NCBI RefSeq assembly: GCF_000447795.1
Contig: NZ_AUNI01000009.1
Coordinates: forward strand, 124,001-188,000
DNA length: 64,000 nucleotides
Reading direction: 5' to 3'
Source of the DNA: Bacteriovorax sp. Seq25_V
Lineage (GTDB): Bacteria; Bdellovibrionota; Bacteriovoracia; Bacteriovoracales; Bacteriovoracaceae
Both the position numbers and the translations under genes were made by a program. This document shows, in pieces, positions 1-64,000 of the stretch; position 1 is the stretch's first letter; the number at the start of each line of letters is the position of its first letter. The notes beneath the pieces are model-generated. The model was not told the DNA's origin, did no database searches, and saw nothing but the letters and a program-made list of their open reading frames with translations.

Positions 1-131
1 TTTAACGTAGGGTTCTCAAGAACTTCTTCTTTTGATTTTGTTACTGCTTCTGGAGCTTTTTTTTCTACTGTATTTTCTTCCGCTGTATACACAGTCAGAG
101 AAGTAAGCATAATTAAAAGAATTTTAAGCAT
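1..131 (-). CDS. Exported protein, last visible gene of siderophore operon (partial)
   Basis: Only the first 43 codons are in the window. They encode a short basic start, a hydrophobic stretch (LKILLIMLTSLTV) and a probable signal peptidase site near YTAEE, followed by a Lys/Glu-rich segment. The ATG overlaps the stop of the upstream hydroxylase gene by 8 bases (ATGCTTAA), so the two are probably translationally coupled. In aerobactin operons the gene after iucD is the outer-membrane receptor iutA, so a TonB-dependent siderophore receptor is the likeliest identity. That rests on position only; the visible residues show no plug motif. Confidence 0.6.
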   Translation of the reverse strand, partial: MLKILLIMLTSLTVYTAEENTVEKKAPEAVTKSKEEVLENPTL

Positions 132-1416
132 TGTTCTCTCCTTTTAGTGAGTAATCACAAAAAATATTTTCATAATTACTAGTTTGATATGTTGTTTTTT
201 TTGTTAGCGTATTAATTACTGTCGCTGACCTCCATGCCATTAAGCTTGTTTGAGGGTCAGCAATGCCGTGGCAGTGGCGACTGAAATTCATTGCGAAGAT
301 TCTATTCTCCGTTGGTAAATTAGCTCGAAGGGAATAGTCTTTCTCTAAAACTGGGCGATTGTTGTTATCAAAATGAATATTAGAAAATAGACTCTCAAGA
401 CAGTTTGGGATTCTTGTCTCAAACCCTGTGGCAAGAATAACAATATCGTAAGAAGCGACTTCGTCTTGATCATGCATTGTGTTCCTAGCTGTTACATTAA
501 AATCTCCCTTAGGAGTTTCTGTCATCGCAGTGACCCATCTCATTGGAAGGATTTCATATCTTGTAAATTTCTTTAGGTAGAAACGATCGAGATACAGCTC
601 ATTATAAAAATCATCTAAGTAAACAGGTGTATTTCCATCACTCATGAATTTTTGATTGTTTACAATTTCTTCCTTGATCTCACTCTTTACATCGAAGAAA
701 CTATTGATAAAATCTGGAGTAAAGAAATCATTTGAAAAAGAAGCCTCATCTAGCGGTTGAAAAGTTTGTCTGTCTGAAATAATTGAAATCTTGTCTGCTC
801 GTCCCCAGTTTTCTTGAAGTCCGTTTCTAAAAATCTCAAGACCTGTCTGTCCACCACCAACGATAAGAACTCTCTTGGCCGTGAAATCTACATCCTTAAG
901 GTTTTTAGACTTCGCGTGGAAAACATTTTTGCCGATATGTGAAGTTGCAAAATTAGGAATTCTTGGAACTGGACCAGTTCCGATACAGATATTCTTTGCA
1001 ACATATTCACCATTGCTTGTGGCTAAGTGGAAGTTACCATCTTTAAATGTTACATTCTCAACACTTGTATCAAAGAGAAGTCGATCAGCAAGATTTCTTG
1101 ACACCCATTGGCAGTAATCTTGAAATTCTATTCTGGTAATAGACTTTCTTCCCGTATTCATGAACTGGTAGAAAATACCTTTTTCTACTAGGTAGTTTAG
1201 AAAAGACTGTGGATTCGTCGGATCAACAGGAGTGACGAGATCTTTCAAGTATGATGTTTGCATAATTGCATCATTGAAATGTAGCTCCTTGTGCCAAGTA
1301 AACTCTTTTTGTAGGTCAAAGAACTTCGATGACAGGTTGGTTTTACTAAGCAGTGAGGCTAAACTTAAATTGAATGGGCCTATCCCAATTCCGATTAGAT
1401 CTAAAGTGTTACTCAT
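124..1416 (-). CDS. iucD: L-lysine/L-ornithine N-monooxygenase (IucD/PvdA family)
   Basis: This flavin-dependent cytosolic enzyme would hydroxylate the side-chain amine of lysine (or ornithine), the first step towards a hydroxamate siderophore. The 430-residue length is normal for the family. An FAD-binding GIGIGPFNLS motif is at residues 9-18, an NADPH-binding GGGQTG at about 187-192, and the family's ATGF motif near residue 330. Its ATG overlaps the stop of the upstream NIS synthetase by 4 bases. With two NIS synthetases and an IucB-like domain upstream, the lysine-specific IucD role is favoured over ornithine hydroxylation, but substrate cannot be read from sequence by eye. Confidence 0.88.
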   Translation of the reverse strand: MSNTLDLIGIGIGPFNLSLASLLSKTNLSSKFFDLQKEFTWHKELHFNDAIMQTSYLKDLVTPVDPTNPQSFLNYLVEKGIFYQFMNTGRKSITRIEFQDYCQWVSRNLADRLLFDTSVENVTFKDGNFHLATSNGEYVAKNICIGTGPVPRIPNFATSHIGKNVFHAKSKNLKDVDFTAKRVLIVGGGQTGLEIFRNGLQENWGRADKISIISDRQTFQPLDEASFSNDFFTPDFINSFFDVKSEIKEEIVNNQKFMSDGNTPVYLDDFYNELYLDRFYLKKFTRYEILPMRWVTAMTETPKGDFNVTARNTMHDQDEVASYDIVILATGFETRIPNCLESLFSNIHFDNNNRPVLEKDYSLRANLPTENRIFAMNFSRHCHGIADPQTSLMAWRSATVINTLTKKTTYQTSNYENIFCDYSLKGENNA

Positions 1417-3140
1417 ATTTTTTCCTCGATATTTAATGATAATTGCCTCTTTCCTAGGACTGGCTTGAGCCTCTCTCTTGTGTCTCCGTAGCCACGTATA
1501 AATCTGACCTTGTTGACTAGAACTTTTTCAAATTTATGAGATGTGAGATCAAGGCTTTCAGAAGGAAGGGGATTTTGATTGATATATTTTCTTAACTCGT
1601 TGTTAAGAATTTTTAGAATGTTCTCTTCTGTTTGATTAAATGCTGCAGTGAAAGCACGAGCAACATATCTAAAAACAGTGACGAGATGCCCAGTGAAGAG
1701 ATCATGGATTAAATAATTTGCAGGTAACTTATCGAGATGTTCGAAAAATGAGAATTCTCTTAGTGCACTGTCTGGAGTAACTCTCAGGTCTCCGTGGAAG
1801 TCTTTAATTATTAGACCTGCTGGAGAATGATTTTTCAGAACAATAATAGTATTTTGGCCATGAGCAACTAAACCTATCCCATACTTCATTTGTAGGTGAT
1901 AAAGCGGAACAATCACTGTATTTACATATCTGGCAAGCCAGTCGTCTTCTGACAAACCACTAAGTTTTACATATTCTGCAATTAAAAAATTATCATTGTG
2001 TGAATAAAAAAGAGCTGCCGTTGGTATTGCAATATCACCTGAAGAAATTTTAGAATCTGCCGACTCTCTCCAAATGCAACCAAGCATCTCTTTGTAGCGA
2101 TAAGGAGAAAATTCTATTCGACTGTAAATTTTATTATTTACACTTATTCCCGCAACTTCTTTCAGGCATATTGTATTTTGCTCTTTGAAGAGTTCATCAC
2201 TGTTTAGAATATTTTCAATTTCATTTGATAATGAATGACCATATGGAATTACTTTGCTTGGAATTCCTCTGAAAGATGATGTGTTGAGGATTGAAACGGA
2301 TGTTTTAATATCAAGTTTAGAGTTTTTTCTAGTGTTTGAAAGTGTTCTGATTGAGGACTGTGCTGAAAAATAAGATCCTAACTCACCAAACGAGATGATC
2401 ATTTTCTCATTAATTAAATCCGCAAATTGAATAACAATTTTATTCTCCCATTGCCATGGATGAACAGGGAAAATGATATAATCACTAATGGAAATATTTG
2501 CTTCTGCTAGTAACTTATCAATTGTCTCAAAGTCTTCTGTCGAGAGAGATTCCTTGAGGAGAACATCAACGTCATAGTTGTCATCAAGTCCAAAAGTAGC
2601 AAGAGATTTATTGACTGCAATATAAACTAGCTGGAAGCTGTTTTTTGCCTCAGGAGAATAATTTTCTAAATCTTTTGATCCCCATCCTAGTCTTCCTTTG
2701 TTCAGAAGTAGCTTTGGATGACCATCGAGAAGATGATTCATTTCACTAAAACCATATTTTGATATTTCTTCAAGTGATAAGTTTTTATATTTATTTGTTA
2801 TAAATACATCTGAATATAGTGTTTGCTCGAGTTCTTCGATAAAAATTGAAAGTGTTTCATCTGACATTTCTGTGAGATGTTGTGTTTCAAGAAAAAAATC
2901 TTTCGCTGATAAAGCTGCAACTTCTTGTGTACTTATAAACTTCTTAATTGTTGTATGATTAATTGAAATAGAGTCGAGTAGCGATTTTCTTGCTGAAAAT
3001 GTATAGCTTATGCCATTGTTCAGGCTCAGACTAAAACACGAGTCTGAAAGGTTCTCATAGTTGAAAACTTCTTCGAAGTAGAGTTCTTCTAGGGCCTTAG
3101 AGATGATTTTTCTCGATGCTAATTGATAGTTATTTTCCAC
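1413..3140 (-). CDS. iucC: NIS siderophore synthetase, IucC-like
   Basis: This is an ATP-dependent IucA/IucC-family synthetase that joins a carboxylate (usually citrate) to an amine, here probably acetyl-hydroxylysine. Family motifs run in order: GHPKLLLNKGRLGW at 140-153, HPWQW at 227-231, the SSIRTL adenylate-binding stretch near 262-267, DIKTSVSILNTSSFRGIP near 277-294, and a later AHGQN followed by KDFHGDLR. The 575-residue length is typical. The gene overlaps its upstream neighbour by 11 bases and the hydroxylase by 4. It follows the A+B fusion and precedes the D gene, so the order matches iucABCD and it is called IucC-like. Adding the second hydroxamate arm is inferred from that order. 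Confidence 0.85.
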   Translation of the reverse strand: MENNYQLASRKIISKALEELYFEEVFNYENLSDSCFSLSLNNGISYTFSARKSLLDSISINHTTIKKFISTQEVAALSAKDFFLETQHLTEMSDETLSIFIEELEQTLYSDVFITNKYKNLSLEEISKYGFSEMNHLLDGHPKLLLNKGRLGWGSKDLENYSPEAKNSFQLVYIAVNKSLATFGLDDNYDVDVLLKESLSTEDFETIDKLLAEANISISDYIIFPVHPWQWENKIVIQFADLINEKMIISFGELGSYFSAQSSIRTLSNTRKNSKLDIKTSVSILNTSSFRGIPSKVIPYGHSLSNEIENILNSDELFKEQNTICLKEVAGISVNNKIYSRIEFSPYRYKEMLGCIWRESADSKISSGDIAIPTAALFYSHNDNFLIAEYVKLSGLSEDDWLARYVNTVIVPLYHLQMKYGIGLVAHGQNTIIVLKNHSPAGLIIKDFHGDLRVTPDSALREFSFFEHLDKLPANYLIHDLFTGHLVTVFRYVARAFTAAFNQTEENILKILNNELRKYINQNPLPSESLDLTSHKFEKVLVNKVRFIRGYGDTRERLKPVLGKRQLSLNIEEKI

Positions 3141-5364
3141 TTAGATACTCCTGGAAAAACCTACTACGGTCACAACGAGTGAGTGCTGCTCTTTTATGAG
3201 GAAAATCAAATTCTTTTACAAGTGACCAGCCTGGAAGGGACGTTGCAAATTTAATAACCTTTTTATTATCAGCTCTCGGCTCTCCCCAGATTCTTTTTGT
3301 ATTCAAATTACTTTGAAATAAGTAGTCGCAGATACAGTTTATTGATTCTATAACATAGCGAGAACCTAGAAACTTTTCTTCTCCGATTAGGAAGTGAAAA
3401 CCCATATCTTCTGATTCAGGATTACAGTAAGGAGCGATACGATCTCCATAAGCATTGTATACTTCAAAGTATCCAATTGGCTTTTCATCAACAAGACACA
3501 TTAATGGTGTCTGATAAGGACTCTTGATAAGATTGTGAATATATGTTTTTAGTTCTTCCTTTGGAAGATTCATCTCCCAGAACTCTTTAACGTACCCTTG
3601 ATGCTGCCAAGTGTAGAAAGTTTCTAAATCACTCTTGTTATTCATAACTCTAAAAGAAATGGGACGTGAAAGTTTCTTCACTTCTTTTGTATACACAATT
3701 TTATCAACAGTATTTGGCGTTATAGTTCGAGCATTATGAAATATTGGGTTTGGAATCTTGTTGTAAATAAGTGTTGGATCAGCCATTGTATTTTCATTGT
3801 GACTTTCAACTGAACATCTAAAATTACCTTTTTGCCAAAGTGTTTCTGAATTAAGGAGGTTGGAGATAATACTTCTGTCAGCAATTTGATCCCTCATTGA
3901 TAATGTAAATAGAAAGTTTTTAAATTCATTAATGATGAATTTTTCAAGGTAGCTATCACCGTCAGCCATTTCACTAATAAATGAAAAAGTTGTGTTGATG
4001 ATAAGATAATATGAAAAAATTTTGTTAACATTTTCACTGTCTAAAATATTCCCATTTTCTTTTTCAAAATTTGCAATTTGATGTTCAAATTTCTTCGATC
4101 CGTGTTGAGTGAATCCGCTTCCTTGGCAGTCTTTAAATAGGACTCGATCAAAGAGACCATCTTTAGTAGAAATAATAATGTTTTGGAGATGAGCCCCTAG
4201 TAAAACGCCGTGATCTGTAGCGAGTGTGAGTATAGGCTCGATAATTTTTTTAAAAAATGAATTAGAAATAAGTTTAGTTGCTAGAATTTTGTTTGAACTG
4301 TAGCTCTTTACAAGTGTGCCAAGTTGAGAGATTTTTGAATCACTTTTCTTTTCGATGAAAGTCGCGAGAAGGTGATAATCTGCACTTTCATTTTCAAAAT
4401 TGTCTCTTAGTACAAATGATGACTCCTGAACTCCTTTGATGCAACTATAGACTGGTTCACCTAGGATTTTGAAGTTATCATATTTTTTAAGATGTTCTTG
4501 TATATATGAAGTTTCTTTTAATTGTGTTACTTGTAGCCCACGCATACACTCATTTTTTGTCAGCACTCGTACAGAGTTAGTCAGTTGCACGGACATGGAA
4601 AACTTGATTGTGAATGGAGCTTGGTTACAGTAGAGAGAGCGCATCGAAGATGTTGGGTACCAATCGTTTAGCCCTTCACTTGTTTTGATCTCTTTAGCAA
4701 TATTTGTAAGCTTTCGTAGTTGCCATGGATGAAAAGGAAAAGGTGTTTTCCCTGTTGGGATATCAGTTATACCTTCAAATTTTGCAAGCTCTACAATTGC
4801 ATCTTTATATTTTGCAGAAGCAATTAAACTTTCAACTATGTCATTGTCTAGCAGTATCCACTGAAGTTTAAACTTTGAAGCATATTCAGGAGAGAACTTC
4901 TCCGTCTCCTTATTTGTCATCCCCTTCTTAAGCTTTGGAAAAGGATGAAATGGGTGTCCAAACAGAAGGTTTTGTTCAGAAGCGATATAATTATCTGACG
5001 CTTGTTTGGTCGTCTTTTGTGCGTCGAAAATTCTTTCAAGTTCTTTATCGCTTTCTAGAATATTACTAAGAAAACTTGAATTATCTCCATGTGGAAATAG
5101 TTTAGTGATGATAATTTCTTTTAGAGACCCTGGAGTAATGTGAGTTAGATTACCATTCTCTTCAAGTATGTACTCCGATGAAAATTTGTGATTTCCTGTT
5201 ATTGATATAAAGTCAGCATTAATTATAAGTTTTTCATCCGCTGAGAATGCAATGATTAATTTATTGTTCTTGAATGTAAATCTATCGTCACCTGAAAAAT
5301 CTCTTAGAAGAGAGTTCAGAAATGATTGATTAGAATAAATTGTTGTTAAGTTATTCTGTTGCAT
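3130..5364 (-). CDS. Fused NIS synthetase (IucA-like) and GNAT acetyltransferase (IucB-like)
   Basis: The 744-residue protein joins two activities that are separate proteins in the classical aerobactin pathway. Residues about 1-555 are an IucA/IucC-family synthetase: GHPFHPFPKLKKG at 136-148, HPWQ at 212-215, PTSSMRSL at 237-244, KFSMSVQLTNSVRVL at 254-268, GAHLQN near 390, and KDCQG near 411. Residues about 568-744 match the siderophore N-acyltransferase type (IucB/RhbD): FRVMNNKSDLETFYTWQHQ, a GYFEVY strand, GFHFLIG, and RIWGEPRADN at 691-700. It would acetylate N-hydroxylysine and condense it with citrate. No stop or frameshift lies between the domains. It overlaps both neighbours (14 and 11 bases). 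Confidence 0.85.
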   Translation of the reverse strand: MQQNNLTTIYSNQSFLNSLLRDFSGDDRFTFKNNKLIIAFSADEKLIINADFISITGNHKFSSEYILEENGNLTHITPGSLKEIIITKLFPHGDNSSFLSNILESDKELERIFDAQKTTKQASDNYIASEQNLLFGHPFHPFPKLKKGMTNKETEKFSPEYASKFKLQWILLDNDIVESLIASAKYKDAIVELAKFEGITDIPTGKTPFPFHPWQLRKLTNIAKEIKTSEGLNDWYPTSSMRSLYCNQAPFTIKFSMSVQLTNSVRVLTKNECMRGLQVTQLKETSYIQEHLKKYDNFKILGEPVYSCIKGVQESSFVLRDNFENESADYHLLATFIEKKSDSKISQLGTLVKSYSSNKILATKLISNSFFKKIIEPILTLATDHGVLLGAHLQNIIISTKDGLFDRVLFKDCQGSGFTQHGSKKFEHQIANFEKENGNILDSENVNKIFSYYLIINTTFSFISEMADGDSYLEKFIINEFKNFLFTLSMRDQIADRSIISNLLNSETLWQKGNFRCSVESHNENTMADPTLIYNKIPNPIFHNARTITPNTVDKIVYTKEVKKLSRPISFRVMNNKSDLETFYTWQHQGYVKEFWEMNLPKEELKTYIHNLIKSPYQTPLMCLVDEKPIGYFEVYNAYGDRIAPYCNPESEDMGFHFLIGEEKFLGSRYVIESINCICDYLFQSNLNTKRIWGEPRADNKKVIKFATSLPGWSLVKEFDFPHKRAALTRCDRSRFFQEYLSGK

Positions 5365-6592
5365 TAGATATCCTATAACTCGAGATGTGGCTTAAAATGC
5401 TTAATATCGTAAATATTCCGAGCGTAAAGAGTAGTGTAGTTTGCAATGATCCAGCTGTTAGATAGATTAGTGTAATTAACAGAGCTGGAAATAAAATTTG
5501 AAACTTTCTTGTTTTGTAAAATGTATTTAATTTTTTAATTTTTAAATTTCGAATCTTCTTTTTTCGTATTAAGTATATGAGAAGGGCACTTAGTGGAAGA
5601 ATGGAACTCAGCAAAGAGAATATTGTCCAGATTACTTTTAGTGTCGCCCCGCCAAAGTTTCCGTAATGTAGAGGCTCAGAAATAATGATTGTCTTAAGGA
5701 TAAAAGGTAGTTCGACTACCTTAACGTCAATCGCCTCATTGACAGATACAAACATGAGTCGTTTAATTTCTCCTTCTTCAAGAAGAATAGAGTAAGATGA
5801 TGGCGTCGAAAATTCATTATCTGGAAATGAAATAAAATCAACTTCATTTCCTTCTAGATTAGCAAAAGCTTTATTCAATGCTTTGGGAAATTCTGATTTA
5901 GCTTCTGCGCTAATTATTTGAGCGTTAATTTGGGACTTGAAGTATAGGTTAATAATTAGTCCATTAAATGAAAGAAACACGCCAGTGAGTGAGACTATTA
6001 GAAGCCATGAGAAAGTGAAAACACCGATAGTATTATGAATACTTCCAACTAATGTTCTAAGGTTAGAGACTGGTTTATTATTTTTAAACTTCTTAAGTAT
6101 CAATATTCCACTAAGTAGGATAAAGATCAATCCAAGACCTATAAGGCCAATTAGATACTTTCCCTTTCCCCCAAGAAGTATATCTCTGTGAAGTTTGAGA
6201 ATAAAATCAATGAATGTATCACTTGATTTTTTTATGTTTTGAATTGTTTCAATACTTTGATTTTCTTTGTTGTAAACTAACTTCGTTGCTCCGGAGAATT
6301 TAGTTTTTCCTTGATCTGTAATCCTAATATTGATGATCTTAGAATTGTTATCATCCTTGGCCAATGATAGAATTTTCTTATTAGGAAATTGAGTTTTTAA
6401 TAACTCATAAGCAACTAAGAAATCTTGCTTTAGTAGAGGTCCTTCTTCTGAGTAGTGTACTTTCTGAGTTAGCTCTTCTTTCCAGATTAAAATTGTTCCA
6501 GTTAGAGCTAGGATGAGGAAATTCATGGCCAGGACTAGACCTAGAATCTTATGTATTTTGAATATTTTTTTAAAGATATTCGATTTTCTCAT
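5351..6592 (-). CDS. PepSY-domain membrane protein, probable ferric-siderophore reductase
   Basis: The first gene of the siderophore operon encodes 413 residues with a membrane helix at about 17-36, a PepSY-like periplasmic region, and further helices near 143-166, 185-208, 310-336, 362-380 and 385-400. The HKILGLVLAMNFL start and SLTGVFLSFNG pattern are typical of PepSY-associated membrane proteins. Relatives such as FoxB and PiuB sit in siderophore loci and are linked to reductive release of iron at the inner membrane. The role here follows from family plus operon position. The stop overlaps the next gene by 14 bases. Confidence 0.75.
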   Translation of the reverse strand: MRKSNIFKKIFKIHKILGLVLAMNFLILALTGTILIWKEELTQKVHYSEEGPLLKQDFLVAYELLKTQFPNKKILSLAKDDNNSKIINIRITDQGKTKFSGATKLVYNKENQSIETIQNIKKSSDTFIDFILKLHRDILLGGKGKYLIGLIGLGLIFILLSGILILKKFKNNKPVSNLRTLVGSIHNTIGVFTFSWLLIVSLTGVFLSFNGLIINLYFKSQINAQIISAEAKSEFPKALNKAFANLEGNEVDFISFPDNEFSTPSSYSILLEEGEIKRLMFVSVNEAIDVKVVELPFILKTIIISEPLHYGNFGGATLKVIWTIFSLLSSILPLSALLIYLIRKKKIRNLKIKKLNTFYKTRKFQILFPALLITLIYLTAGSLQTTLLFTLGIFTILSILSHISSYRISNATE

Positions 6593-6659
6593 TTCTTAAA
6601 CTTCTGTAGAGAGGAGATTTAAATAAGTTACAAATCTCCCTAATTCATCTATAGGTTGG

Positions 6660-6691
6660 ATTTATCATTAAAAAGTTTGAGTAGTCAAACT
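6660..6691 (-). promoter_or_regulatory. Promoter with 18-bp palindromic operator before siderophore operon
   Basis: On the minus strand a TTGACT -35 (6683-6688) is followed after 16-17 bases by GATAAAT as a weak -10 (6660-6666). A perfect 7-bp inverted repeat, AGTTTGA-N4-TCAAACT (6674-6691), covers the -35 box, about 82 bases upstream of the PepSY start. The same palindrome lies on the -35 box at 19643-19660. A repressor site is inferred. It does not resemble the usual 19-bp Fur box. The rest of 6593-6919 holds only a stem-loop behind msrB and no coding signal. Confidence 0.6.
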
Positions 6692-6831
6692 ATTATTTAA
6701 GTCTGTAAACATTGTTAATGGAATTTACTAAATCTGGATGGACAGTCGTGTATTTTTTTGGAGAAAATAGTCTATATATGACTTAGTTCAAGATGTGCTG
6801 TAGTGCGTTATTATATTAGGAAGGATAATTG

Positions 6832-6872
6832 TCAAAATAAGCTGCGTGAATGTTGAACTTTCAGCGCAGCTA
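6832..6872 (-). terminator. Possible terminator after msrB
   Basis: A stem of 7 bp (AGCTGCG/CGCAGCT), extended by a TGAA/TTCA pairing, lies at 6840-6871. On the minus strand it is followed by a short T-rich tract (TTATTTT). It would end transcription of msrB before the siderophore promoter. The U-tract is modest. Confidence 0.45.
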
Positions 6873-6919
6873 AAACTAATGAGCTAATACAAATCTTTAG
6901 TTTTAAGTTCTGTGATAAA

Positions 6920-7453
6920 TCAAAGATCATCACTATGAACTAAGGAAACAGAGTTCATGCAGTAGCGTTTTCCCGTCGGGGCAGGTCCGTCATCGAATAC
7001 ATGGCCAAGATGGGAGCCACAGCGAGAGCATACAACTTCCACTCGTGACATTCCCCAAGCATTATCTTCATGTAGAGTTACACTTTCTGGGATTGCATCA
7101 TAAAAGCTTGGCCATCCTGTGCCAGAGTCAAATTTTGTCACACTATTGAAAAGCTTTTGTCCGCAAGAAGAACAGTGAAAGACTCCTGGTCTCTTTTCTT
7201 CATTGTACTTACCAGTGAAAGCTCTTTCTGTTCCTTTCTCTCTTGTTACGTGATACTGGAGAGGAGTCATCACTTCTTTCCAGTAGTTTTCATCTTTTTT
7301 AGACCAATCAATTTTTTCATAATCAATCTTTGAAAGATGGCTTCCAATCTTATCTTGCGTTTCTTTGGCTTCTGTTTTTCTAAAAATATTAAACATAAAA
7401 ATACCTAAAATAAAAAATGGGATAATAATAAGAGCTTTTTTCTTCACGTTCAC
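6920..7453 (-). CDS. msrB: Peptide-methionine (R)-S-oxide reductase MsrB, membrane-anchored
   Basis: It repairs methionine-R-sulfoxide in proteins. The zinc-binding CxxC pairs (CSSCG and CSRCG), the GTGWPSF motif, [12 protein letters not shown] and the catalytic RYCMNS are all present, so it should be active. Unlike cytosolic MsrB it has an N-terminal basic patch and hydrophobic helix (residues about 7-25), which suggests a periplasmic enzyme anchored in the inner membrane. It lies 63 bases downstream of the thioesterase gene on the same strand and could share its transcript, and thus the riboswitch in front of it. Confidence 0.92.
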
Positions 7454-7516
7454 ATCCTCTTAAAGGTTCTTGATATTTAGTGAATAAAGCACAACTTCTG
7501 TTACATCTATTATAAG

Positions 7517-7912
7517 CTATGGAAGGTTTGTTTCAATACTTATTGGTTTACGATCATCATCAATGGCGACAAATGTAAACTCACCATGCACAGCTAACTC
7601 TCGAGAATCATTATACATATCCTCGAGGTAGATATCGACTCCAACAACAAGACTCGATTTTCCAACCATTTTTACTTTGCCGATTAGTTCTGCAATAGTT
7701 CCTCCTGGAATTGGTTTTTTGAAGTCTACCTTTGAACTTGAAACAGTTACTACTTTTTGGCGAGTAAAACGTGTCGCCGTAATAAATGATACTTCATCCA
7801 TCCATTTAAGTGCTGTTCCACCAAAGAGGGTGTCGTAGTGGTTAGTTGTACTTGGGAAAATTGCTTTTGATACTTTTGTTGTCGAACTCTCAATTCTACG
7901 AGATAAGTCCAT
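7517..7912 (-). CDS. Acyl-CoA thioesterase, hotdog fold (YciA-like)
   Basis: The 131-residue single hotdog domain hydrolyses acyl-CoA thioesters in the cytosol. The signature region NHYDTLFGGTALKWMDE (residues about 24-40) carries the family's catalytic acid and the GG turn. SSSKVDFKKPIPGG and a late FTFVAIDDDRKP strand also fit. The ATG has a strong AGGAGG site five bases upstream. Its leader contains a cobalamin-type riboswitch, unusual for a thioesterase. Chain-length preference cannot be told. Confidence 0.85.
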   Translation of the reverse strand: MDLSRRIESSTTKVSKAIFPSTTNHYDTLFGGTALKWMDEVSFITATRFTRQKVVTVSSSKVDFKKPIPGGTIAELIGKVKMVGKSSLVVGVDIYLEDMYNDSRELAVHGEFTFVAIDDDRKPISIETNLP

Positions 7913-7941
7913 GTTTCCTCCTGCGGGGTTGTTGAATCTTC

Positions 7942-8028
7942 AATAAAGGATCTGGCTTCTACTATTGTAGCTACAGTCGCGCGACGGCCGGGACTTTCAC
8001 CCTGTTCACTTTAAAGAGATTATTTATT
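7942..8028 (-). ncRNA. Cobalamin-type riboswitch
   Basis: Read on the minus strand, the leader of the thioesterase gene carries the conserved cobalamin aptamer blocks in order: AACAGGGTGAAAGTCC (8006-7991), GCGACTGTAG (7980-7971), a short CTAC/GTAG hairpin, and GAAGCCAGA (7959-7951). A closing P1 can be drawn between AATAAA (8028-8023) and TTTATT (7947-7942), with ATC (8020-8018) pairing GAT (7952-7950). P1 overlaps the hemJ stop codon. A strong AGGAGG lies just downstream (about 7917-7922) with no poly-U hairpin, so control of translation is more likely than termination. Confidence 0.75.
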
Positions 8029-8553
8029 TCTTATATTCTTATATGTTTTGATTGCTAACATCAAGACAATTGTGAAAAGGATGAGTCCAACAAGTCCATA
8101 TCCCATACTTACGATATCCTTTAATACAACAAGGAACACGATAGCTACAAGAAAGATTGTTGCAACTTCATTCCAAACTCTTAATTGGGTGCTTGTATAC
8201 TTGAATGAATTATTTAGAAGTTGTTTTAAAATACGATGGCAGCTTAAGTGGTACAGAAAAAGTCCAAAGACAAAACATAGCTTTACAATAAGCCATGGAT
8301 GGTTATTGATTGGAAAGTAATTATGAATGAGGGAAAGTCCAAAGAGAATAGTCACGATTGCAGAAGGCCACGTAATTCCAAACCACAGTCTTTTTTGCAT
8401 AATCTTAAATTGATTAGATAGAATTTCTTTTTCTGGAGATGGTTTTTCTTGAGCTTCAGTATGATAAATGAAGAGTCTTACAATATAAAAAAGCCCTGCA
8501 AACCAAGTCGTTACAAAAATGATATGAAGAGCTTTAAGATAGAAATAACTCAT
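8020..8553 (-). CDS. hemJ: Protoporphyrinogen IX oxidase HemJ
   Basis: This inner-membrane enzyme oxidises protoporphyrinogen IX to protoporphyrin IX in haem synthesis. The 177-residue length, the KALHIIFVTTWFAGLFYIVRLF start with its conserved His and Arg, the Q-RLWFGITWP segment and the VKLCFVFGLFLYH helix are characteristic of the HemJ/YggP family. About five membrane helices are visible. Its ATG shares one base with the stop of the upstream phytase-like gene (TAATG), so the two are coupled. Its stop lies inside the 5' strand of the riboswitch stem. Confidence 0.85.
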   Translation of the reverse strand: MSYFYLKALHIIFVTTWFAGLFYIVRLFIYHTEAQEKPSPEKEILSNQFKIMQKRLWFGITWPSAIVTILFGLSLIHNYFPINNHPWLIVKLCFVFGLFLYHLSCHRILKQLLNNSFKYTSTQLRVWNEVATIFLVAIVFLVVLKDIVSMGYGLVGLILFTIVLMLAIKTYKNIRNK

Positions 8554-9653
8554 TATTTAACCTCGAATACAAGGAAATGAGTTCTCTGGTATTTTGAAAA
8601 ATTATTATCACTAACAAAAATTAGAGTCTTGTTTCCATTTGGAAGAGTTGGTCCAAAACACATTCCCTCAATATTATCAAGGAATTGATATTCAGAGTTA
8701 AGGTCCTTAATATAGTTGTCCAGATCAGCGACAATTTGTTTCTTAAGATGGGAAAGCTTCGCACCTTTCAAGCTTTTGATCGTTGAAACATCAGTTACTT
8801 TCTCGTCAATAGTTACTTTAAAGAGAAGGATTTTAGTTTTATCTACAATTGGGTAGTATGTTCTTTCAGCGACAAGTAGAGTATTGTCATCAAGCGAAAG
8901 AATGGCTGGAACTCCCGACTGAGCGCCTGTTGAAGTCATGATGGATTCTAGACTTTCAATTGGCCCTAGGGAGTATGCATATTCAGACATTGGCACAAAT
9001 GTTGTGCCTGTTGATTTATATTTGGAAATCCTAATCGTTGAGGGAGCTTTAAGAGTAGCTACTTCACTATCTTGAACTAATGCATCTTCAGTTGAAAAGA
9101 ACATATATTCACCAGAAGGTGAAATTGAAATAGGTTCAAAAGCAAGATTGTCTCTCACTCCACGAGTGAAGTAACCATTGTCTCGAAGAGGAGTAAACTT
9201 TTCATCGATCATGAGATCGTTGATATATTTTCCCTCAGATGAGAAAGTAATAATACGTGGTGGATAAATTGTCTTTCCACGAAGACTACCTTCGCTGGTA
9301 ATAAGAAGGTTTCCATTTTTTAAAATTTCAATATCTTCAAAATCAATAGTATTTTTCTTATAGTCGGCTTCTTTACTGTTTTTTAAGTAAACCATATGAG
9401 ATGGAGTGATATTTACTTTTCCATCTTTAATCTCTGTTTTGAATTTATAAAATCTTGCTGCTGCAAGTTTTGACCTGTCGTCACTGACGGCAAGAAGCTC
9501 ATTGGTTTTTTCATTAAATCGAACCCCTGATAACCCACCAAAGGCCTTACCGTCCACAGAGAAGTCTTGAGAGTAGAGGATGTGGTTATTAAGTTTTAAA
9601 TCAAGAGCTAAAATTGATTGCGTACATAAGAATAGGATCAATAGAAATTTCAT
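8553..9653 (-). CDS. Exported esterase-like phytase-family protein
   Basis: A signal peptide (MKFLLILFLCTQSILA) precedes a beta-propeller-like domain of the PF13449 type. GGLSGVRF, TNELLAVSDDR, TIDFEDIEILKNGNLLITSEGS, NLAFEPISISPSG, VAERTY and FVSDNNF are the strand motifs of this family. Substrate is unknown; relatives are annotated as periplasmic esterase or phytase-like. The start at 9653 is chosen because it gives the signal peptide and avoids the pckA terminator at 9660-9691. It overlaps hemJ by one base. Confidence 0.75.
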   Translation of the reverse strand: MKFLLILFLCTQSILALDLKLNNHILYSQDFSVDGKAFGGLSGVRFNEKTNELLAVSDDRSKLAAARFYKFKTEIKDGKVNITPSHMVYLKNSKEADYKKNTIDFEDIEILKNGNLLITSEGSLRGKTIYPPRIITFSSEGKYINDLMIDEKFTPLRDNGYFTRGVRDNLAFEPISISPSGEYMFFSTEDALVQDSEVATLKAPSTIRISKYKSTGTTFVPMSEYAYSLGPIESLESIMTSTGAQSGVPAILSLDDNTLLVAERTYYPIVDKTKILLFKVTIDEKVTDVSTIKSLKGAKLSHLKKQIVADLDNYIKDLNSEYQFLDNIEGMCFGPTLPNGNKTLIFVSDNNFSKYQRTHFLVFEVK

Positions 9654-9659
9654 AATTTT

Positions 9660-9691
9660 CTCAAAAAAGAAAGGCCGCATGACTGCGGCCA
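9660..9691 (-). terminator. Intrinsic terminator of pckA
   Basis: A 6-bp GGCCGC/GCGGCC stem with a six-base loop (9673-9690) is followed on the minus strand by TTTCTTTTTT. It starts a few bases after the pckA stop and ends just before the phytase-like gene, which therefore needs its own promoter or read-through. Confidence 0.85.
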
Positions 9692-9695
9692 AGTA

Positions 9696-11279
9696 TTAAT
9701 TTTTAAATGTCGGAGCACCTTTGATATTTTCTGTGTAGAAATCACCAAACTTTTCCATTTGCTTATGGAATGATGCTGCAAGATTTTGAGCTTTCGTTAC
9801 ATAATCATTTTGATTTGCCCATGACATTTGTGGATTAAGAATATCAGCTGGAACATCTTTTAGTTCACATGGAATTTGAAGTCCAAAAATTGGATCCATT
9901 TCTGTTGGGGTATTTGTAACTTCGTTCGCTTGGATTCCTCGAATAATTTTTCTTGTGATCTTTAATGGGAATCTTTGACCAACGCCATATGACCCACCAG
10001 TCCAACCAGTGTTGATTAACCAGACGTTAAATCCTAGTTTGTCGATATACTCACCAAGAAGTTTTGCGTACTCAGATGGATGTCTTAACATAAATGGTGC
10101 TCCAAAGCATGGAGAGAAAGTAGCACTTGGCTCTTTTACACCAACTTCTGTTCCTGCAAGTTTCGCAGTGTACCCAAGAACAAAATAGAACATTGCTTGT
10201 TCTTTAGTTAGTTTAGCTACAGGAGGAAGAACACCAAAAGCATCTGCAGAAAGGAAGAAAACATGTTTCGGAGTATTTCCACGAGATGATTTTTCAAGTT
10301 CTTCGATGAAAGAAAGTGGGTAACTTGATCTTCCATTCTCAGCGAGAGTCATATCGTCAAAATCCACGATACGGGTATTTTCGTCCATCACAACGTTCTC
10401 TAAAAGAGCACCAAACTTATTTGAAGCTCTATAGATTTCAGGTTCAGTTTCAGCAGACAGTTTATATGTCTTAGCATAACAACCACCTTCAAAATTAAAA
10501 GTTCCCGCTTCGCTTAGTCCGTGCTCATCATCACCAATTAGGAATGTTCCTTCGTCTGTTGAAAGTGTGGTCTTACCAGTCCCTGAAAGACCAAAGAAGA
10601 TTGATACTTCACCATTTTCGAGACGACTTGCACCTGAGTGCATTGGGAGAATATTTTTTTCTGGAAGTCTATAGTTCATGGCCGCGAACATACTCTTCTT
10701 AATTTCACCCGCGTAAAGTGTTCCACAGATAATTGTTGTGTTTGTCTCAAGGCAAGTTACAACCGCTACATCGTCACGAAGATTGAACTCTTTCGGATCA
10801 AGCTTTAGTTCTGGCGCGTGAAGAATTGTGTAGTCAGTATTATTAAAATCTCTCATCTTCTCTCTAAAAAGATGAGTAGAGAAAAGCGCATGATTAGGGT
10901 GAGTCGTAACAAGACGAGCTCCGATATTATGAACTTCGTCAGCACCAACTGATCTCTCCGTTACGAATAGATCTTTTGAGTCATTTAAGAAATTTAAGAC
11001 ATGTGACTTAAGTTTTGCGAAAGTTTCTGGAGTCATCGGGTGTAGATTATTTTCCCACCACACAGTATTTTCAGTTGCAGCTGATTTAACGATATATCTA
11101 TCGTTAGCCGCGCGCCCAGTATATTTTCCTGTCTTAACAACAAGAGCACCATCCTTAGTTAACTTTCCGATCCCTCTCGCTACAGCTTGTTCAACTAGTT
11201 CTGCACGAGATAGGTTAAAGTAAATATTATTCGGACTTCTGTCGAGGTTAATACCTAGGGATTGATAAAAAGATGTCAT
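9696..11279 (-). CDS. pckA: Phosphoenolpyruvate carboxykinase (ATP)
   Basis: It converts oxaloacetate and ATP to phosphoenolpyruvate, the first step of gluconeogenesis. The 527-residue protein has the ATP-type kinase loop GLSGTGKTTLS, the metal/substrate motif FEGGCYAKTYKL, the N-terminal TGKYTGRAANDRY, and the C-terminal NTGWTGGSYGVGQR. All are intact. It is transcribed away from alaS and has a good terminator. With the malic enzyme at 37.5-39.8 kb it would let the cell grow on amino acids and other C4 acids. Confidence 0.96.
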   Translation of the reverse strand: MTSFYQSLGINLDRSPNNIYFNLSRAELVEQAVARGIGKLTKDGALVVKTGKYTGRAANDRYIVKSAATENTVWWENNLHPMTPETFAKLKSHVLNFLNDSKDLFVTERSVGADEVHNIGARLVTTHPNHALFSTHLFREKMRDFNNTDYTILHAPELKLDPKEFNLRDDVAVVTCLETNTTIICGTLYAGEIKKSMFAAMNYRLPEKNILPMHSGASRLENGEVSIFFGLSGTGKTTLSTDEGTFLIGDDEHGLSEAGTFNFEGGCYAKTYKLSAETEPEIYRASNKFGALLENVVMDENTRIVDFDDMTLAENGRSSYPLSFIEELEKSSRGNTPKHVFFLSADAFGVLPPVAKLTKEQAMFYFVLGYTAKLAGTEVGVKEPSATFSPCFGAPFMLRHPSEYAKLLGEYIDKLGFNVWLINTGWTGGSYGVGQRFPLKITRKIIRGIQANEVTNTPTEMDPIFGLQIPCELKDVPADILNPQMSWANQNDYVTKAQNLAASFHKQMEKFGDFYTENIKGAPTFKN

Positions 11280-11473
11280 GATTTCTCCAATTCGTATTTG
11301 ATACTGTTAGTCATTTTTTGTTGTGACTCAATTTAACTATATTTAATGCCATTTGATAACTGCTTTTTTGAGGCATTTTTACAAAAATAGTGTGAGAATA
11401 TATCGATGTTTGGAGCCGCATTGAAACGGTTGAAACTTTAATAGAATTTGATATATAAGTAATAGAAAAAATG

Positions 11474-11479
11474 TATAAT
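11474..11479 (+). promoter_or_regulatory. Probable -10 box of alaS
   Basis: A perfect TATAAT lies 35 bases before the alaS ATG. The TTGATA upstream is about 20 bases away, so the -35 is uncertain. Confidence 0.4.
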
Positions 11480-11513
11480 TTTGCGCTCTGCGCACTTGGA
11501 GAGAAGGCCACAG

Positions 11514-14117
11514 ATGAAGAAGCTTAGTTCTACGGAAATTAGAGAAAAATTTCTTGAATACTTTGAGAAAAATGATCACTTAAAAATTAAACCAGCATCA
11601 ATTGTTCCAGAGAACGATCCTACGCTTCTTTTTATTAACTCTGGTATGGCACCTCTCAAAAATTACTTTCTTGGAAGAGAAGTTCCTCCAAGTCCAAGAC
11701 TTGCTAACTTCCAACCATGTATTCGTACAAAAGATATCGATGATGTTGGAGACAGGCACCACCTCACAATTTTTGAAATGATGGGGTCATGGTCAATCGG
11801 TGACTACTACAAAGAAAGAGCATGTGAACTTGCTTATAATCTTCTTGTTAAGGAATTAGGTTTTCCAGCTGAGAGATTATACTTCACTGTTTATGGTGGA
11901 AACGAAGCTATTGGTATTAAGCCAGACTTTGAATCTGTAGAAGCTTGGAAGAAATGTGGAGTTCCTGAGGACCATATCGTTATGCTTGGTGATGATAACT
12001 TTTGGGGACCAGCAGGGGACACTGGTCCATGTGGTCCATGTACAGAGGTCTTCTTTGATTGTGGTCCAGAGTATGGTCCAGAATATAAACCAGGTGGGCA
12101 CTTTGATGATGTTAGTCGCTACATTGAAATTTGGAACGCTGGCGTTTTCATGGAGCTTAACAAAAATAAAGACGGAAGCTTTGATCCACTTCCACTAAAG
12201 TCTGTTGATACAGGTTCAGGTCTTGAAAGACTTGCCATGGTCATGGGTGGACATGACTCTGTTTATGATACAGATCTTTTAAAGCCACTTGTTGATCTTT
12301 CTAGAGAACTCATTAAAACTGATGATGTAGCAACTAATCGTATGCTTTCTGATCACATGAGAGCAACGGTAATGATCCTTGCTGAAGGTGTAATGCCAAG
12401 TAATGAAGGTCAGGGATATATTCCAAGAAGACTAATTAGAAAATGTGTTGCTGCTTGTATTTCTCGTGGTGTTTCTCATCCAGACTTTACTAAGCATGTT
12501 GATAAAACAATTGAGATTCTTGGAGATAATTACCCACAACTAAAATCTGCAAGAGAGGCGATTCTTTATAACCTTTCTCAAGAGGTTGATGAATTCGTTC
12601 CGACTGTTAGAAACGGTTTAGAGATGATTGCGTCTGAATTGCAAACAAATAAGAAATCAAATGAACTATTTCCAGGGAAAATTGCATTTGAACTTGTTAC
12701 AACTCATGGTCTACCTCTTGAAGTCATTAAAGCAGAACTAAAGAGTAAGAAAATTCCATTTGATGAGAAGGGATTTGAAGAGTGTTACGAAGAACATAGA
12801 AAAACTTCACGCGTAATTTCGAGAAAAGGTTCGACTTCTGAAGACCAAGCAAAAGTTGAAGAGGCATTTCTTTCAGAAGAAAATACAGAGTTTACTGGAT
12901 ACGATAAGACGAAAGATCTTTCGACTGTTGTAAAAACTTACTCTTCAGATGGACAGACAATTTACTTCTCAACTTTTAAAACACCATTTTACGGTGAGTC
13001 TGGTGGGCAGGCCGGAGATATTGGTTATGCGACAACATCAAACGGAAAAGTGGAAATTATTGATACAATCAAAATCAAGGGAACTCATGTTCATGTGGGA
13101 CATGTTATTGAAGGAAAACTTGAAGAAGGTGATCAAGTTGAATTAGTTGTTGATGAAAAAAATAGAAAAGCATCAATGAGAAATCACACAGCTACTCACT
13201 TACTACACTCAGCACTTCATAAAGTTATTGGAACGCATGCTATTCAAAAAGGTTCTTCTGTATCTGCTGATAGACTTCGTTTTGACTTTCAAAATCCTGG
13301 TGCTGTGACAAAAGATGAACTAGAAAAAGTAGAACTTCTTGTTAATTCTTGGATTATGTCAAATAACTCAAAGACAACTGATCTTTGTGGCTATGAAGAA
13401 GCAATAGAAAAAGGTGCAATGGCCCTTTTTGGTGAGAAATATGATTCAGAAGTTCGAGTTGTTTCTTTTGGCCCTGAATCTGTAGAGCTTTGTGGTGGTA
13501 CTCACGTTAATGCAACTGGTGATATTGGATTATTCCTTATCACAGCTGAAAGTTCAGTGGCTAAAGGTGTAAGACGTATTGAAGCCGTTACTGGTGAAAA
13601 GGCAATTCTTCTAATGCAGGAGAGGGCGAAGTTTTTAAGAGACGCTTCTGAGGAGTTAAAAGTAAAGCCAGAAGAAGTCGCTACAAAAATTAAAGAACTT
13701 AGAATTGAAATGAAAAATAAAATCAAAGAAGCAAAGGAAAATGCGGGAAGTGCTTCTTTGGAAAAAGAAATTAAACTTGAAGTATCTGGAGTTAAATTCT
13801 TCGCAGGTGTGACTAGTGGTGATCCAAATGATCTTAAGGCCATGGGTGATGACCTTATCAACCGTGGAGAGTATCAACTTATTTGTCTTACAGGAAAAGA
13901 CGATAAATCTGTTAAGGCATTTGTTTGGTCAAATGATTCTTTAAATAAGAAAGTTAAGGCCGGTGATGCACTTAAAAATATTCTCGAGGTAATCGGTGGA
14001 CGTGGTGGTGGAAAGCCGCAATTTGCTCAGGGTGGTTCACCTGAAGTTGCAAAATTACCAGACCTTGTGAAATACCTAGAATCTGACTTCCAAGCTTGGT
14101 TATCTACTAAAATTTAA
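11514..14117 (+). CDS. alaS: Alanyl-tRNA synthetase
   Basis: It charges tRNA-Ala in the cytosol. The 867 residues contain the aminoacylation core (FINSGMAPLKNYF, FEMMGSWSIGDYYK, DTGSGLERLAMV), the editing domain with its zinc-type ligands NHTATHLLHSALH and CGGTH, and the C-Ala domain ending in GGRGGGKPQFAQGG. The start is set at the ATG at 11514, which has GGAGAGAAGG upstream and begins MKKLSSTEIREKF; an in-frame TTG upstream lacks that support. A strong terminator follows. Confidence 0.97.
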   Translation: MKKLSSTEIREKFLEYFEKNDHLKIKPASIVPENDPTLLFINSGMAPLKNYFLGREVPPSPRLANFQPCIRTKDIDDVGDRHHLTIFEMMGSWSIGDYYKERACELAYNLLVKELGFPAERLYFTVYGGNEAIGIKPDFESVEAWKKCGVPEDHIVMLGDDNFWGPAGDTGPCGPCTEVFFDCGPEYGPEYKPGGHFDDVSRYIEIWNAGVFMELNKNKDGSFDPLPLKSVDTGSGLERLAMVMGGHDSVYDTDLLKPLVDLSRELIKTDDVATNRMLSDHMRATVMILAEGVMPSNEGQGYIPRRLIRKCVAACISRGVSHPDFTKHVDKTIEILGDNYPQLKSAREAILYNLSQEVDEFVPTVRNGLEMIASELQTNKKSNELFPGKIAFELVTTHGLPLEVIKAELKSKKIPFDEKGFEECYEEHRKTSRVISRKGSTSEDQAKVEEAFLSEENTEFTGYDKTKDLSTVVKTYSSDGQTIYFSTFKTPFYGESGGQAGDIGYATTSNGKVEIIDTIKIKGTHVHVGHVIEGKLEEGDQVELVVDEKNRKASMRNHTATHLLHSALHKVIGTHAIQKGSSVSADRLRFDFQNPGAVTKDELEKVELLVNSWIMSNNSKTTDLCGYEEAIEKGAMALFGEKYDSEVRVVSFGPESVELCGGTHVNATGDIGLFLITAESSVAKGVRRIEAVTGEKAILLMQERAKFLRDASEELKVKPEEVATKIKELRIEMKNKIKEAKENAGSASLEKEIKLEVSGVKFFAGVTSGDPNDLKAMGDDLINRGEYQLICLTGKDDKSVKAFVWSNDSLNKKVKAGDALKNILEVIGGRGGGKPQFAQGGSPEVAKLPDLVKYLESDFQAWLSTKI

Positions 14118-14123
14118 TCAATA

Positions 14124-14160
14124 TAGTCGCTATTTCATAATAAATAGCGACTACTTTTCT
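14124..14160 (+). terminator. Intrinsic terminator of alaS
   Basis: A perfect 12-bp stem (TAGTCGCTATTT / AAATAGCGACTA, 14124-14153) with a six-base loop is followed by CTTTTCTCTC. Confidence 0.8.
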
Positions 14161-14221
14161 CTCATTTTCATCTACTTATAGCCGATAAATTATTACTATT
14201 TACAAAAAATAAGGTGATTCT

Positions 14222-14326
14222 ATGCCCAAGCGAGTTCCACTCGTTAATGATTGGATAGAAAATTATACTAACTCAAAAATGGTGATCTTATCAAAGAATT
14301 ATTCATTAAGTTTCGGAGAATATTAA
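14222..14326 (+). CDS. Possible 34-residue leader peptide before sensor kinase
   Basis: An ATG at 14222 preceded by AAGGTGATT opens a 34-codon frame (MPKRVPLVNDWIENY and onward) whose TAA is immediately followed by the ATG of the kinase. The kinase's own ribosome site (GGAG) lies inside this frame, so translation of the small frame could control kinase translation. No homologue is recognised, and the frame is short enough to be chance. The exact abutment and the ribosome site are the only support. Confidence 0.4.
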   Translation: MPKRVPLVNDWIENYTNSKMVILSKNYSLSFGEY

Positions 14327-16582
14327 ATGAATAAAAATATTGAAAAACAGAAAACTGGATTTATTCAAAAGGTGAAATTCTTTCATTGGATTGTCTTAGT
14401 TCTTTCAGTTGCATTGACACTAGTTGTATGGAAAATTACAAAGAAGCAAACTTATGATAAGGAAAAAGTTCGCTTTGACAGAGAAGCTGATCAGGTCGTT
14501 AGTATTATTATTGAAAGAATGCAGAAATACGAAGAGGCGCTGTGGAGTGGGGTAGCCGCAATTCGAATGAATGGGGATAAAATATCGAGAAAGGAATGGG
14601 AAGTATTTAGTCGAAAATTCCAAATTGAAAAAAAGTATCCAGGTATTAATGGAATAGGTGTAATTTACAAAGTTTCAAAAAATAACCTGAAGAAGTTTAT
14701 TGATTATGAAAAGAGATTCTATCCAGACTTTAAGCCTTATCCAGATCATGAGAAAAATGATAAGTGGGTAATTACTTATATTGAGCCAGTGGAAGATAAT
14801 AGAAAAGCTGTCGGTCTTGATATGGCACACGAACAGAATCGTTATCAAGCGGCTTTAAGGGCCGAAGAGACGGGCCAGGCGCAGGTTACTGGACCCATTG
14901 TTCTAGTTCAAGATTCAAAAAAAACACCTGGATTTCTTTTCTATACGCCTTTTTATAAGAATGAAAATATTTCAACAGCTGAAGGTAGAAAGGAAAATTT
15001 GATTGGCCTTGTCTATGCTCCGTTTGTGATGCGAAAACTTATGGAAGGTGTTCTTGATGAGAAGCTACGCGCAGTTAGTTTGTCAATTAGTGATGGTGAT
15101 TCTGTTCTTTATAATGAGTTGAGTGAAACAAGAGATACACCAAGCTTTAAGAGCACAAAAAATATAAATATCTATGGTAGAGTTTGGAAAGTTAGTATCG
15201 AGACAAACAAGCTTTTTAATAAAAATACAAATAATACTCTGTCTAAATTAATATTAGTCGCAGGATTCTTGATTGATTTTCTCGTGTTCTTGCTATTTAT
15301 CTTCCTCTCTAATTCAAATACGCGCGCTATAGAATATGGTGAACGTATGGCAAAAGGATATCAAGAGAAAGTAAAAGATTTAGAAAGGTTGAATAATGAG
15401 CTAAAGAAAGAGAATTTTGAGCGTATTGAAGCAGAGAAAAAAGCTGAGTATGCAAACGTGGCGAAAAGTAATTTTCTTGCAAATATGAGTCACGAAATTA
15501 GAACCCCACTAAATGGAATTATAGGTATCTCTGATTTGGTCAGTGAAGAGAACATTCCAGAAAATGTTAGAGAAGATATCATACAAATTAGAGAGTCAAG
15601 CCTTAGCCTTTTGCATATTGTTAATGACATCTTAGATTTATCAAAATTGAATGCTGGAAAGCTTGATCTTGATTATGTGGTCTTTAATATTCGCGATTGT
15701 TTTACAAGTGCAGCTTCTCTTTTTAAGGCGAGTGTCCTATTAAATGAGATCTATCTCGATCTAGCAATAGATCAATCGGTACCTGAGTTTGTTGGAGGTG
15801 ATTCATTTCGTTTGAAGCAAATCCTTTTAAATTTAATTGGAAATGCTATCAAGTTCACTTCTGATGGGGGAGTTAAAATCTCATTAAAAGTCGTGAGCTT
15901 GATTAATGATACTTATCTTTTTGAATGCTCGGTTCTTGATACTGGTATTGGTATATCTGAAGACGCCATGGGGCAATTATTTAAATCATTTGAACAAGCG
16001 GATAGTGGTATTAGTCGGAATTTTGGAGGCACTGGATTAGGACTAAGTATATGTGCGAGTTTGGTTGAGCTCTTTAACGGAGAAATAAAGGTAGAAAGTA
16101 CGGAAGGTGTAGGATCAAACTTCTCTTTCACTTTCCAATTAAAACATGAGAGCCAAAAATTATTAGATCCAGAGGAAAGAGAACAATCAATTCAAAATTT
16201 TAGTGATATCAGTGTATTATTAGTTGAAGATAATAAAATTAATCAAGTTGTAGCAAAGAGATACCTTGAGAAAGCGGGGGTGAAAAATATTACTGTCGCT
16301 TTAGATGGACAGATTGCAGTTGATCTTGTTCGTGAGAAAAATTTTGATATTATTTTGATGGATATTCAAATGCCAGTGATGGATGGATTAACATCGACAA
16401 AGCTGATACGAGAGTTCAATAAAAAAGTTATTATTGTAGGGTTGTCTGCCAATGCCTTTGATGAGGATAGAGAAAAAGCCTTGTCTTATGGCATGAACGA
16501 TTACCTTGGAAAACCATTGAAGTATAAAAGCTTAGTCGAAGTGTTATCTAAGTGTATAGCGGTAGTTCAAACTCATAAGTAG
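14327..16582 (+). CDS. Hybrid sensor histidine kinase with CHASE domain and receiver
   Basis: The 751-residue inner-membrane sensor has a helix at about 19-37, a periplasmic CHASE-type domain at about 55-295, a second helix at 305-328, a coiled coil at 340-375, a HisKA domain with phospho-acceptor His389 in SHEIRTPLNG, an ATPase domain (NAIKFTSDG near 506-514, DTGIGIS, GGTGLGLSI), and a C-terminal receiver with acceptor Asp679 in ILMDIQMPVMDG. It looks like a phosphorelay kinase for a small ligand. No separate response regulator is adjacent. Its 3' end overlaps the convergent kinase gene by 35 bases. Confidence 0.9.
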   Translation: MNKNIEKQKTGFIQKVKFFHWIVLVLSVALTLVVWKITKKQTYDKEKVRFDREADQVVSIIIERMQKYEEALWSGVAAIRMNGDKISRKEWEVFSRKFQIEKKYPGINGIGVIYKVSKNNLKKFIDYEKRFYPDFKPYPDHEKNDKWVITYIEPVEDNRKAVGLDMAHEQNRYQAALRAEETGQAQVTGPIVLVQDSKKTPGFLFYTPFYKNENISTAEGRKENLIGLVYAPFVMRKLMEGVLDEKLRAVSLSISDGDSVLYNELSETRDTPSFKSTKNINIYGRVWKVSIETNKLFNKNTNNTLSKLILVAGFLIDFLVFLLFIFLSNSNTRAIEYGERMAKGYQEKVKDLERLNNELKKENFERIEAEKKAEYANVAKSNFLANMSHEIRTPLNGIIGISDLVSEENIPENVREDIIQIRESSLSLLHIVNDILDLSKLNAGKLDLDYVVFNIRDCFTSAASLFKASVLLNEIYLDLAIDQSVPEFVGGDSFRLKQILLNLIGNAIKFTSDGGVKISLKVVSLINDTYLFECSVLDTGIGISEDAMGQLFKSFEQADSGISRNFGGTGLGLSICASLVELFNGEIKVESTEGVGSNFSFTFQLKHESQKLLDPEEREQSIQNFSDISVLLVEDNKINQVVAKRYLEKAGVKNITVALDGQIAVDLVREKNFDIILMDIQMPVMDGLTSTKLIREFNKKVIIVGLSANAFDEDREKALSYGMNDYLGKPLKYKSLVEVLSKCIAVVQTHK

Positions 16583-18014
16583 AGCCTTCTCCTTTGGTAC
16601 TTTTAATTCGAAGCTCACTGTTGTGTTGTTCAAGGATTCGTTTACAACTTGCTAAGCTAAGTCCTACTCCTTCGACTTTTGGGAATAGGCTAATTTGAGT
16701 GAAAGGTTTCATTAATGCATTAAGCTCGTTTTCCTCAAAACCTTCCCCGTTATCAATGTATTTAATACGACACTTATTTTCTTGAAGCTCATGAGTTATG
16801 AGAAGTTTTAAAGGCGTATTGCTTTTTTTAAATTTCATTGAATTTTTAAAAAGATTAATGAATAAAGTGTTTAGCAGAGCTTCATTGCCTTGAAGCATTG
16901 GGATTTTATTTCTTATTACTTCACAGTTACTCTGAGCAAATTCCTCAGAAAGAATTTCTTCAGTCGAGTTGATAATATTATTGATGTCAACTTCATGAAA
17001 ATCAAATTGTTTATGGGTAAGTATAGCGTAATTGAGAAGGTCATCAACGTTGTTGATCATTTTGTTAATAAGCGTATATACTTTTTGTCCATACAATTCT
17101 ATTTCATTAAACTTTCTATCTTTAATATCCTGATTAATAATTTCGACAAATGAGCAAACCTTCTTTAGCGGAGATTTAATGTCATGTGTTGCTACATAAG
17201 CAAAGTTTTCGAGTTCCTTATTTGATTTTTCAAGATTTGTAAAAGTTTCCTTAATTGCTACTTCCATTGTCTTCATCTTAGCTTCTAGTTCCTCAAGTTC
17301 ATCATTGGTACTTGATTGGTTTGTTGTTTGATTTTCTGTTTTAAAATTGAAATGACTAATCCGTTTAGATTGATTAATAACTTTGGATATAGAGCGTGAG
17401 AGTTCAAAAGAAATTTTACTTATTAATAAGTAGCTTAAAGTAATTATTACGAAATAGCAGATAAATATAAATCTTAAGAGGCTTTGAAAATTAGAGTCGA
17501 TTTGATTTATTTCTTTTGATCTTAATTCGATAAAGTATTTTTCAAGATTTTTAAGAGCTTGTATTGCTTGAGTGTCATCTACTCTAACCGTTTTATCTAT
17601 TTCTATAATTGATTTATTTTCATTTCTTAGTTTCGTGATGACCTGTAACTGAGAGTGGTAGAGTGCGATTGTATTTTTTAGTGTATCGAGTGTATTCTTT
17701 TCTGCTAATGATAATGGACGAAGCTGCAAGTACTCTTCGATTTTCTTCAATGCTTCAGATAGGGTAATGTCTGCTGTTCTTAGGTATTCACTATTACCCC
17801 TGAGCACATAATTCTTAAATGCATGAATTCCTCTTCCGTAACCAAGAAGTGAATGAATTGTAGAAAGTTTACCTTGTCTTTCCGTAACATTATTCAAAAA
17901 TATTTTTATGCTATCATTTGATTTTTTGAGATAGTAAAAACTTGTCGCTTCTGCAATGAAGAGTAGTATGATTGGTAATAAACCTATAATTAAGAGTTTC
18001 TTTGTTATTTTCAT
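16548..18014 (-). CDS. Membrane sensor histidine kinase
   Basis: The 488-residue protein has helices at about 7-26 and 181-199 enclosing a mostly helical periplasmic sensor, a linker of HAMP size, a HisKA domain with His277 in ATHDIKSPLKK, and an ATPase domain (NLFKNSMKFKKS, YIDNGEGF, GVGLSLASCKRI). The HDIKSP form and loose ATPase motifs resemble phytochrome-type or CHASE3-linked kinases. There is no receiver and no partner regulator nearby. It converges on the hybrid kinase with a 35-base overlap, so antisense effects are possible. Confidence 0.85.
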   Translation of the reverse strand: MKITKKLLIIGLLPIILLFIAEATSFYYLKKSNDSIKIFLNNVTERQGKLSTIHSLLGYGRGIHAFKNYVLRGNSEYLRTADITLSEALKKIEEYLQLRPLSLAEKNTLDTLKNTIALYHSQLQVITKLRNENKSIIEIDKTVRVDDTQAIQALKNLEKYFIELRSKEINQIDSNFQSLLRFIFICYFVIITLSYLLISKISFELSRSISKVINQSKRISHFNFKTENQTTNQSSTNDELEELEAKMKTMEVAIKETFTNLEKSNKELENFAYVATHDIKSPLKKVCSFVEIINQDIKDRKFNEIELYGQKVYTLINKMINNVDDLLNYAILTHKQFDFHEVDINNIINSTEEILSEEFAQSNCEVIRNKIPMLQGNEALLNTLFINLFKNSMKFKKSNTPLKLLITHELQENKCRIKYIDNGEGFEENELNALMKPFTQISLFPKVEGVGLSLASCKRILEQHNSELRIKSTKGEGSTYEFELPLYT

Positions 18015-18155
18015 AATAATGAAGTATATGCAAAGTTACTCTGTCAGTGAAGGTAAGTTATTGTAAATATTATGATCTAGGTTTGAACCTATATCTAGGT
18101 AATTGTGAACGGATTCTTAATTTTTTATATAGTTTACTAAAGATAACTTTAAGAT

Positions 18156-18962
18156 TTAAGGCATTTTAAAAGTTAGAGTTAACCCAATTGGCATATTATT
18201 GAATCCGATTTTTTTTGAATTACTTTTATCTGCGATATTGAATGGCCCTACTAGGATTTGATCATACCAAGCATGTGTAAAAATATTGCTATTAAGGTTG
18301 TAGTTGTTTCGATGATATTGCCAACAAAACGCCAGGCCCATTATAGTTCTTCCAATATTTTCTTCTGTCGTTGCACCAACATGAGCAAATGCAAAAAGTG
18401 CTGAGCTAAAAATTGCTCCTCCCCAAATTCCAACAGTAGAGGACATTGAAGGAAATAGAAATCCTCTAAAAAGTGCTTCTTCTCCCATTCCAACCGCAGC
18501 AAAAGTAAAAATCGACTTCCACGCATCTGTTCGAAGAAGGCGATAGAGCTTTTCTTGATCATCTTCTCTTTCTGCATCTTCGATAGCATGATCTCGCGCC
18601 GTACTTCTGTTATAAGCAGCAAGTGATAAGAATCCGACTGCAATAGAATCACTAGCATTGAGTGGATTAAACATTTGTGCGTAATCATAGAAAATAAAAC
18701 TTTCTCTATTACTTGGAGTTCCTCCAGCATCTCTCCAGGCATCATACATACTGTAAAAGGCAATATTTAAGCCAAGAGTTCTAAGCTTAGGGTCCTTCAT
18801 GGAAAGAAGGCCAACAGATGAAACGAAGTAACTAGCTCCCTCCCAGTGACTACCATTCATTGATTGCCCAAGACCTGGAATTATACTACTCAAGCCCTGA
18901 TAGGCTTGTGCTCTAACAGAAGTATTTAGAATGAATAGGCAAAGAAGTATAAAGGTCTTCAT
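18156..18962 (-). CDS. CPBP-family intramembrane metalloprotease, exported N-terminus
   Basis: The 268-residue protein starts with a signal peptide or first helix and contains the CPBP (CAAX protease) motifs: EEALFRG (EExxxR), FAFAHVG (FxxxH) and a later helix ending THAWYDQ. These residues form the glutamate/histidine active site, so proteolytic activity is plausible. The N-terminal half, including GLGQSMNGSHWEGASYF, resembles proteins with a DUF5683-type start. Substrate is unknown. Confidence 0.75.
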   Translation of the reverse strand: MKTFILLCLFILNTSVRAQAYQGLSSIIPGLGQSMNGSHWEGASYFVSSVGLLSMKDPKLRTLGLNIAFYSMYDAWRDAGGTPSNRESFIFYDYAQMFNPLNASDSIAVGFLSLAAYNRSTARDHAIEDAEREDDQEKLYRLLRTDAWKSIFTFAAVGMGEEALFRGFLFPSMSSTVGIWGGAIFSSALFAFAHVGATTEENIGRTIMGLAFCWQYHRNNYNLNSNIFTHAWYDQILVGPFNIADKSNSKKIGFNNMPIGLTLTFKMP

Positions 18963-19040
18963 AATATCCTAATGAATATGAGATCTATATTCTAAATAAA
19001 AAGAAGCGAGAAACAAACCATGGGTAAATTTGGGACTTAA

Positions 19041-19063
19041 AGAAAAAGCACCCCGAAGGGTGC
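19041..19063 (-). terminator. Intrinsic terminator
   Basis: A GCACCC/GGGTGC stem with a TTCG loop (19048-19063) is followed by TTTTT on the minus strand, just downstream of the 173-residue exported protein gene. Confidence 0.85.
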
Positions 19064-19071
19064 GTAAAAAA

Positions 19072-19593
19072 TTAATCAATTTTAGTTCTAACAGACTTCT
19101 TGAAGTAGATACCAACAGTTGTTGCATCGTCTCCACATAAAGTTGCTGCATCAGAAACTGGAGCGAGAAGAGACATTGCTCCATGGTGGTAGATATACTT
19201 TACTGGTTGAGCGAAAAGTGAATCTAGGTATTCTTTCCCTTCGATACAATTTTCAGAAGATCCTCCATTTACTGGATAAGCAGCAGTATCAGTTTTTGTG
19301 AATGTCCAGTTAACGTTATCAGCTAAACCAATCAAGTTATAACGACATTCAGTTCCTTTACTGTGGTAAGAAGCAACAAACTTTCCGTTATCAAGAGAAT
19401 AGTCTGTCGTCATATATGAGAAGAGAACCGCTCTTGTTTTAAAATCTGTTGGTGCTTGAGTTGGTACTCTATCTTCTCCACAAACAAAACCTGCATGTTG
19501 TGCTAACCAACGCTCTTGAGCTGGGAAGTTGATATCTTGAGCAAAAGATGAAGTTGCTGCGATTAGTGTCAGTCCAAATAATAATTTCTGCAT
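19072..19593 (-). CDS. Exported protein of unknown function, shares operator with siderophore operon
   Basis: The 173-residue product has a clear signal peptide (MQKLLFGLTLIAATSSFA) and a mature part with four cysteines (in FVCGED, TECRYN, SENCIEG and TLCGDD) that could form two disulfides. A strong AGGAGG site precedes the ATG. I do not recognise the family. Its promoter carries the same 18-bp palindrome over the -35 box as the siderophore operon, so co-regulation, perhaps by iron, is inferred. It is a single-gene unit with its own terminator. Confidence 0.7.
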   Translation of the reverse strand: MQKLLFGLTLIAATSSFAQDINFPAQERWLAQHAGFVCGEDRVPTQAPTDFKTRAVLFSYMTTDYSLDNGKFVASYHSKGTECRYNLIGLADNVNWTFTKTDTAAYPVNGGSSENCIEGKEYLDSLFAQPVKYIYHHGAMSLLAPVSDAATLCGDDATTVGIYFKKSVRTKID

Positions 19594-19628
19594 ATTTCCT
19601 CCTTGGGATATTTTTCACATATTGTATG

Positions 19629-19660
19629 CTTATATTAATAAAAGTTTGATAAGTCAAACT
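19629..19660 (-). promoter_or_regulatory. Promoter with the same 18-bp palindrome as the siderophore operon
   Basis: On the minus strand TTGACT (-35, 19652-19657), a 17-base spacer and TATAAG (-10, 19629-19634) form a good promoter. AGTTTGA-N4-TCAAACT at 19643-19660 covers the -35. The same palindrome, position and following T-run occur at 6674-6691. Confidence 0.65.
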
Positions 19661-19764
19661 GCTTGTAACGTGTTAGTTTTATTGTTAAAAATGTAAACTA
19701 ATTTGTTTTTAGCCAAGGGAGATATGTAAAATAGTCAGAGAGATTTATAGCTAATTTAGTATTA

Positions 19765-19798
19765 AATATTATAAATGGGAGAGCTGCCGTGCTCCCCC
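19765..19798 (-). terminator. Possible terminator of the 44-residue membrane protein gene
   Basis: On the minus strand GGGGGAGC and GCTCTCCC pair over 8 bp (one G-U) around a six-base loop, followed by the AT-rich ATTTATAATATTT. The U-tract is weak. Confidence 0.45.
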
Positions 19799-19808
19799 TT
19801 CGCCAAAA

Positions 19809-19943
19809 TTATTTTCTTATAAAACCGTCAATAATTACGCCGATAAATGTAGTGACAAACAAAAAAGCAATAATATAGAGGGAGAGGTTACTTCCTTTGT
19901 CTTCACTCTTGCTATTGTTCTCAACATCTTGCTGTTCATTCAT
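19809..19943 (-). CDS. Small single-helix membrane protein, 44 residues
   Basis: An ATG at 19943 with GAGGAATTC upstream opens a 44-residue frame. It starts with a charged N-terminus (MNEQQDVENNSKSEDKG) followed by one helix (about 20-39, LSLYIIAFLFVTTFIGVIID) and ends FIRK. The ribosome site, the hydrophobic/charged organisation and the stem-loop after the stop support a real gene. No family is recognised. Confidence 0.6.
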   Translation of the reverse strand: MNEQQDVENNSKSEDKGSNLSLYIIAFLFVTTFIGVIIDGFIRK

Positions 19944-19987
19944 TTTGAATTCCTCAAATGTGGTTAACAAATTTTAAATACTAAGAA

Positions 19988-20314
19988 TTAAGAAAAAAGA
20001 AGTAAGGGTGGACTTAAGCCCGAATATTTTTTGCTATAGGACTCTTTGCAGAGTTGCTTAGATTGAAGCGAAAAAGTTTCACCTAAGAGACATTTGATCG
20101 GAAAAACTTTATTCGTATGATGATAAAATGGTAGAGGAGAGGAATCTCCTGAAACTTCTGACTTTTCAAGTCGATCACTTTGCAGAAGACTCTCTACTAA
20201 ATGGGGAGAGGAATAAATCTTATCAATTTTTTCTTTAGCTAAATCTTGAGTAAAATTTAGAAAGCAAAATTTCGTTAAAAAGATTGATAATATAATTATG
20301 TAGTAGATTCTCAT
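19988..20314 (-). CDS. Small exported protein of unknown function
   Basis: The 108-residue frame begins with a signal-peptide-like hydrophobic stretch (YYIIILSIFLTKFCFL) and has no recognisable domain. Two later cysteines (IKCLLG, QLCKES) may pair. There is no clear ribosome site. A TATAAT lies about nine bases before the ATG, so a nearly leaderless transcript is possible. The absence of other coding signal on either strand favours a gene, but confidence is limited. Confidence 0.45.
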   Translation of the reverse strand: MRIYYIIILSIFLTKFCFLNFTQDLAKEKIDKIYSSPHLVESLLQSDRLEKSEVSGDSSPLPFYHHTNKVFPIKCLLGETFSLQSKQLCKESYSKKYSGLSPPLLLFS

Positions 20315-20427
20315 TCAACTGTATTATATCTCTGTTGTGAGAATTTAACTACTAAGTAATTTTCAAGAATAAGCGCCAAAAATTTCGTAGACCTATTATT
20401 TCGATTGCAGTGATTTTCTTAGATTAG

Positions 20428-20513
20428 TGGTGCCCGGGGCGAGACTCGAACTCGCACAATGTTGCCATCGGCGGATTTTGAATCCGCTGCGTCTACCATT
20501 TCGCCACCCGGGC
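20428..20513 (-). tRNA. tRNA-Leu (anticodon CAA)
   Basis: The minus strand folds as a class II tRNA: acceptor GCCCGGG/CCCGGGC, anticodon stem GCGGA/TCCGC with loop TTCAAAA giving CAA, a variable arm, a GTTCGAGTC T-arm, and an encoded CCA end. Confidence 0.95.
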
Positions 20514-20558
20514 TTGGAAATGATATTTTAAGAATTTCCAGACTGTGTGTCAATGAGA

Positions 20559-21524
20559 TTAAAGCCTCAAAAGCTTCAATGCCTGCTTCGTCGTAAATCT
20601 AAACTCAGAATCAGGTAGTCTCTTCATTAACTCCCTACCGTCGATGATACAAGGGTGCTTGATATAATCGATTAAGTAGTCTGGAAAGGTCCAAAGTTTT
20701 TTTACAATTTTCGCAACAGGCGAAAGTATAGAGACAGGAAATGGCACATAACTATGAGCAACAAGTTCTTTGGCTTCTTTTAGAGTAATTGTTTCTTCTG
20801 GTGCAACATTATATATACCAGTTTCAACATTAAATAAGCACTCACTAATAATTGAAGCCATATCCAGTTCATGAATAAATTGAAATGTAGGGTTGAAATC
20901 AATTGGTATTGGTGCAATCGATGACCTTAGGTACTGACTAATAGTATTATTTATTTGTGGACCAATAATATTACAAGGACGGAGTACAATTGTTTGTAGC
21001 TGATCTTTGTACTTCCACATCCAGTTTGTGCAGATTGAGTCCATCTCTGTTACATCGCGAAGCTCTGGATACTTGATACTCGCCCTTAGTGGAGCATCCT
21101 CTTTAATGAAAACTGGATTATCTGAAAGCGCGCCATATACATGATGAGTCGATAGGACAATTACTTTTTGAAGTTGATACTTAAGTGCAAGCTCTAGAAT
21201 TTTGTTTGTTCCAATCAAATTGAGATTTAATCTTTCTTCTATTTCACTCTGTGAGGTCGACTTTGAATGGCTCATTCTTCCAAGGTGGAAGAGGGCGTCG
21301 ATATTTCTCTCTCTAAATATTTTTTCGAAATTTCCACGAGTATATTTGATTCTCACAAACTCAAAATTTGGAGCAGTGATTTTCACTCGAGGGTTTCTAG
21401 TATCAACACCAATAATTTTAATGTTGGGATACTTTCGCGTGATAATTCCACAAAGAATATTTGCAAGTCCTCCTGAGGCACCAATAATTAGAACGCTTTT
21501 AATTTCTTTCATTTTATTTTCCAT
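20559..21524 (-). CDS. Extended SDR (NAD-dependent epimerase/dehydratase-like)
   Basis: The 321-residue protein starts with a Rossmann nucleotide motif (IIGASGGLA) and a second strand ending GVDTRN, and contains LNLIGTNKILELA, LSTHHVYG and LRPCNIIGP typical of extended SDRs. The usual active-site YxxxK is not evident; the likely place reads YPELR, with Arg in place of Lys. It overlaps the upstream acyltransferase gene by 11 bases, so the two act together, perhaps on a lipid or glycolipid. An in-frame ATG at 21512 is an alternative start with a better-placed GGAA. Confidence 0.75.
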   Translation of the reverse strand: MENKMKEIKSVLIIGASGGLANILCGIITRKYPNIKIIGVDTRNPRVKITAPNFEFVRIKYTRGNFEKIFRERNIDALFHLGRMSHSKSTSQSEIEERLNLNLIGTNKILELALKYQLQKVIVLSTHHVYGALSDNPVFIKEDAPLRASIKYPELRDVTEMDSICTNWMWKYKDQLQTIVLRPCNIIGPQINNTISQYLRSSIAPIPIDFNPTFQFIHELDMASIISECLFNVETGIYNVAPEETITLKEAKELVAHSYVPFPVSILSPVAKIVKKLWTFPDYLIDYIKHPCIIDGRELMKRLPDSEFRFTTKQALKLLRL

Positions 21525-22347
21525 GTTTCTTAAAGATAAAGTTCCTTCTCTTTTTTAGCCCTTCATCTAACATTAATTGAATCGTTGATTGAATATGATC
21601 TATATATTCATCAAGCTCTTTGTCTGAAGGATCCTGACCAATTAATGATTGTTCAACTTTAATTGGTTTTCCGATATAAATATCCATCGGTGAAGGAAGG
21701 GGAAAGTAGTTTGCACTTATTGGCATGGCCGGCAATCCAAGCGCTTTTGCAAGACCTTTTGCTTGATAAACAAATGGAAATGTTTCTTCTGCGCCAACAA
21801 CAGCAACAGGTAGGATTTCAATATTCGCACTAAGTGCCATTCTATAAAAACCTTTAGTGAATGGTTGTACTTTGTAAAAGTCCTTTGTACTTTTTGCCAC
21901 ACCACGAACCCCCTCCGGAAACACGAGAAGAGATTCGCCACGCTCTAGTAGATTTTGACAGTTGTCGCGATCTCCGAGAACTGATCCACATTCACTGGCC
22001 CATTTATTAATAAAAGGAAGATTAGTAAAGAATCTCTCAACCATTGGACGTACGATTCTTGGGGGCCAAACTTGAGTGGCGAATGCTGTGCCAATCATCA
22101 GTCCATCGATAGCAATCTGCCCACTATGGTTTGATACCACCATATATTGTTTATCTTGGACATTCTCAATTCCAAATGTTCGTACTTTGAAGTAGTTCTT
22201 AAATACTGGAAAGATCAGGTTTAGATACTTCTTTGCACTTTCAAAGTTGAGTCCCCAGGGATCAGTTCCTCCTTGGTACTTCTCTTCTAAGTAGCTAAAA
22301 ATATTATCAATATTTTCAATTTTTTCATTTTTAAGAAATTTAAGCAC
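21514..22347 (-). CDS. PlsC-type lysophospholipid acyltransferase family protein
   Basis: The 277-residue protein has the acyltransferase motifs VSNHSGQIAIDG (NHxxxxD form), FPEGVRG, a block III-like segment around KVQPFTKGFYRMA, and ILPVAVVGAEE. It most likely transfers an acyl chain to a glycerolipid or related acceptor on the cytoplasmic face of the membrane. It is the first gene of a two-gene unit with the SDR and overlaps it by 11 bases. This fused style of operon is seen where both proteins modify one lipid, but the acceptor is unknown. Confidence 0.8.
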   Translation of the reverse strand: MLKFLKNEKIENIDNIFSYLEEKYQGGTDPWGLNFESAKKYLNLIFPVFKNYFKVRTFGIENVQDKQYMVVSNHSGQIAIDGLMIGTAFATQVWPPRIVRPMVERFFTNLPFINKWASECGSVLGDRDNCQNLLERGESLLVFPEGVRGVAKSTKDFYKVQPFTKGFYRMALSANIEILPVAVVGAEETFPFVYQAKGLAKALGLPAMPISANYFPLPSPMDIYIGKPIKVEQSLIGQDPSDKELDEYIDHIQSTIQLMLDEGLKKRRNFIFKKHGK

Positions 22348-22467
22348 GTCTTTTCCAAGTATAAGTAATTGATTTATTTATATTTTATCAAAGTTACAAA
22401 CCTCTACCAAACTAGGCAGGATGTGCTAAAATATTAATCGACAGTTATGTTTCGTTTAGAGGAATGT

Positions 22468-22770
22468 ATGCAAAAACAAGAATGGAAATTTAAGCTTCAT
22501 AAGCTAATGAGAGAATGCCAAGACGAAATCTCGAAAGCTACAGTTATTGGGAAGAAAATGATTACAGCTTCTCAAACTAATTCAAACTTACATGAAAATT
22601 ATGAGGAGCTAGGTCGTTTAGCTGCTAAGCACTTAAAGGCCGGGATTCTTGAGTGGGAAAATCCACGAGTTAATGAATTACTTGAGGAAATTAAAAAATG
22701 TGAAAAAGACCTTCACCATTTCGAGAGTGAAGTCAAAGATATTAAAGCGAAGTGCGACGAAAAAGAGTAA
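22468..22770 (+). CDS. Helical cytosolic protein of unknown function
   Basis: The 100-residue product is charged and almost wholly helical, with no signal peptide or membrane segment, so probably a small coiled-coil protein. The start at 22468 has AGAGGAATGT upstream; a longer frame from 22447 has no ribosome site. The C-terminal half (LLEEIKKCEKDLHHFESEV) looks like a coiled coil. It converges on engB and shares a bidirectional terminator that overlaps its stop codon. Confidence 0.65.
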   Translation: MQKQEWKFKLHKLMRECQDEISKATVIGKKMITASQTNSNLHENYEELGRLAAKHLKAGILEWENPRVNELLEEIKKCEKDLHHFESEVKDIKAKCDEKE

Positions 22771-22792
22771 GCTAGGCTTACTCTTTTATTTT
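22759..22792. terminator. Bidirectional terminator between convergent genes
   Basis: A 12-bp perfect stem (AAAAGAGTAAGC / GCTTACTCTTTT) with a three-base loop, flanked by A-rich and T-rich tracts, serves both the small helical protein and engB. It includes the stop codon of the former. Confidence 0.85.
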
Positions 22793-23452
22793 TTCTCTCT
22801 CAACATGTAATAAAAGAAAATTGATTATCGCTGACTCAAGAGGAGGAATACCTGTTCCTTTCTCCGCTGAAATGAAGTGAAGTTGTTCAACCCATGATGA
22901 CTCTTTAAAGATTCTTGGTTTCAACTTTTCTAGAGCTGAGCGCTCTTTCTGTGTTTTAAGTTTATCAAGCTTGTTGAAAATCATAAACGTGTGATGACCG
23001 AAAGGCTCTAAATAGTCTCTAAACTCTAAGTCACTATCTTGCATGGGATGGCGTGCATCTTGAAGGTTTAGCATCAGAATTTTTTCGTTCGTTCCTGTAA
23101 AGAATGTATGCATCAATTCTTGCCATTGAGTTTTCATCTCTTTTGATACTTTTGCATGTCCATACCCTGGAAGATCGAATAAAAAGAACTCTGGTGTGTC
23201 TTTGTATAGTTTTCCTTCAAGTTCTAGTCCGAAAGAGAAGATATTAATCTCTCTCGTTCTTCCTGGAGTTTTTGAAATACGGGCAGTATTCTTTCCGAAA
23301 ATAGCATTGATTGAACTCGACTTACCAACATTACTTCTGCCGATGAATCCGATACCAATTGCATTATTATTTTTTAAGAAGTCCTTTAATTGATTAGGGT
23401 CGCTTATACCATATCTGAACTTTGTCGATGATTTTGAAATTTTAAAATCCAT
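22778..23452 (-). CDS. engB: Ribosome biogenesis GTPase EngB (YihA/YsxC)
   Basis: The 224-residue GTPase assists assembly of the large ribosomal subunit. G1 (GRSNVGKSS), G2 (TPGRTREIN), G3 (DLPGYGHAK) and G4 (NKLDKLK) are all present, and FISAEKGTG is the G5-like loop. The DLPGYG form is diagnostic for EngB. Confidence 0.93.
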   Translation of the reverse strand: MDFKISKSSTKFRYGISDPNQLKDFLKNNNAIGIGFIGRSNVGKSSSINAIFGKNTARISKTPGRTREINIFSFGLELEGKLYKDTPEFFLFDLPGYGHAKVSKEMKTQWQELMHTFFTGTNEKILMLNLQDARHPMQDSDLEFRDYLEPFGHHTFMIFNKLDKLKTQKERSALEKLKPRIFKESSWVEQLHFISAEKGTGIPPLESAIINFLLLHVEREKIKE

Positions 23453-23496
23453 TATTTACCTCAAACTTTGTATAGATCCAGTAAATTGGAGGATCT

Positions 23497-24744
23497 ATGG
23501 CAATACAACTATCAAACAATAACCCTCTTGTAAAAGAGAGCTTCGCAAAAATTGGGACAGAACTTGAAATATACCCCGTTTTTGGAAAAAAGCGTACGAT
23601 ATCTCTTAATCGGAAGATACTGATGATTAATGAGAAAAAGGGACAGTTTGCGGTGAATCCTCACCAGATAAAGCTGTCATCAATCTCAGATGAGGAGCAG
23701 AGCTATCAATTAGAAAACTTTCAGGACGAATTTAATGAATTCTACACACTTAAGGTTACTAAAGGACAAGGCTTTAAGGTTAATGGACAGCTCGTTAAAG
23801 AAGCCTATTGCTTTGAAGGCGATGTCATTATGATTGGACTCAATAAACTAGTCTTTAAAAACTCAGATAAGAGGCTTAAAAAGAAGTTGTATTCATATAT
23901 CCCTAAATTACCAATGTTGATTGAAGGCGAAACTGGGACGGGAAAATCAACTCTAGCTAAGAAGCTACATGAGCAGTCATCTGTTCGTGGAGACTTCATT
24001 CATATTAATATTTCTTCATTTCCTGCTAGCTTAATTGAGTCAGAACTTTTCGGACATGTAAAAGGAGCTTTTACCGGCGCCATTACAGAAAAACTTGGTG
24101 CGATAAGGAGTGCGAGTGGGGGAACACTTTTTATTGATGAGATTGACTCACTCCCTCTTGAATTACAAGTGAAGTTACTACTATTTCTTGACTCTAAAAG
24201 TGTACGTCCAGTTGGTAGTGACAGTGAGTACCATAGCGATACTAACTTGATATTTGCTTCGGGACAAAATTTAAAAGAGCTCGTTAAAAAAGGAGAAATG
24301 AGAAAGGATTTTTTCTTTAGAATCTCTAGTGGGCAGTATATTTACTTGCCATCTTTGCGTGAAAATAGAGAGCAAGTCGCTGAGTTATGTATGGAGTTTG
24401 AATTTAAAAATCTCGTTACAATCTCAAGAGAGTTAATATCATTTTATAAAGACTATGACTGGCCAGGAAATATAAGACAGCTACGAGGGCATCTTGAAAA
24501 GAAGATGTATCTCACCAAGCGAGGAAGACTTGTATTGGATAAAACTGATTATGAACTTTTAGATATAGATTTTGATCTAGGAGAAACAGAAGAGAATTTA
24601 ATATACGACTTTGAAAGTTATAAAAAGAAATTCTTCTTACGTGCTTATCACCGCTGTGGAGAGAACCTGTCTGTGACCGCAAAGAGAATGGATGTTGCTC
24701 CAAATACAATTAGAAGAGTACTCGATTTAGCCATTAAGGATTGA
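23497..24744 (+). CDS. Sigma-54-dependent activator with FHA-like N-terminus
   Basis: The 415-residue protein combines an N-terminal all-beta region (about 20-122) with FHA-like features, a central AAA+ domain, and a Fis-type helix-turn-helix (SVTAKRMDVAPNTIRRVL) at the end. Walker A is GETGTGKS near 144-151, the sigma-54 contact loop GAFTGA at 190-195, and Walker B LFIDEID at 211-217. The intact GAFTGA means it should activate RpoN promoters. An FHA-like front end suggests control by binding a phosphothreonine partner rather than by a receiver domain. Its 3' end overlaps the convergent FliL-like gene by 18 bases. Confidence 0.85.
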   Translation: MAIQLSNNNPLVKESFAKIGTELEIYPVFGKKRTISLNRKILMINEKKGQFAVNPHQIKLSSISDEEQSYQLENFQDEFNEFYTLKVTKGQGFKVNGQLVKEAYCFEGDVIMIGLNKLVFKNSDKRLKKKLYSYIPKLPMLIEGETGTGKSTLAKKLHEQSSVRGDFIHINISSFPASLIESELFGHVKGAFTGAITEKLGAIRSASGGTLFIDEIDSLPLELQVKLLLFLDSKSVRPVGSDSEYHSDTNLIFASGQNLKELVKKGEMRKDFFFRISSGQYIYLPSLRENREQVAELCMEFEFKNLVTISRELISFYKDYDWPGNIRQLRGHLEKKMYLTKRGRLVLDKTDYELLDIDFDLGETEENLIYDFESYKKKFFLRAYHRCGENLSVTAKRMDVAPNTIRRVLDLAIKD

Positions 24745-25611
24745 TTGAATATAAACCTCTTCAATGGTTCCATCTATTTTTAGATCTTTTAGAACATTAT
24801 TTAATTCTCTTTTAATCTTATTTCTTAAAATAATTTTCCCTTCTTCTTCCATTGGAAAAGAGGGGATTATTGGTTGGACATTCTTGTAAATGCGATCTCT
24901 GAGAACGTATTCATTTTGAATTTTTTCAAAATACTTGGCAATATATCTATTACTTGCTCTAAAAGAGAAATCTACCAATAGAGTTTGCATTCCTTTTCTC
25001 TCTTCGATGTAAATTGGAATATTGACATCATTCAGTTGAAGACTCATTTCCGTATAGTGACGAAATTTAGAACGAGAGTGTGCAAGTTTTTCAGAATCCA
25101 TTGTATCAGAATAGCTACTAGGCTCTCTCACTACTTCTTTTGCCATCTTATTATCAATTTCACTAGCTTGTTTAATAACTGTTATACCTGTTAGAGTTAT
25201 GGCCATCATTCCAGCTGTTCCAACCACGATTGTTGTAGGTTTAAGTCCACTCAACCATTTTTGAGTTTTTATAAAAAGTGGTGCAAAGAGAAGCGAAACC
25301 CCAGCTAAAACTTTTTTTGGTGTAATACTTTTGTAATCATAGCTTTTAGCCTTGACGACTTTTTCAAGAGCTGAAATTTTTGCTTTTTCACTTTTCTTTT
25401 TTACATCGCCAATAGACTTTAAAGTGAACTGCTTACTTTTTGATATTGATTCTTTGAAATTAATTGTTGTTTTCTTTCTGATGATATCAGTTTGTGCGAC
25501 AGTTTTTTTGACAGATTTTGGCGTAAGTTTTAAGACAATACGAGAGAGAAAATTGCTAATCACAATTAAAATCTTATTTATAAAACTCTCAATCTTTAAC
25601 CAAAATTTCAT
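24727..25611 (-). CDS. FliL-like membrane protein
   Basis: The 294-residue protein has an amphipathic N-terminus, a basic Lys/Ser-rich stretch, a membrane helix at about 160-180 (VVGTAGMMAITLTGI), and a C-terminal periplasmic domain. The end of that domain (IILRNKIKRELNNVLKDLKIDGTIEEVYIQSI) follows the FliL pattern, which in flagellar FliL helps the stator and motor. No other flagellar gene is near. The start at 25611 is preferred for its AAGGTAGG site; an upstream in-frame ATG at 25638 has none. The long basic cytoplasmic region before the helix is unusual for FliL. Confidence 0.6.
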   Translation of the reverse strand: MKFWLKIESFINKILIVISNFLSRIVLKLTPKSVKKTVAQTDIIRKKTTINFKESISKSKQFTLKSIGDVKKKSEKAKISALEKVVKAKSYDYKSITPKKVLAGVSLLFAPLFIKTQKWLSGLKPTTIVVGTAGMMAITLTGITVIKQASEIDNKMAKEVVREPSSYSDTMDSEKLAHSRSKFRHYTEMSLQLNDVNIPIYIEERKGMQTLLVDFSFRASNRYIAKYFEKIQNEYVLRDRIYKNVQPIIPSFPMEEEGKIILRNKIKRELNNVLKDLKIDGTIEEVYIQSILNG

Positions 25612-25782
25612 TAGCCTACCTTCGTGTTGCCAACTCACTTTTCGACTTTTTAGAGCAGATCTTTACTAAAGAGCTAGAGTTTAGGGCAAATATGTCCGCT
25701 ATTTAAAAAAAAGGTCAATTTTCAGAAGAAAACCTAGGGGCTTCCGAAGAGATTTCGAGTTGAGTGGAGTAAGGAGTAATTG

Positions 25783-26424
25783 ATGAAAAAGCTTGGTTTT
25801 TTCGCCCTATTTATTATTTTTCAGGCCTGTGGGCCGATTTCGATTAATCGTAGTTTTCTTGATGAGATGGAAAATGAAGGGGAGCAGTACTTGGTTCCTG
25901 GACAGCATTTCTCTCGCGTTTCTGGTGATAGCGAGAAGTCTGCCTATCCAGAAAGAGCAATGTTCGAGCGTACGCCAGACAAGGAGAGTGTTTATCCTGA
26001 GATGACGGAGAGACAAAGAATTGCCGCGGAACTCAAAGGAAAGCTTGCTACACTTACACCTCAACAAAGAAATTGGTTTGATGAGCATGAAGACTTATTT
26101 CAGAGTGATTCGCAAAAAGTATATTTTCTAAGTCTCGCGGATGGGGAAAGAGATGAGTATCTTGCGAATATAACGGGAAAAGTTATTGGACAACAAGCTC
26201 GTCGCGCGCCGTCATCAATAGTGAAATATTCGCCTCGTGGAGGGCGAGAAGTCATGCTTGGAATGGACAAGGCACAAGTTGTTCAGCTTTGGGGGAACCC
26301 GCATCAAGTCGATGTTGCAGGTAATCCAAGACTTGAAAATGAGCGTTGGACTTTTTATGAGCAAGGCGTAAAAAAGTATATTTATTTTGCTCGTGGTAAG
26401 GTTGAAGGCTGGTTCTTAGAATAG
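25783..26424 (+). CDS. Lipoprotein with BamE/SmpA-like C-terminus
   Basis: The signal peptide ends at a lipobox (IIFQAC, Cys17 counting from the ATG at 25783), so the mature protein should be lipid-anchored. The last 60 residues (MLGMDKAQVVQLWGNPHQVDVAGN and the WTFYEQG strand) follow the small outer-membrane lipoprotein fold of BamE/OmlA. The middle is charged and helical. A GGAGTAATTG site precedes the ATG. It may belong to an envelope assembly complex; this is inference from the fold only. Confidence 0.7.
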   Translation: MKKLGFFALFIIFQACGPISINRSFLDEMENEGEQYLVPGQHFSRVSGDSEKSAYPERAMFERTPDKESVYPEMTERQRIAAELKGKLATLTPQQRNWFDEHEDLFQSDSQKVYFLSLADGERDEYLANITGKVIGQQARRAPSSIVKYSPRGGREVMLGMDKAQVVQLWGNPHQVDVAGNPRLENERWTFYEQGVKKYIYFARGKVEGWFLE

Positions 26425-26435
26425 CTTGAAAACCG

Positions 26436-26459
26436 ACCCCTAATGGGATAAATAGGGGT
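26436..26459 (+). terminator. Stem-loop after the BamE-like lipoprotein gene
   Basis: A 7-bp ACCCCTA/TAGGGGT stem with a ten-base loop lies 11 bases after the stop. It lacks a U-run, so it may be an attenuator or RNA end rather than a strong terminator. Confidence 0.4.
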
Positions 26460-26485
26460 AATTACATATTTTAGGGAGAGAGGGA

Positions 26486-27376
26486 ATGACCCAAAAAGAC
26501 ACAAAAGTCTTTTCAATGACTGGCTTTGGAAAGTTTCAGCTTGAAAGAGAAAATTTACAAGTCACAGTCGAAATCAAGAGTGTCAATCATCGCTTTAAAG
26601 ATGTGCGCTTTAAAATGAGCTCGCATCTTTCTCCATTAGAAATAGAAATGAGAAATGCCATTAATGCGAACTTTAAAAGAGGGAGCTTTGACATTTTTAT
26701 TAATTATAAGAAGATTGATACAGGTACAAGATTTGATGATTTCGATGAAGACAAAATTAAGGCCTTCTTGAAGAAAATTAAATCGATGGCCGATGCTGAA
26801 GGTGTTGGCGTTAGTGTCAAACCGACAGAATTTTTAAGATCTGAATTTCAAAAAGATCAAGATGACACTTTTTCGGAAGTGCTTCTTGAAATGACAAGAG
26901 AAGCTTTTCCTCACGCTATTGAAGAGCTTAAGAAATCAAGAAATATAGAAGGTGAAAAGCTGGTCAGTGTTTTAAAAGAGCATCGTAATCACTTTGAAGA
27001 AAATTATTTAGAGATAAAAAAACTTAGTGGAAGTTTTGAAGATACTGTTAAAGAGAGACTTAATAAGAGATTTGAAGAGTTTCAAAAGGTAATGCCTGTA
27101 GATGAACCAAGGTTCATGCAGGAAGTAATTTATTATCTTGAAAAAATGGATATTCAAGAAGAGCTTAATCGAATTCAGATTCATCTTGAAAAATTCGATT
27201 CAATTTTTGAAACAGGTGGAGAAGTTGGAAGACAACTAGATTTTCTACTTCAGGAATTAAATAGAGAAACTAATACAACAGGTTCGAAATCATCTCTTGA
27301 GGAAATTTCATCGCGCGTGGTGCAAATGAAAGTCCACATGGAAAAGATTAGAGAACAGGCATTAAATTTAGAGTAA
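26486..27376 (+). CDS. yicC: YicC/YloC-family endoribonuclease
   Basis: The 296-residue cytosolic protein begins with the family hallmark SMTGFGK and VEIKSVNHRFKDVRFKM and ends with the helical DUF1732 part (ETNTTGSKSSLEEISSRVVQMK). Members cleave RNA. It is the first gene of a compact operon with gmk and spoT (gaps of one base each), as in many bacteria. A GGGAGAGAGGG site precedes the ATG. Confidence 0.9.
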   Translation: MTQKDTKVFSMTGFGKFQLERENLQVTVEIKSVNHRFKDVRFKMSSHLSPLEIEMRNAINANFKRGSFDIFINYKKIDTGTRFDDFDEDKIKAFLKKIKSMADAEGVGVSVKPTEFLRSEFQKDQDDTFSEVLLEMTREAFPHAIEELKKSRNIEGEKLVSVLKEHRNHFEENYLEIKKLSGSFEDTVKERLNKRFEEFQKVMPVDEPRFMQEVIYYLEKMDIQEELNRIQIHLEKFDSIFETGGEVGRQLDFLLQELNRETNTTGSKSSLEEISSRVVQMKVHMEKIREQALNLE

Positions 27377-27377
27377 T

Positions 27378-27944
27378 ATGGAAAAAACTGGAAAAATTAT
27401 AGTAATTGTAGCCCCTTCAGGAACTGGGAAATCAACTCTAATTAAGAGATTGAAAAAAGCATGCCCTGAGCTATTAGAATCTGTATCATATACGACACGG
27501 AAGATACGTGAGGGTGAAGTTGATGGTGTTCACTACAACTTCATCACTAAAGAAAACTTTCTTGCGATGAAAGATGCTCAAGAGTTTTTAGAGTGGGCAC
27601 AAGTTCACGGAAATTACTATGGAACAAGTAAGAAATTTGTAGAGAAACAACTACTGGAAGGGAAGAGTCTACTTTTTGATCTCGATGTTCAAGGAACTGA
27701 CTCGTTTAAAACATACTTTAAAGATAGTGCAAAAGTTATTTTTATTGCACCACCATCAGTTGAAACTCTTCAAGAAAGACTTCTTGGTAGAGGGACTGAA
27801 ACTGAAGAATCACTAAAGCTTAGACTTTCAAATGCTCTTGGAGAGTTGAAAAGAAAAGATGATTTCGACTATTGTGTCATTAATGATGAGCTTGAAAGGG
27901 CATATCAGGAATTGCTTTCAATAGTAAAAGGTATTTTAGGATAA
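27378..27944 (+). CDS. gmk: Guanylate kinase
   Basis: It phosphorylates GMP to GDP. The 188-residue length, the P-loop APSGTGKSTL, the GMP-binding YTTRKIREGEVDGVHYNF and the DLDVQG motif are standard. It lies one base after yicC and one base before spoT, so the operon links guanine nucleotide supply with (p)ppGpp metabolism. Confidence 0.95.
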   Translation: MEKTGKIIVIVAPSGTGKSTLIKRLKKACPELLESVSYTTRKIREGEVDGVHYNFITKENFLAMKDAQEFLEWAQVHGNYYGTSKKFVEKQLLEGKSLLFDLDVQGTDSFKTYFKDSAKVIFIAPPSVETLQERLLGRGTETEESLKLRLSNALGELKRKDDFDYCVINDELERAYQELLSIVKGILG

Positions 27945-27945
27945 T

Positions 27946-30138
27946 ATGTATCAGCAGCTAGATTTTTCACATGAAAGAGAATTGAATATTGAAGAACTTT
28001 GTCGAAGGGTAGAGGCATATTATCCAGATGCAAATTTTACTTTATTAAAGAAGGCCTATAAATTTGCTGAGAATGCACATAAGGGTCAAATGAGAAGCTC
28101 TGGGGAGGAATATATTATTCACCCAATTAACGTTGCGGGAACACTCGTTAAGCTTCGAATGGATATAGATTCAATTATTGCTGGTCTTCTTCACGATGTT
28201 GTTGAAGATTGTGATGTGAAGCCTGAAGAGCTTGAAAAAGAATTCAGTAAAGATATCGCACAGATTGTTGTTGGTCTGACAAAAATTTCTAAAATCAAAT
28301 TCAAAACAAAAGAAGAATCTCAAGCAGAAAACTTTCGAAAGATGGTTGTGGCGATGGCCAAGGACCTTCGAGTTATTATCGTGAAGCTTGCAGATCGTAT
28401 GCACAATATGAGAACTCTTCAGTATGTATCTGAAGAGAAGCAAAGAAAGATCGCGCAAGAAACATTAGATATCTATGTTCCTCTCGCAAGTCGTCTGGGG
28501 ATTAACTCAGTTAAGACTGAGCTTGAAGATATTTGTCTTCGTTTCCTACATCCTGATATTTACTATCGTCTTGCAGAAAAGATCATGATGAAAAAATCTG
28601 ATCGCGAAGAGTATATCGCTGATACCATCAGTATTATTCAAGATAAACTGATTGAATATTCAGTCAAGGCTGAGATCAAAGGAAGACCAAAGCATTTCTA
28701 TTCGATTTATAAGAAGATGAGCGCGCGTGCTGTAGACTTTGATCAGATCACTGATATTCTAGCGTTTAGATTAATCGTTTCCAATATTACAGAATGTTAT
28801 AAGACTCTAGGGATTATTCACTCATCATTTACTCCTATCCCTGGACGTTTTAAAGACTATATTGCGATTCCGAAAGTTAATAATTATCAATCTCTTCACA
28901 CAACCGTAATTGGACCAAAGGCGGAGAGGATTGAAATCCAAATCAGAACAAGTGAGATGGATGAGGTTGCAGAGAGAGGGATCGCTGCGCACTGGAAATA
29001 CAAAGAAGGTGTCGTCGCTGGTGGAAAACAACTTTCGTGGGTACAAGAACTTTTAGAATTTAATCAAAATATCGAAAGTAATGCCGAGTTCATGAGTCAT
29101 ATTAAGAATGACCTTGATATTGGAGGTGTATTCGTATTCACTCCAAATGGGGATGTTTTTGAACTTCGCTATGGGGCAACTCCACTTGATTTCGCTTACA
29201 GTGTTCACACCGAAATCGGTCATCGCTGTGTTGGGGCAAAGGTTAATGGAAGAATTGTTCCTCTTAAGCATACATTAAAGTCTGGAGACACTATTGAGGT
29301 TCTAACTTCGAAATCTCAGACTCCAAATAAAGACTGGCTAAGTATTGTTAAGTCTTCAAAAGCGAAATCAAAAATCAAGGCCTGGCTTCTACGTGTTGAG
29401 CGTGAGAAGAATATTGAAGTTGGTAAAGAGACACTTGAAAAAGCATTCAAAGTTCTTGGGACAACTCTTAAGGCCGCGATTAAGGCCGGTGATTTTGATA
29501 AGGCCAAAGAGCCTCTTGGTGCGAAGAGCGATGATGAGATCTTTGCGCATGTTGGTTCTGGTAAACTAAGTGCTAAGAGAGTAATTGAAGTAATCCCTGG
29601 TTATGAACAACCTGACAAGGATGAAACTCTTCAAGAAAAACTAAATGAGATCAATACTCTTTCTGATAAAATTTCTAAGACCGCGAAGAGAAGTTCTCAT
29701 AAAGATAATGCTGTTATCGTCGATGGAATGGATGATCTGATGGTTCGTATGGCCCGTTGTTGTAATCCAATTCCAGGGGATCCAATCATTGGTTATATCA
29801 CTCGTGGTCGTGGTATTACGATTCACCGTGGTGATTGTACGAGATATGATACAGGTGAGGTGGGGAGACAGATTCACGTCGAATGGAATCCTGAATTTAG
29901 TTTCAGACATCCGGTAAATATTCGTGTCATTACCCATGATAGACCAGGTGTTCTTTCATCGATTTCTAAGTCGATTAATAACCTTGGTGTTAATATTCGT
30001 TCTGCTATTGCTAAATCAACTCAGGATAGAAAAGGTAGTTTTATCTTTGAGATTGAAGTTAAGGATTACTCTGAGCTTCTAAAAACAATCAGTGGCATTG
30101 AAGGTTTAGAAGAAGTAATTTCTGTCTCAAGAGCGTAG
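27946..30138 (+). CDS. spoT: RelA/SpoT-family bifunctional (p)ppGpp synthetase/hydrolase
   Basis: The 730-residue protein has the full long-RSH layout: HD hydrolase domain with HDVVEDCD near residues 85-92, synthetase domain (RPKHFYSIYKKM, DILAFRLIV, YKEGVVAG), TGS domain (VFVFTPNGDVFELRYGATPLDFAYSVHT), zinc-finger-like region (MARCCNPIPGDPIIGY), and a C-terminal ACT domain. The intact HD and synthetase motifs suggest it both makes and degrades the alarmone. It is the only RSH in the window. rpoZ, which often lies between gmk and spoT, is absent here. Confidence 0.93.
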   Translation: MYQQLDFSHERELNIEELCRRVEAYYPDANFTLLKKAYKFAENAHKGQMRSSGEEYIIHPINVAGTLVKLRMDIDSIIAGLLHDVVEDCDVKPEELEKEFSKDIAQIVVGLTKISKIKFKTKEESQAENFRKMVVAMAKDLRVIIVKLADRMHNMRTLQYVSEEKQRKIAQETLDIYVPLASRLGINSVKTELEDICLRFLHPDIYYRLAEKIMMKKSDREEYIADTISIIQDKLIEYSVKAEIKGRPKHFYSIYKKMSARAVDFDQITDILAFRLIVSNITECYKTLGIIHSSFTPIPGRFKDYIAIPKVNNYQSLHTTVIGPKAERIEIQIRTSEMDEVAERGIAAHWKYKEGVVAGGKQLSWVQELLEFNQNIESNAEFMSHIKNDLDIGGVFVFTPNGDVFELRYGATPLDFAYSVHTEIGHRCVGAKVNGRIVPLKHTLKSGDTIEVLTSKSQTPNKDWLSIVKSSKAKSKIKAWLLRVEREKNIEVGKETLEKAFKVLGTTLKAAIKAGDFDKAKEPLGAKSDDEIFAHVGSGKLSAKRVIEVIPGYEQPDKDETLQEKLNEINTLSDKISKTAKRSSHKDNAVIVDGMDDLMVRMARCCNPIPGDPIIGYITRGRGITIHRGDCTRYDTGEVGRQIHVEWNPEFSFRHPVNIRVITHDRPGVLSSISKSINNLGVNIRSAIAKSTQDRKGSFIFEIEVKDYSELLKTISGIEGLEEVISVSRA

Positions 30139-30145
30139 TAGGTAG

Positions 30146-30170
30146 GGAGGATTTTATCCTCCTTATTGTA
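30146..30170 (+). terminator. Terminator of the yicC-gmk-spoT operon
   Basis: GGAGGAT and ATCCTCC form a 7-bp stem (30146-30162) followed by TTATTGTATATT. It also serves as the boundary to the convergent exported-protein gene, whose stop lies at its edge. Confidence 0.65.
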
Positions 30171-31995
30171 TATTCAGCTTTCTCGAGTCAAATATATTGA
30201 AGAAGTCTCGCCCCTGTTCTTTCACAAGTTTAGGAAAGCTTTCAAAATTTTCGACGAAGTCTTCCTTTGTAATTTCCTCTTTGAGTTCGTATCCCTTGTT
30301 TTCGAGCTTGAAGAGCTTCATTACTTTTTGATCAGCAATGAAAACAACTTTGATTTTTGGTTTATCACTGTTGTTTATGACTTCGGGCTCTTTTTCCTTG
30401 CTTGGAATATTATACGACTTTAGAGAAGGTGCTGAAATTGATCCCACTCCAGATGATGAATTTGACTTCCCACTGTTTGGTAGTGAGGCTGGACTTCTTG
30501 TTGTCGTTGCACTTCTTGAGGCAGCGCTTGGTAAGGCATCTGAAAATGTATTACTGATGCTTTCTTTTTTTCTCTGTGCATCTTCTCTTTTATCTTTAGC
30601 AATCTCTTCTTTTGACTTTGGAGCTGCAGGTACAATATTTGTTCTTACAGCTTTTTCTGTCTTGGTGTAGAAGGGAGTATATTGCTTGTTGGAATTAGCT
30701 TTGTTAACAGAGTTATTGTTTTTTGCTTTAAACGTAGATGGGGTAGGCTTATAATCTTTTGCCTGCGACCAATTGCTACTTGTTGAATTCTTTCTGTGAT
30801 CATTTTTAATTTCAGCATAGTACTGCTGAGCTTCATCAGGATACTTGCTTTCTATATCTTTAATAGAGGAGATATTATCTTTTTGTGGTACTGTTCTTGC
30901 GACTTTTCGAAGTTCTTTCTTAAGCTGATGAAGCTTAGTAAATATCTGCTTTCTTTGCACAGGGTTTTGTGTCTTAGAAAGTTGATCGATTAGTGAATTA
31001 AGTTCAGTTGTAATTTCAGTAGTTCTTATTACATCTCTCTCATACTGTTTCTTATGTTCAGCGATTGCAATCTTTCTGTTGATTATGAAAAGACTATCGT
31101 CTTCATCAATTCTAATACCGTATTTATTTTCAAGTTCTGGCTTATCTTCTTGTTGATATTCTTTCACTAGTTGCTGAATTTCTGGAATTATTTCATTTGT
31201 TGTTTCACTGTAGATATCGACGCCAGCTAAGCAGGAATATATCAGAATATTGTCAATGTTTATCTCATCATTTATAAGTGAAGAATTAAATACACGAATG
31301 TCTTCATAGTTGATTGAATATTCATTTTCTGGTATCGATAATTTATCGCATAGTGAATCGATTGTCTCTGTTTGGCATGTGGAAATGTTATCTTCTTTTA
31401 GTAGTGTTTCGATAGTATTTGAAACCACCGCATTTATTCCCTCACTTATGAGTAAACCTTTTAGCAGATAGTTAAGTGTCTTTTTTGATTCATCATCTTT
31501 ACATTGTGATAAAGACACAATTTCTTTTTTACTTTTCTCTGGAGGACAAGTTTCAAGCTCTAAACTTCCTAGGGATTCAATCTCTGGAAGAATGGTAATA
31601 GCTTTATATTGTAGCTTGTTTTTATTTTCATCTTCATTCTTACAGAATGGATCTTTAGCCCTTTTTGATTTAGGAAGTTTGCATATGCAATTATTTAATG
31701 GGAAAGGAACTAAATCTTTTTCTGATTCAAATCCTTTTATTTCTACATTTTTATTCTGACGACAGAAATCAGTAAAACTTTGTTTAACAGTATAATTGAT
31801 AATATCATCGAGATCAGATTCTGTTTTTACAGTTGGATTAGGATTGAACTGAGTGCAAGAAATAATAACATTTTCAATCTTCCTAATGCCTGTTTTGCAG
31901 TAGTAATCTTTATATCTCTTATAGTCTTCATTGGCATAAAGAAGACCATGATATGAAATTGATAATATAATTAGTTTTAAAGTAGTTTTTTTCAT
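30163..31995 (-). CDS. Large exported protein of unknown function
   Basis: The 610-residue product has a signal peptide (MKKTTLKLIILSISYHGLLYA) and a cysteine-rich first 250 residues, including CKTGIRK, CICKLPK and TCPPEKS. A long charged helical middle and a Ser/Ala/Thr-rich low-complexity stretch near 480-530 (SAASRSATTTRSPASLPNS) follow. The last 60 residues (KIKVVFIADQKVMKLFKLENKGYELKEE is their theme) look like a small alpha/beta domain. I recognise no family. Low complexity and export suggest a surface or periplasmic protein; its role is unknown. Confidence 0.65.
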   Translation of the reverse strand: MKKTTLKLIILSISYHGLLYANEDYKRYKDYYCKTGIRKIENVIISCTQFNPNPTVKTESDLDDIINYTVKQSFTDFCRQNKNVEIKGFESEKDLVPFPLNNCICKLPKSKRAKDPFCKNEDENKNKLQYKAITILPEIESLGSLELETCPPEKSKKEIVSLSQCKDDESKKTLNYLLKGLLISEGINAVVSNTIETLLKEDNISTCQTETIDSLCDKLSIPENEYSINYEDIRVFNSSLINDEINIDNILIYSCLAGVDIYSETTNEIIPEIQQLVKEYQQEDKPELENKYGIRIDEDDSLFIINRKIAIAEHKKQYERDVIRTTEITTELNSLIDQLSKTQNPVQRKQIFTKLHQLKKELRKVARTVPQKDNISSIKDIESKYPDEAQQYYAEIKNDHRKNSTSSNWSQAKDYKPTPSTFKAKNNNSVNKANSNKQYTPFYTKTEKAVRTNIVPAAPKSKEEIAKDKREDAQRKKESISNTFSDALPSAASRSATTTRSPASLPNSGKSNSSSGVGSISAPSLKSYNIPSKEKEPEVINNSDKPKIKVVFIADQKVMKLFKLENKGYELKEEITKEDFVENFESFPKLVKEQGRDFFNIFDSRKLNIQ

Positions 31996-32112
31996 TACTT
32001 GTTCATTATCGTCAAGTATCGAAAAAAAGTTTAGTGTCTTTTAGCAAATTGTTGAATTTAATAGGTTTGGTGGCATTCAAAAGAGCTTTCGAGTGCCACT
32101 GTTAGTTGGTAA

Positions 32113-33093
32113 TTATTTATTTAATTCATTTAAGAAGCGGTCGTCAACTCCGAGGTATGAATCGTAGTTAGTTGATGCTGAACCTGCTGATGTACTAGAT
32201 GATGATTCTTTGTAGTACTTCGTATCGTATCCAAGAGTGATCGTTGTACCAACATAATAAACTTGCTTGTATGGATTATCGATATCCTCGTACGAAAGAT
32301 CTACGTCAACGAGAAGAGCTCCACCACTTGCTCCTGAAAACGAAACAGTTTGAACTCCAAACTTTCTTCTGTCATAAGCGTTAAGGTTAATAAACTCTTG
32401 TGCTCTTATCTGGTCGTCATATGTTAGTGTTTTCCCATTGTCTCCTTTGAGATTATCTGAACTATATCCTGCAGAAATGACCGTTGTTTGATTATCATAT
32501 CTAATAAACTCTGATGGGTGCATGGCCAGTTCAGTTTCAATTAGAGCCGGCTTAATTGTAGAAAATGGGATTTTTCCATTAAAAGAGAGTACTGCTGAGT
32601 CTCTTTCTAGGTTTAATTCCTCAATGTTAAGATCTTTAACAATTTTTAAGCCAGACTTTGTTGTTGTTTCCCAAGTGATACTTTTTATATCATACTTTGA
32701 TTCGGTTTCTGTGTTACCAAAACAGTGACCTGCAGATTTGATAACACGACTTGATTGGCCAGGGATTGCTGAAATTAACGTACCTGAACAATATGAAACT
32801 TGCCTATTTGTTAAAACCGTTTTGATTCTTCCTACCGCATCAAGATAAGCTGGAGATGATTTTGTTTTCTTTTTTCTTCTGTCCGCTTTTTGAAGTTCTG
32901 AAAGGTCAGTATAGTAAGTTATTCCATTCTCGGAGAATGAGAGTGCACGAGTTGCAATTTCTAAAATTTCAAGATTAGAGCTGTAGTTTTCTGGAAGTGT
33001 AATTTCCGGCTTAGAAAAATCGCATTCTTTAGCAGTTGTAGAAAAAGTAAACACTGTTAAAACTGTGATCAATTTAAGTAGTTGTAACTTCAT
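32113..33093 (-). CDS. Exported trypsin-like (S1) serine protease
   Basis: The 326-residue protein has a signal peptide and a chymotrypsin-fold domain with the triad in order: His in KSAGHCF, Asp in LERDSAVLS and Ser in FSGASGGALL. YCSGTLIS is the usual strand before the His. All three catalytic residues look intact. It lies 105 bases from a divergently transcribed exported protein with a transglycosylase-like end, so the two may be regulated together. A secreted digestive or envelope protease is likely. Confidence 0.82.
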   Translation of the reverse strand: MKLQLLKLITVLTVFTFSTTAKECDFSKPEITLPENYSSNLEILEIATRALSFSENGITYYTDLSELQKADRRKKKTKSSPAYLDAVGRIKTVLTNRQVSYCSGTLISAIPGQSSRVIKSAGHCFGNTETESKYDIKSITWETTTKSGLKIVKDLNIEELNLERDSAVLSFNGKIPFSTIKPALIETELAMHPSEFIRYDNQTTVISAGYSSDNLKGDNGKTLTYDDQIRAQEFINLNAYDRRKFGVQTVSFSGASGGALLVDVDLSYEDIDNPYKQVYYVGTTITLGYDTKYYKESSSSTSAGSASTNYDSYLGVDDRFLNELNK

Positions 33094-33198
33094 AAATACA
33101 CCCTTTATCTTGATTAATATGTATATTTATAAGCAAGTACGATGCCAAAAATAAAAATATTGCGTGTATATTGGTATCTAACTTGCAGAGTTGTCAGT

Positions 33199-34962
33199 AT
33201 GAAAAAACTTATTTTGATACTTACATTTCTAGGCTTTTCAGCAGCTTATGCCAACGACTGTAGACGCTTAAATGTGTCCAATAATTGTTCACGTGACAGA
33301 ATTTATACAAACCGGATGGAATTAATTGCAATTAAAACGGCTGTATTCTTAAGTGATAGAGGTCTTAAAACTCTCGAGGATTATGTAAGTTTAAAAATAT
33401 CTCGAATGAGCTCACAGGAAATACTCGATTTTAAATCTGATTTTAAAACTCTTTTCCTAGAAACTTCTTATAAGAGCTTTATCGAAGCTGCAAAGAAATC
33501 GAGTTATTGGAATAGAGATAGAAGACTAAACAATGCTTCTGCAACATTGGCCATGTTGCTAATGAAGAGAGAAGAAAGTGACATATTCAATGCATCTGAA
33601 GTTAAGTTTATTTATGCATTACAGAATTTAGACTTTATTGAAAATAAGGTTATTAATGATTTTAATCTTTCAAATATTGTAGTGAAGCTGACAGGGGCAG
33701 TTGGAAACAATGAAACGGTTAATAGAATAAGCGCACAGGCCCTTCTTGATACTATGGAAGTTGCGGAGTGCTTAATTGATATCACTGAAAGCGATGACCT
33801 CTATGGCGATATGCTTGCCTATGCAGACAAGGTTGAAAATACTGGCTCGGGAATAAAACTGAATGGTGAGCAAATTTTAAGCCGCCCTCTTCTTAAGCTG
33901 GAAAGGCTAAAAGTACCAAGAGAAATCGAAGTGATAGATAGTCGCAATTCTTTGAGCGGTCACACTAAATACACTAGAAATGAAAGTAGCGGACTTGATG
34001 CTATATTTGAATATTTTAAGTCATATAGTAGTAGTGAGTATGCAATAATTTCAAAATCAAATAAAACGATCAAGATATATGAGGGAGATCGTTTAGTTTC
34101 TGATGATGTTCTGCAATCAAAACTTTCTCTTGATGATAGACGCAATATTGGTGGAGCTGGAATATATTATCTAATGGGGAATAAGCATCTCTATAATAGT
34201 GATGGAACTTTCTTTAAAACTTTAGAGGATTATATCTCGTTAGACGATGGATCTGTCGTTATCATCCTTCCTAGTGATGAACGTTCGCATAATTTCAGAG
34301 TGAAGAACCATGAGCTTGCTTTTAATTCATCAAATTCAAAAGAATTCTATACGGCCTATAATTATACAGGAAGAGATCATCACTTTATTCCAATTAAATT
34401 CAAGGTTGAATCTCGTAGTCAAACAAATGTGGAATTTGCTGAAGCACTTGAATCTGAAAAGAGAAATTTAATGAAATTGTATGGAATGGACTCTGATACT
34501 TATAATGAATTAGCGAAATTTGCTTATGGTGTAATGAATGTAGAAACCCAGTATGGAGAATCACTGAAATATAAAATTAAAGAAACTGCACCAATCTTAG
34601 TATCAATAGCTAAAGGTAATGGGCTAAATGTGAAGCAAAACTCTCGTGGCCTCACTCAGATGAAAAGAATCCCAAAGTTGATTGTAGAGTCTTATAGGAT
34701 AAAGAAGTCAGAGCTTGATCAGCCTCGTGCTGCAGCTGTTGCGACGGTTGGCTTTGCTTATGAGCTACTTCAAGATCTTAAGAGAATTTCACACCATCAT
34801 AAAGATATTAATTCTACAAATATCTACGATTACCTATATTATCTCTACCAAGGAAAGCGTGGGGAGATTACAAAAGGTACGGCAACACCGGATAAAAATT
34901 TAACGATAAGAAAAATTGAAGCTTCAAAGAGAACTATTGAACTATCTGATGTTTTTAATTAG
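33199..34962 (+). CDS. Exported protein with a transglycosylase-like C-terminal domain
   Basis: The start at 33199 gives a signal peptide (MKKLILILTFLGFSAAYA); the longer frame from 33142 adds 19 unsupported residues. The first 380 residues of the 587-residue protein match nothing I know. The last 200 look like a lysozyme/SLT-type domain: a candidate catalytic Glu in GVMNVETQYGE, then NSRGLTQMK and AAVATVGFAYELLQDL, the SLT sequence order. Cleavage of peptidoglycan is inferred. The ribosome site is weak. Confidence 0.6.
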   Translation: MKKLILILTFLGFSAAYANDCRRLNVSNNCSRDRIYTNRMELIAIKTAVFLSDRGLKTLEDYVSLKISRMSSQEILDFKSDFKTLFLETSYKSFIEAAKKSSYWNRDRRLNNASATLAMLLMKREESDIFNASEVKFIYALQNLDFIENKVINDFNLSNIVVKLTGAVGNNETVNRISAQALLDTMEVAECLIDITESDDLYGDMLAYADKVENTGSGIKLNGEQILSRPLLKLERLKVPREIEVIDSRNSLSGHTKYTRNESSGLDAIFEYFKSYSSSEYAIISKSNKTIKIYEGDRLVSDDVLQSKLSLDDRRNIGGAGIYYLMGNKHLYNSDGTFFKTLEDYISLDDGSVVIILPSDERSHNFRVKNHELAFNSSNSKEFYTAYNYTGRDHHFIPIKFKVESRSQTNVEFAEALESEKRNLMKLYGMDSDTYNELAKFAYGVMNVETQYGESLKYKIKETAPILVSIAKGNGLNVKQNSRGLTQMKRIPKLIVESYRIKKSELDQPRAAAVATVGFAYELLQDLKRISHHHKDINSTNIYDYLYYLYQGKRGEITKGTATPDKNLTIRKIEASKRTIELSDVFN

Positions 34963-34986
34963 GGCAGTACTTAGAAATACTGCCCT
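34961..34986. terminator. Stem-loop between convergent genes
   Basis: A perfect 9-bp AGGGCAGTA/TACTGCCCT stem with an eight-base loop lies between the stop of the transglycosylase-like gene and that of pepA. U-tracts are absent or short on both sides, so its strength is uncertain. Confidence 0.55.
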
Positions 34987-34997
34987 CGAGTTTATGA

Positions 34998-36428
34998 TTA
35001 CTTACTTGAGGCAAGAAAGTCGATAAGCGTTTCAACGCTTTGACCACTACCTCCTCGTTGAACAAGTGATGGCTTTGCTCCACTTGTCCATCCAAAGATA
35101 TCGAGGTGGGCCCATTTCGTTCCCTTTGTAATAAACTTCTCAAGAAAAAGAGCGGCCGTAATTGAACCTGCATATCCCGAGCTACCAGCGTTTGTCATAT
35201 CAGCGAAGTCGCTGTTGAAATCTTTAATGTACGGTTGATATAGTGGCATTCTCCACGCAAGATCATTCATCTTGGCTGAACTTCTTTGTAATGCTGTTGC
35301 TAGGCCGTCATCATTTGAAAATAAACTTGCAATGTCTTGCCCTAACGAAACCTTGCCGGCACCTGTTAGTGTAGCAACATCAATTAGTACTTCAGGTTTC
35401 TTGTCCAGAGCGTAGCTAATAGTATCAGCAAGTGCTAAGCGGCCTTCTGCATCTGTATTGTGAATTTCTACACTAATACCCGCGCGAGACATATAGATAT
35501 CACTTGGTCTCGAAGCATTTTCTGAAATTGCATTTTCTGCAAGTGCAAGATAGATATCGACATTCTTTTTAATCTTAGAGTTTTCAAGCCATCTCGAAAG
35601 ACCAATCAGTGTTGCAGAACCACCCATGTCTTTCTTCATTAGTCTCATTCCTGCAGCAGGTTTTATGTCTAGACCACCACTATCAAACGTAAGTCCCTTT
35701 CCAACTAGGGCAATTGATTTTCCTTTTGCTCCTGCTGGTGAATACTTTAAGTGAACAATACGAGGAGGATTGTTCGAAGATCTTCCAACACTTAGAAGAA
35801 GTCCACATTTCTCCTTCGCTAGCTTTTTTTCATCGAGTACTTCAACTTTAATACTCTTGCTTTTTGCATAAAGTTTTTTAATTTCATTTGCATATGAAAC
35901 TGGATGTAGCTCATTTGGAGGAAGGTTAACAAGGTGTCTTGCTTGATTAATTGAGACCGCAATCTCCTTAGCACTTGTGATAATTGTATCTTTAATTTTC
36001 TTTCCATCCACTAAAATAGAATTATATGAAAGACTTAAAGTACCTGAGAATCTATAAAGTCCTAACTCGAGTCCAACAATACTACCAATAATTTGTTCTT
36101 CATGCAGACCAGAGATTTCTATATTTATTGTCTTTCCTGCTAATTCTGTAGCTAATTGGCCGAGTGCCTCTCTTGCTTGACCATAGAGACTTGTATCAAT
36201 AAAGCCATCGTGACCATTACTTGATATCTGAGAGTCGAGAACTACTGTGTAAAGAGTTTGATCTTTGAGTACAAGTTTCGACTTTGATTTCTTTAGTTCT
36301 TCGAGTTGATTTTTTGAAAGTCCAAATTTCTTAATTGCCGAGGCAAGAGATGCTGACGTTAAGATTAGAAGAGTGGATTCAGTTTTTTTAGAGCTTTTAG
36401 AAAGCCCTGAATTAATTTTAAAATTCAT
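34998..36428 (-). CDS. pepA: Leucyl aminopeptidase (M17 family)
   Basis: The 476-residue cytosolic zinc exopeptidase removes N-terminal residues from peptides. The M17 signature NTDAEGRLALAD is intact, as are GKGLTFDSGGLDIKP and MKKDMGGSA with its metal-binding and active-site Lys/Asp residues. It is the last gene of the minus-strand maeB-ridA-DUF218-pepA run, 11 bases after the DUF218 gene, with AAAGGACAT before the ATG. Confidence 0.93.
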   Translation of the reverse strand: MNFKINSGLSKSSKKTESTLLILTSASLASAIKKFGLSKNQLEELKKSKSKLVLKDQTLYTVVLDSQISSNGHDGFIDTSLYGQAREALGQLATELAGKTINIEISGLHEEQIIGSIVGLELGLYRFSGTLSLSYNSILVDGKKIKDTIITSAKEIAVSINQARHLVNLPPNELHPVSYANEIKKLYAKSKSIKVEVLDEKKLAKEKCGLLLSVGRSSNNPPRIVHLKYSPAGAKGKSIALVGKGLTFDSGGLDIKPAAGMRLMKKDMGGSATLIGLSRWLENSKIKKNVDIYLALAENAISENASRPSDIYMSRAGISVEIHNTDAEGRLALADTISYALDKKPEVLIDVATLTGAGKVSLGQDIASLFSNDDGLATALQRSSAKMNDLAWRMPLYQPYIKDFNSDFADMTNAGSSGYAGSITAALFLEKFITKGTKWAHLDIFGWTSGAKPSLVQRGGSGQSVETLIDFLASSK

Positions 36429-36439
36429 GTTTATGTCCT

Positions 36440-37081
36440 TTAGTCGATATCTGCTAGAGATAGGTATGCGATAGTTCTAAAAAATTTAAAAACTTCTTTA
36501 TATAGAATTTTTATATTTCTAAAATTTGAGTAGTTTGTATTCACGCCGGAGTAATATAGATTGAAGACGTCATCTTTACGCCTTTTTTCTTCAAATACGG
36601 CCTTAATTCTTAAGATATGATAGTCATGGGAAATGACTAAAATATCTTTGAGCCCCTTAGATGCTCTAATATAGTCGAGAGTTCTCATAACATTTTCATA
36701 GGTATTACGTGCTTGATAGTCCAGTTCTAGAAAGTTTGGATTAATCTGAGATTCAGTATTTATATCCTTCAGTAGAAGATCGACGTTATTCTTACTATGA
36801 ACTCCAGAAATAAGGATATTTGATTGCTTCAGTTCTTTTGCAAGCTTTATCGCGTAAGGAATTCTTCCAGCATCTCCAGTGAAGACAACAATCAGGTCAG
36901 GACTTTTCTTAAAGAAAGTCTCCTTTGATTCTTGATTTTCTTGTTTTGAGACGAGGAGGAGAATAATACACAGAATAGAATAAACAAAGAAAAGAGAAGC
37001 CAAAGACATGAGAAGACTTTTAAGCCTTCTCATTGTACGTGTTTGGCTTGTTTCAAAAACATATTTCTTGTCGTTAAACAT
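36440..37081 (-). CDS. DUF218 (YdcF/ElyC-like) membrane-anchored protein
   Basis: One N-terminal helix (about 25-47) precedes a DUF218 domain: DLIVVFTGDAGRIPYAI at the start, LISGVH, a YQARNTYENV block, then ILVISHDYHILRI. Relatives (SanA, ElyC, YdcF) act on envelope polysaccharide metabolism. The ATG is three bases after the ridA stop, so it is co-transcribed with maeB, ridA and pepA. Substrate is unknown. Confidence 0.8.
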   Translation of the reverse strand: MFNDKKYVFETSQTRTMRRLKSLLMSLASLFFVYSILCIILLLVSKQENQESKETFFKKSPDLIVVFTGDAGRIPYAIKLAKELKQSNILISGVHSKNNVDLLLKDINTESQINPNFLELDYQARNTYENVMRTLDYIRASKGLKDILVISHDYHILRIKAVFEEKRRKDDVFNLYYSGVNTNYSNFRNIKILYKEVFKFFRTIAYLSLADID

Positions 37082-37084
37082 AGA

Positions 37085-37477
37085 CTACGGTTTTCTCGCA
37101 GCGATTACTTCAATTTCAATTAAAGCATCTTTTGGAAGTCTTGGAACTTCAACACAACTTCTCGCAGGAAATGGAGAAGCAAAGTACTGAAGGTAAGCTT
37201 CGTTTACTTTTCCAAATTCACTAAGGTCAGTGAGGAAGATCGTTGTCTTTAGAATATGATCTCTTGTTAAATTTTGACTTTCCAGTAATCCATCAATATT
37301 TGCAAGTGTTTGTGCTAATTGTGCCTCAAATCCTGAAGCAAGAACACCTGTTTCTGGATGAAGACCAATCTGTCCAGAGAAAAGAATCATATCTCTAAAC
37401 TCAACACCTTGTGAATAAGTCCCTACTGCTGCAGGGGCCTTATCTGTTTTAATGATTTTTTTATCAAATGTACTCAT
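37085..37477 (-). CDS. ridA: RidA-family enamine/imine deaminase
   Basis: The 130-residue protein hydrolyses reactive enamine/imine intermediates released by PLP enzymes. TYSQG, FSGQIGLHPETG, ANIDGLLES and the PARSCVEVPRLPKDALIEIE segment with its conserved Arg are typical. The start at 37477 has GAGGCGTAAGA upstream and lies two bases after the maeB stop; the longer frame from 37534 overlaps maeB without reason. Confidence 0.93.
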   Translation of the reverse strand: MSTFDKKIIKTDKAPAAVGTYSQGVEFRDMILFSGQIGLHPETGVLASGFEAQLAQTLANIDGLLESQNLTRDHILKTTIFLTDLSEFGKVNEAYLQYFASPFPARSCVEVPRLPKDALIEIEVIAARKP

Positions 37478-37479
37478 TC

Positions 37480-39795
37480 TTACGCCTCGTTGTTTATAGT
37501 TTCTTCTTTTGAAAGAAGAGCTGTTAGACGACACATATTTACGATTTCTGGAATTGATGCCGTTCTTTGAATTACGTTTGCAGTGTGCTTCATTGGAACA
37601 AGGATTGGCCCAATCGCATCGGCTTCAGTTAATTGTTGAAGTAACTTGTATGCAATATTCGCAGAGTTTAACTCTGGGAAAATAAGAATGTCTGCAGACT
37701 TATCAAGCTCACAGAAGTCGAAAAGTTTATTCTGAATATTCTTATTCACAGCAACGTCTGCTTGCATCTCACCTTCAACATTTAAAGTTGGGTACTTCTC
37801 ACGTGTGATTTGCGTAGCCTTCTTCATCTTAAGAGCTGAAGGATCTTTACTAGAACCAAAGCTTGAGAAGCTTAGGAAGGCAATGCTTGGATCTTTTCTC
37901 ATTAAATGCTTATAAAGTTGAGCTGTAGAGTTTGCGATTTCACTTAAATCTTCCGCAGAAGGATTGATTTGAGTTGTTGTATCAGCAAGGAATAATACTC
38001 TGTCTTTGAAAACAAGAATAAATACACCTGCAGCTTTATGTCCTTCCTTAGTTCCAATTACTTGAAAAACTGGTTTAAGGCAATCACCGTAGTTTAGAGT
38101 TGGACCTGCTATAAATGTATCAGCAAGACCTTTTCTAACCATCATCGAACCGTAGTAGTTCTCTTGAGTCATAAGATCTTCTGCGTGGTAAATTGAAACA
38201 CCACTTCTTTGTTTTTCTTTCGTATACTCTCTATAAAAGTCTTCAAGATTATCCGCTTTTCTTGGAGAAATAATTTCTACTTCTTCAAGGCCAGTAAGGC
38301 CAAGCTCTTCAATTTTTCTATTGATAGTTGTTCTATTTCCTAGAAGAATAGGTTGGATCTTTCCTTCATCAAGAAGTGTTTTTGCAGCTTGAAGAATTCT
38401 AGAGTTTGAACCTTCAGCAAAAACCATGCTAACTTTCTTTCCAGTTTTCTTAACGTGAGAAGATAGTCTATCTCTTGTTAATTTCATGAAAGCACCACTT
38501 GAGTGCTGTTTTGATTCAAGGTGAGCAGCATATTCGTCTAAGTCACTGATTGGAGTTCTTGCAACACCAGTTTCCATCGCGGCTTTTGCAACTGCTGGAG
38601 AAACTCTTGTTAGTACTCTCTTATCAAATGGCTTTGGAATTAAATAATCTGGCCCAAAAGAGAAATCCTCTCCACCATAGGCCATCTTTACATCATCAGG
38701 TACTTCTTCTTTAGCAAGACCTGCAATTGCGTAAACAGCAGCGAGCTTCATTTCCTCATTGATCTTTCTAGCACGAACATCAAGTGCTCCTCTAAAAATA
38801 TAAGGAAAACCTAGAACGTTATTTACTTGGTTAGGGAAGTCTGATCTTCCTGTTGCCATGATGGCATCATTTCTAACTTCAGCAACTTCACTTGGAAGAA
38901 TTTCTGGATCTGGGTTAGCCATTGCAAAGATAATTGGATTCTTTGCCATTGTTGCTACCATTTCTTTTGTCAGAACACCTTTAGCAGAACAACCGATGAA
39001 TGCATCTGCTCCATTCATTGCATCAGCAAGTGATCGATCAGAAGTTTCAACCGCAAATTCGTCTTTATAAACGTTCATCCCTTCAGTTCTACCTTTGTAG
39101 ATAACGCCTTTTGAATCAGTCATATAAAGGTTTTTAGCTTGAACACCAAGAGTTTTAAATAGCTTTGCACATGCAATTGAAGCAGCTCCAGCTCCTGAGA
39201 AAACTACCTTTACGTCTTCAATCTTTTTCTTCGAAATTTCGACAGCATTGATAAATGCCGCAGAAGCAATAATTGCAGTTCCGTGTTGATCATCGTGAAA
39301 TACTGGGATATCCATGATTTCGATAAGCTGCTTTTCAATTTCAAAACACTCTGGTGCCTTGATATCTTCAAGGTTAACCCCTCCAAAAGTTGGCTCAAGT
39401 GCTTTTACAACATTAACCATACCTTCGACTGTTTTTTCATTTACTTCAAGATCGAATACGTCGATATCTGCAAACCTTTTGAATAGAATCCCTTTTCCTT
39501 CCATTACTGGCTTTCCAGCTTCTGGACCAATATCTCCGAGACCTAGAACTGCTGTTCCGTTTGAAATAACAGCAACAAGGTTTCCTTTCGCTGTATACTT
39601 GTATACATCTTGAACATTCTTTGCGATTTCAAGACATGGAGCTGCTACTCCTGGAGAATATGCTTTTGTAAGATCTGATGCCGTTAAGCATGGCTTCGTT
39701 GCGATTACTTCAATTTTTCCGGCTCTACCATTTGAGTGGTAATCGAGAGCCGCTTGCGTGCGTGAATCCTTAACTTTGTCTTGATTTTCTGTCAC
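37480..39795 (-). CDS. maeB: NADP-dependent malic enzyme MaeB (malic enzyme-phosphotransacetylase-like fusion)
   Basis: It decarboxylates malate to pyruvate with reduction of NADP. The N-terminal malic enzyme part (about 1-430) has TSDLT-like starts ([15 protein letters not shown]), [21 protein letters not shown] and [12 protein letters not shown]. The C-terminal part (about 430-770) resembles phosphotransacetylase (KRSGVSIY..., [31 protein letters not shown]) and is usually regulatory. The 771-residue length matches this class. It opens a run with ridA, DUF218 and pepA. Confidence 0.95.
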
Positions 39796-39865
39796 GATTT
39801 ATTCCTTTGTTTCCAAACAATTTTTGCCCCTAAGAATACTCCATGAATCATGAAAAGATAACTTT

Positions 39866-41278
39866 TTAGGCCATCTTTTTTTTAGACATAATGTAGTGCA
39901 AGAATAAAACAAGGGAAGTTGTAAGAATTCCTACATATAATTCATCTACATCCACAAATAATGCAGGGCGGTTGATATTGCGCCATGTGGCAGTAGTTAC
40001 AACTCCAAGTAAACATGCATATACAAATTGTTTATCTTTAATTTTTCCTGGGAAGATGTGCCCATACATCACAGGTAAAAGTAAGCAAGAAGCTGAAAAA
40101 CTTCCAAGCGTTTTCCATACAGTTTTGATATTTCCTTTGAAAACCATTGCAAGAATCACAGAGATGATACCAACGAGAATAATTCCTAAGTGGTGGACAA
40201 TGACTTTTCCTTTAAGTTTTTTTGGAGCAAGGTCATAAGCGAGAGTAGTACCCGCAAGAAAAAGATATGAGTCCATTGTCGAAAGAATCGTTGCAAGAAT
40301 TCCGGCAAGGACAAATCCTCTTAGTCCATCAGGAAGAATTTGAATCGCATACGTCAAATAAGCATGTCCTGATTGTGCTTCTGGAATAACTGCGCGTGCA
40401 TACATTGCACCCAGAGTTGTACAAATATCAAAGCAAAACCAAATTAGCGTCGAATACAAAATTCCATTACGAGCAGCTTTTTCGCTTACCGCTGCAAAAC
40501 AACGTTGGTAGAAGTTAGGATCAACTAAAGTTGATAGGGCAATGAATCCCCATACTAGTGTTGTTCCAAGACCTACTTTTCCAGTTAGAGCAAAGTGAGT
40601 TTCTGGAAGATTTGCTCTAAGAAAATCAAGGCCTCCAAAAGTTGTGTACGAGAAAATCAAAACGATCACAACACCCGTACACATGACAAAGAATTGAATT
40701 AAGTCAGAAAAGACAACTGCGCGAAACCCGCCCCACATTGAATAAAGAACGACAAAGAGTGTCCCTAAAATAATATTAAGATATAGTTCTCCACCAAAAA
40801 GTAATTGTAGAAAAATTCCTAAGCTGATTGTGTACGCGACAGGAAGAACATTGAAAAAATTAAATATGGCCGCAAGCTTTGCTGATTTTGGACCAAACAT
40901 TTTTTCAATCAAGTCAGGAAGTGTGATTGCTTTGTATGGCGCAATTTTGTGTATGAGAAAGAATGCGAAAATTATATAGGCGACATACCAGAAGAAACCT
41001 TGAGTCACAAAATTGAAGACACCTTCGTTAAAAGCAATTTCAGTTACACCAAAAATTCCACCATACCATGTTGCTACAAGAGTCGCGACGAACATCGGAA
41101 GAGTTAATTGTCTTCCAAGAATAAGAAGATCAAGCATTGACTCTTCTTCTGATTGGATAGCTTTACTTTTTAATTTTTGGCCAATGATTACAGAAGCAGC
41201 CGTGATTAATAGAACGACAAAGAATATTCCTACATCAAGGCGTGATAGTGTTGTCCACAGGTCAATTTCTGATTTCAT
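39866..41278 (-). CDS. Sodium/solute symporter (SSS family), TPP-riboswitch controlled
   Basis: The 470-residue protein has about 13 membrane helices and SSS features (YGGIFGVTE, MWGGFRAVVFSDLIQF, and ILATILSTMDSYLFL, a sodium-site segment). The start is set at 41278 (MKSEIDLW); a longer frame from 41335 would run through the riboswitch. AAAGGAG lies 8 bases upstream and is part of the aptamer. Because a thiamine pyrophosphate switch controls it, the likely substrate is thiamine or a precursor such as HMP. That is inference; the family also carries sugars, proline and pantothenate. Confidence 0.82.
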   Translation of the reverse strand: MKSEIDLWTTLSRLDVGIFFVVLLITAASVIIGQKLKSKAIQSEEESMLDLLILGRQLTLPMFVATLVATWYGGIFGVTEIAFNEGVFNFVTQGFFWYVAYIIFAFFLIHKIAPYKAITLPDLIEKMFGPKSAKLAAIFNFFNVLPVAYTISLGIFLQLLFGGELYLNIILGTLFVVLYSMWGGFRAVVFSDLIQFFVMCTGVVIVLIFSYTTFGGLDFLRANLPETHFALTGKVGLGTTLVWGFIALSTLVDPNFYQRCFAAVSEKAARNGILYSTLIWFCFDICTTLGAMYARAVIPEAQSGHAYLTYAIQILPDGLRGFVLAGILATILSTMDSYLFLAGTTLAYDLAPKKLKGKVIVHHLGIILVGIISVILAMVFKGNIKTVWKTLGSFSASCLLLPVMYGHIFPGKIKDKQFVYACLLGVVTTATWRNINRPALFVDVDELYVGILTTSLVLFLHYIMSKKKMA

Positions 41279-41281
41279 GCG

Positions 41282-41365
41282 ATCTCCTTTCGCCAGTATT
41301 AGCTGGATCAAGTTCAAAGGGTCGTTTGTTTTCAAACCTCTCAGCCAAAAATGGCTCCCCTGATT
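41282..41365 (-). ncRNA. TPP (thiamine pyrophosphate) riboswitch
   Basis: On the minus strand the THI-box blocks follow in order: CAGGGGAGCC, GGCTGAGAGG, ACCCTTTGAACTTGATC, CAGCTAATACTGGCGAAAGGA. The paired arms (GAGCCA/TGGCTGA and CAG/CTG around TAATA) are intact. The 3' strand contains the symporter's AAAGGAG ribosome site, so binding of TPP should block translation directly. No terminator hairpin follows. Confidence 0.95.
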
Positions 41366-41391
41366 GAGTATTGGTAATTTTTAAGTATAAT
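41364..41391 (+). promoter_or_regulatory. Promoter of oxyR
   Basis: TTGAGT (41364-41369), 16 bases, then a perfect TATAAT (41386-41391), 37 bases before the oxyR ATG. It lies back to back with the leader of the TPP-controlled symporter, so the two promoters probably overlap. Confidence 0.6.
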
Positions 41392-41427
41392 AGAGGAAAT
41401 TAATGATTTTGAAAAGGGTAATAGCTC

Positions 41428-42366
41428 ATGACTATCACACAACTTGAATATATCTTAGCCGTAGACAAACATCGTCACTTTAGAAAAGCATCCGAAGAAT
41501 GTCATGTTTCACAGCCAACACTAAGCATGCAGATTCAAAAATTAGAGGAAAGCCTCGGCTTCATGATCTTTGATCGCTCCAAAAATCCTGTTATCCCAAC
41601 AATTGAAGGAGAGAAGTTTATTCATCAGTCACGTACTGTATTAAAAGAATTTAAGAAGTTAAAAGATATTACAAATGATCCGACAGCAGGACTAACTGGA
41701 GAGTTTAGGCTTGGAATCATTCCAACTCTTGCTCCGTATCTTGTTCCACTTTTTTTAAATAAGTTTTCTGAGGCGTTACCTCAAGTTGAACTTATCTTAA
41801 ATGAGAGAACAACCGAAGAGATCATTCAGATGCTCGACAGAGACGAACTCGACGCTGCCGTGTTAGTGACACCTCTACATAATAACTCTCTTGTTGAGAG
41901 GGTATTATTCTATGAGCCTTTTTATGGATTTGTTTCTAAAAAGCATGAGCTTTCTAGGAAAGCACAACTCGAATCTTCTGACCTAAATACAGAAGGCCTT
42001 TGGCTACTAAGGGAAGGTCATTGTTTTAGAGGCCAAGTTTTGTCTCTTTGCTCTCGTGGTGGAGGAACTCATGCTGGTCAAAGGTTTGAAAGTGGAAGTT
42101 TAGAAACGCTTAAAAACCTCGTTGTAAAAGACTCTGGATACACACTTATTCCTCACCTCGATATGATCGATATTGCGGGAACAAAGAAGTCTCTTGTTAA
42201 GCCATTCAAGGCCCCTGTACCAACGCGAGAAGTATCTATTGTTTATGGCAGAAACTTCTATAAAGAAAAGATCATCGACGCTTTAGAAAAAGTGATTCTA
42301 GACACTATTCCAAAAGAACTTAAAAGCTATAAAGTTGGTGAGGTTGAAGTCGTTCGTCTTAAATAA
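41428..42366 (+). CDS. oxyR: Hydrogen peroxide-sensing LysR regulator OxyR
   Basis: The 312-residue LysR protein has an N-terminal winged helix (FRKASEECHVSQPTLSMQIQKLEE) and a substrate-type domain. The region GHCFRGQVLSLCSRGGG carries two cysteines eight residues apart, matching the Cys199/Cys208 redox pair of Escherichia coli OxyR (GHCLRDQ...C). It should form a disulfide on peroxide exposure and activate antioxidant genes. No catalase or peroxiredoxin gene is adjacent. Confidence 0.9.
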   Translation: MTITQLEYILAVDKHRHFRKASEECHVSQPTLSMQIQKLEESLGFMIFDRSKNPVIPTIEGEKFIHQSRTVLKEFKKLKDITNDPTAGLTGEFRLGIIPTLAPYLVPLFLNKFSEALPQVELILNERTTEEIIQMLDRDELDAAVLVTPLHNNSLVERVLFYEPFYGFVSKKHELSRKAQLESSDLNTEGLWLLREGHCFRGQVLSLCSRGGGTHAGQRFESGSLETLKNLVVKDSGYTLIPHLDMIDIAGTKKSLVKPFKAPVPTREVSIVYGRNFYKEKIIDALEKVILDTIPKELKSYKVGEVEVVRLK

Positions 42367-42555
42367 TTAAGAAATGCTCCACTTGAATGGTGTTAAGAAT
42401 TTCAATTCTTTATACGAGATCATCGTTTCATCATTCTTAATTGAAGCAGTTGCTAATGGAGATCTAATTTTTATCAGCAACCTTGCGATATAAGTACAAT
42501 TCTCTAGATTTGAATTAGATTCCAACACCATCCGAAAGGGGCAGTTTGGTTTCAT
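42367..42555 (-). CDS. Doubtful small ORF, 62 residues
   Basis: A frame from the ATG at 42555 (MKPNCPFRMVLESNSNLENC) ends right behind the oxyR stop. AAAGGCGTCAAA lies before it. It has no signal peptide, family or clear codon pattern, so it may be chance. The surrounding 42370-42728 stretch holds no other coding signal on either strand beyond the ribosome site of the protease gene at 42729. Confidence 0.25.
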   Translation of the reverse strand: MKPNCPFRMVLESNSNLENCTYIARLLIKIRSPLATASIKNDETMISYKELKFLTPFKWSIS

Positions 42556-42728
42556 TTTGACGCCTTTTAAAGTAAGAAAGCAGTGTGATAATGCTATTTT
42601 CTTACATCTTCTTATATTTCGCACTTTCTCTTTAAATTACACGCCGCATTCAATGAAATTGTTTTATTTAATTACTATATTGAACTCAAGCAGAGAGGGA
42701 CGCGAGTCCCAGTGGAAGGAGTCCAAGG

Positions 42729-43898
42729 ATGAGAAAGATGATGAGTAAATTAGTTAAGGGAACAGTGGGAATGGCAGTAGTAGCAACAATGGTTTCGTGT
42801 GGAAAGACGATACCAGAAGGAAACGCTACTTTTGATGGTTCTAATATCATCGTGGGAGAGGTTAACTGGGGAGAAATCACAGACCTTTCAAGTACTGACG
42901 CTAAGAGAGTTGCAGGTAAGGCCGTAGCCGATGTGCAATTTGCAAATGGTGGAAGATGTACTGGTTTTCTAATCTCTGAAAATGTTCTTATGACTAACGA
43001 GCACTGTATTGGAAGTGCGGCAGATGTTATCGGGATGAAAGTTTATATGAAACACGAAAAAGGTGTTTCTAAGAGTGCACAAGAAGAGATCAAATGTTCA
43101 ACATTTATTGGGAATGATCCGGCGTTAGATTTTGCACTTGTAAGATGTGAGGGAACGCCAGGACTAAAATATGGAAAAGTAGAACTTGCAGAAGTTGTAC
43201 CGGCAGTAGGAGCTCAGATCTACGTGGTTCACCAAAACTGTGATTACTACACAGTACGTGACTGTGATTGGTCAAAGAAAGTTTCACCAGGGAAAGTAGT
43301 ACAAGTTAGCGATGATATTTACTATGATGCAGATACATTAGGGGGGTCATCTGGTTCACCATTATTTGCGGCAGATTCAAATAAAGTAATCGCAATTCAT
43401 CACTTTGGTCACGGCGGGGGCTGGACTGGAAGAGGGGAGAGTAACTCTGGGGTACCAATGACTAAAATTGTACCTTTCATCAAGTCTAATTTTCCTGGTG
43501 TTTTAGTAGACGCAGATGAACCAACTCCAACTCCAGTACCTACGCCGGTTTTCAGTGATGATAACCAAACATATGCAACAGCAACTGAATTGGAAGATGG
43601 AGTAAAAGCAAGTGGATTGAGTGTTGGGAGTGCGACTGACATCGACATGTACAAAGTAGAAATGAAAGCTGGTGAAGTTTTAGATTTCAAAATCAAGTTC
43701 AAGCACAGCGAAGGAGACTTAGACTTTAAAGTATATAAGCAATATGCAAGTGGAAAGAAGTTAGTGAAAACTGTTGAATCAGCAAGTGATGATGAAAGTG
43801 TAAGACTAAGAGTTTCTTCTTCAACAGCATACTATATCAAGGTATACGGATACAAGGGAGCACAGGCTAAATACGATCTTGAATTTTCAAAAAAATAA
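42729..43898 (+). CDS. Trypsin-like protease lipoprotein with C-terminal PPC domain
   Basis: The 389-residue protein starts with a lipoprotein-type signal (VVATMVSCG, Cys24). The protease domain has a His in MTNEHCIG, an Asp in ALDFALVRC and a Ser in LGGSSGSPLF, all consistent with an active S1 enzyme. A Thr/Pro linker (DEPTPTPVPTPVFSDD) leads to a bacterial pre-peptidase C-terminal (PPC) domain with TDIDMYKVEMKAGE and YYIKVYGY. Its AAGGAGTCCAAGG site is strong. Lipid anchoring and the PPC domain suggest a surface or outer-membrane protease. Confidence 0.8.
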   Translation: MRKMMSKLVKGTVGMAVVATMVSCGKTIPEGNATFDGSNIIVGEVNWGEITDLSSTDAKRVAGKAVADVQFANGGRCTGFLISENVLMTNEHCIGSAADVIGMKVYMKHEKGVSKSAQEEIKCSTFIGNDPALDFALVRCEGTPGLKYGKVELAEVVPAVGAQIYVVHQNCDYYTVRDCDWSKKVSPGKVVQVSDDIYYDADTLGGSSGSPLFAADSNKVIAIHHFGHGGGWTGRGESNSGVPMTKIVPFIKSNFPGVLVDADEPTPTPVPTPVFSDDNQTYATATELEDGVKASGLSVGSATDIDMYKVEMKAGEVLDFKIKFKHSEGDLDFKVYKQYASGKKLVKTVESASDDESVRLRVSSSTAYYIKVYGYKGAQAKYDLEFSKK

Positions 43899-43911
43899 TT
43901 TAAAAAAAGAC

Positions 43912-43935
43912 AGGCTCCGAAAGGAGCCTTTTTTA
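43912..43935 (+). terminator. Intrinsic terminator of the protease lipoprotein gene
   Basis: AGGCTCC/GGAGCCT with a GAAA loop (43912-43929) is followed by TTTTTT. It overlaps the end of the convergent YheT gene. Confidence 0.9.
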
Positions 43936-44892
43936 TTTGCTTTTAAACCAACTTAAAATACTTTGTTCGTGGTAATACAACCCATTTCTTTTATCTTTAA
44001 TAAAGCCAACGTGTCCTCCATGCTCTGGAGTCTCTAAAAAAATGAGATCATTCTTCTTGGCCAGTTCATAAGGATAACTTTCTTTTCCTAAAAAAGGATC
44101 ATCAAGTGCATTGAGTATTAGCACAGGAATTTTAACTTTTGGCAGGTGAGGTAAGCATGATGCCTTTGCTCTATAGTCTTCACCATCTTTATAACCATAA
44201 ATAGGCGCAATAACGAGATGATCAATCTCACTTATAAATCGTGCCTTCTTTACTTGTTTAAAATCTACTGGAATATCAAAATCATTTAGTTTCTGCTTAA
44301 CTTTCGACTTCATTGAATAGAGAAAATTTCCTTGGTATAAAATTTTTGAGGTACGGGTTTCAAGACTTACACGTGATGATTCAAGATGAAGAGGTGTCGA
44401 GAGGAGACACGCTTTTTTTATTTTTAAACTCAAGTTGTTAGCATTTCGAGAAATATAATTTCCTGTTATTGAACCACCAAGACTAATTCCAATAAGATTA
44501 ATCTCTTCATACAGGTCTTCAAATTTTGAAACGATCAGATCGAGATCATCGTAGTCGACAGCATTATAAAACTTGTGGGTCCTATTCATATCTCCACCAC
44601 AAGTTCTCATGTTCCATGTGAGTACATCAAAATCAGATTCATTTAGAATTTTGGCTAAGTTTAAAATGTACTTATCATCTCCTCGCCCCTCTAGGCCGTG
44701 AGTGATAATCACAAGCTTACGGCTGGCAACAGGAAAGAGATAGTAAGAGATATGATCATTATCACGAGTCGTGAGAGATTGCTTACTAACTTCGATGTCA
44801 GGTTTTTTTCTTGTAACGTAAGGAAGAAGAGTTTGGACATGTCCATTTCTAAAAAGTTTGGCCGGCTTATACTTTGATTTTATGATTGGCAT
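43933..44892 (-). CDS. YheT-family alpha/beta hydrolase
   Basis: The 319-residue hydrolase has the YheT N-terminal feature (FRNGHVQTLLP), an oxyanion region THGLEGRGDD, the nucleophile elbow GISLGGS, an Asp in NALDDPF and a His in HGGHVGF. The triad is complete. Related proteins are esterases or lipases of uncertain substrate. The start at 44892 is chosen because it follows the upstream gene's terminator; the longer frame would cross it. Confidence 0.85.
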   Translation of the reverse strand: MPIIKSKYKPAKLFRNGHVQTLLPYVTRKKPDIEVSKQSLTTRDNDHISYYLFPVASRKLVIITHGLEGRGDDKYILNLAKILNESDFDVLTWNMRTCGGDMNRTHKFYNAVDYDDLDLIVSKFEDLYEEINLIGISLGGSITGNYISRNANNLSLKIKKACLLSTPLHLESSRVSLETRTSKILYQGNFLYSMKSKVKQKLNDFDIPVDFKQVKKARFISEIDHLVIAPIYGYKDGEDYRAKASCLPHLPKVKIPVLILNALDDPFLGKESYPYELAKKNDLIFLETPEHGGHVGFIKDKRNGLYYHEQSILSWFKSK

Positions 44893-44910
44893 ATTTACTT
44901 CTTTTGAAAA

Positions 44911-44937
44911 TAAAAAGGCCTCATTTGAGGCCTTTAT
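44911..44937 (-). terminator. Intrinsic terminator of the double-ATPase ABC gene
   Basis: A near-perfect AAAGGCCTCA/TGAGGCCTTT stem (44914-44935) is followed on the minus strand by TTTTATTTT. It lies at the ABC gene's end, before the YheT start. Confidence 0.85.
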
Positions 44938-44938
44938 T

Positions 44939-46654
44939 TTATTGTTCTTGTAGCATTTCTTTTGGAACACCTTTTGGAATCGCACTAAGAAGTCTCTTAG
45001 TATATTCATCTTTTGGATTTCTGTAGATTTCTTCAGAAGCACCAAACTCAACGATTCTTCCTTTGTTCATAACACCGATTTCATCAGCGATATACTTAAC
45101 AACCGAAAGGTCGTGAGAGATGAAGATATAAGTAAGTCCAAACTCTTGCTGAAGATCTTGTAAAAGATTTAAAACTTGAGCCTGAACAGAAACGTCTAGA
45201 GCAGATACAGACTCATCACAGATGATGAATTCTGGTCTTAAACTAAGCGCTCTTGCGATACAAATTCTTTGTCTTTGACCACCTGAGAACTCATGTGGGT
45301 AACGGTTAAGGTAATCACCTGGTAAGCCTACTTTCTCAAGTAGTTCTGCAGCTTGTGCGTATCTTTCTTTTTTCGTTCCACCAACACCGTGAATTACCAT
45401 TGGCTCAGTGATAATATCACCGATAGTCATTCTTGGGTTTAGTGAAGAATATGGATCTTGGAAGATAATCTGCATCTTCTCTCTCATATCTCTCATATCA
45501 TTCTTATCAAGAGCTGTAATATCTGTTCCGTTGTAAACAACTTTTCCAGAAGTTGGCTCGATAAGTCTGAGGATTGCTCTACCAAGAGTTGTCTTTCCAC
45601 AACCAGACTCACCAACAAGTCCTAGAGTTCTACCTTTTCTAACTTTGATTGAAACATTATCAACGGCCTTAAACCAATCAACAGTTCTACCAAAAATTCC
45701 ACCTTTGATTGGGAAGTGCTTATTAAAGTCAGTTACTTCAAGAATAACTGGATTCTTTGTTTCATCAATTGGGTGAGGCTTTTTCATTTCAAGTTTTGAA
45801 ACGTCAATATCACCATCAGCTTTAAGGAAATCTTCAACAGTTAGAAGTCTAACTGGATTCTCTTCAAGACTTGGACGACAAGCTAAAAGACCTTTTGTAT
45901 ATGGATGCTTTGGATCTTCGAAAAGAGCTCTTGTTGTATTTTGCTCAACAAGATCACCTCTGAACATAACTGCAACTTCATCAGCAATATCAGCGATTAC
46001 AGCAAGGTCGTGAGTAATGAAAAGCATACTCATTCCGTGCTTTCTTTGAAGATCAAACATAAGTTCAAGAACTTGTTTTTGAATAGTAACGTCAAGAGCA
46101 GTTGTTGGCTCATCACAAATTAGAAGCTCTGGCTCACATGCCATTGCCATTGCGATCATTACACGTTGCTTTTGTCCACCAGACATTTGGTGAGGGTATT
46201 TATTAACACTTTCTGGAGGATTAGGAATACCTACTTCATCAAGAAGTTCGATAGTTCTTTTTCTCGCGTCTACTTTAGACATATTTTGGTGAAGCATAAG
46301 AACTTCATCAATTTGATTACCGACTGTAAATACAGGGTTAAGAGATGTCATTGGCTCTTGGAAAATCATCGCGATTTTATTACCACGTAACTTTCTAAGT
46401 TCGTCTTGAGATAGTTTCGTTAGGTCAGTTCCTTTAAATAGGATTTCACCTTTTGAAATTCTACCTGGAGGATTAGGAATAAGTCCCATGATTGCAAGTG
46501 AAGTAACAGACTTACCTGAACCTGATTCACCAACTAGACCAACAGTTTTACCTTTTGGGATTTTAAGATTTAAGTTTCTAACAGCTTGGATAGTTTTATC
46601 TTCACTTCTAAATTCAATTGTTAAATCTTTAATTTCTAATAGGGTTTCTGACAT
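44939..46654 (-). CDS. Dipeptide/oligopeptide-type ABC transporter, two fused ATPases
   Basis: The 571-residue protein carries two complete nucleotide-binding domains in tandem, resembling DppD and DppF. Each has Walker A ([18 protein letters not shown]), signature (SGGQKQR, SGGQRQR) and Walker B ([24 protein letters not shown]). Such fusions (YejF, GsiA style) energise peptide or glutathione importers. No permease or binding-protein gene is adjacent, so its membrane partners must lie elsewhere. The start at 46654 (MSETLLEIK) has AGAAGAAAAAT upstream. Confidence 0.88.
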
Positions 46655-46718
46655 AATTTTTCTTCTCATTTCTTGTATTAAATTGTTTTCTAATTAAAAC
46701 CTAATAAATCTCTAATTT

Positions 46719-47501
46719 TTAACGTGCTTTGTCGATATGTTCCGCGTCAGTAGCAGCAAACCAACATGCCGGTCTTTCCTCGTTTAATGCACCGGCTATA
46801 AATGTATCTAGTCGACATTGAACACTTGGATACGAGTCAAAAATTGTGTTTTCGACAATGTTTTGACTTGGAGTGTCGGCATGTACTTCTTCATCTCCAT
46901 TTAAAAGACTAAGATTACGTGTCAAACTAGCCCCCGCCACTGCAATTTTTAAGCATGTTTCAAAATCAGATGCTTCTTCGAAGTTTTCATAACATCGTGA
47001 AGTAATGTATGGGTCAACATTATCAACTTCATCGAGTCCATATGCTACGTCATATTTTCTCATACATTCTGTACTAGCAAAGTAATCAGATTGCCCTTCA
47101 CTCGACATATGTGAAAGGTATTTATTTTTGATCATTGGGTCACCGCCAATAATGTGACCGATTTCGTGGCAGGCCGTGAGGACAAAGGCCGCATCTGTCA
47201 TATAAGGAAGTCTAGCGAGTCCACCCCAGAAGTTGATGCTAAATGTTCCATCGCTCTCCTTATTGGCCCAAGCTGAAAAATATGAAGTGTTCCAGTCCTT
47301 AGTTTTAACGACTAGGACGCGCCCTTTTTGTGCGGACTCAACATGGTAGAGCCTCCAAGTATTTTCAATTATTTTTTCAAACGATTCTTTGCTGACCGTT
47401 GAGCCTCGTTGTTCATCGGGAAGTATCTGCCAATAACCAATACCGGCAGTGGTTGCAGCAAACATCGAAATTTGTAGGACAATAAGAATAATGTATTTCA
47501 C
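46719..47501 (-). CDS. Exported zinc-metalloprotease-like protein
   Basis: The 260-residue protein starts with GTG, has a signal peptide (MKYIILIVLQISMFAATT), and a HEIGHIIGGDP zinc motif (HExxH). A downstream SEGQSDYFASTEC may supply the third ligand, as in gluzincins. Cysteines in the C-terminal half (TECMRK, SRCYEN, ETCLKI, VQCRLD, PACWFA) could form disulfides. This is not a standard M48 sequence, so the exact family is unsure. A role in periplasmic or secreted proteolysis is inferred. Confidence 0.7.
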   Translation of the reverse strand: MKYIILIVLQISMFAATTAGIGYWQILPDEQRGSTVSKESFEKIIENTWRLYHVESAQKGRVLVVKTKDWNTSYFSAWANKESDGTFSINFWGGLARLPYMTDAAFVLTACHEIGHIIGGDPMIKNKYLSHMSSEGQSDYFASTECMRKYDVAYGLDEVDNVDPYITSRCYENFEEASDFETCLKIAVAGASLTRNLSLLNGDEEVHADTPSQNIVENTIFDSYPSVQCRLDTFIAGALNEERPACWFAATDAEHIDKAR

Positions 47502-47551
47502 TCAGTGCTTCTACCATGAGAAGCACTCTATTGTTTGAGAATTTGTAATAA

Positions 47552-48178
47552 TTACATTAGTTTAGTGAACTGATTCTCAAGATCCATCAGTTTGTCTCTA
47601 AGAGTTTTGATGTGAGCATCAAGATTTTCTTTAGTTACCTCTTCAGTAATAAAGTAGGGCTCACCGTAGAGAATATGCATGGTTCCAAAAGGTAGTGGAA
47701 GCCTTAGTTTGTCCCAAGAGCGAAATTCTTTCCTGCGAGTTGAGATCACGCAATAAGGTAGAATAGGGCATCCTGTAAGCTGGGCAATCTTAAAAATTCC
47801 AGGCTTTGGCTCATGAACTGGACCACGAGGCCCATCGACAGTAAGTCCTGCGTGATGATGAGTTTCATTGATATGTTTAACCATATCCATGAGGGCCTCT
47901 TTTCCACCACGTGAAGAACTTCCACGGGCAGTGTAGATATTAAATTTCCTCGCGGTATCAGAAGCTATCGTGCCGTCTTTAGATAAACTCGTCATGGAGA
48001 CCATTGGAGTTTCAGCATTGAGGATGCACGAAACGAGGTTGTTATGCCAAACGGCCATAATGTAATTCCCATGAGGGCTTAGTTTTTTAGCCTGCTCACG
48101 AAATTCAATATTGTGATACTTCTTACGACTTAGAAGTTTAAAAACAGAAACGAGAATATAAATAAGATTAGCTATCAT
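47552..48178 (-). CDS. DUF374-type acyltransferase family protein
   Basis: The 208-residue protein fits the DUF374/lysophospholipid acyltransferase-like family: the HNN motif in AVWHNNLVSC in place of HxxxxD, ARGSSSRGG, LTVDGPRGPVHEPKPG and YCVISTRRKEFRSWDK. Relatives are linked to lipid A or membrane lipid acylation. It starts with an N-terminal hydrophobic helix. It has its own unit between the metalloprotease and a short divergently transcribed gene. Confidence 0.8.
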   Translation of the reverse strand: MIANLIYILVSVFKLLSRKKYHNIEFREQAKKLSPHGNYIMAVWHNNLVSCILNAETPMVSMTSLSKDGTIASDTARKFNIYTARGSSSRGGKEALMDMVKHINETHHHAGLTVDGPRGPVHEPKPGIFKIAQLTGCPILPYCVISTRRKEFRSWDKLRLPLPFGTMHILYGEPYFITEEVTKENLDAHIKTLRDKLMDLENQFTKLM

Positions 48179-48260
48179 GAAAAAATCCTAACGAAGGTCT
48201 GTCGATTTGTTAATTGAAAACTTTATGTTTATCATAAATAAAAACACGAGGGGATTTATT

Positions 48261-48608
48261 ATGAAAAAGTTGATTGCATTATTTTTTGCTGTATTCGCAT
48301 TTCAGGTAGCTGCATTTGATGCAAAATTTGAAATTGGTATGTATGAAGGAAACTCTGAAAGGTATTTTGACTCTTTCTACATTGAGAATGATGTTTTCTA
48401 TGCTGTTTCGGGAAAAATGGTTAGAGAAATGGGACCAATTGAATGCATTGGTGAAGATATTTGTATGGGTGGTCCATACTTAAACGATTCAGATCTTCCA
48501 GGGATTTTAAACGTCACTGTAGTTTTAAAATCAAGAACTGATTATGATGCAATAGTGTCAGCAATTCATGACGAAGCACAGATGTATTTTTTAACTTTAA
48601 AAAATTAG
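48261..48608 (+). CDS. Small exported protein of unknown function
   Basis: The 115-residue product has a signal peptide (MKKLIALFFAVFAFQVAAF). The mature part has two cysteines (IECIGEDICM), which may form a small disulfide loop. The start at 48261 is preferred over 48207 because it gives the signal peptide and has AGGGG upstream. It overlaps the end of the convergent photolyase gene by four bases. I recognise no family. Confidence 0.65.
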   Translation: MKKLIALFFAVFAFQVAAFDAKFEIGMYEGNSERYFDSFYIENDVFYAVSGKMVREMGPIECIGEDICMGGPYLNDSDLPGILNVTVVLKSRTDYDAIVSAIHDEAQMYFLTLKN

Positions 48609-49906
48609 TCTAAGTTTTCTTTGTAAAGGGCCAGAGTTTTTTCTCTGGCTACTTTGTGATCTACCATCGGTTTCACATAATCACTTGTTCCAAATTCAGG
48701 AACCCATTTTTTTACATAAATAAGTTCGGGGTCAAACTTTTCCATCTGAGTTGTTGGATTAAAAATCCGAAAATATGGAGCAGCATCGCAACCACTCGAA
48801 CTCGCCCACTGCCAGTTTCCATTATTACTTGCGAGATCAAAGTCGAGGAGCTTGCTAGCGAAGTACTTCTCTCCAAGTCTCCAGTCGATTTGTAAATCTT
48901 TTACAAGGAAGCTTGCAGTAATCATTCTAACACGATTATGCATATGTCCTGTTTTATTAAGTTCACGCATTCCTGCATCGACAATTGGGAAACCAGTCTG
49001 CCCCTCACACCAACGCTTAAAGTTGTTTTGATCATGGGACCAAGGAATCTTACGATACTTTTCTTTGAATTCCTCGTTCACAACATTTGGAAAATTAAAG
49101 AGTATTTGAGAAAAGAATTCACGCCAAATAAGCTCACTTAACCAAGTCTCATTTATTTTCTTTGCTTCTCTTACATACTCTCTAATAGAAATGGTACCAA
49201 AGCGTAGGTGAATCCCTTGAAGTGAAGTTCCATCAATGGCCGGAATATCGCGCGTATTGTGATAATCTTTTAATTTAACTTTTTCGATTTGTGCTTTTGG
49301 AAAAATCTCTCCAACATCTTCATAACCCATGTCTGTAAGTGAGATAATCTTCGATGCTTTCTCCTTATGGAGATTATCGAGCGCTTTTTCACTTAGAAAG
49401 CTTGCGGTATCTTTTGCTGTTAGATTTTGAAGCCACTTATTCTTATAAGGAGTGTAGACTGTATAAGGTGTGCGATCATTTTTTAAAATTTCATCACCTT
49501 CAAAAATCACATGGTCTTTGAAAGTATGAAAAGATATACGATGCCTAAAAAGTAGATCAGAAATTTCATGGTCTCTTTTTATCGCGCTTGGTTCGTAATC
49601 TCGATTTGTGTAAACTGCATCAAATTCTTCTGTCTTAATGAGGTCTTGAAAAACTTGTGAAGGAGTTGAGTAGAAAACACGTAAATTAGCTCCATATTCT
49701 TTAAGTTCTTGATGGAGTGTGGAGAGTCGGTGATGAATAAAGCTTACACGTTTGTCTTTTGGGTCGGAGAAATTCTTTAGGATATTTTTATCGAAGATAA
49801 ATATCGGAATGACCTTATTTCCACTTTTAAGGGCCTCAAATAATCCGCGATTGTCTTTTAGTCTTAGGTCTCTTCGAAACCAGAAAATAGCTTTGTTCAT
49901 ACTCAT
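48605..49906 (-). CDS. phr: Deoxyribodipyrimidine photolyase (class I)
   Basis: The 433-residue flavoprotein repairs UV-induced cyclobutane pyrimidine dimers with light. The N-terminal antenna domain starts AIFWFRRDLRLKDN. The FAD domain contains ELIWREFF, GQTGFPIVDAGMREL, MHNRVRMITASFLVKDL, and FDLASNNGNWQWASSSGCDAAPYFRIFNP. All hallmark residues of the class are present. The start may be the internal Met at 49900 (MNKAIFW), as neither has a strong ribosome site. Confidence 0.95.
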   Translation of the reverse strand: MSMNKAIFWFRRDLRLKDNRGLFEALKSGNKVIPIFIFDKNILKNFSDPKDKRVSFIHHRLSTLHQELKEYGANLRVFYSTPSQVFQDLIKTEEFDAVYTNRDYEPSAIKRDHEISDLLFRHRISFHTFKDHVIFEGDEILKNDRTPYTVYTPYKNKWLQNLTAKDTASFLSEKALDNLHKEKASKIISLTDMGYEDVGEIFPKAQIEKVKLKDYHNTRDIPAIDGTSLQGIHLRFGTISIREYVREAKKINETWLSELIWREFFSQILFNFPNVVNEEFKEKYRKIPWSHDQNNFKRWCEGQTGFPIVDAGMRELNKTGHMHNRVRMITASFLVKDLQIDWRLGEKYFASKLLDFDLASNNGNWQWASSSGCDAAPYFRIFNPTTQMEKFDPELIYVKKWVPEFGTSDYVKPMVDHKVAREKTLALYKENLD

Positions 49907-49959
49907 ATCTTATCAAAATTACAGCGTATTGTGACCTTGGCAAAACCTCGACAGCTTTA

Positions 49960-50120
49960 TTTAAACTGCTCCATTTAAATGGGGACAGAACTATTGCTTG
50001 CTTAATGATTACATCACTATAGATAAAGCTATTTCCGGCGGTTCGAGCATTAGGACAGTAAATATCTAATATCGTGGAGAAATTTCTAAAATTATCCCCA
50101 TTTAAGTGGAGCAGTTTAAA
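49960..50120. repeat. Short inverted-repeat element (MITE- or REPIN-like)
   Basis: A 26-base sequence (49960-49985) and its inverted copy (50095-50120) match at 25 of 26 positions and enclose 109 bases without coding capacity. Each arm holds a palindrome (CCATTTAAATGG, one G-T change on the right) next to a TGGGGA motif. The layout fits a REP doublet (REPIN) or a tiny non-autonomous transposon. No target duplication is obvious and no transposase is in the window. Confidence 0.6.
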
Positions 50121-50191
50121 AAATATTCAATCGCCTATCAATATCAATATGTTAGTGATAGATACGGGGAAATTACTTTTAGGGGAAATAG

Positions 50192-50710
50192 ATGAAGAAA
50201 TTTGTGATTGGTAGTTTCGCAGTTATTGGTGGATTAATTGCCATTGTTATTGCCGCATTATTTACGGGATTTAAAGTTCAAAAAGATGAGGAAGGGTTTT
50301 CTAAAGTTGATCTTTTTTGGGGCGCAATCAAAGTAGATGAAAAAACGCAAAGAGTAAGAATCTTCGGTGATTTTGTTGACGTTGATGGAATGAATAAGAA
50401 AGTAAAAGTTGCAGATATTGTTGATGTTGATGGGGAAAAGGAATTTGTAAATATTGATAATGGAACAATCCTTGTCGATGGAAAATTAAATGTCGTTAAG
50501 ATCAAAAAGGACCTTGTATCAAAGGTTGAAGAAGATAAGATCTTTATTAGAAATGATTTTAATTCAGCAAAGCTTGGAGTAATTGTTGCCCTGGGAAAAG
50601 AGTCCGAGGGAATTTTTATTAGAGGCAAGAAGACTGGAGAAGATGAAAAGTATATCCATGTTCAATCGGATGATCAAAATATCAAGATCGACGTTAAAGT
50701 CGAGATGTAA
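50192..50710 (+). CDS. Membrane-anchored protein with beta-strand tandem repeats
   Basis: One N-terminal helix (about 5-27, IGSFAVIGGLIAIVIAALF) precedes about 140 residues of repeating beta-strand units of 15-16 residues (GDFVDVDGMNKKVKV, ADIVDVDGEKEFVNI, NGTILVDGKLNVVKI), which suggest a small beta-solenoid. The rest of the fold is unknown. AGGGGAAAT lies before the ATG. Its neighbours give no functional hint. Confidence 0.65.
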   Translation: MKKFVIGSFAVIGGLIAIVIAALFTGFKVQKDEEGFSKVDLFWGAIKVDEKTQRVRIFGDFVDVDGMNKKVKVADIVDVDGEKEFVNIDNGTILVDGKLNVVKIKKDLVSKVEEDKIFIRNDFNSAKLGVIVALGKESEGIFIRGKKTGEDEKYIHVQSDDQNIKIDVKVEM

Positions 50711-50732
50711 AAAAAGGGCCTTGTTAGGCCCT
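50711..50732. terminator. Bidirectional terminator between convergent genes
   Basis: An AGGGCCT/AGGCCCT stem (50715-50732) is preceded by AAAAAA (a U-run on the minus strand) and lies at the end of both genes. Confidence 0.75.
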
Positions 50733-52494
50733 AGTCATTTTTTAAATTAATAAATTCAAATTTTGTAACATCGACTAAGCCCTTATCCGTGATCTTTAGT
50801 GTTGGAATTACTGGTAGAGCAAGAAACGCCATTTGAATAAATGGTTCACTTAAATGAACGCCAATATCTTTACATGATTTTTTAAGGGCAATGATGCCAT
50901 CATTGATTTCTTGAGCATCAGCGAGGCTTAAAAGACCAGCAATAGGAAGTGGAAGACATGAATCAATTTTCTTATCTTTTACTACACAGAAACCACCACC
51001 AACATTTAGTAATTGATTAGCAGCTAGAACCATATCGTCTTCAGATTTTCCAATAACAATAATATTGTGAGAGTCGTGGGCAACACTTGAAGCAATCGCT
51101 CCTGACACAATCCCAGAGCCATGAACTAGTCCAAGACTTGGTTTATTTCCTTGCCCATATCTTTCAAAAACTGCAATGTAAGCAATATCATCATGAGCAA
51201 ATTTACCGTCTTTGTAATCAATTTTTAGGTGTTCCGTAATGATCTCATCTTTTACGATTCCGATAACATTATAGTTTCCATTAGTCAGAGAGTAGTTAAG
51301 TTCTTCTAACTTAATTTCATCTCTTTTCATTGTGTTTTGAATTGGAGGATTCGACTTTTCTAGTTTCTCTTGAATCTTATCCTGTAGTGAAAGTTCACTA
51401 ACAAGCTCACCTTTGATAAATACTTCTTTAATATCAACAGTTCTTAGATCATTTAGTAGAATAATATCGGCTTGTTTCCCTGGAGCAACAAGACCCATTC
51501 TCTTAAGTCCAAAATGTTTCGCTGCTGAGTAGGAAGCGAGACGGTAGGCTACGTGGATAGGAGTATCAAGTTCGTTGATCATTTTCTTAACCATGTAGTT
51601 AATATGACCTTCGTTGAAAATTTCATACGGATTTCTATCATCAGTACAAAGAAGACACTGACACGAATTAAAATCATTAACGATTGGAACAAGAGTTTTC
51701 AAGTTCTTTGCAACTGAACCTTCTCTTATAATTAGGCCCATTCCTTTTTGTAACTTCTCACGACCTTCGGCTGCAGTGACTGTCTCGTGACAGTTTTGTA
51801 CACCCGCTGCGATATACGCATTCAAGGCCTTCCCTTGAAGTAGAGGAGAGTGACCATCAAGGTTTAAGTGTTCAAAGGCTTCTAGCTTATCAAGAACTTC
51901 ATCATTGCCATTGATAACGCCTGGGAAGTTCATCATTTCCGCAAGTCCGAGAACATTTTTGTGATCAACATATTCTTTCATATTGATGAGATCAAATTGT
52001 CCACCATTAGTCTCAAAACCCGGAAGAGCAGGAATACATGAACTCACTTGAACAAATAAGTTTTGATTCATGATCTCACTACATCTTAGAAACCAATTAA
52101 AACCAGTCGCTCCCATAACATTTGTAATTTCATGGGGGTCACAAATTGCCGTTGTTGTTCCAAGTGGTAGCGTTAACTTTTCAAATTCAAATGGATGCAT
52201 CATTGATGATTCAATATGAAGGTGTCCATCGATGAAACCTGGAACGGCAAATGCTCCCTTGGCATCGATTGTTCTCTTGGCCTTTTGATCATCATATTCT
52301 TTTCCGATCCCTGCAATTGTTTGTCCACTAATTGCAATAGAGCTATCAGTGATGTCGCCGTTTACAAGATCAAGAATTTTTACATTTGTAATAAGGATAT
52401 CAATTTCTCCGTCACCTCTAGCAACAGAGAGAACTTTCTTTAATTGCTCACGAGCAATTCTTTGAGTTGCTTTATCATTTAATGATTTAGTCAT
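50731..52494 (-). CDS. ade: Adenine deaminase
   Basis: The 587-residue metal-dependent hydrolase converts adenine to hypoxanthine in purine salvage. The N-terminal amidohydrolase domain has FIDGHLHIESSMM and AICDPHEITNVMG with its metal ligands, NCHE with a conserved His/Glu, and LCTDDRNP. The C-terminal domain contains VSGAIASSVAHDSHNIIVIG and GGGFCVVKDKK. Length and motif order are typical. Confidence 0.95.
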   Translation of the reverse strand: MTKSLNDKATQRIAREQLKKVLSVARGDGEIDILITNVKILDLVNGDITDSSIAISGQTIAGIGKEYDDQKAKRTIDAKGAFAVPGFIDGHLHIESSMMHPFEFEKLTLPLGTTTAICDPHEITNVMGATGFNWFLRCSEIMNQNLFVQVSSCIPALPGFETNGGQFDLINMKEYVDHKNVLGLAEMMNFPGVINGNDEVLDKLEAFEHLNLDGHSPLLQGKALNAYIAAGVQNCHETVTAAEGREKLQKGMGLIIREGSVAKNLKTLVPIVNDFNSCQCLLCTDDRNPYEIFNEGHINYMVKKMINELDTPIHVAYRLASYSAAKHFGLKRMGLVAPGKQADIILLNDLRTVDIKEVFIKGELVSELSLQDKIQEKLEKSNPPIQNTMKRDEIKLEELNYSLTNGNYNVIGIVKDEIITEHLKIDYKDGKFAHDDIAYIAVFERYGQGNKPSLGLVHGSGIVSGAIASSVAHDSHNIIVIGKSEDDMVLAANQLLNVGGGFCVVKDKKIDSCLPLPIAGLLSLADAQEINDGIIALKKSCKDIGVHLSEPFIQMAFLALPVIPTLKITDKGLVDVTKFEFINLKND

Positions 52495-52534
52495 AAATAT
52501 TTCCTATCTAATTATATTAAAGGACATCATAGAT

Positions 52535-53362
52535 TTATGGAAATGATAAGACAAGGCTTGTACAGCCTCGATTGGGCTTTTGGGTGAGAAGATTGTCAAA
52601 GTGGGAATTTCGCACTTCTTTATATGGAATATACTCATTTTTCTTTGTGTGAATAAAGTGGAGAAATGAACCTTTTCTTTCATCTTCAGCATCTAGTGCA
52701 GCGTCAAGTAGGGCATCAACATATTTAAGTTTATTTCTTGCTAAAAACCAGGCATCAGGATTTGTTGGGAAATATTCGGCTTCAAGATTTCCTAAGTTTT
52801 TTAGCGAAGTAATTTTATTATAGTCTTCAACATGATGATAAGTTTTTCCAAGCCAGAGCATATTCTCTTCTTGCCCTGGAACAGCGAAGAGTTCGTTATC
52901 ATCGACTAAAATAGTATTTCTTAAATCGAAACCAAGTGGGGCTAAGTTTTTTTTATATCTTTTACTAAATCTTCCCTCTGTTGCAACCTGGGTAAGATCG
53001 TTAAAGGAGTAAACTTCAGTTGTATAGCTTAAAAGTGATTTTCCTTGGTCCGATTTAATTTGTTTTAAGAGTTCTAGGTTTCTTGATTCCCCACCGCCAC
53101 TAAAAAAATAAATATCGACATTATCTCTTTTTGAAAGCTTCTCAATCATCTCAACCACACCATCATTTACGCGATAGGTTTCTCCTTCGACTGTTACAGT
53201 ATGGGAATCTTTCTTAGATGTTGAGGGGGCGACAATAGTGTAATCAATGTCAAAGATAATACTAATCCTTGACCTCTTATCACTTGCTGGCCCACGCTTG
53301 TTAGAGCACGCGACAAAGAAGGTGAGTATTAATATCTGAGTAATTAGAACGCTTATTTTCAC
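52535..53362 (-). CDS. FCP1-like HAD phosphatase lipoprotein
   Basis: The 275-residue protein has a lipobox at Cys19 (TFFVACS) and a NIF/FCP1-type HAD domain: IIFDIDYT (nucleophile Asp38, acid Asp40), SGGGESRN, KRYKKNL and ILVDDNELF. The DxDxT motif and double Asp are those of FCP/SCP protein phosphatases, which are mostly cytosolic; here the domain would sit in the periplasm. Its substrate is unknown. A long C-terminal tail (residues 195-275) has no known domain. Confidence 0.75.
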   Translation of the reverse strand: MKISVLITQILILTFFVACSNKRGPASDKRSRISIIFDIDYTIVAPSTSKKDSHTVTVEGETYRVNDGVVEMIEKLSKRDNVDIYFFSGGGESRNLELLKQIKSDQGKSLLSYTTEVYSFNDLTQVATEGRFSKRYKKNLAPLGFDLRNTILVDDNELFAVPGQEENMLWLGKTYHHVEDYNKITSLKNLGNLEAEYFPTNPDAWFLARNKLKYVDALLDAALDAEDERKGSFLHFIHTKKNEYIPYKEVRNSHFDNLLTQKPNRGCTSLVLSFP

Positions 53363-53611
53363 GCCTAATTTATCGGTAGTTTGGTCAATATTCTTAGATT
53401 TTGACCAGCAAATTGGGCGATGGAATAAAATGTGAGGAAATCTTAACTCTTTCTCACAGTTCTTCCACGATTACCCTTTAGAATTTATCGATAAGTACCC
53501 GAAATTTTTTACCTTGTTCGTTTTTGAGATCTTAACATAAATTAAGCAGTGTACGTTTATGAACAGGGCTATTCTCGAATTAGGTTTTAAATCAATTAAT
53601 GGAGCTATGAA

Positions 53612-54097
53612 ATGGGTTTACGAGAGGAAAAAAAGAAAAAGACGAGAGAAATGATCCTAGAGAAATCGTATGAACTTTTCACTGATAAGGGTGTTTCAAA
53701 TGTTGGTATGAGAGAGCTGGCCCAGAAATGTAATTTAGGGATAGGTACTTATTATAACTACTTTAAGAGTAAGGATGAGGTTGTTATAAGTTTGCTCGTA
53801 GATAAGCTTAATTTAGCCTTGGACGCTCTTAATATCAAAAGAGTACTAAATTCAGACCAACTATTAAGTGTGTTCAAGCAGTTAAATAATAGTCGTAGTA
53901 TTTTTGAGTCTTTCATACCAATTGCAATGAATATTGAGAATAGTCCACACCTGAAGGGACTAAAAACAGTTATTAAAGAGCATTTTTTTGAAGGAAAGGA
54001 CTTACAAGGCTTCTATTTATTTATCACAGCGGCTCATTACTTCTTAGAAAATGAGAATGAAATTGATCGAGTACACTTTATAAAAAGTATTATTTAG
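53612..54097 (+). CDS. TetR-family regulator
   Basis: The 161-residue protein has a TetR helix-turn-helix at about 12-58 (EMILEKSYELFTDKG, VGMRELAQKCNLGIGTYYNYF) and a short ligand domain, at the low end of family length. The start at 53612 has GGAGCTATGA upstream. The gene is followed at 46 bases by a radical SAM enzyme, which it may control. The 250 bases before it hold no gene. Confidence 0.85.
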   Translation: MGLREEKKKKTREMILEKSYELFTDKGVSNVGMRELAQKCNLGIGTYYNYFKSKDEVVISLLVDKLNLALDALNIKRVLNSDQLLSVFKQLNNSRSIFESFIPIAMNIENSPHLKGLKTVIKEHFFEGKDLQGFYLFITAAHYFLENENEIDRVHFIKSII

Positions 54098-54143
54098 CCT
54101 TAATTTCAAAGACATTGTGCACATCCCAATGTAATAAAATGGT

Positions 54144-54998
54144 GTGAAACAATTAGATCGTGTTTATATTGAAATCAGTAATATTTGTAACTTGCAATGC
54201 ACGTTCTGCCCTGTGGTGGAGCGTGATAAGCAAGTTATGTCTTTTGATGACTTCAAAAAAGTTATTGAGGATGCTGCGCCTCTGGCGAAGCAAGTTTGTC
54301 TTCACTTGATGGGTGAACCTCTTGCGCATCCTGAGTTTCAAAAAATTGTAGAATATTGTGAATCACTCAATGTTTTGATTCAGATTACAACTAATGGACT
54401 ACTCGCTAAGAAGTATAAAGATCTTCTGTGTTCGCCAACAATCAGACAAATAAATTTCTCTGTTCAAAGTTATAAAGATAATTTTCCGGAGAGGCCGATT
54501 GAAGATTATATGAGATCTCTACTTGAGTTCTGTGATCATCTTCGCAGTAATAATGAAAATACTTTTATTAATTTTAGATTGTGGAATCTTGGGGATAAAT
54601 CGTTTGAGAATGAGAATGTGATTTCTTATCTGGAGCGATATTTTGATGTCTCGATAAATAGAAATGTCGATGTGGGGTTTAAAAAATCTAAGAAGGTAGT
54701 GGAGAAAATCTATCTCCATTTTGATTCACGATTTGAATGGCCAAGCTTTGATTTACCATATCAGTCAGATAAGGGACGTTGTCATGGTGTTGTGGGACAT
54801 GTTGGTATTCATGCAGATGGAAAAGTCGTACCATGTTGCTTGGATAAAGAAGCAAATGTTGTCCTTGGAAATGTTTTTGAAACTAGCCTAAAAGATATAC
54901 TTCTATCAAAAAGAGCTTCAGATATGCGGGATGGATTCAATAAGGGAATTCGTGTCGAGAAGTTTTGCCAGCACTGTTCGTTTGCTAATAGATTTTAA
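54144..54998 (+). CDS. Radical SAM/SPASM-domain protein
   Basis: The 284-residue protein begins with GTG. Its N-terminal CNLQCTFC (CxxxCxxC, Cys15, Cys19, Cys22) binds the SAM iron-sulfur cluster. The C-terminal part has SPASM-type cysteines (RCHGVVG, VPCCLDKE, FCQHCSF) for auxiliary clusters. Such enzymes mature peptides (sactipeptides, PqqE-like) or modify other substrates. No precursor peptide gene is visible nearby, so the substrate is unknown. It is likely co-transcribed with the TetR gene. Confidence 0.8.
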   Translation: MKQLDRVYIEISNICNLQCTFCPVVERDKQVMSFDDFKKVIEDAAPLAKQVCLHLMGEPLAHPEFQKIVEYCESLNVLIQITTNGLLAKKYKDLLCSPTIRQINFSVQSYKDNFPERPIEDYMRSLLEFCDHLRSNNENTFINFRLWNLGDKSFENENVISYLERYFDVSINRNVDVGFKKSKKVVEKIYLHFDSRFEWPSFDLPYQSDKGRCHGVVGHVGIHADGKVVPCCLDKEANVVLGNVFETSLKDILLSKRASDMRDGFNKGIRVEKFCQHCSFANRF

Positions 54999-55064
54999 CT
55001 TTCAGCATATATTACCTCCTATCTAAATAGTCTGGAATAAATAAAATATTACTAGGGGGGAATT

Positions 55065-57050
55065 ATGTCTAAATCCGTAGTCATCTTGTTGTTCGTCTTG
55101 AACACATTCAGCGCGTTTGCTGATGTTTTTGAACTATCAATCGAAGATCTATTAAACGTTGAAGTCAGTGTCGCATCAAAAAATGAAACGCCTTTATATC
55201 TGAGCCCTGGAAATGTGACCTCTTTTTCAAAGCAAGAGTTCAATCTTTACGGAATAAATACAATTACAGATGCTGTTAATTTGACTTCAGGTTACTCAAC
55301 TTTTTATGGATTAGGAGAGAGGACACTTATAACAAGAGGTCGAAAGATTAGTGGTTTTGATAATAATCATCATCTCTTAAAAATTGACGGAGTTCCATTT
55401 AATCATGTACGTGCAGGGAGAGTGTTTTTAGAAGAAGAAATACCTCTATATAATTTTCAATCTATCGAAGTATTAAAAGGCCCTGCTTCAGCAATTTATG
55501 GTACGGGCGCTCTTTCAGGAGTAATTTCATTAAATTCAAAAATTAATAATAATGAAGATTTTGAAATACAGGCCGGGATCGGCTCTCAAAACAGCAAAAG
55601 AATTGGAACAAATTTTCAGCGTAGATTAACAAGCGGTAAACTCTTTTTTTCGAGTAGTTTTTATACTCAGGAAGCATCCAATGATCTCGTAGGGGATCGG
55701 GCTCAGGATTGGAGAAATAGAGATTCAAAAGAGACTCTATTTATTAATTCATATTACACAATTGATACAGGAGCTTTAAAAGGTTTTACTCCTGGGTTAA
55801 GAGTTGCAAAAAAAACTAGTGGGATGGGTGCCGGTTTTTTTGGAAGTGCTGCAGGAGAGTCTGAAATCAATGAAATTAACTGGTCCATTGTTTCTCCATA
55901 TATTAAATATCAAAATCAAATTTTTTCAGGTGTGGAGCTAAACTCCTATGTAGTGATGAATGAATCTGTAGAGCACTCAGTTTTTGGAAATAGAACTGAA
56001 GACTCAACAAGTCGTTATAAAATAGCATACCGTGAGTACGAGTTATATACAGATCTCAATAAGAAAAGCGAGTATGGGGATTTTACACTTGGTTTTGATT
56101 TTAAAAATAACTACCGTCGAGGTAGTCCAAACTCTTATAGTTATACAGGTAAGCTTACAACAGCTAGTGAGAATTTGCTTGGAGACTCTGATCGCTTAAA
56201 TGTATATTCCGCCTTTTTAGAATATGCAAAGAAATTAGATTATTTCGAAGGGATTTATTTAACTTTAGGAGTTCGCGAAGATCACACAAAGGCACTCGAT
56301 ACAAGTTTTGAGCAACTCTCTCCTCGAGCTTCGATGGTTATGGATTTTGGAAATCATCAATTAAAGTTTCTTTACAGTAAGGCAATGAGAGCGCCAAATT
56401 TAAAAAATCTACTGATTAATAAAGATGCAATTAAAGAAAGAAAAGATGAAGGAAAGTCTAGTAGTGAAATTCCGACTTCAATAGATGCCGAAAAATTAGA
56501 GAATTTTGAAATTGCACATAGTAGTAAAATTGGGCAGTTTATGTGCAAAGAAGCAATCTTTATTAATTATCTAACTGATGAGATTACAAGAGAGAAAAGA
56601 AATGAAAAGGATGTTTACCTTAATAAAACTGGATTAAGTAAGGCATATGGGTATGAAATCGAGTTCTTATACACAGCAGAGAAGTTTAATTTTGGATTTA
56701 ATTATTCCTATTCTCTAGCTCGTTATAATACCGACTCTGGTACTGTTGACCAGGATGGAGTACCAAATGAAACTGTTTCCTTTAGAACATCGGTAATTCC
56801 TTTAGAGAGAGTAAAGTTATCTTTAACGGGTCTCTATATCAATCAATTTAGAACGAATACCGACAATAAAAGGTATGCAGGTGGCCTAGTTTTAAATTCA
56901 AAATTAATTTATGAATATGGATCAAATAATAATTTAGCATTAGAAGTCACAAATTTATTTGATAAGAAAATTGCGAATCCTCTTAACGGTGTACTAGCGG
57001 ATACGAATCCTGGTCGTCGGATAGAAGTTTTGTGGAGTATAGGAATTTAA
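55065..57050 (+). CDS. TonB-dependent outer-membrane receptor
   Basis: The 661-residue protein has a signal peptide (MSKSVVILLFVLNTFSAFA), a plug domain (SIEDLLNVEVSVASK, LKGPASAIYGTGALSGVI), and a 22-strand barrel-type region ending in a short strand with a terminal Ile. The plug's LKGPAS and GALSG are typical. It probably imports a siderophore, haem or vitamin. It opens an overlapping operon with a YfiR-like protein and a sensor kinase, which suggests signalling coupled to its ligand. No Fur-like box is evident before it. Confidence 0.88.
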   Translation: MSKSVVILLFVLNTFSAFADVFELSIEDLLNVEVSVASKNETPLYLSPGNVTSFSKQEFNLYGINTITDAVNLTSGYSTFYGLGERTLITRGRKISGFDNNHHLLKIDGVPFNHVRAGRVFLEEEIPLYNFQSIEVLKGPASAIYGTGALSGVISLNSKINNNEDFEIQAGIGSQNSKRIGTNFQRRLTSGKLFFSSSFYTQEASNDLVGDRAQDWRNRDSKETLFINSYYTIDTGALKGFTPGLRVAKKTSGMGAGFFGSAAGESEINEINWSIVSPYIKYQNQIFSGVELNSYVVMNESVEHSVFGNRTEDSTSRYKIAYREYELYTDLNKKSEYGDFTLGFDFKNNYRRGSPNSYSYTGKLTTASENLLGDSDRLNVYSAFLEYAKKLDYFEGIYLTLGVREDHTKALDTSFEQLSPRASMVMDFGNHQLKFLYSKAMRAPNLKNLLINKDAIKERKDEGKSSSEIPTSIDAEKLENFEIAHSSKIGQFMCKEAIFINYLTDEITREKRNEKDVYLNKTGLSKAYGYEIEFLYTAEKFNFGFNYSYSLARYNTDSGTVDQDGVPNETVSFRTSVIPLERVKLSLTGLYINQFRTNTDNKRYAGGLVLNSKLIYEYGSNNNLALEVTNLFDKKIANPLNGVLADTNPGRRIEVLWSIGI

Positions 57051-57051
57051 G

Positions 57052-57546
57052 TTGAAATATTTAGTCGTTTTGTTTTTTACATTTATGATTAGGGCACAGT
57101 CTATCAGTACATTAGATGTGGAAGCCGCTCTGATTTTCAGAATAGCACCATTCGTAGATCAAAATATCTATGATGATACAAAATTTTGTATTTTAGGGAG
57201 TCCTCGATATGAAATATATGATGTTTTGAAGTCAAATGTTGAAAATAAAATGTTAGGTTCTAAGAAAGTAAGTGTTTCTAAGGTTAGTAATTCTACTATT
57301 AAAAATAGTAAATGTTCAATTCTTATTCTTCCTAACAAAGTAGCAGTTGATAGTCTGCAGAAAATTCTCAGTGAAACCCAAGGTCTTATTATCATTTCGT
57401 TGAATAATGAAAATCATGTCCTTTCTCACTTTGTCTTAAAGCGAGTAGAGAATAAAATTAAATTTGATGCAAATATTAAGAAGATAAAAGATGATGATGT
57501 AAAGATAAGCTCTAAGTTGCTTCGTCTAGCGGATAGGACTTACTGA
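57052..57546 (+). CDS. YfiR-like (DUF4154) periplasmic protein
   Basis: The 164-residue product starts with TTG one base after the receptor stop. A signal peptide (LVVLFFTFMIRAQS) leads to a DUF4154-type sequence: VEAALIFRIAPFVDQ at the start, FCILGSP, SILILPNK, LIIISLNNE. In Pseudomonas YfiR binds the periplasmic domain of the diguanylate cyclase YfiN and controls it. Here its partner is probably the next gene's CHASE8-like sensor. It shares one base with that gene. Confidence 0.8.
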   Translation: MKYLVVLFFTFMIRAQSISTLDVEAALIFRIAPFVDQNIYDDTKFCILGSPRYEIYDVLKSNVENKMLGSKKVSVSKVSNSTIKNSKCSILILPNKVAVDSLQKILSETQGLIIISLNNENHVLSHFVLKRVENKIKFDANIKKIKDDDVKISSKLLRLADRTY

Positions 57547-59075
57547 TGAAAAGTTTAAGAGAGCTCTTTTTTAGATATTTTCTCACGCTTATTGCTATTC
57601 TTGTGTTGGCAGTGTCTGTACTTTTTTACTTTCAGTATAAAACTCTTTTTCAGTTTTTTGTTGGAGAGTCAATAGACTCTGCAAAGTCCATTGCAATCAA
57701 CCTTGAGGCGACAGTACTATTTGAATCCCTAGAGGATTTCCAGGACCTCACTAGGAATTTAAATTTTTACACGATGGAAGTTGTAAAAGGTGATCGAGTT
57801 TTTGCACGTAATGGATTTTACAATTATTCATTTTTTAAAGATATTAATGAAAATTATTATTATAAAAACGGAAAGATCTCAATTCGCACACCAATATTAA
57901 GTCAGGGAAGCACTATTGGAACTCTCTATGTAACTTATGAGGATAAGAAACTAAAAAAACTTATTTATGATCAATGTATATCATTATCTATTTTTGGAAT
58001 AGTGTTTTTTGTTCTGTTGCTTCTTCTAAGAAGACACTTGATAGTAGCGATCCTGAAGCCGATCTCAACTTTGAGTAATTCTTTTAAAGAAATTATTGTC
58101 AAGAATGATTTAAGTATTCGCATTCAAGATGATCAAAAAATTCGAGAAACTAAAATTCTTGTGGAATCGTTTAATTCACTATTGTTGTTTCTTGAAGTGA
58201 ACGCACAGAAACTTGATAGTTTAAATAAGAACCTTGAAAATAAAGTTCGAGAAAAAACTATTAGTCTCGAAGACGCTTTGACCAATCTTAAAGAAGCACA
58301 AAGTTCTATCGTTGCTCAGGAGAAGCTTGCATCACTTGGGGGATTAACGGCTGGAATAGCTCATGAAATCAAAAATCCTCTGAATCTCATTATAGGAAGT
58401 TCTACTCTAATTAAAGACATTCTTGTTCCCGATTTAAGCAAAAAGCTTGAAAAGGGGAAAAGTGAAGAAGTTGATTACGAATCAATGATGAAGAAGTTTA
58501 CTGACGTTTCTGAACTCATCACAATAAATGGGCGACGAATAGATAGTATTATCAAAAGTATGCTTCTACTTGCTCGTTCCGGTGATGCATCTTTTGTCCA
58601 AGCAGATCTTGGAGAGCATATTGAGAGAGCGCTTGATCTCGCTTATCACTCGTTCAAGGCGAGGCAGAATTTTGTTAATGTGAACATAGATAAGGAAATC
58701 CCACGCGGATTTACCCTTATGTGTTTACCTCAGGATATTGAAAGAGCATTTATTAATATTTTGGACAATATCTTCTTTGCTTTGAATGTTAAACATAACG
58801 GGAAAGGGACAACGGCGTCTCTGAAAATTTCTCTAAGAGAAGTTGATAATGATTACGTTATAAGGCTTGAAGATAATGGAATAGGAATGAGTGAAGAAAC
58901 TTTACAGAAAGTTTTTGAGCCATTTTATACGACGAAAGATCCTGGCCAGGGAACAGGTCTTGGAATGTCTATTGTTAATGATATTGTGACGGCACATAAA
59001 GGTAAGTTGAATGTGACTTCGACTCTTGATGTGGGAACAACTATTGAAATTCATTTTAAAAAGGTTTCTGAATGA
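57546..59075 (+). CDS. Sensor histidine kinase with CHASE8-like periplasmic domain
   Basis: The 509-residue kinase has helices at about 11-29 and 143-161 enclosing a periplasmic sensor resembling the YfiN CHASE8 domain (DSAKSIAINLEATVLFES, RTPILSQGSTIGTLYV). A HAMP-like linker, a coiled coil (about 219-262), a HisKA domain with His273 in AHEIKNPLN, and an ATPase domain (DNIFFALN, DNGIGMSEE, GTGLGMSIV) follow. The ATG shares a base with the YfiR-like stop, and its stop overlaps the peptidase ATG by four bases. No response regulator gene lies near. Confidence 0.88.
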   Translation: MKSLRELFFRYFLTLIAILVLAVSVLFYFQYKTLFQFFVGESIDSAKSIAINLEATVLFESLEDFQDLTRNLNFYTMEVVKGDRVFARNGFYNYSFFKDINENYYYKNGKISIRTPILSQGSTIGTLYVTYEDKKLKKLIYDQCISLSIFGIVFFVLLLLLRRHLIVAILKPISTLSNSFKEIIVKNDLSIRIQDDQKIRETKILVESFNSLLLFLEVNAQKLDSLNKNLENKVREKTISLEDALTNLKEAQSSIVAQEKLASLGGLTAGIAHEIKNPLNLIIGSSTLIKDILVPDLSKKLEKGKSEEVDYESMMKKFTDVSELITINGRRIDSIIKSMLLLARSGDASFVQADLGEHIERALDLAYHSFKARQNFVNVNIDKEIPRGFTLMCLPQDIERAFINILDNIFFALNVKHNGKGTTASLKISLREVDNDYVIRLEDNGIGMSEETLQKVFEPFYTTKDPGQGTGLGMSIVNDIVTAHKGKLNVTSTLDVGTTIEIHFKKVSE

Positions 59076-59650
59076 CAATACTTATAAGTGGTTTTGTTCC
59101 TTTTGGAGAATGGAAGTCCAATCCCACAGAGCGACTAGTTGAAGAATTGGAGTCAGATAATATCAATACAATTTTACTTCCAGTAAGTTACGATCGTGCA
59201 TTTAAAGAATTAGAAAATACTGCAGACATACTAAGGCCTGATACACTCATTATGTTAGGAGTGGCCGGAAGAAGAAAATGTATTTCGCTGGAGCGAATTG
59301 CAATTAACGTCATCGATGCCGAGATAAAAGATAATGATGGCTACGGGCTAAATGGGCTGGTGATTGAAGAGAGTGGCCCAGATGGTATTTTTACAAATAT
59401 GGACTTACTGAAAATCTATGAAACCTATGACCAATCAAGGTTTCTTCCTCTAGAAATATCTAATACAGCGGGAACCTATGTTTGCAATTATCTCTACTAT
59501 AGGGCCCTTTCAAAATATAAGAATTCGATGAATGTACTCTTTATTCATGTACCACCTACGAAAGATGAAATGGCTGAGTCTGAGATTATTTTTGATGATT
59601 TAAAAGAGTCGGTGAGGTCGATAATTAAGAATTTTTCGAGCACAAAATAA
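59072..59650 (+). CDS. pcp: Pyroglutamyl peptidase I-like (C15 family)
   Basis: The 192-residue cytosolic peptidase removes N-terminal pyroglutamate. The C15 active-site residues are present: Glu in KCISLERIAIN, Cys in NTAGTYVCNYLYY and His in LFIHVPP. It overlaps the kinase stop by four bases, so it is the last gene of the receptor operon. Why an N-terminal peptidase is coupled to a sensor kinase is unclear; the pair may act on a peptide taken up by the receptor. Confidence 0.85.
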   Translation: MTILISGFVPFGEWKSNPTERLVEELESDNINTILLPVSYDRAFKELENTADILRPDTLIMLGVAGRRKCISLERIAINVIDAEIKDNDGYGLNGLVIEESGPDGIFTNMDLLKIYETYDQSRFLPLEISNTAGTYVCNYLYYRALSKYKNSMNVLFIHVPPTKDEMAESEIIFDDLKESVRSIIKNFSSTK

Positions 59651-59652
59651 AA

Positions 59653-59680
59653 AAGCCAGACTAGGTCTGGCTTCTTTATA
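59653..59680 (+). terminator. Intrinsic terminator of the receptor operon
   Basis: An AGCCAGAC/GTCTGGCT stem with a three-base loop (59654-59672) is followed by TCTTT. Confidence 0.8.
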
Positions 59681-59684
59681 AAAC

Positions 59685-59762
59685 TGGTACTCCCAAGGGG
59701 ATTCGAACCCCTGTTACCGCCGTGAAAAGGCGGTGTCCTAGACCGGGCTAGACGATGAGAGC
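59685..59762 (-). tRNA. tRNA-Glu (anticodon TTC)
   Basis: The minus strand folds with acceptor GCTCTCA/TGGGAGT, anticodon stem CCGCC/GGCGG with loop TTTTCAC giving TTC, and T-arm AGGGG/CCCCT. CCA is encoded. The acceptor has two G-U pairs. Confidence 0.93.
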
Positions 59763-59793
59763 GTAACCTTAAATTCCCGGATTTTACTAAACA

Positions 59794-59870
59794 TGGTGAT
59801 CTCGCTGTGACTCGAACACAGGACCCTCTCCTTAAAAGGGAGATGCTCTAACCAACTGAGCTACGAGACC
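59794..59870 (-). tRNA. tRNA-Lys (anticodon TTT)
   Basis: The minus strand folds with acceptor GGTCTCG, anticodon stem TCTCC/GGAGA and loop CTTTTAA giving TTT, and a T-arm CTGTG/CACAG. CCA is encoded. It lies 31 bases upstream of tRNA-Glu on the same strand, so the two are co-transcribed. Confidence 0.93.
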
Positions 59871-59893
59871 GTCATTCTGTTTAGGTGAGATTG

Positions 59894-59922
59894 AATATAA
59901 GGTAAGAGGTCTTAGTCGTCAA
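59894..59922 (-). promoter_or_regulatory. Promoter of the tRNA-Lys-tRNA-Glu unit
   Basis: On the minus strand TTGACG (59917-59922), exactly 17 bases, then TATATT (59894-59899), 23 bases before tRNA-Lys. Confidence 0.75.
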
Positions 59923-60059
59923 TACTAAAATTCGAAAAAGTGAAAAAAATTACAAAAAAAATGGTCAATTTTCTTTGTTTGCAATGGGTCTTTTTTTCAA
60001 CACACCTTGCCTTAATGGCCTGAATCCTATATTTTATCGACGTTTTACAAATTCAAGAT

Positions 60060-61379
60060 ATGTGGTTAACAGTGGAAAATAATCTCGTAAATTCAACAGA
60101 TAATAAGAAAGTTTCTTTTCATACATTAGGGTGTCGTCTGAATTTTTCGGAAACAGGTACAATTTCTCAAGGCTTCGTGGATCGTGGCTATGAAATTGTT
60201 GAATTCGGAGAGCAAGCAGACGTAACTTTTATCAATACATGTACAGTAACAGACGCGGCGGATTCAACGTGTCGTAACTTAATTAGAAAAGCATACAAGG
60301 CTTCTCCAGATGGAAAAATTGTCGTTGCTGGATGTTATGCTCAAATGGATGCGCCAAAAATTGCAAAGATGACTGGTGTTGATCTGGTTCTTGGAACGAG
60401 TGAGAAATATAAAGTTTTCGATTACCTTAATGAAGAAGAAACTGATGCAATTCACATTGATAAGTCAGTAGACTTCTATGGGGCTGCAACAAGTTCTGTC
60501 GATGGTCATACTCGTTCTTTCCTAAAGATTCAGGATGGATGTAACTATGTTTGCTCATTTTGTATTATTCCTTTTGCTCGTGGAAGATCTAAGGCAGTAA
60601 CAATTGAGAGCGCAATTACTGAGGCGAAGAAGCTTTTATCGCAAGGATTTAAAGAGATCGTTTTAACAGGTGTTAATATTGGTGAGTATGAATCAACAAG
60701 TGGTGAGAAACTTTCTGACCTTGTTAAAGAACTACTTGCTCTTGATGGTCTTGAGAGATTAAGGCTTGCGAGTGTTGAGCCAAATACGATTACTGATGAA
60801 CTTTTAGAAGTAATGAAGAGTTCACCGAAATTCCTTGATCACTTCCATATTCCACTTCAAAGTGGTGACGATACAATTCTTACTAATATGAGAAGAAAGT
60901 ATTCTGTTGATGATTACAAGAGAATCATTAATAAGATTATTACAGCTTTTCCAAATGCTGGGATTGGAGCAGATATTATTTGTGGATTTCCTGGTGAGAC
61001 TGATGAGAACTTCCAAAATACATTTAATCTTGTAAAAGAATTGCCAATTACTCACTTCCACGTTTTCCCATATTCGAAGAGAAAGAATACAATGGCCGGA
61101 AAGATGGATGATCATATTCAACACCCAGTTAAAAAGCAGAGGGTAAAAACTCTTATTATGCTTGGAGATGCAAAGTTAAATATGTTCACTGAAGATCAAG
61201 TTGGATCAAATAGTGAAGTTCTTTTTGAAAGAGAGAATAAAGAGGGATACTGGGAAGGGTATACAACAAACTTTGTAAGAGTATTTGTTAAGTCTTCACA
61301 GAACTTAAAAAACCAAATCATTAATGTTCAGTTAACTGAATTCAAAGATAATAAGCTCTATGGAGAGCTTATTAATTAA
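60060..61379 (+). CDS. mtaB: tRNA methylthiotransferase MtaB
   Basis: This radical SAM enzyme adds a methylthio group to N6-threonylcarbamoyladenosine at position 37 of tRNAs reading ANN codons. The N-terminal UPF0004 domain has three cluster cysteines (TLGCRLN, NTCTVT, AGCYAQ). The radical SAM motif is CNYVCSFC, followed by PFARGRSKA, LTGVNIGEY, PLQSGDD and DIICGFPGE. The HTLGCRLNFSE start favours MtaB over MiaB (IQTYGCQMN). The 3' end overlaps the convergent gene by 8 bases. Confidence 0.92.
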   Translation: MWLTVENNLVNSTDNKKVSFHTLGCRLNFSETGTISQGFVDRGYEIVEFGEQADVTFINTCTVTDAADSTCRNLIRKAYKASPDGKIVVAGCYAQMDAPKIAKMTGVDLVLGTSEKYKVFDYLNEEETDAIHIDKSVDFYGAATSSVDGHTRSFLKIQDGCNYVCSFCIIPFARGRSKAVTIESAITEAKKLLSQGFKEIVLTGVNIGEYESTSGEKLSDLVKELLALDGLERLRLASVEPNTITDELLEVMKSSPKFLDHFHIPLQSGDDTILTNMRRKYSVDDYKRIINKIITAFPNAGIGADIICGFPGETDENFQNTFNLVKELPITHFHVFPYSKRKNTMAGKMDDHIQHPVKKQRVKTLIMLGDAKLNMFTEDQVGSNSEVLFERENKEGYWEGYTTNFVRVFVKSSQNLKNQIINVQLTEFKDNKLYGELIN

Positions 61380-61902
61380 AGCTAATATATAGCGAGTAAT
61401 CATCTTCACAGTAAATTTGCGAATAAGTTTCTCCACCAAGCTCAGGTGCGTGAAACTTAATCTCGCGACATTCTTTACCATCAATAGTGATAACTTCAAC
61501 TTCTTCAGAAAAAAAGTTTTCACAATCTCTTGAAGAGTGTGGGTATGAAGGACGTCCTCCAAGAACAGCGTAATTAATAAGTTTATTTGTTCCCCTTACT
61601 GTAGACTTTAAGTGTGGATGACCTGCTGGCATATTTTCAATTTGATCGCGTGTGAATTTCTTTCCACTAATCATACCGACTTCCATAATTCTAGCTTCAC
61701 CATCACATATCGCTGTATTGTATTCGGCTTTTGCTTTTTGGAAATCTTCAACACAATTTCTTTTTGGAGAAGGTTTTGATTTATACTTTCCAGAATACTT
61801 TGCCTTCAATTCCATGTTGAACATTAACTTTTGCATCGGAGTCATATGCTCACTAAAAGAAAATGCAGAAAAAGAGATAACGATTGCCAAAAGTACTTTC
61901 AT
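61372..61902 (-). CDS. Small exported protein of unknown function
   Basis: The 176-residue product has a signal peptide (MKVLLAIVISFSAFSFS). The start at 61902 has GGAGTC nearby; the longer frame from 61914 adds four residues without a ribosome site. The mature part has five cysteines, including NCVEDF, ICDGEA, DCENFF, ECREIK and YCEDDY. Charged and mixed, it matches no family I recognise. Confidence 0.65.
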   Translation of the reverse strand: MKVLLAIVISFSAFSFSEHMTPMQKLMFNMELKAKYSGKYKSKPSPKRNCVEDFQKAKAEYNTAICDGEARIMEVGMISGKKFTRDQIENMPAGHPHLKSTVRGTNKLINYAVLGGRPSYPHSSRDCENFFSEEVEVITIDGKECREIKFHAPELGGETYSQIYCEDDYSLYISFN

Positions 61903-62138
61903 AGAAGACTCCAAAATAAATTATTTGTAGTTATATTTGCATTGTTTATGCCAATCTTGACACTTGTAAGTGCTTGAATTTAAATACTTTAAGAATGAGG
62001 AAAGTGTATAAATTATAGCAATGACCAAAAAGTTGACAGTTTTTTTACTTTTATTTCACTAATCATTTACGAGATTCAAACAATCAATTGCATAACTTCT
62101 ATTAGGATAAATTCATAACAAAAACTAGGAGAAGTTAT

Positions 62139-62759
62139 TTGAAACCAATTCTTGCTACTACTTTAATTCTGATGACAACAAGCTCTTTCGCTAATTGTGA
62201 TAACCTAAAAAGCTGTGTTGAAGAAGCATCTACTTTAACTGGTGTTAGTTATATCGGTGCTGTTGATTTGAATCAAAAGAATTTTATCTCAGATAGTTTT
62301 GCTCTTGATAGAGAAAATGTAGAGAAGTCAATTTCTGTGCTTTTAAATCAGCATGGATTTACAAGAATAACGGTAAATGAAAAAACAAAATTAATAATCC
62401 CTGCACGTGATGTTCGCTACAACACTGTAGAGAGCATTAAATGGACCGGCGATATTCAGGATATCCCAGATCTTTCAGACTATTTCTTATTAACCTACCC
62501 ATTAAAAAATCAAGAGAGCTTGCCTTATATAACTCGCGCTCTTCGACCATTCATGTCACGCTACGGTAGAATTATCGAACAGGTGACTTCTGCTACAATC
62601 ATCGTACAGGATACTGGAACAAACTTAAGAAAGATCGCCGGTCTGCTCACACAATTTGACCAACCTTTTGATCAGAAAAAGGTTAGAGACATTGAAAGAC
62701 GAATGAAACACACCAATAGTAAATATGAAAAAAACAAGGAGGGTGGTAGACGTAAATGA
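62139..62759 (+). CDS. Exported protein with secretin-like N-domain
   Basis: The 206-residue product begins with TTG behind AGGAGAAG, has a signal peptide ending near SSFA, and contains a segment (YLLTYPLKNQ-type strand, ITRALRPFMSRYG, ATIIVQDTGTNLRKIAGLLTQFDQP) that matches the N1/secretin N-domain of GspD and PilQ. The secretin barrel itself is missing, so it may be a truncated or accessory form. The end (RRMKHTNSKYEKNKEGGRRK) is basic. No secretion-system gene is adjacent. Confidence 0.7.
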   Translation: MKPILATTLILMTTSSFANCDNLKSCVEEASTLTGVSYIGAVDLNQKNFISDSFALDRENVEKSISVLLNQHGFTRITVNEKTKLIIPARDVRYNTVESIKWTGDIQDIPDLSDYFLLTYPLKNQESLPYITRALRPFMSRYGRIIEQVTSATIIVQDTGTNLRKIAGLLTQFDQPFDQKKVRDIERRMKHTNSKYEKNKEGGRRK

Positions 62760-62803
62760 AATCCTTAAATCTCAAAACCTTTGCTGAATAAAATCTTACA
62801 TGG

Positions 62804-62830
62804 AGGAGGGAGTTTATCCCTCCTTTTTTA
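62804..62830 (+). terminator. Intrinsic terminator of the secretin-like gene
   Basis: An AGGAGGGA/TCCCTCCT stem with a five-base loop (62804-62824) is followed by TTTTTTATTTT. Confidence 0.9.
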
Positions 62831-62837
62831 TTTTAGA

Positions 62838-63272
62838 TTACTTATTTTGCTCCACCCAGCTTCTTAGTTGGTCATAGTTCATCGCACCTGCGATATTACC
62901 AGTGATCTTCCCGTCCTTAATCATCATTGTCGCTGGAATCCCTCGAACTCCAAGGCGAGCGGCGAGATCTTGATTCTTTTCCGTATTAACTTTTAGAAAC
63001 TGAACATGCCCACCATATTCATTTGAGACCATTTGAAATGTCGGTCCATACTGCTGACAAGGTCCACACCAAGAGGCCCAGAAATCTACAATTATAGGAA
63101 TAGATGAATTTCGAACGATCTTATCAAATTCTTCTGTTGTGACGTCTTGAACAAGGTCATGAAAGGCCAGCGGGGTTTTACATTTTCCACAGATTGGCTG
63201 CTTTTTTACATCTGAAGCTTCAATTTTATTAAGTGCATGGCAGGAAGGACAACTTCCAAGGATTTTTTTCAT
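62838..63272 (-). CDS. trxC: Thioredoxin 2 (TrxC-type) with N-terminal zinc ribbon
   Basis: The 144-residue protein has two CxxC zinc pairs (CPSC, CGKC) in its first 35 residues and a thioredoxin domain with the WCGPC active site, DFWASWCGPC, and the cis-Pro in RGIPATMM. The zinc ribbon marks TrxC, often an OxyR target in proteobacteria. The start at 63272 has TGGAGGTATTT upstream; the longer frame adds four residues. It lies 52 bases downstream of purA on the same strand's neighbour unit. Confidence 0.93.
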   Translation of the reverse strand: MKKILGSCPSCHALNKIEASDVKKQPICGKCKTPLAFHDLVQDVTTEEFDKIVRNSSIPIIVDFWASWCGPCQQYGPTFQMVSNEYGGHVQFLKVNTEKNQDLAARLGVRGIPATMMIKDGKITGNIAGAMNYDQLRSWVEQNK

Positions 63273-63324
63273 AAATACCTCCATAGATTAATATGGAGGC
63301 ATTATAAATTTTGTAAAGGTCTGC

Positions 63325-64000
63325 TTAGAAATATTCTTTTAAAAATTTAATCTGGCTTCTCTCTGGACCAAAAGCAAGGATTCCTACAGGGATTCCAAGA
63401 GTTTGTTCAATCAGAGCGATATAGTCTTTAACTTCCGTCGATAACTTACCAGAGAAATCATCCGTGAATGGCTTTAGCTCTTTATATACGGGTTCAACTT
63501 TTGAAAGATCAATTCCAGGATACGCACAATCAATTTCTTTTCCTTCATATTTGTAGCTTGTACAAACCTTAAGAACATCAACTTCGCTTAGGATATCGAG
63601 CTTTGTTAGCGCAATGCTGGTAAGAGCAGAACACTTCACAGAATATTTAAGAAGAGGAAGGTCTAGCCATCCACATCTTCTCTTTCTTCCTGTTGTTGCT
63701 CCGAACTCGTGACCGATAGTTTGGATTTTTTCACCAACGTCGTCAAAAAGTTCAGTTGGGAAAGGTCCTTCTCCAACTCTTGTCGTATATGCTTTTGTGA
63801 TCCCTAAAACTTCTTCTACTTTACCTGCAGGCATTCCTGCTCCAGTGAAGATTCCACCGTAAGATGTACTTGAAGAAGTTACAAAAGGGTATGAACCATA
63901 GTCAATGTCTAGAAGAACACCTTGTGCACCTTCGAAAAGAATTTTCTTTCCTTCTGTCACACACTTATCAAGGTAGCTAAATGTATCAGCAACAAATGGA
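63325..64000 (-). CDS. purA: Adenylosuccinate synthetase, 3' part (partial)
   Basis: The last 225 codons of this purine-pathway enzyme are present; the gene continues past the right edge. It joins IMP and aspartate with GTP. Visible motifs are FEGAQGVLLDIDYGSYPFVTSS, TRVGEGPFPTEL, GATTGRKRRCGWLDL, LTKLDIL, and a C-terminal LAFGPERSQI. The reading frame runs without a stop to the edge (PFVADTFSYLDKC), so the ATG is outside the window. Confidence 0.97.
   Translation of the reverse strand, partial: PFVADTFSYLDKCVTEGKKILFEGAQGVLLDIDYGSYPFVTSSSTSYGGIFTGAGMPAGKVEEVLGITKAYTTRVGEGPFPTELFDDVGEKIQTIGHEFGATTGRKRRCGWLDLPLLKYSVKCSALTSIALTKLDILSEVDVLKVCTSYKYEGKEIDCAYPGIDLSKVEPVYKELKPFTDDFSGKLSTEVKDYIALIEQTLGIPVGILAFGPERSQIKFLKEYF

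Follow-up and report, generated by a model that had tools for sequence, protein, structure and literature searches.

A compact cobalamin-class riboswitch stands on the minus strand directly in front of an acyl-CoA thioesterase gene (TE) and almost certainly controls it. Both lie in the window, the 64,000-nucleotide stretch of Bacteriovorax sp. Seq25_V DNA that we analysed. The RNA and its covariation, its conserved link to TE and the operon partners of TE were all observed directly. By analogy with its class, the element very probably acts as a translational OFF switch. The whole account, in which the riboswitch controls TE translation and TE relieves acyl-CoA under B12 scarcity, appears reasonably probable, while the chances that this relief serves the mutase pathway seem to us evenly balanced.

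At its gathering thresholds, Rfam did not detect the element: the search of the window gave one TPP riboswitch, three tRNAs and no cobalamin match. A lineage model was therefore required. This covariance model, R1, was built from the aligned leaders of 19 relatives' orthologous TE genes, with the window left out. An R1 search of the 64 kb placed the element at 58 bits (E 1.2e-14), toward the low end of the family scores, with a runner-up match of 13.7 bits; in a whole-genome search, its E-value was 6.7e-13. In a permissive search of 301 bases (7850-8150), RF01482 (AdoCbl) matched end to end with 32.1 bits against a gathering threshold of 50 (E 2.4e-4). RF00174 gave 13.5 bits at the element against 31.5. 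The first-pass annotation had proposed a cobalamin-type aptamer before an acyl-CoA thioesterase, as R1 and Pfam bear out, and had held that the lack of a gathering-level cmsearch match to these two families would refute it. Neither family reaches its threshold, so that by this rule the proposal formally falls; the lineage-specific model and the covariation override it, a gathering score being a detection threshold and not a biological feature. The leader, read from 8026 to 7910, terminates at the ATG of the 131-aa gene. Its earlier placement at 7942-8028 was right as to location, but the true extent, 7910-8026 with helices from 8021 to 7935, goes slightly beyond that span. The same genome contains a second site, above the RF00174 cut-off at 33.1 bits, which precedes a TonB-dependent receptor gene. 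The TPP riboswitch of the window (41268-41371, minus strand, 74.4 bits) marks the 5' end of a reading frame of 489 aa (39866-41335, minus strand) that resembles a sodium/solute symporter and is possibly a thiamine-related transporter.

Table 1. Coordinates of the riboswitch, its structural parts and the adjoining genes in the window.
Feature	Position	Strand	Basis
Compact cobalamin riboswitch with expression platform, through the TE start codon	7910..8026	-	model R1, RF01482
Aptamer	7935..8021	-	sequence placed on the R1/covariation structure
Outer helix (with internal loop and bulge)	8021-8009 with 7948-7935	-	structural placement
P4	8002-8000 with 7992-7990	-	structural placement
P5	7986-7984 with 7980-7978	-	structural placement
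P6	7976-7974 with 7954-7952	-	structural placement
Inner hairpin in P6	7970-7967 with 7962-7959	-	assigned by eye
L5 loop, CGC in UCGCG	7981..7983	-	proposed kissing partner 7925-7923; L5-tail co-changes in relatives
Expression platform CCCCGCAGGAGG, with proposed L13 and ribosome site AGGAGG (7922-7917)	7917..7928	-	sequence
TE, 131 aa, 4HBT hotdog acyl-CoA thioesterase, controlled gene	7517..7912	-	PF03061
hemJ-like gene, upstream neighbour	8020..8553	-	PF03653 (UPF0093), 136 bits
msrB, downstream neighbour	6920..7453	-	TIGR00357, 171.3 bits (cut-off 113)

The conserved core, comprised of the outer helix, P4, P5 and P6, is present in the window element, as seen from the full-length matches to R1 and RF01482 and from covariation. 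The leader carries the cobalamin-aptamer blocks GGGUGAAAGUCCC, GUCGCGCGACUGUA and GAAGCCAGAUCC, followed by CCCCGCAGGAGG immediately 5' of the start codon, and a CCCGNGGAGG-like segment is retained among the expression platforms of relatives. Across 74 distinct matches and 16 modelled pairs, standard pairing occupies 90.8% of cells compared with 71.6% after shuffling, and 11 of the 16 pairs change on both sides, counts that are biased toward the structure because the alignment was fitted to it; the signal is lost once partners are shifted along the alignment by 1-3 columns. The window itself contributes a compensated change, closing P5 with C-G where 72 sequences have U-A. Thermodynamic folding of the single window sequence gave no signal (z 0.32). 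This value, the scores below Rfam gathering and the 58 bits, low for the family, would suit a chance resemblance or a decayed, functionless riboswitch in this genome. Such a reading is nevertheless very improbable, given the R1 E-value, an intact P4, P5 and P6 core with a compensated P5 pair, an orthologous position that is occupied in 23 genomes, and an intact TE frame with a strong ribosome site; chance resemblance is already excluded by the R1 E-value together with the family conservation. Judged from its sequence, the window RNA adds a new and diverged member to the cobalamin riboswitch clan.

The L5-L13 kissing loop is a known interaction of cobalamin riboswitches (PMC9600662). Among relatives whose L5 starts with UCC, the following base co-changes with a base before the ribosome site (C-G 48, A-U 3, G-U 3), and the spacer is longer by one base in the A-U cases. 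The L5 types UCGCG, UCGUG and UUGCG are matched in their own tails by CGC(G), CACGA and CGCA, respectively. On this comparative reading, the L5/tail co-changes of the relatives are the known kissing loop. For the L5 of the window, UCGCG, the ribosome site offers CGC(A)GG as a partner, which describes pairing potential only. Following the known mechanism of the class, ligand binding would stabilise the kissing loop, hide the ribosome site and turn translation off. Specifically, we infer that cobalamin is the ligand and that its binding acts in the OFF direction: with ample cobalamin the aptamer would fold and L5 would pair with the ribosome-site segment, so that little TE is produced, while with scarce cobalamin the ribosome site would be free and TE would be made.

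The TE protein matches Pfam PF03061 with 53.3 bits (cut-off 20.6), and it has PDB matches to acyl-CoA hydrolases (best E 1.3e-41). Residues N24 and D39, within NHYDTLFGG..WMDE, are invariant across the aligned orthologs. With 38.3 bits against the YciA equivalog cut-off of 162 (NCBIfam NF007970), TE is not classed as YciA, and in the tree it belongs to a clade of 105 sequences that stands apart from the ordinary paralogs of the family (support 100).

The hemJ-like gene upstream, which scores 117 bits with TIGR00701 and thus falls under the cut-off of 138, ends inside the element, where the 5' helix strand of the aptamer overlaps its stop codon (8022-8020). This overlap had been described by the first-pass annotation correctly, but the functional tetrapyrrole join that it drew to hemJ is not supported, the adjacency being found only in the window and two congeners. 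If riboswitch and hemJ formed a tetrapyrrole unit, B12 status would feed haem synthesis and TE would be a passenger. The overlap and the upstream hemJ of the two congeners would agree with this, yet the unit is barely credible, since the switch acts on the downstream start site while hemJ lies upstream, and since hemJ adjacency is confined to three species whereas the TE link spans many genera and two phyla. The msrB gene does follow TE, as had been annotated. The arrangement with hemJ upstream and msrB downstream is confined to three congeneric species, represented by the window, G001 and G004, for which reason a conserved unit that includes msrB was rejected. Riboswitch-linked TEs elsewhere have other neighbours, and TE is what stays with the riboswitch. 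A promoter scan returned a promoter-like match at 7536-7509, upstream of msrB, as a sequence match only. Positions 3130-6592 of the minus strand hold a fused IucA/IucC-FhuF-acetyltransferase siderophore-type gene, with a PepSY_TM gene upstream.

Within the family to which the window belongs, 129 genomes were searched for TE, and close orthologs with 52-100% identity were found in 25. In 23 of them, what precedes TE is a cobalamin riboswitch, the exceptions being G020 and G096, both of one genus. These riboswitches are compact in 21 genomes and of class I (RF00174, 55-56 bits) in two, G015 and G059, where they are broken up by 86-89 bp tandem repeats. Genomes with any R1 match have one to four, so the adjacency of riboswitch and TE is not a matter of chance. 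Loci L038 (1977-2346) and L068 (1153-1402) show, before TE, a class-I aptamer apparently split by 3-4 tandem repeat copies of 86-89 bp, which are lodged between the final GCCCGAAGACCTGCC block and the core on the P6 side. Two of the compact cases, G148 and G081, have a very short reading frame between riboswitch and TE. At L067 (777-1029), L074 (1284-1500) and L233 (minus strand), the ribosome site of the riboswitch serves a tiny frame (MNFIITS, MNISSDL and MREIS), and TE or nrdB begins only downstream of it; this arrangement suggests that control may operate through translation coupling or polarity.

Beyond the family, a genome contig scan located the nearest TE relatives in Bacteroidota, at about 67% identity. 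A riboswitch lies directly before TE in Chryseobacterium (11 loci, ordinary class-I elements of 105-117 bits), Pontibacter and others, while Pedobacter and Mucilaginibacter have the order riboswitch-metE-TE, with a fabH-like gene between metE and TE in Pedobacter hiemivivus. Additional riboswitch-led orders are CWC-TE, DUF6580-CWC-BtuF-like-TE (L132), PAS-TE and nrdA-TE. Because this first set was biased to the closest sequences, we drew an even sample of 295 Bacteroidia genomes, of which 38 carry TE. In 17 of the 38, a cobalamin riboswitch, in some cases called by R1 or nhmmer only and with a modest score, occurs on the same strand as TE and no more than about 3 kb upstream of it; 16 of these loci were newly read, all on the TE strand, and the seventeenth is that of G166 (L138). 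With RS for riboswitch, seven loci are RS-TE, four RS-nrdB-TE and three RS-metE-TE, and the remainder are one each of RS-TonB receptor-TE (L243), RS-PAS-TE and RS-DUF6580-CWC-TE; Pfam confirms nrdB in three of the four nrdB loci and the TonB plug domain in the receptor locus. For about half of the Bacteroidota TEs, no riboswitch was found within the stretch read. Conservation of the arrangement, on which the first-pass annotation had left the matter to relatives, is thus seen for the riboswitch-TE pair in both samples, but not for the hemJ/msrB context. Several Bacteroidota loci (L117, L121, L136, L139, L141, L143 and L246) have a short PAS-domain protein gene directly before or overlapping TE, and in many Bacteroidota a PAS-protein gene adjoins TE on its upstream side. 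At L125 (CP034120.1), the TE, CWC gene and riboswitch group with Flavobacteriales although the record bears the title Glaciecola amylolytica (Pseudomonadota), and it may be misnamed or mixed.

The recurrence of the riboswitch-TE pairing in two phyla indicates that TE is probably made when B12 is short. Compact and class-I aptamers serve one gene, and cobalamin control was therefore either gained repeatedly or kept through aptamer swap. In the tree, which here rests on a short alignment with few columns, the TEs of G015 and G059 group with Bacteroidota sequences (support 86), which would fit a joint transfer of the gene and its class-I switch. The low scores of the window element against both Rfam models might point to a cobalamin-aptamer derivative that senses another ligand, such as a different corrinoid or a signal related to acyl-CoA. 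We consider such a derivative quite improbable, as one family model with the same conserved core covers TE-, TonB-receptor- and nrdB-linked elements, and ordinary class-I cobalamin riboswitches serve TE in Chryseobacterium and other Bacteroidota.

Among the remaining R1 targets that were read in the family, TonB receptors make up the majority; the others include nrdB(A), a BtuF-like gene and an nrdG/nrdD-like pair that was named by eye, Pfam detecting only a 4Fe-4S domain. A compact riboswitch precedes a pair resembling class III (anaerobic) ribonucleotide reductase activase and reductase at L212 and L214; class-I nrdB genes are targets at L217, L220, L222, L230 and L233. At L231 and L232 the target is unusual, a small gene whose product (MKSYLDG...YPEFLKNIYE) resembles a helix-turn-helix regulator. 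In Bacteroidota, TE is co-operonic with metE (PF01717) and with nrdB or nrdA. If made when cobalamin is scarce, TE would be a member of the B12-starvation regulon, together with B12 uptake, MetE and NrdAB. Since uptake, MetE and the B12-free ribonucleotide reductases are already in this company, the acyl-CoA mutases are left among the major B12-dependent enzymes.

Each of the 25 family TE carriers has the mutase domain PF01642, as do all 25 Bacteroidota tested from the riboswitch-linked set and all 17 riboswitch-linked genomes of the even sample (G166 being in both Bacteroidota sets). As 123 of 129 family genomes and 274 of 295 even-sample genomes have the mutase, which makes it near-universal, this co-occurrence is weak evidence. 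Among TE carriers overall, the mutase is rarer than in non-carriers (p 0.01, kinship ignored), and TE is missing from most mutase-bearing genomes and hence not required. None of the seven mutase-lacking TE carriers of the even sample is riboswitch-linked (Fisher p 0.009, ancestry not controlled). Their TEs are divergent (44-55% identity) and have TNHH, not TNHY, in the six with a readable motif, a split that was drawn post hoc and is thus a lead only. The TNHH subfamily was seen at L262, L263, L268, L269, L270 and L272, in Bacteroidia genomes without PF01642 and without the riboswitch. PrpD marks the 2-methylcitrate pathway, by which propionate is used without B12; none of the 23 family carriers tested has it, and the mutase may therefore be their sole propionyl-CoA route. 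MetH is present in 22 of the same 23. Chryseobacterium indologenes G166 has a PrpD homolog together with a riboswitch-linked TE, which counts against the relief reading.

TE might instead be a B12-starvation gene outside the mutase pathway, acting in acyl turnover for B12 uptake or the envelope, or in a shift of CoA or fatty-acid pools as methionine and SAM fall. Its positions behind the TonB receptor (L243), behind the DUF6580-CWC-BtuF-like genes (L132) and behind PAS proteins, as well as the fabH-like gene of Pedobacter hiemivivus, are in line with such a role, which we hold to be a serious though lesser possibility: it offers no known B12-dependent step and leaves the missing riboswitch linkage of the seven mutase-lacking carriers unexplained. 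The link to a B12-dependent acyl-CoA mutase, suggested by the first-pass annotation, seems the best available reading because of the metE and nrdB operons, the mutase in every riboswitch-linked carrier tested and the absence of PrpD from the 23 carriers. Regarding substrate and physiological role, we infer that TE would most likely hydrolyse propionyl-, methylmalonyl- or branched-chain acyl-CoA, which would build up and sequester CoA once the mutases that depend on adenosylcobalamin (MCM and the IcmF-sized homolog) are without cofactor.

The best-known bacterial B12-dependent enzymes are MetH, class-II ribonucleotide reductase and methylmalonyl-CoA mutase, the first two of which have known B12-free substitutes under riboswitch control. 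In the open-access collection searched, which lacks most subscription journals, we found no description of a thioesterase as a cobalamin-riboswitch target or of a B12-repressed counterpart of methylmalonyl-CoA mutase. New here are TE as a regulon member and the idea that TE stands for the mutase branch. TE could constitute a third class of B12-bypass gene, a dedicated safety valve of the methylmalonyl-/isobutyryl-CoA mutase pathway in the absence of B12, beside MetE and the B12-free ribonucleotide reductases, in at least two phyla and under either compact or class-I riboswitches; we put this just on the doubtful side of even. If true, a conserved cobalamin-repressed TE would fill the mutase gap among the B12-free counterparts, point to a way in which bacteria escape CoA sequestration and the toxicity of acyl-CoA in B12 starvation, and provide a bacterial parallel to methylmalonic acidaemia. 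It also puts forward a role that can be tested for an otherwise anonymous hotdog family of many Bacteroidota and of the family to which the window belongs.

Compared with known systems, the window element has in common with RF01482 (AdoCbl), RF01689 (AdoCbl-II) and clan CL00101 the outer helix, P4-P6, the core blocks and L5-L13. In contrast to RF01482, it scores below gathering and controls a thioesterase, and its L5 reads CGC, not the CCC seen in most of the family. The class-I riboswitches of RF00174 have the same core and logic and precede the orthologous TE in Bacteroidota, but the window element lacks their large peripheral part. Like the 4HBT hotdog thioesterases YciA, ACOT7 and ACOT12, whose solved relatives include 2gvh, 2eis and 5egl, TE has PF03061 and the Asn/Asp pair; unlike them, it forms a separate clade and is under riboswitch control. 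Repression of a cobalamin-independent counterpart by a cobalamin riboswitch is documented for MetE/MetH (PMC9600662). TE occupies a regulatory position like that of the B12-independent isozymes (metE; nrdAB/nrdDG), with which it shares operons (metE, nrdB), and like the B12-repressed substitutes metE and nrdAB it is under conserved riboswitch control with its presumed counterpart, the mutase, in the same genome. TE is, however, no isozyme of a B12 enzyme, and at most would relieve one.
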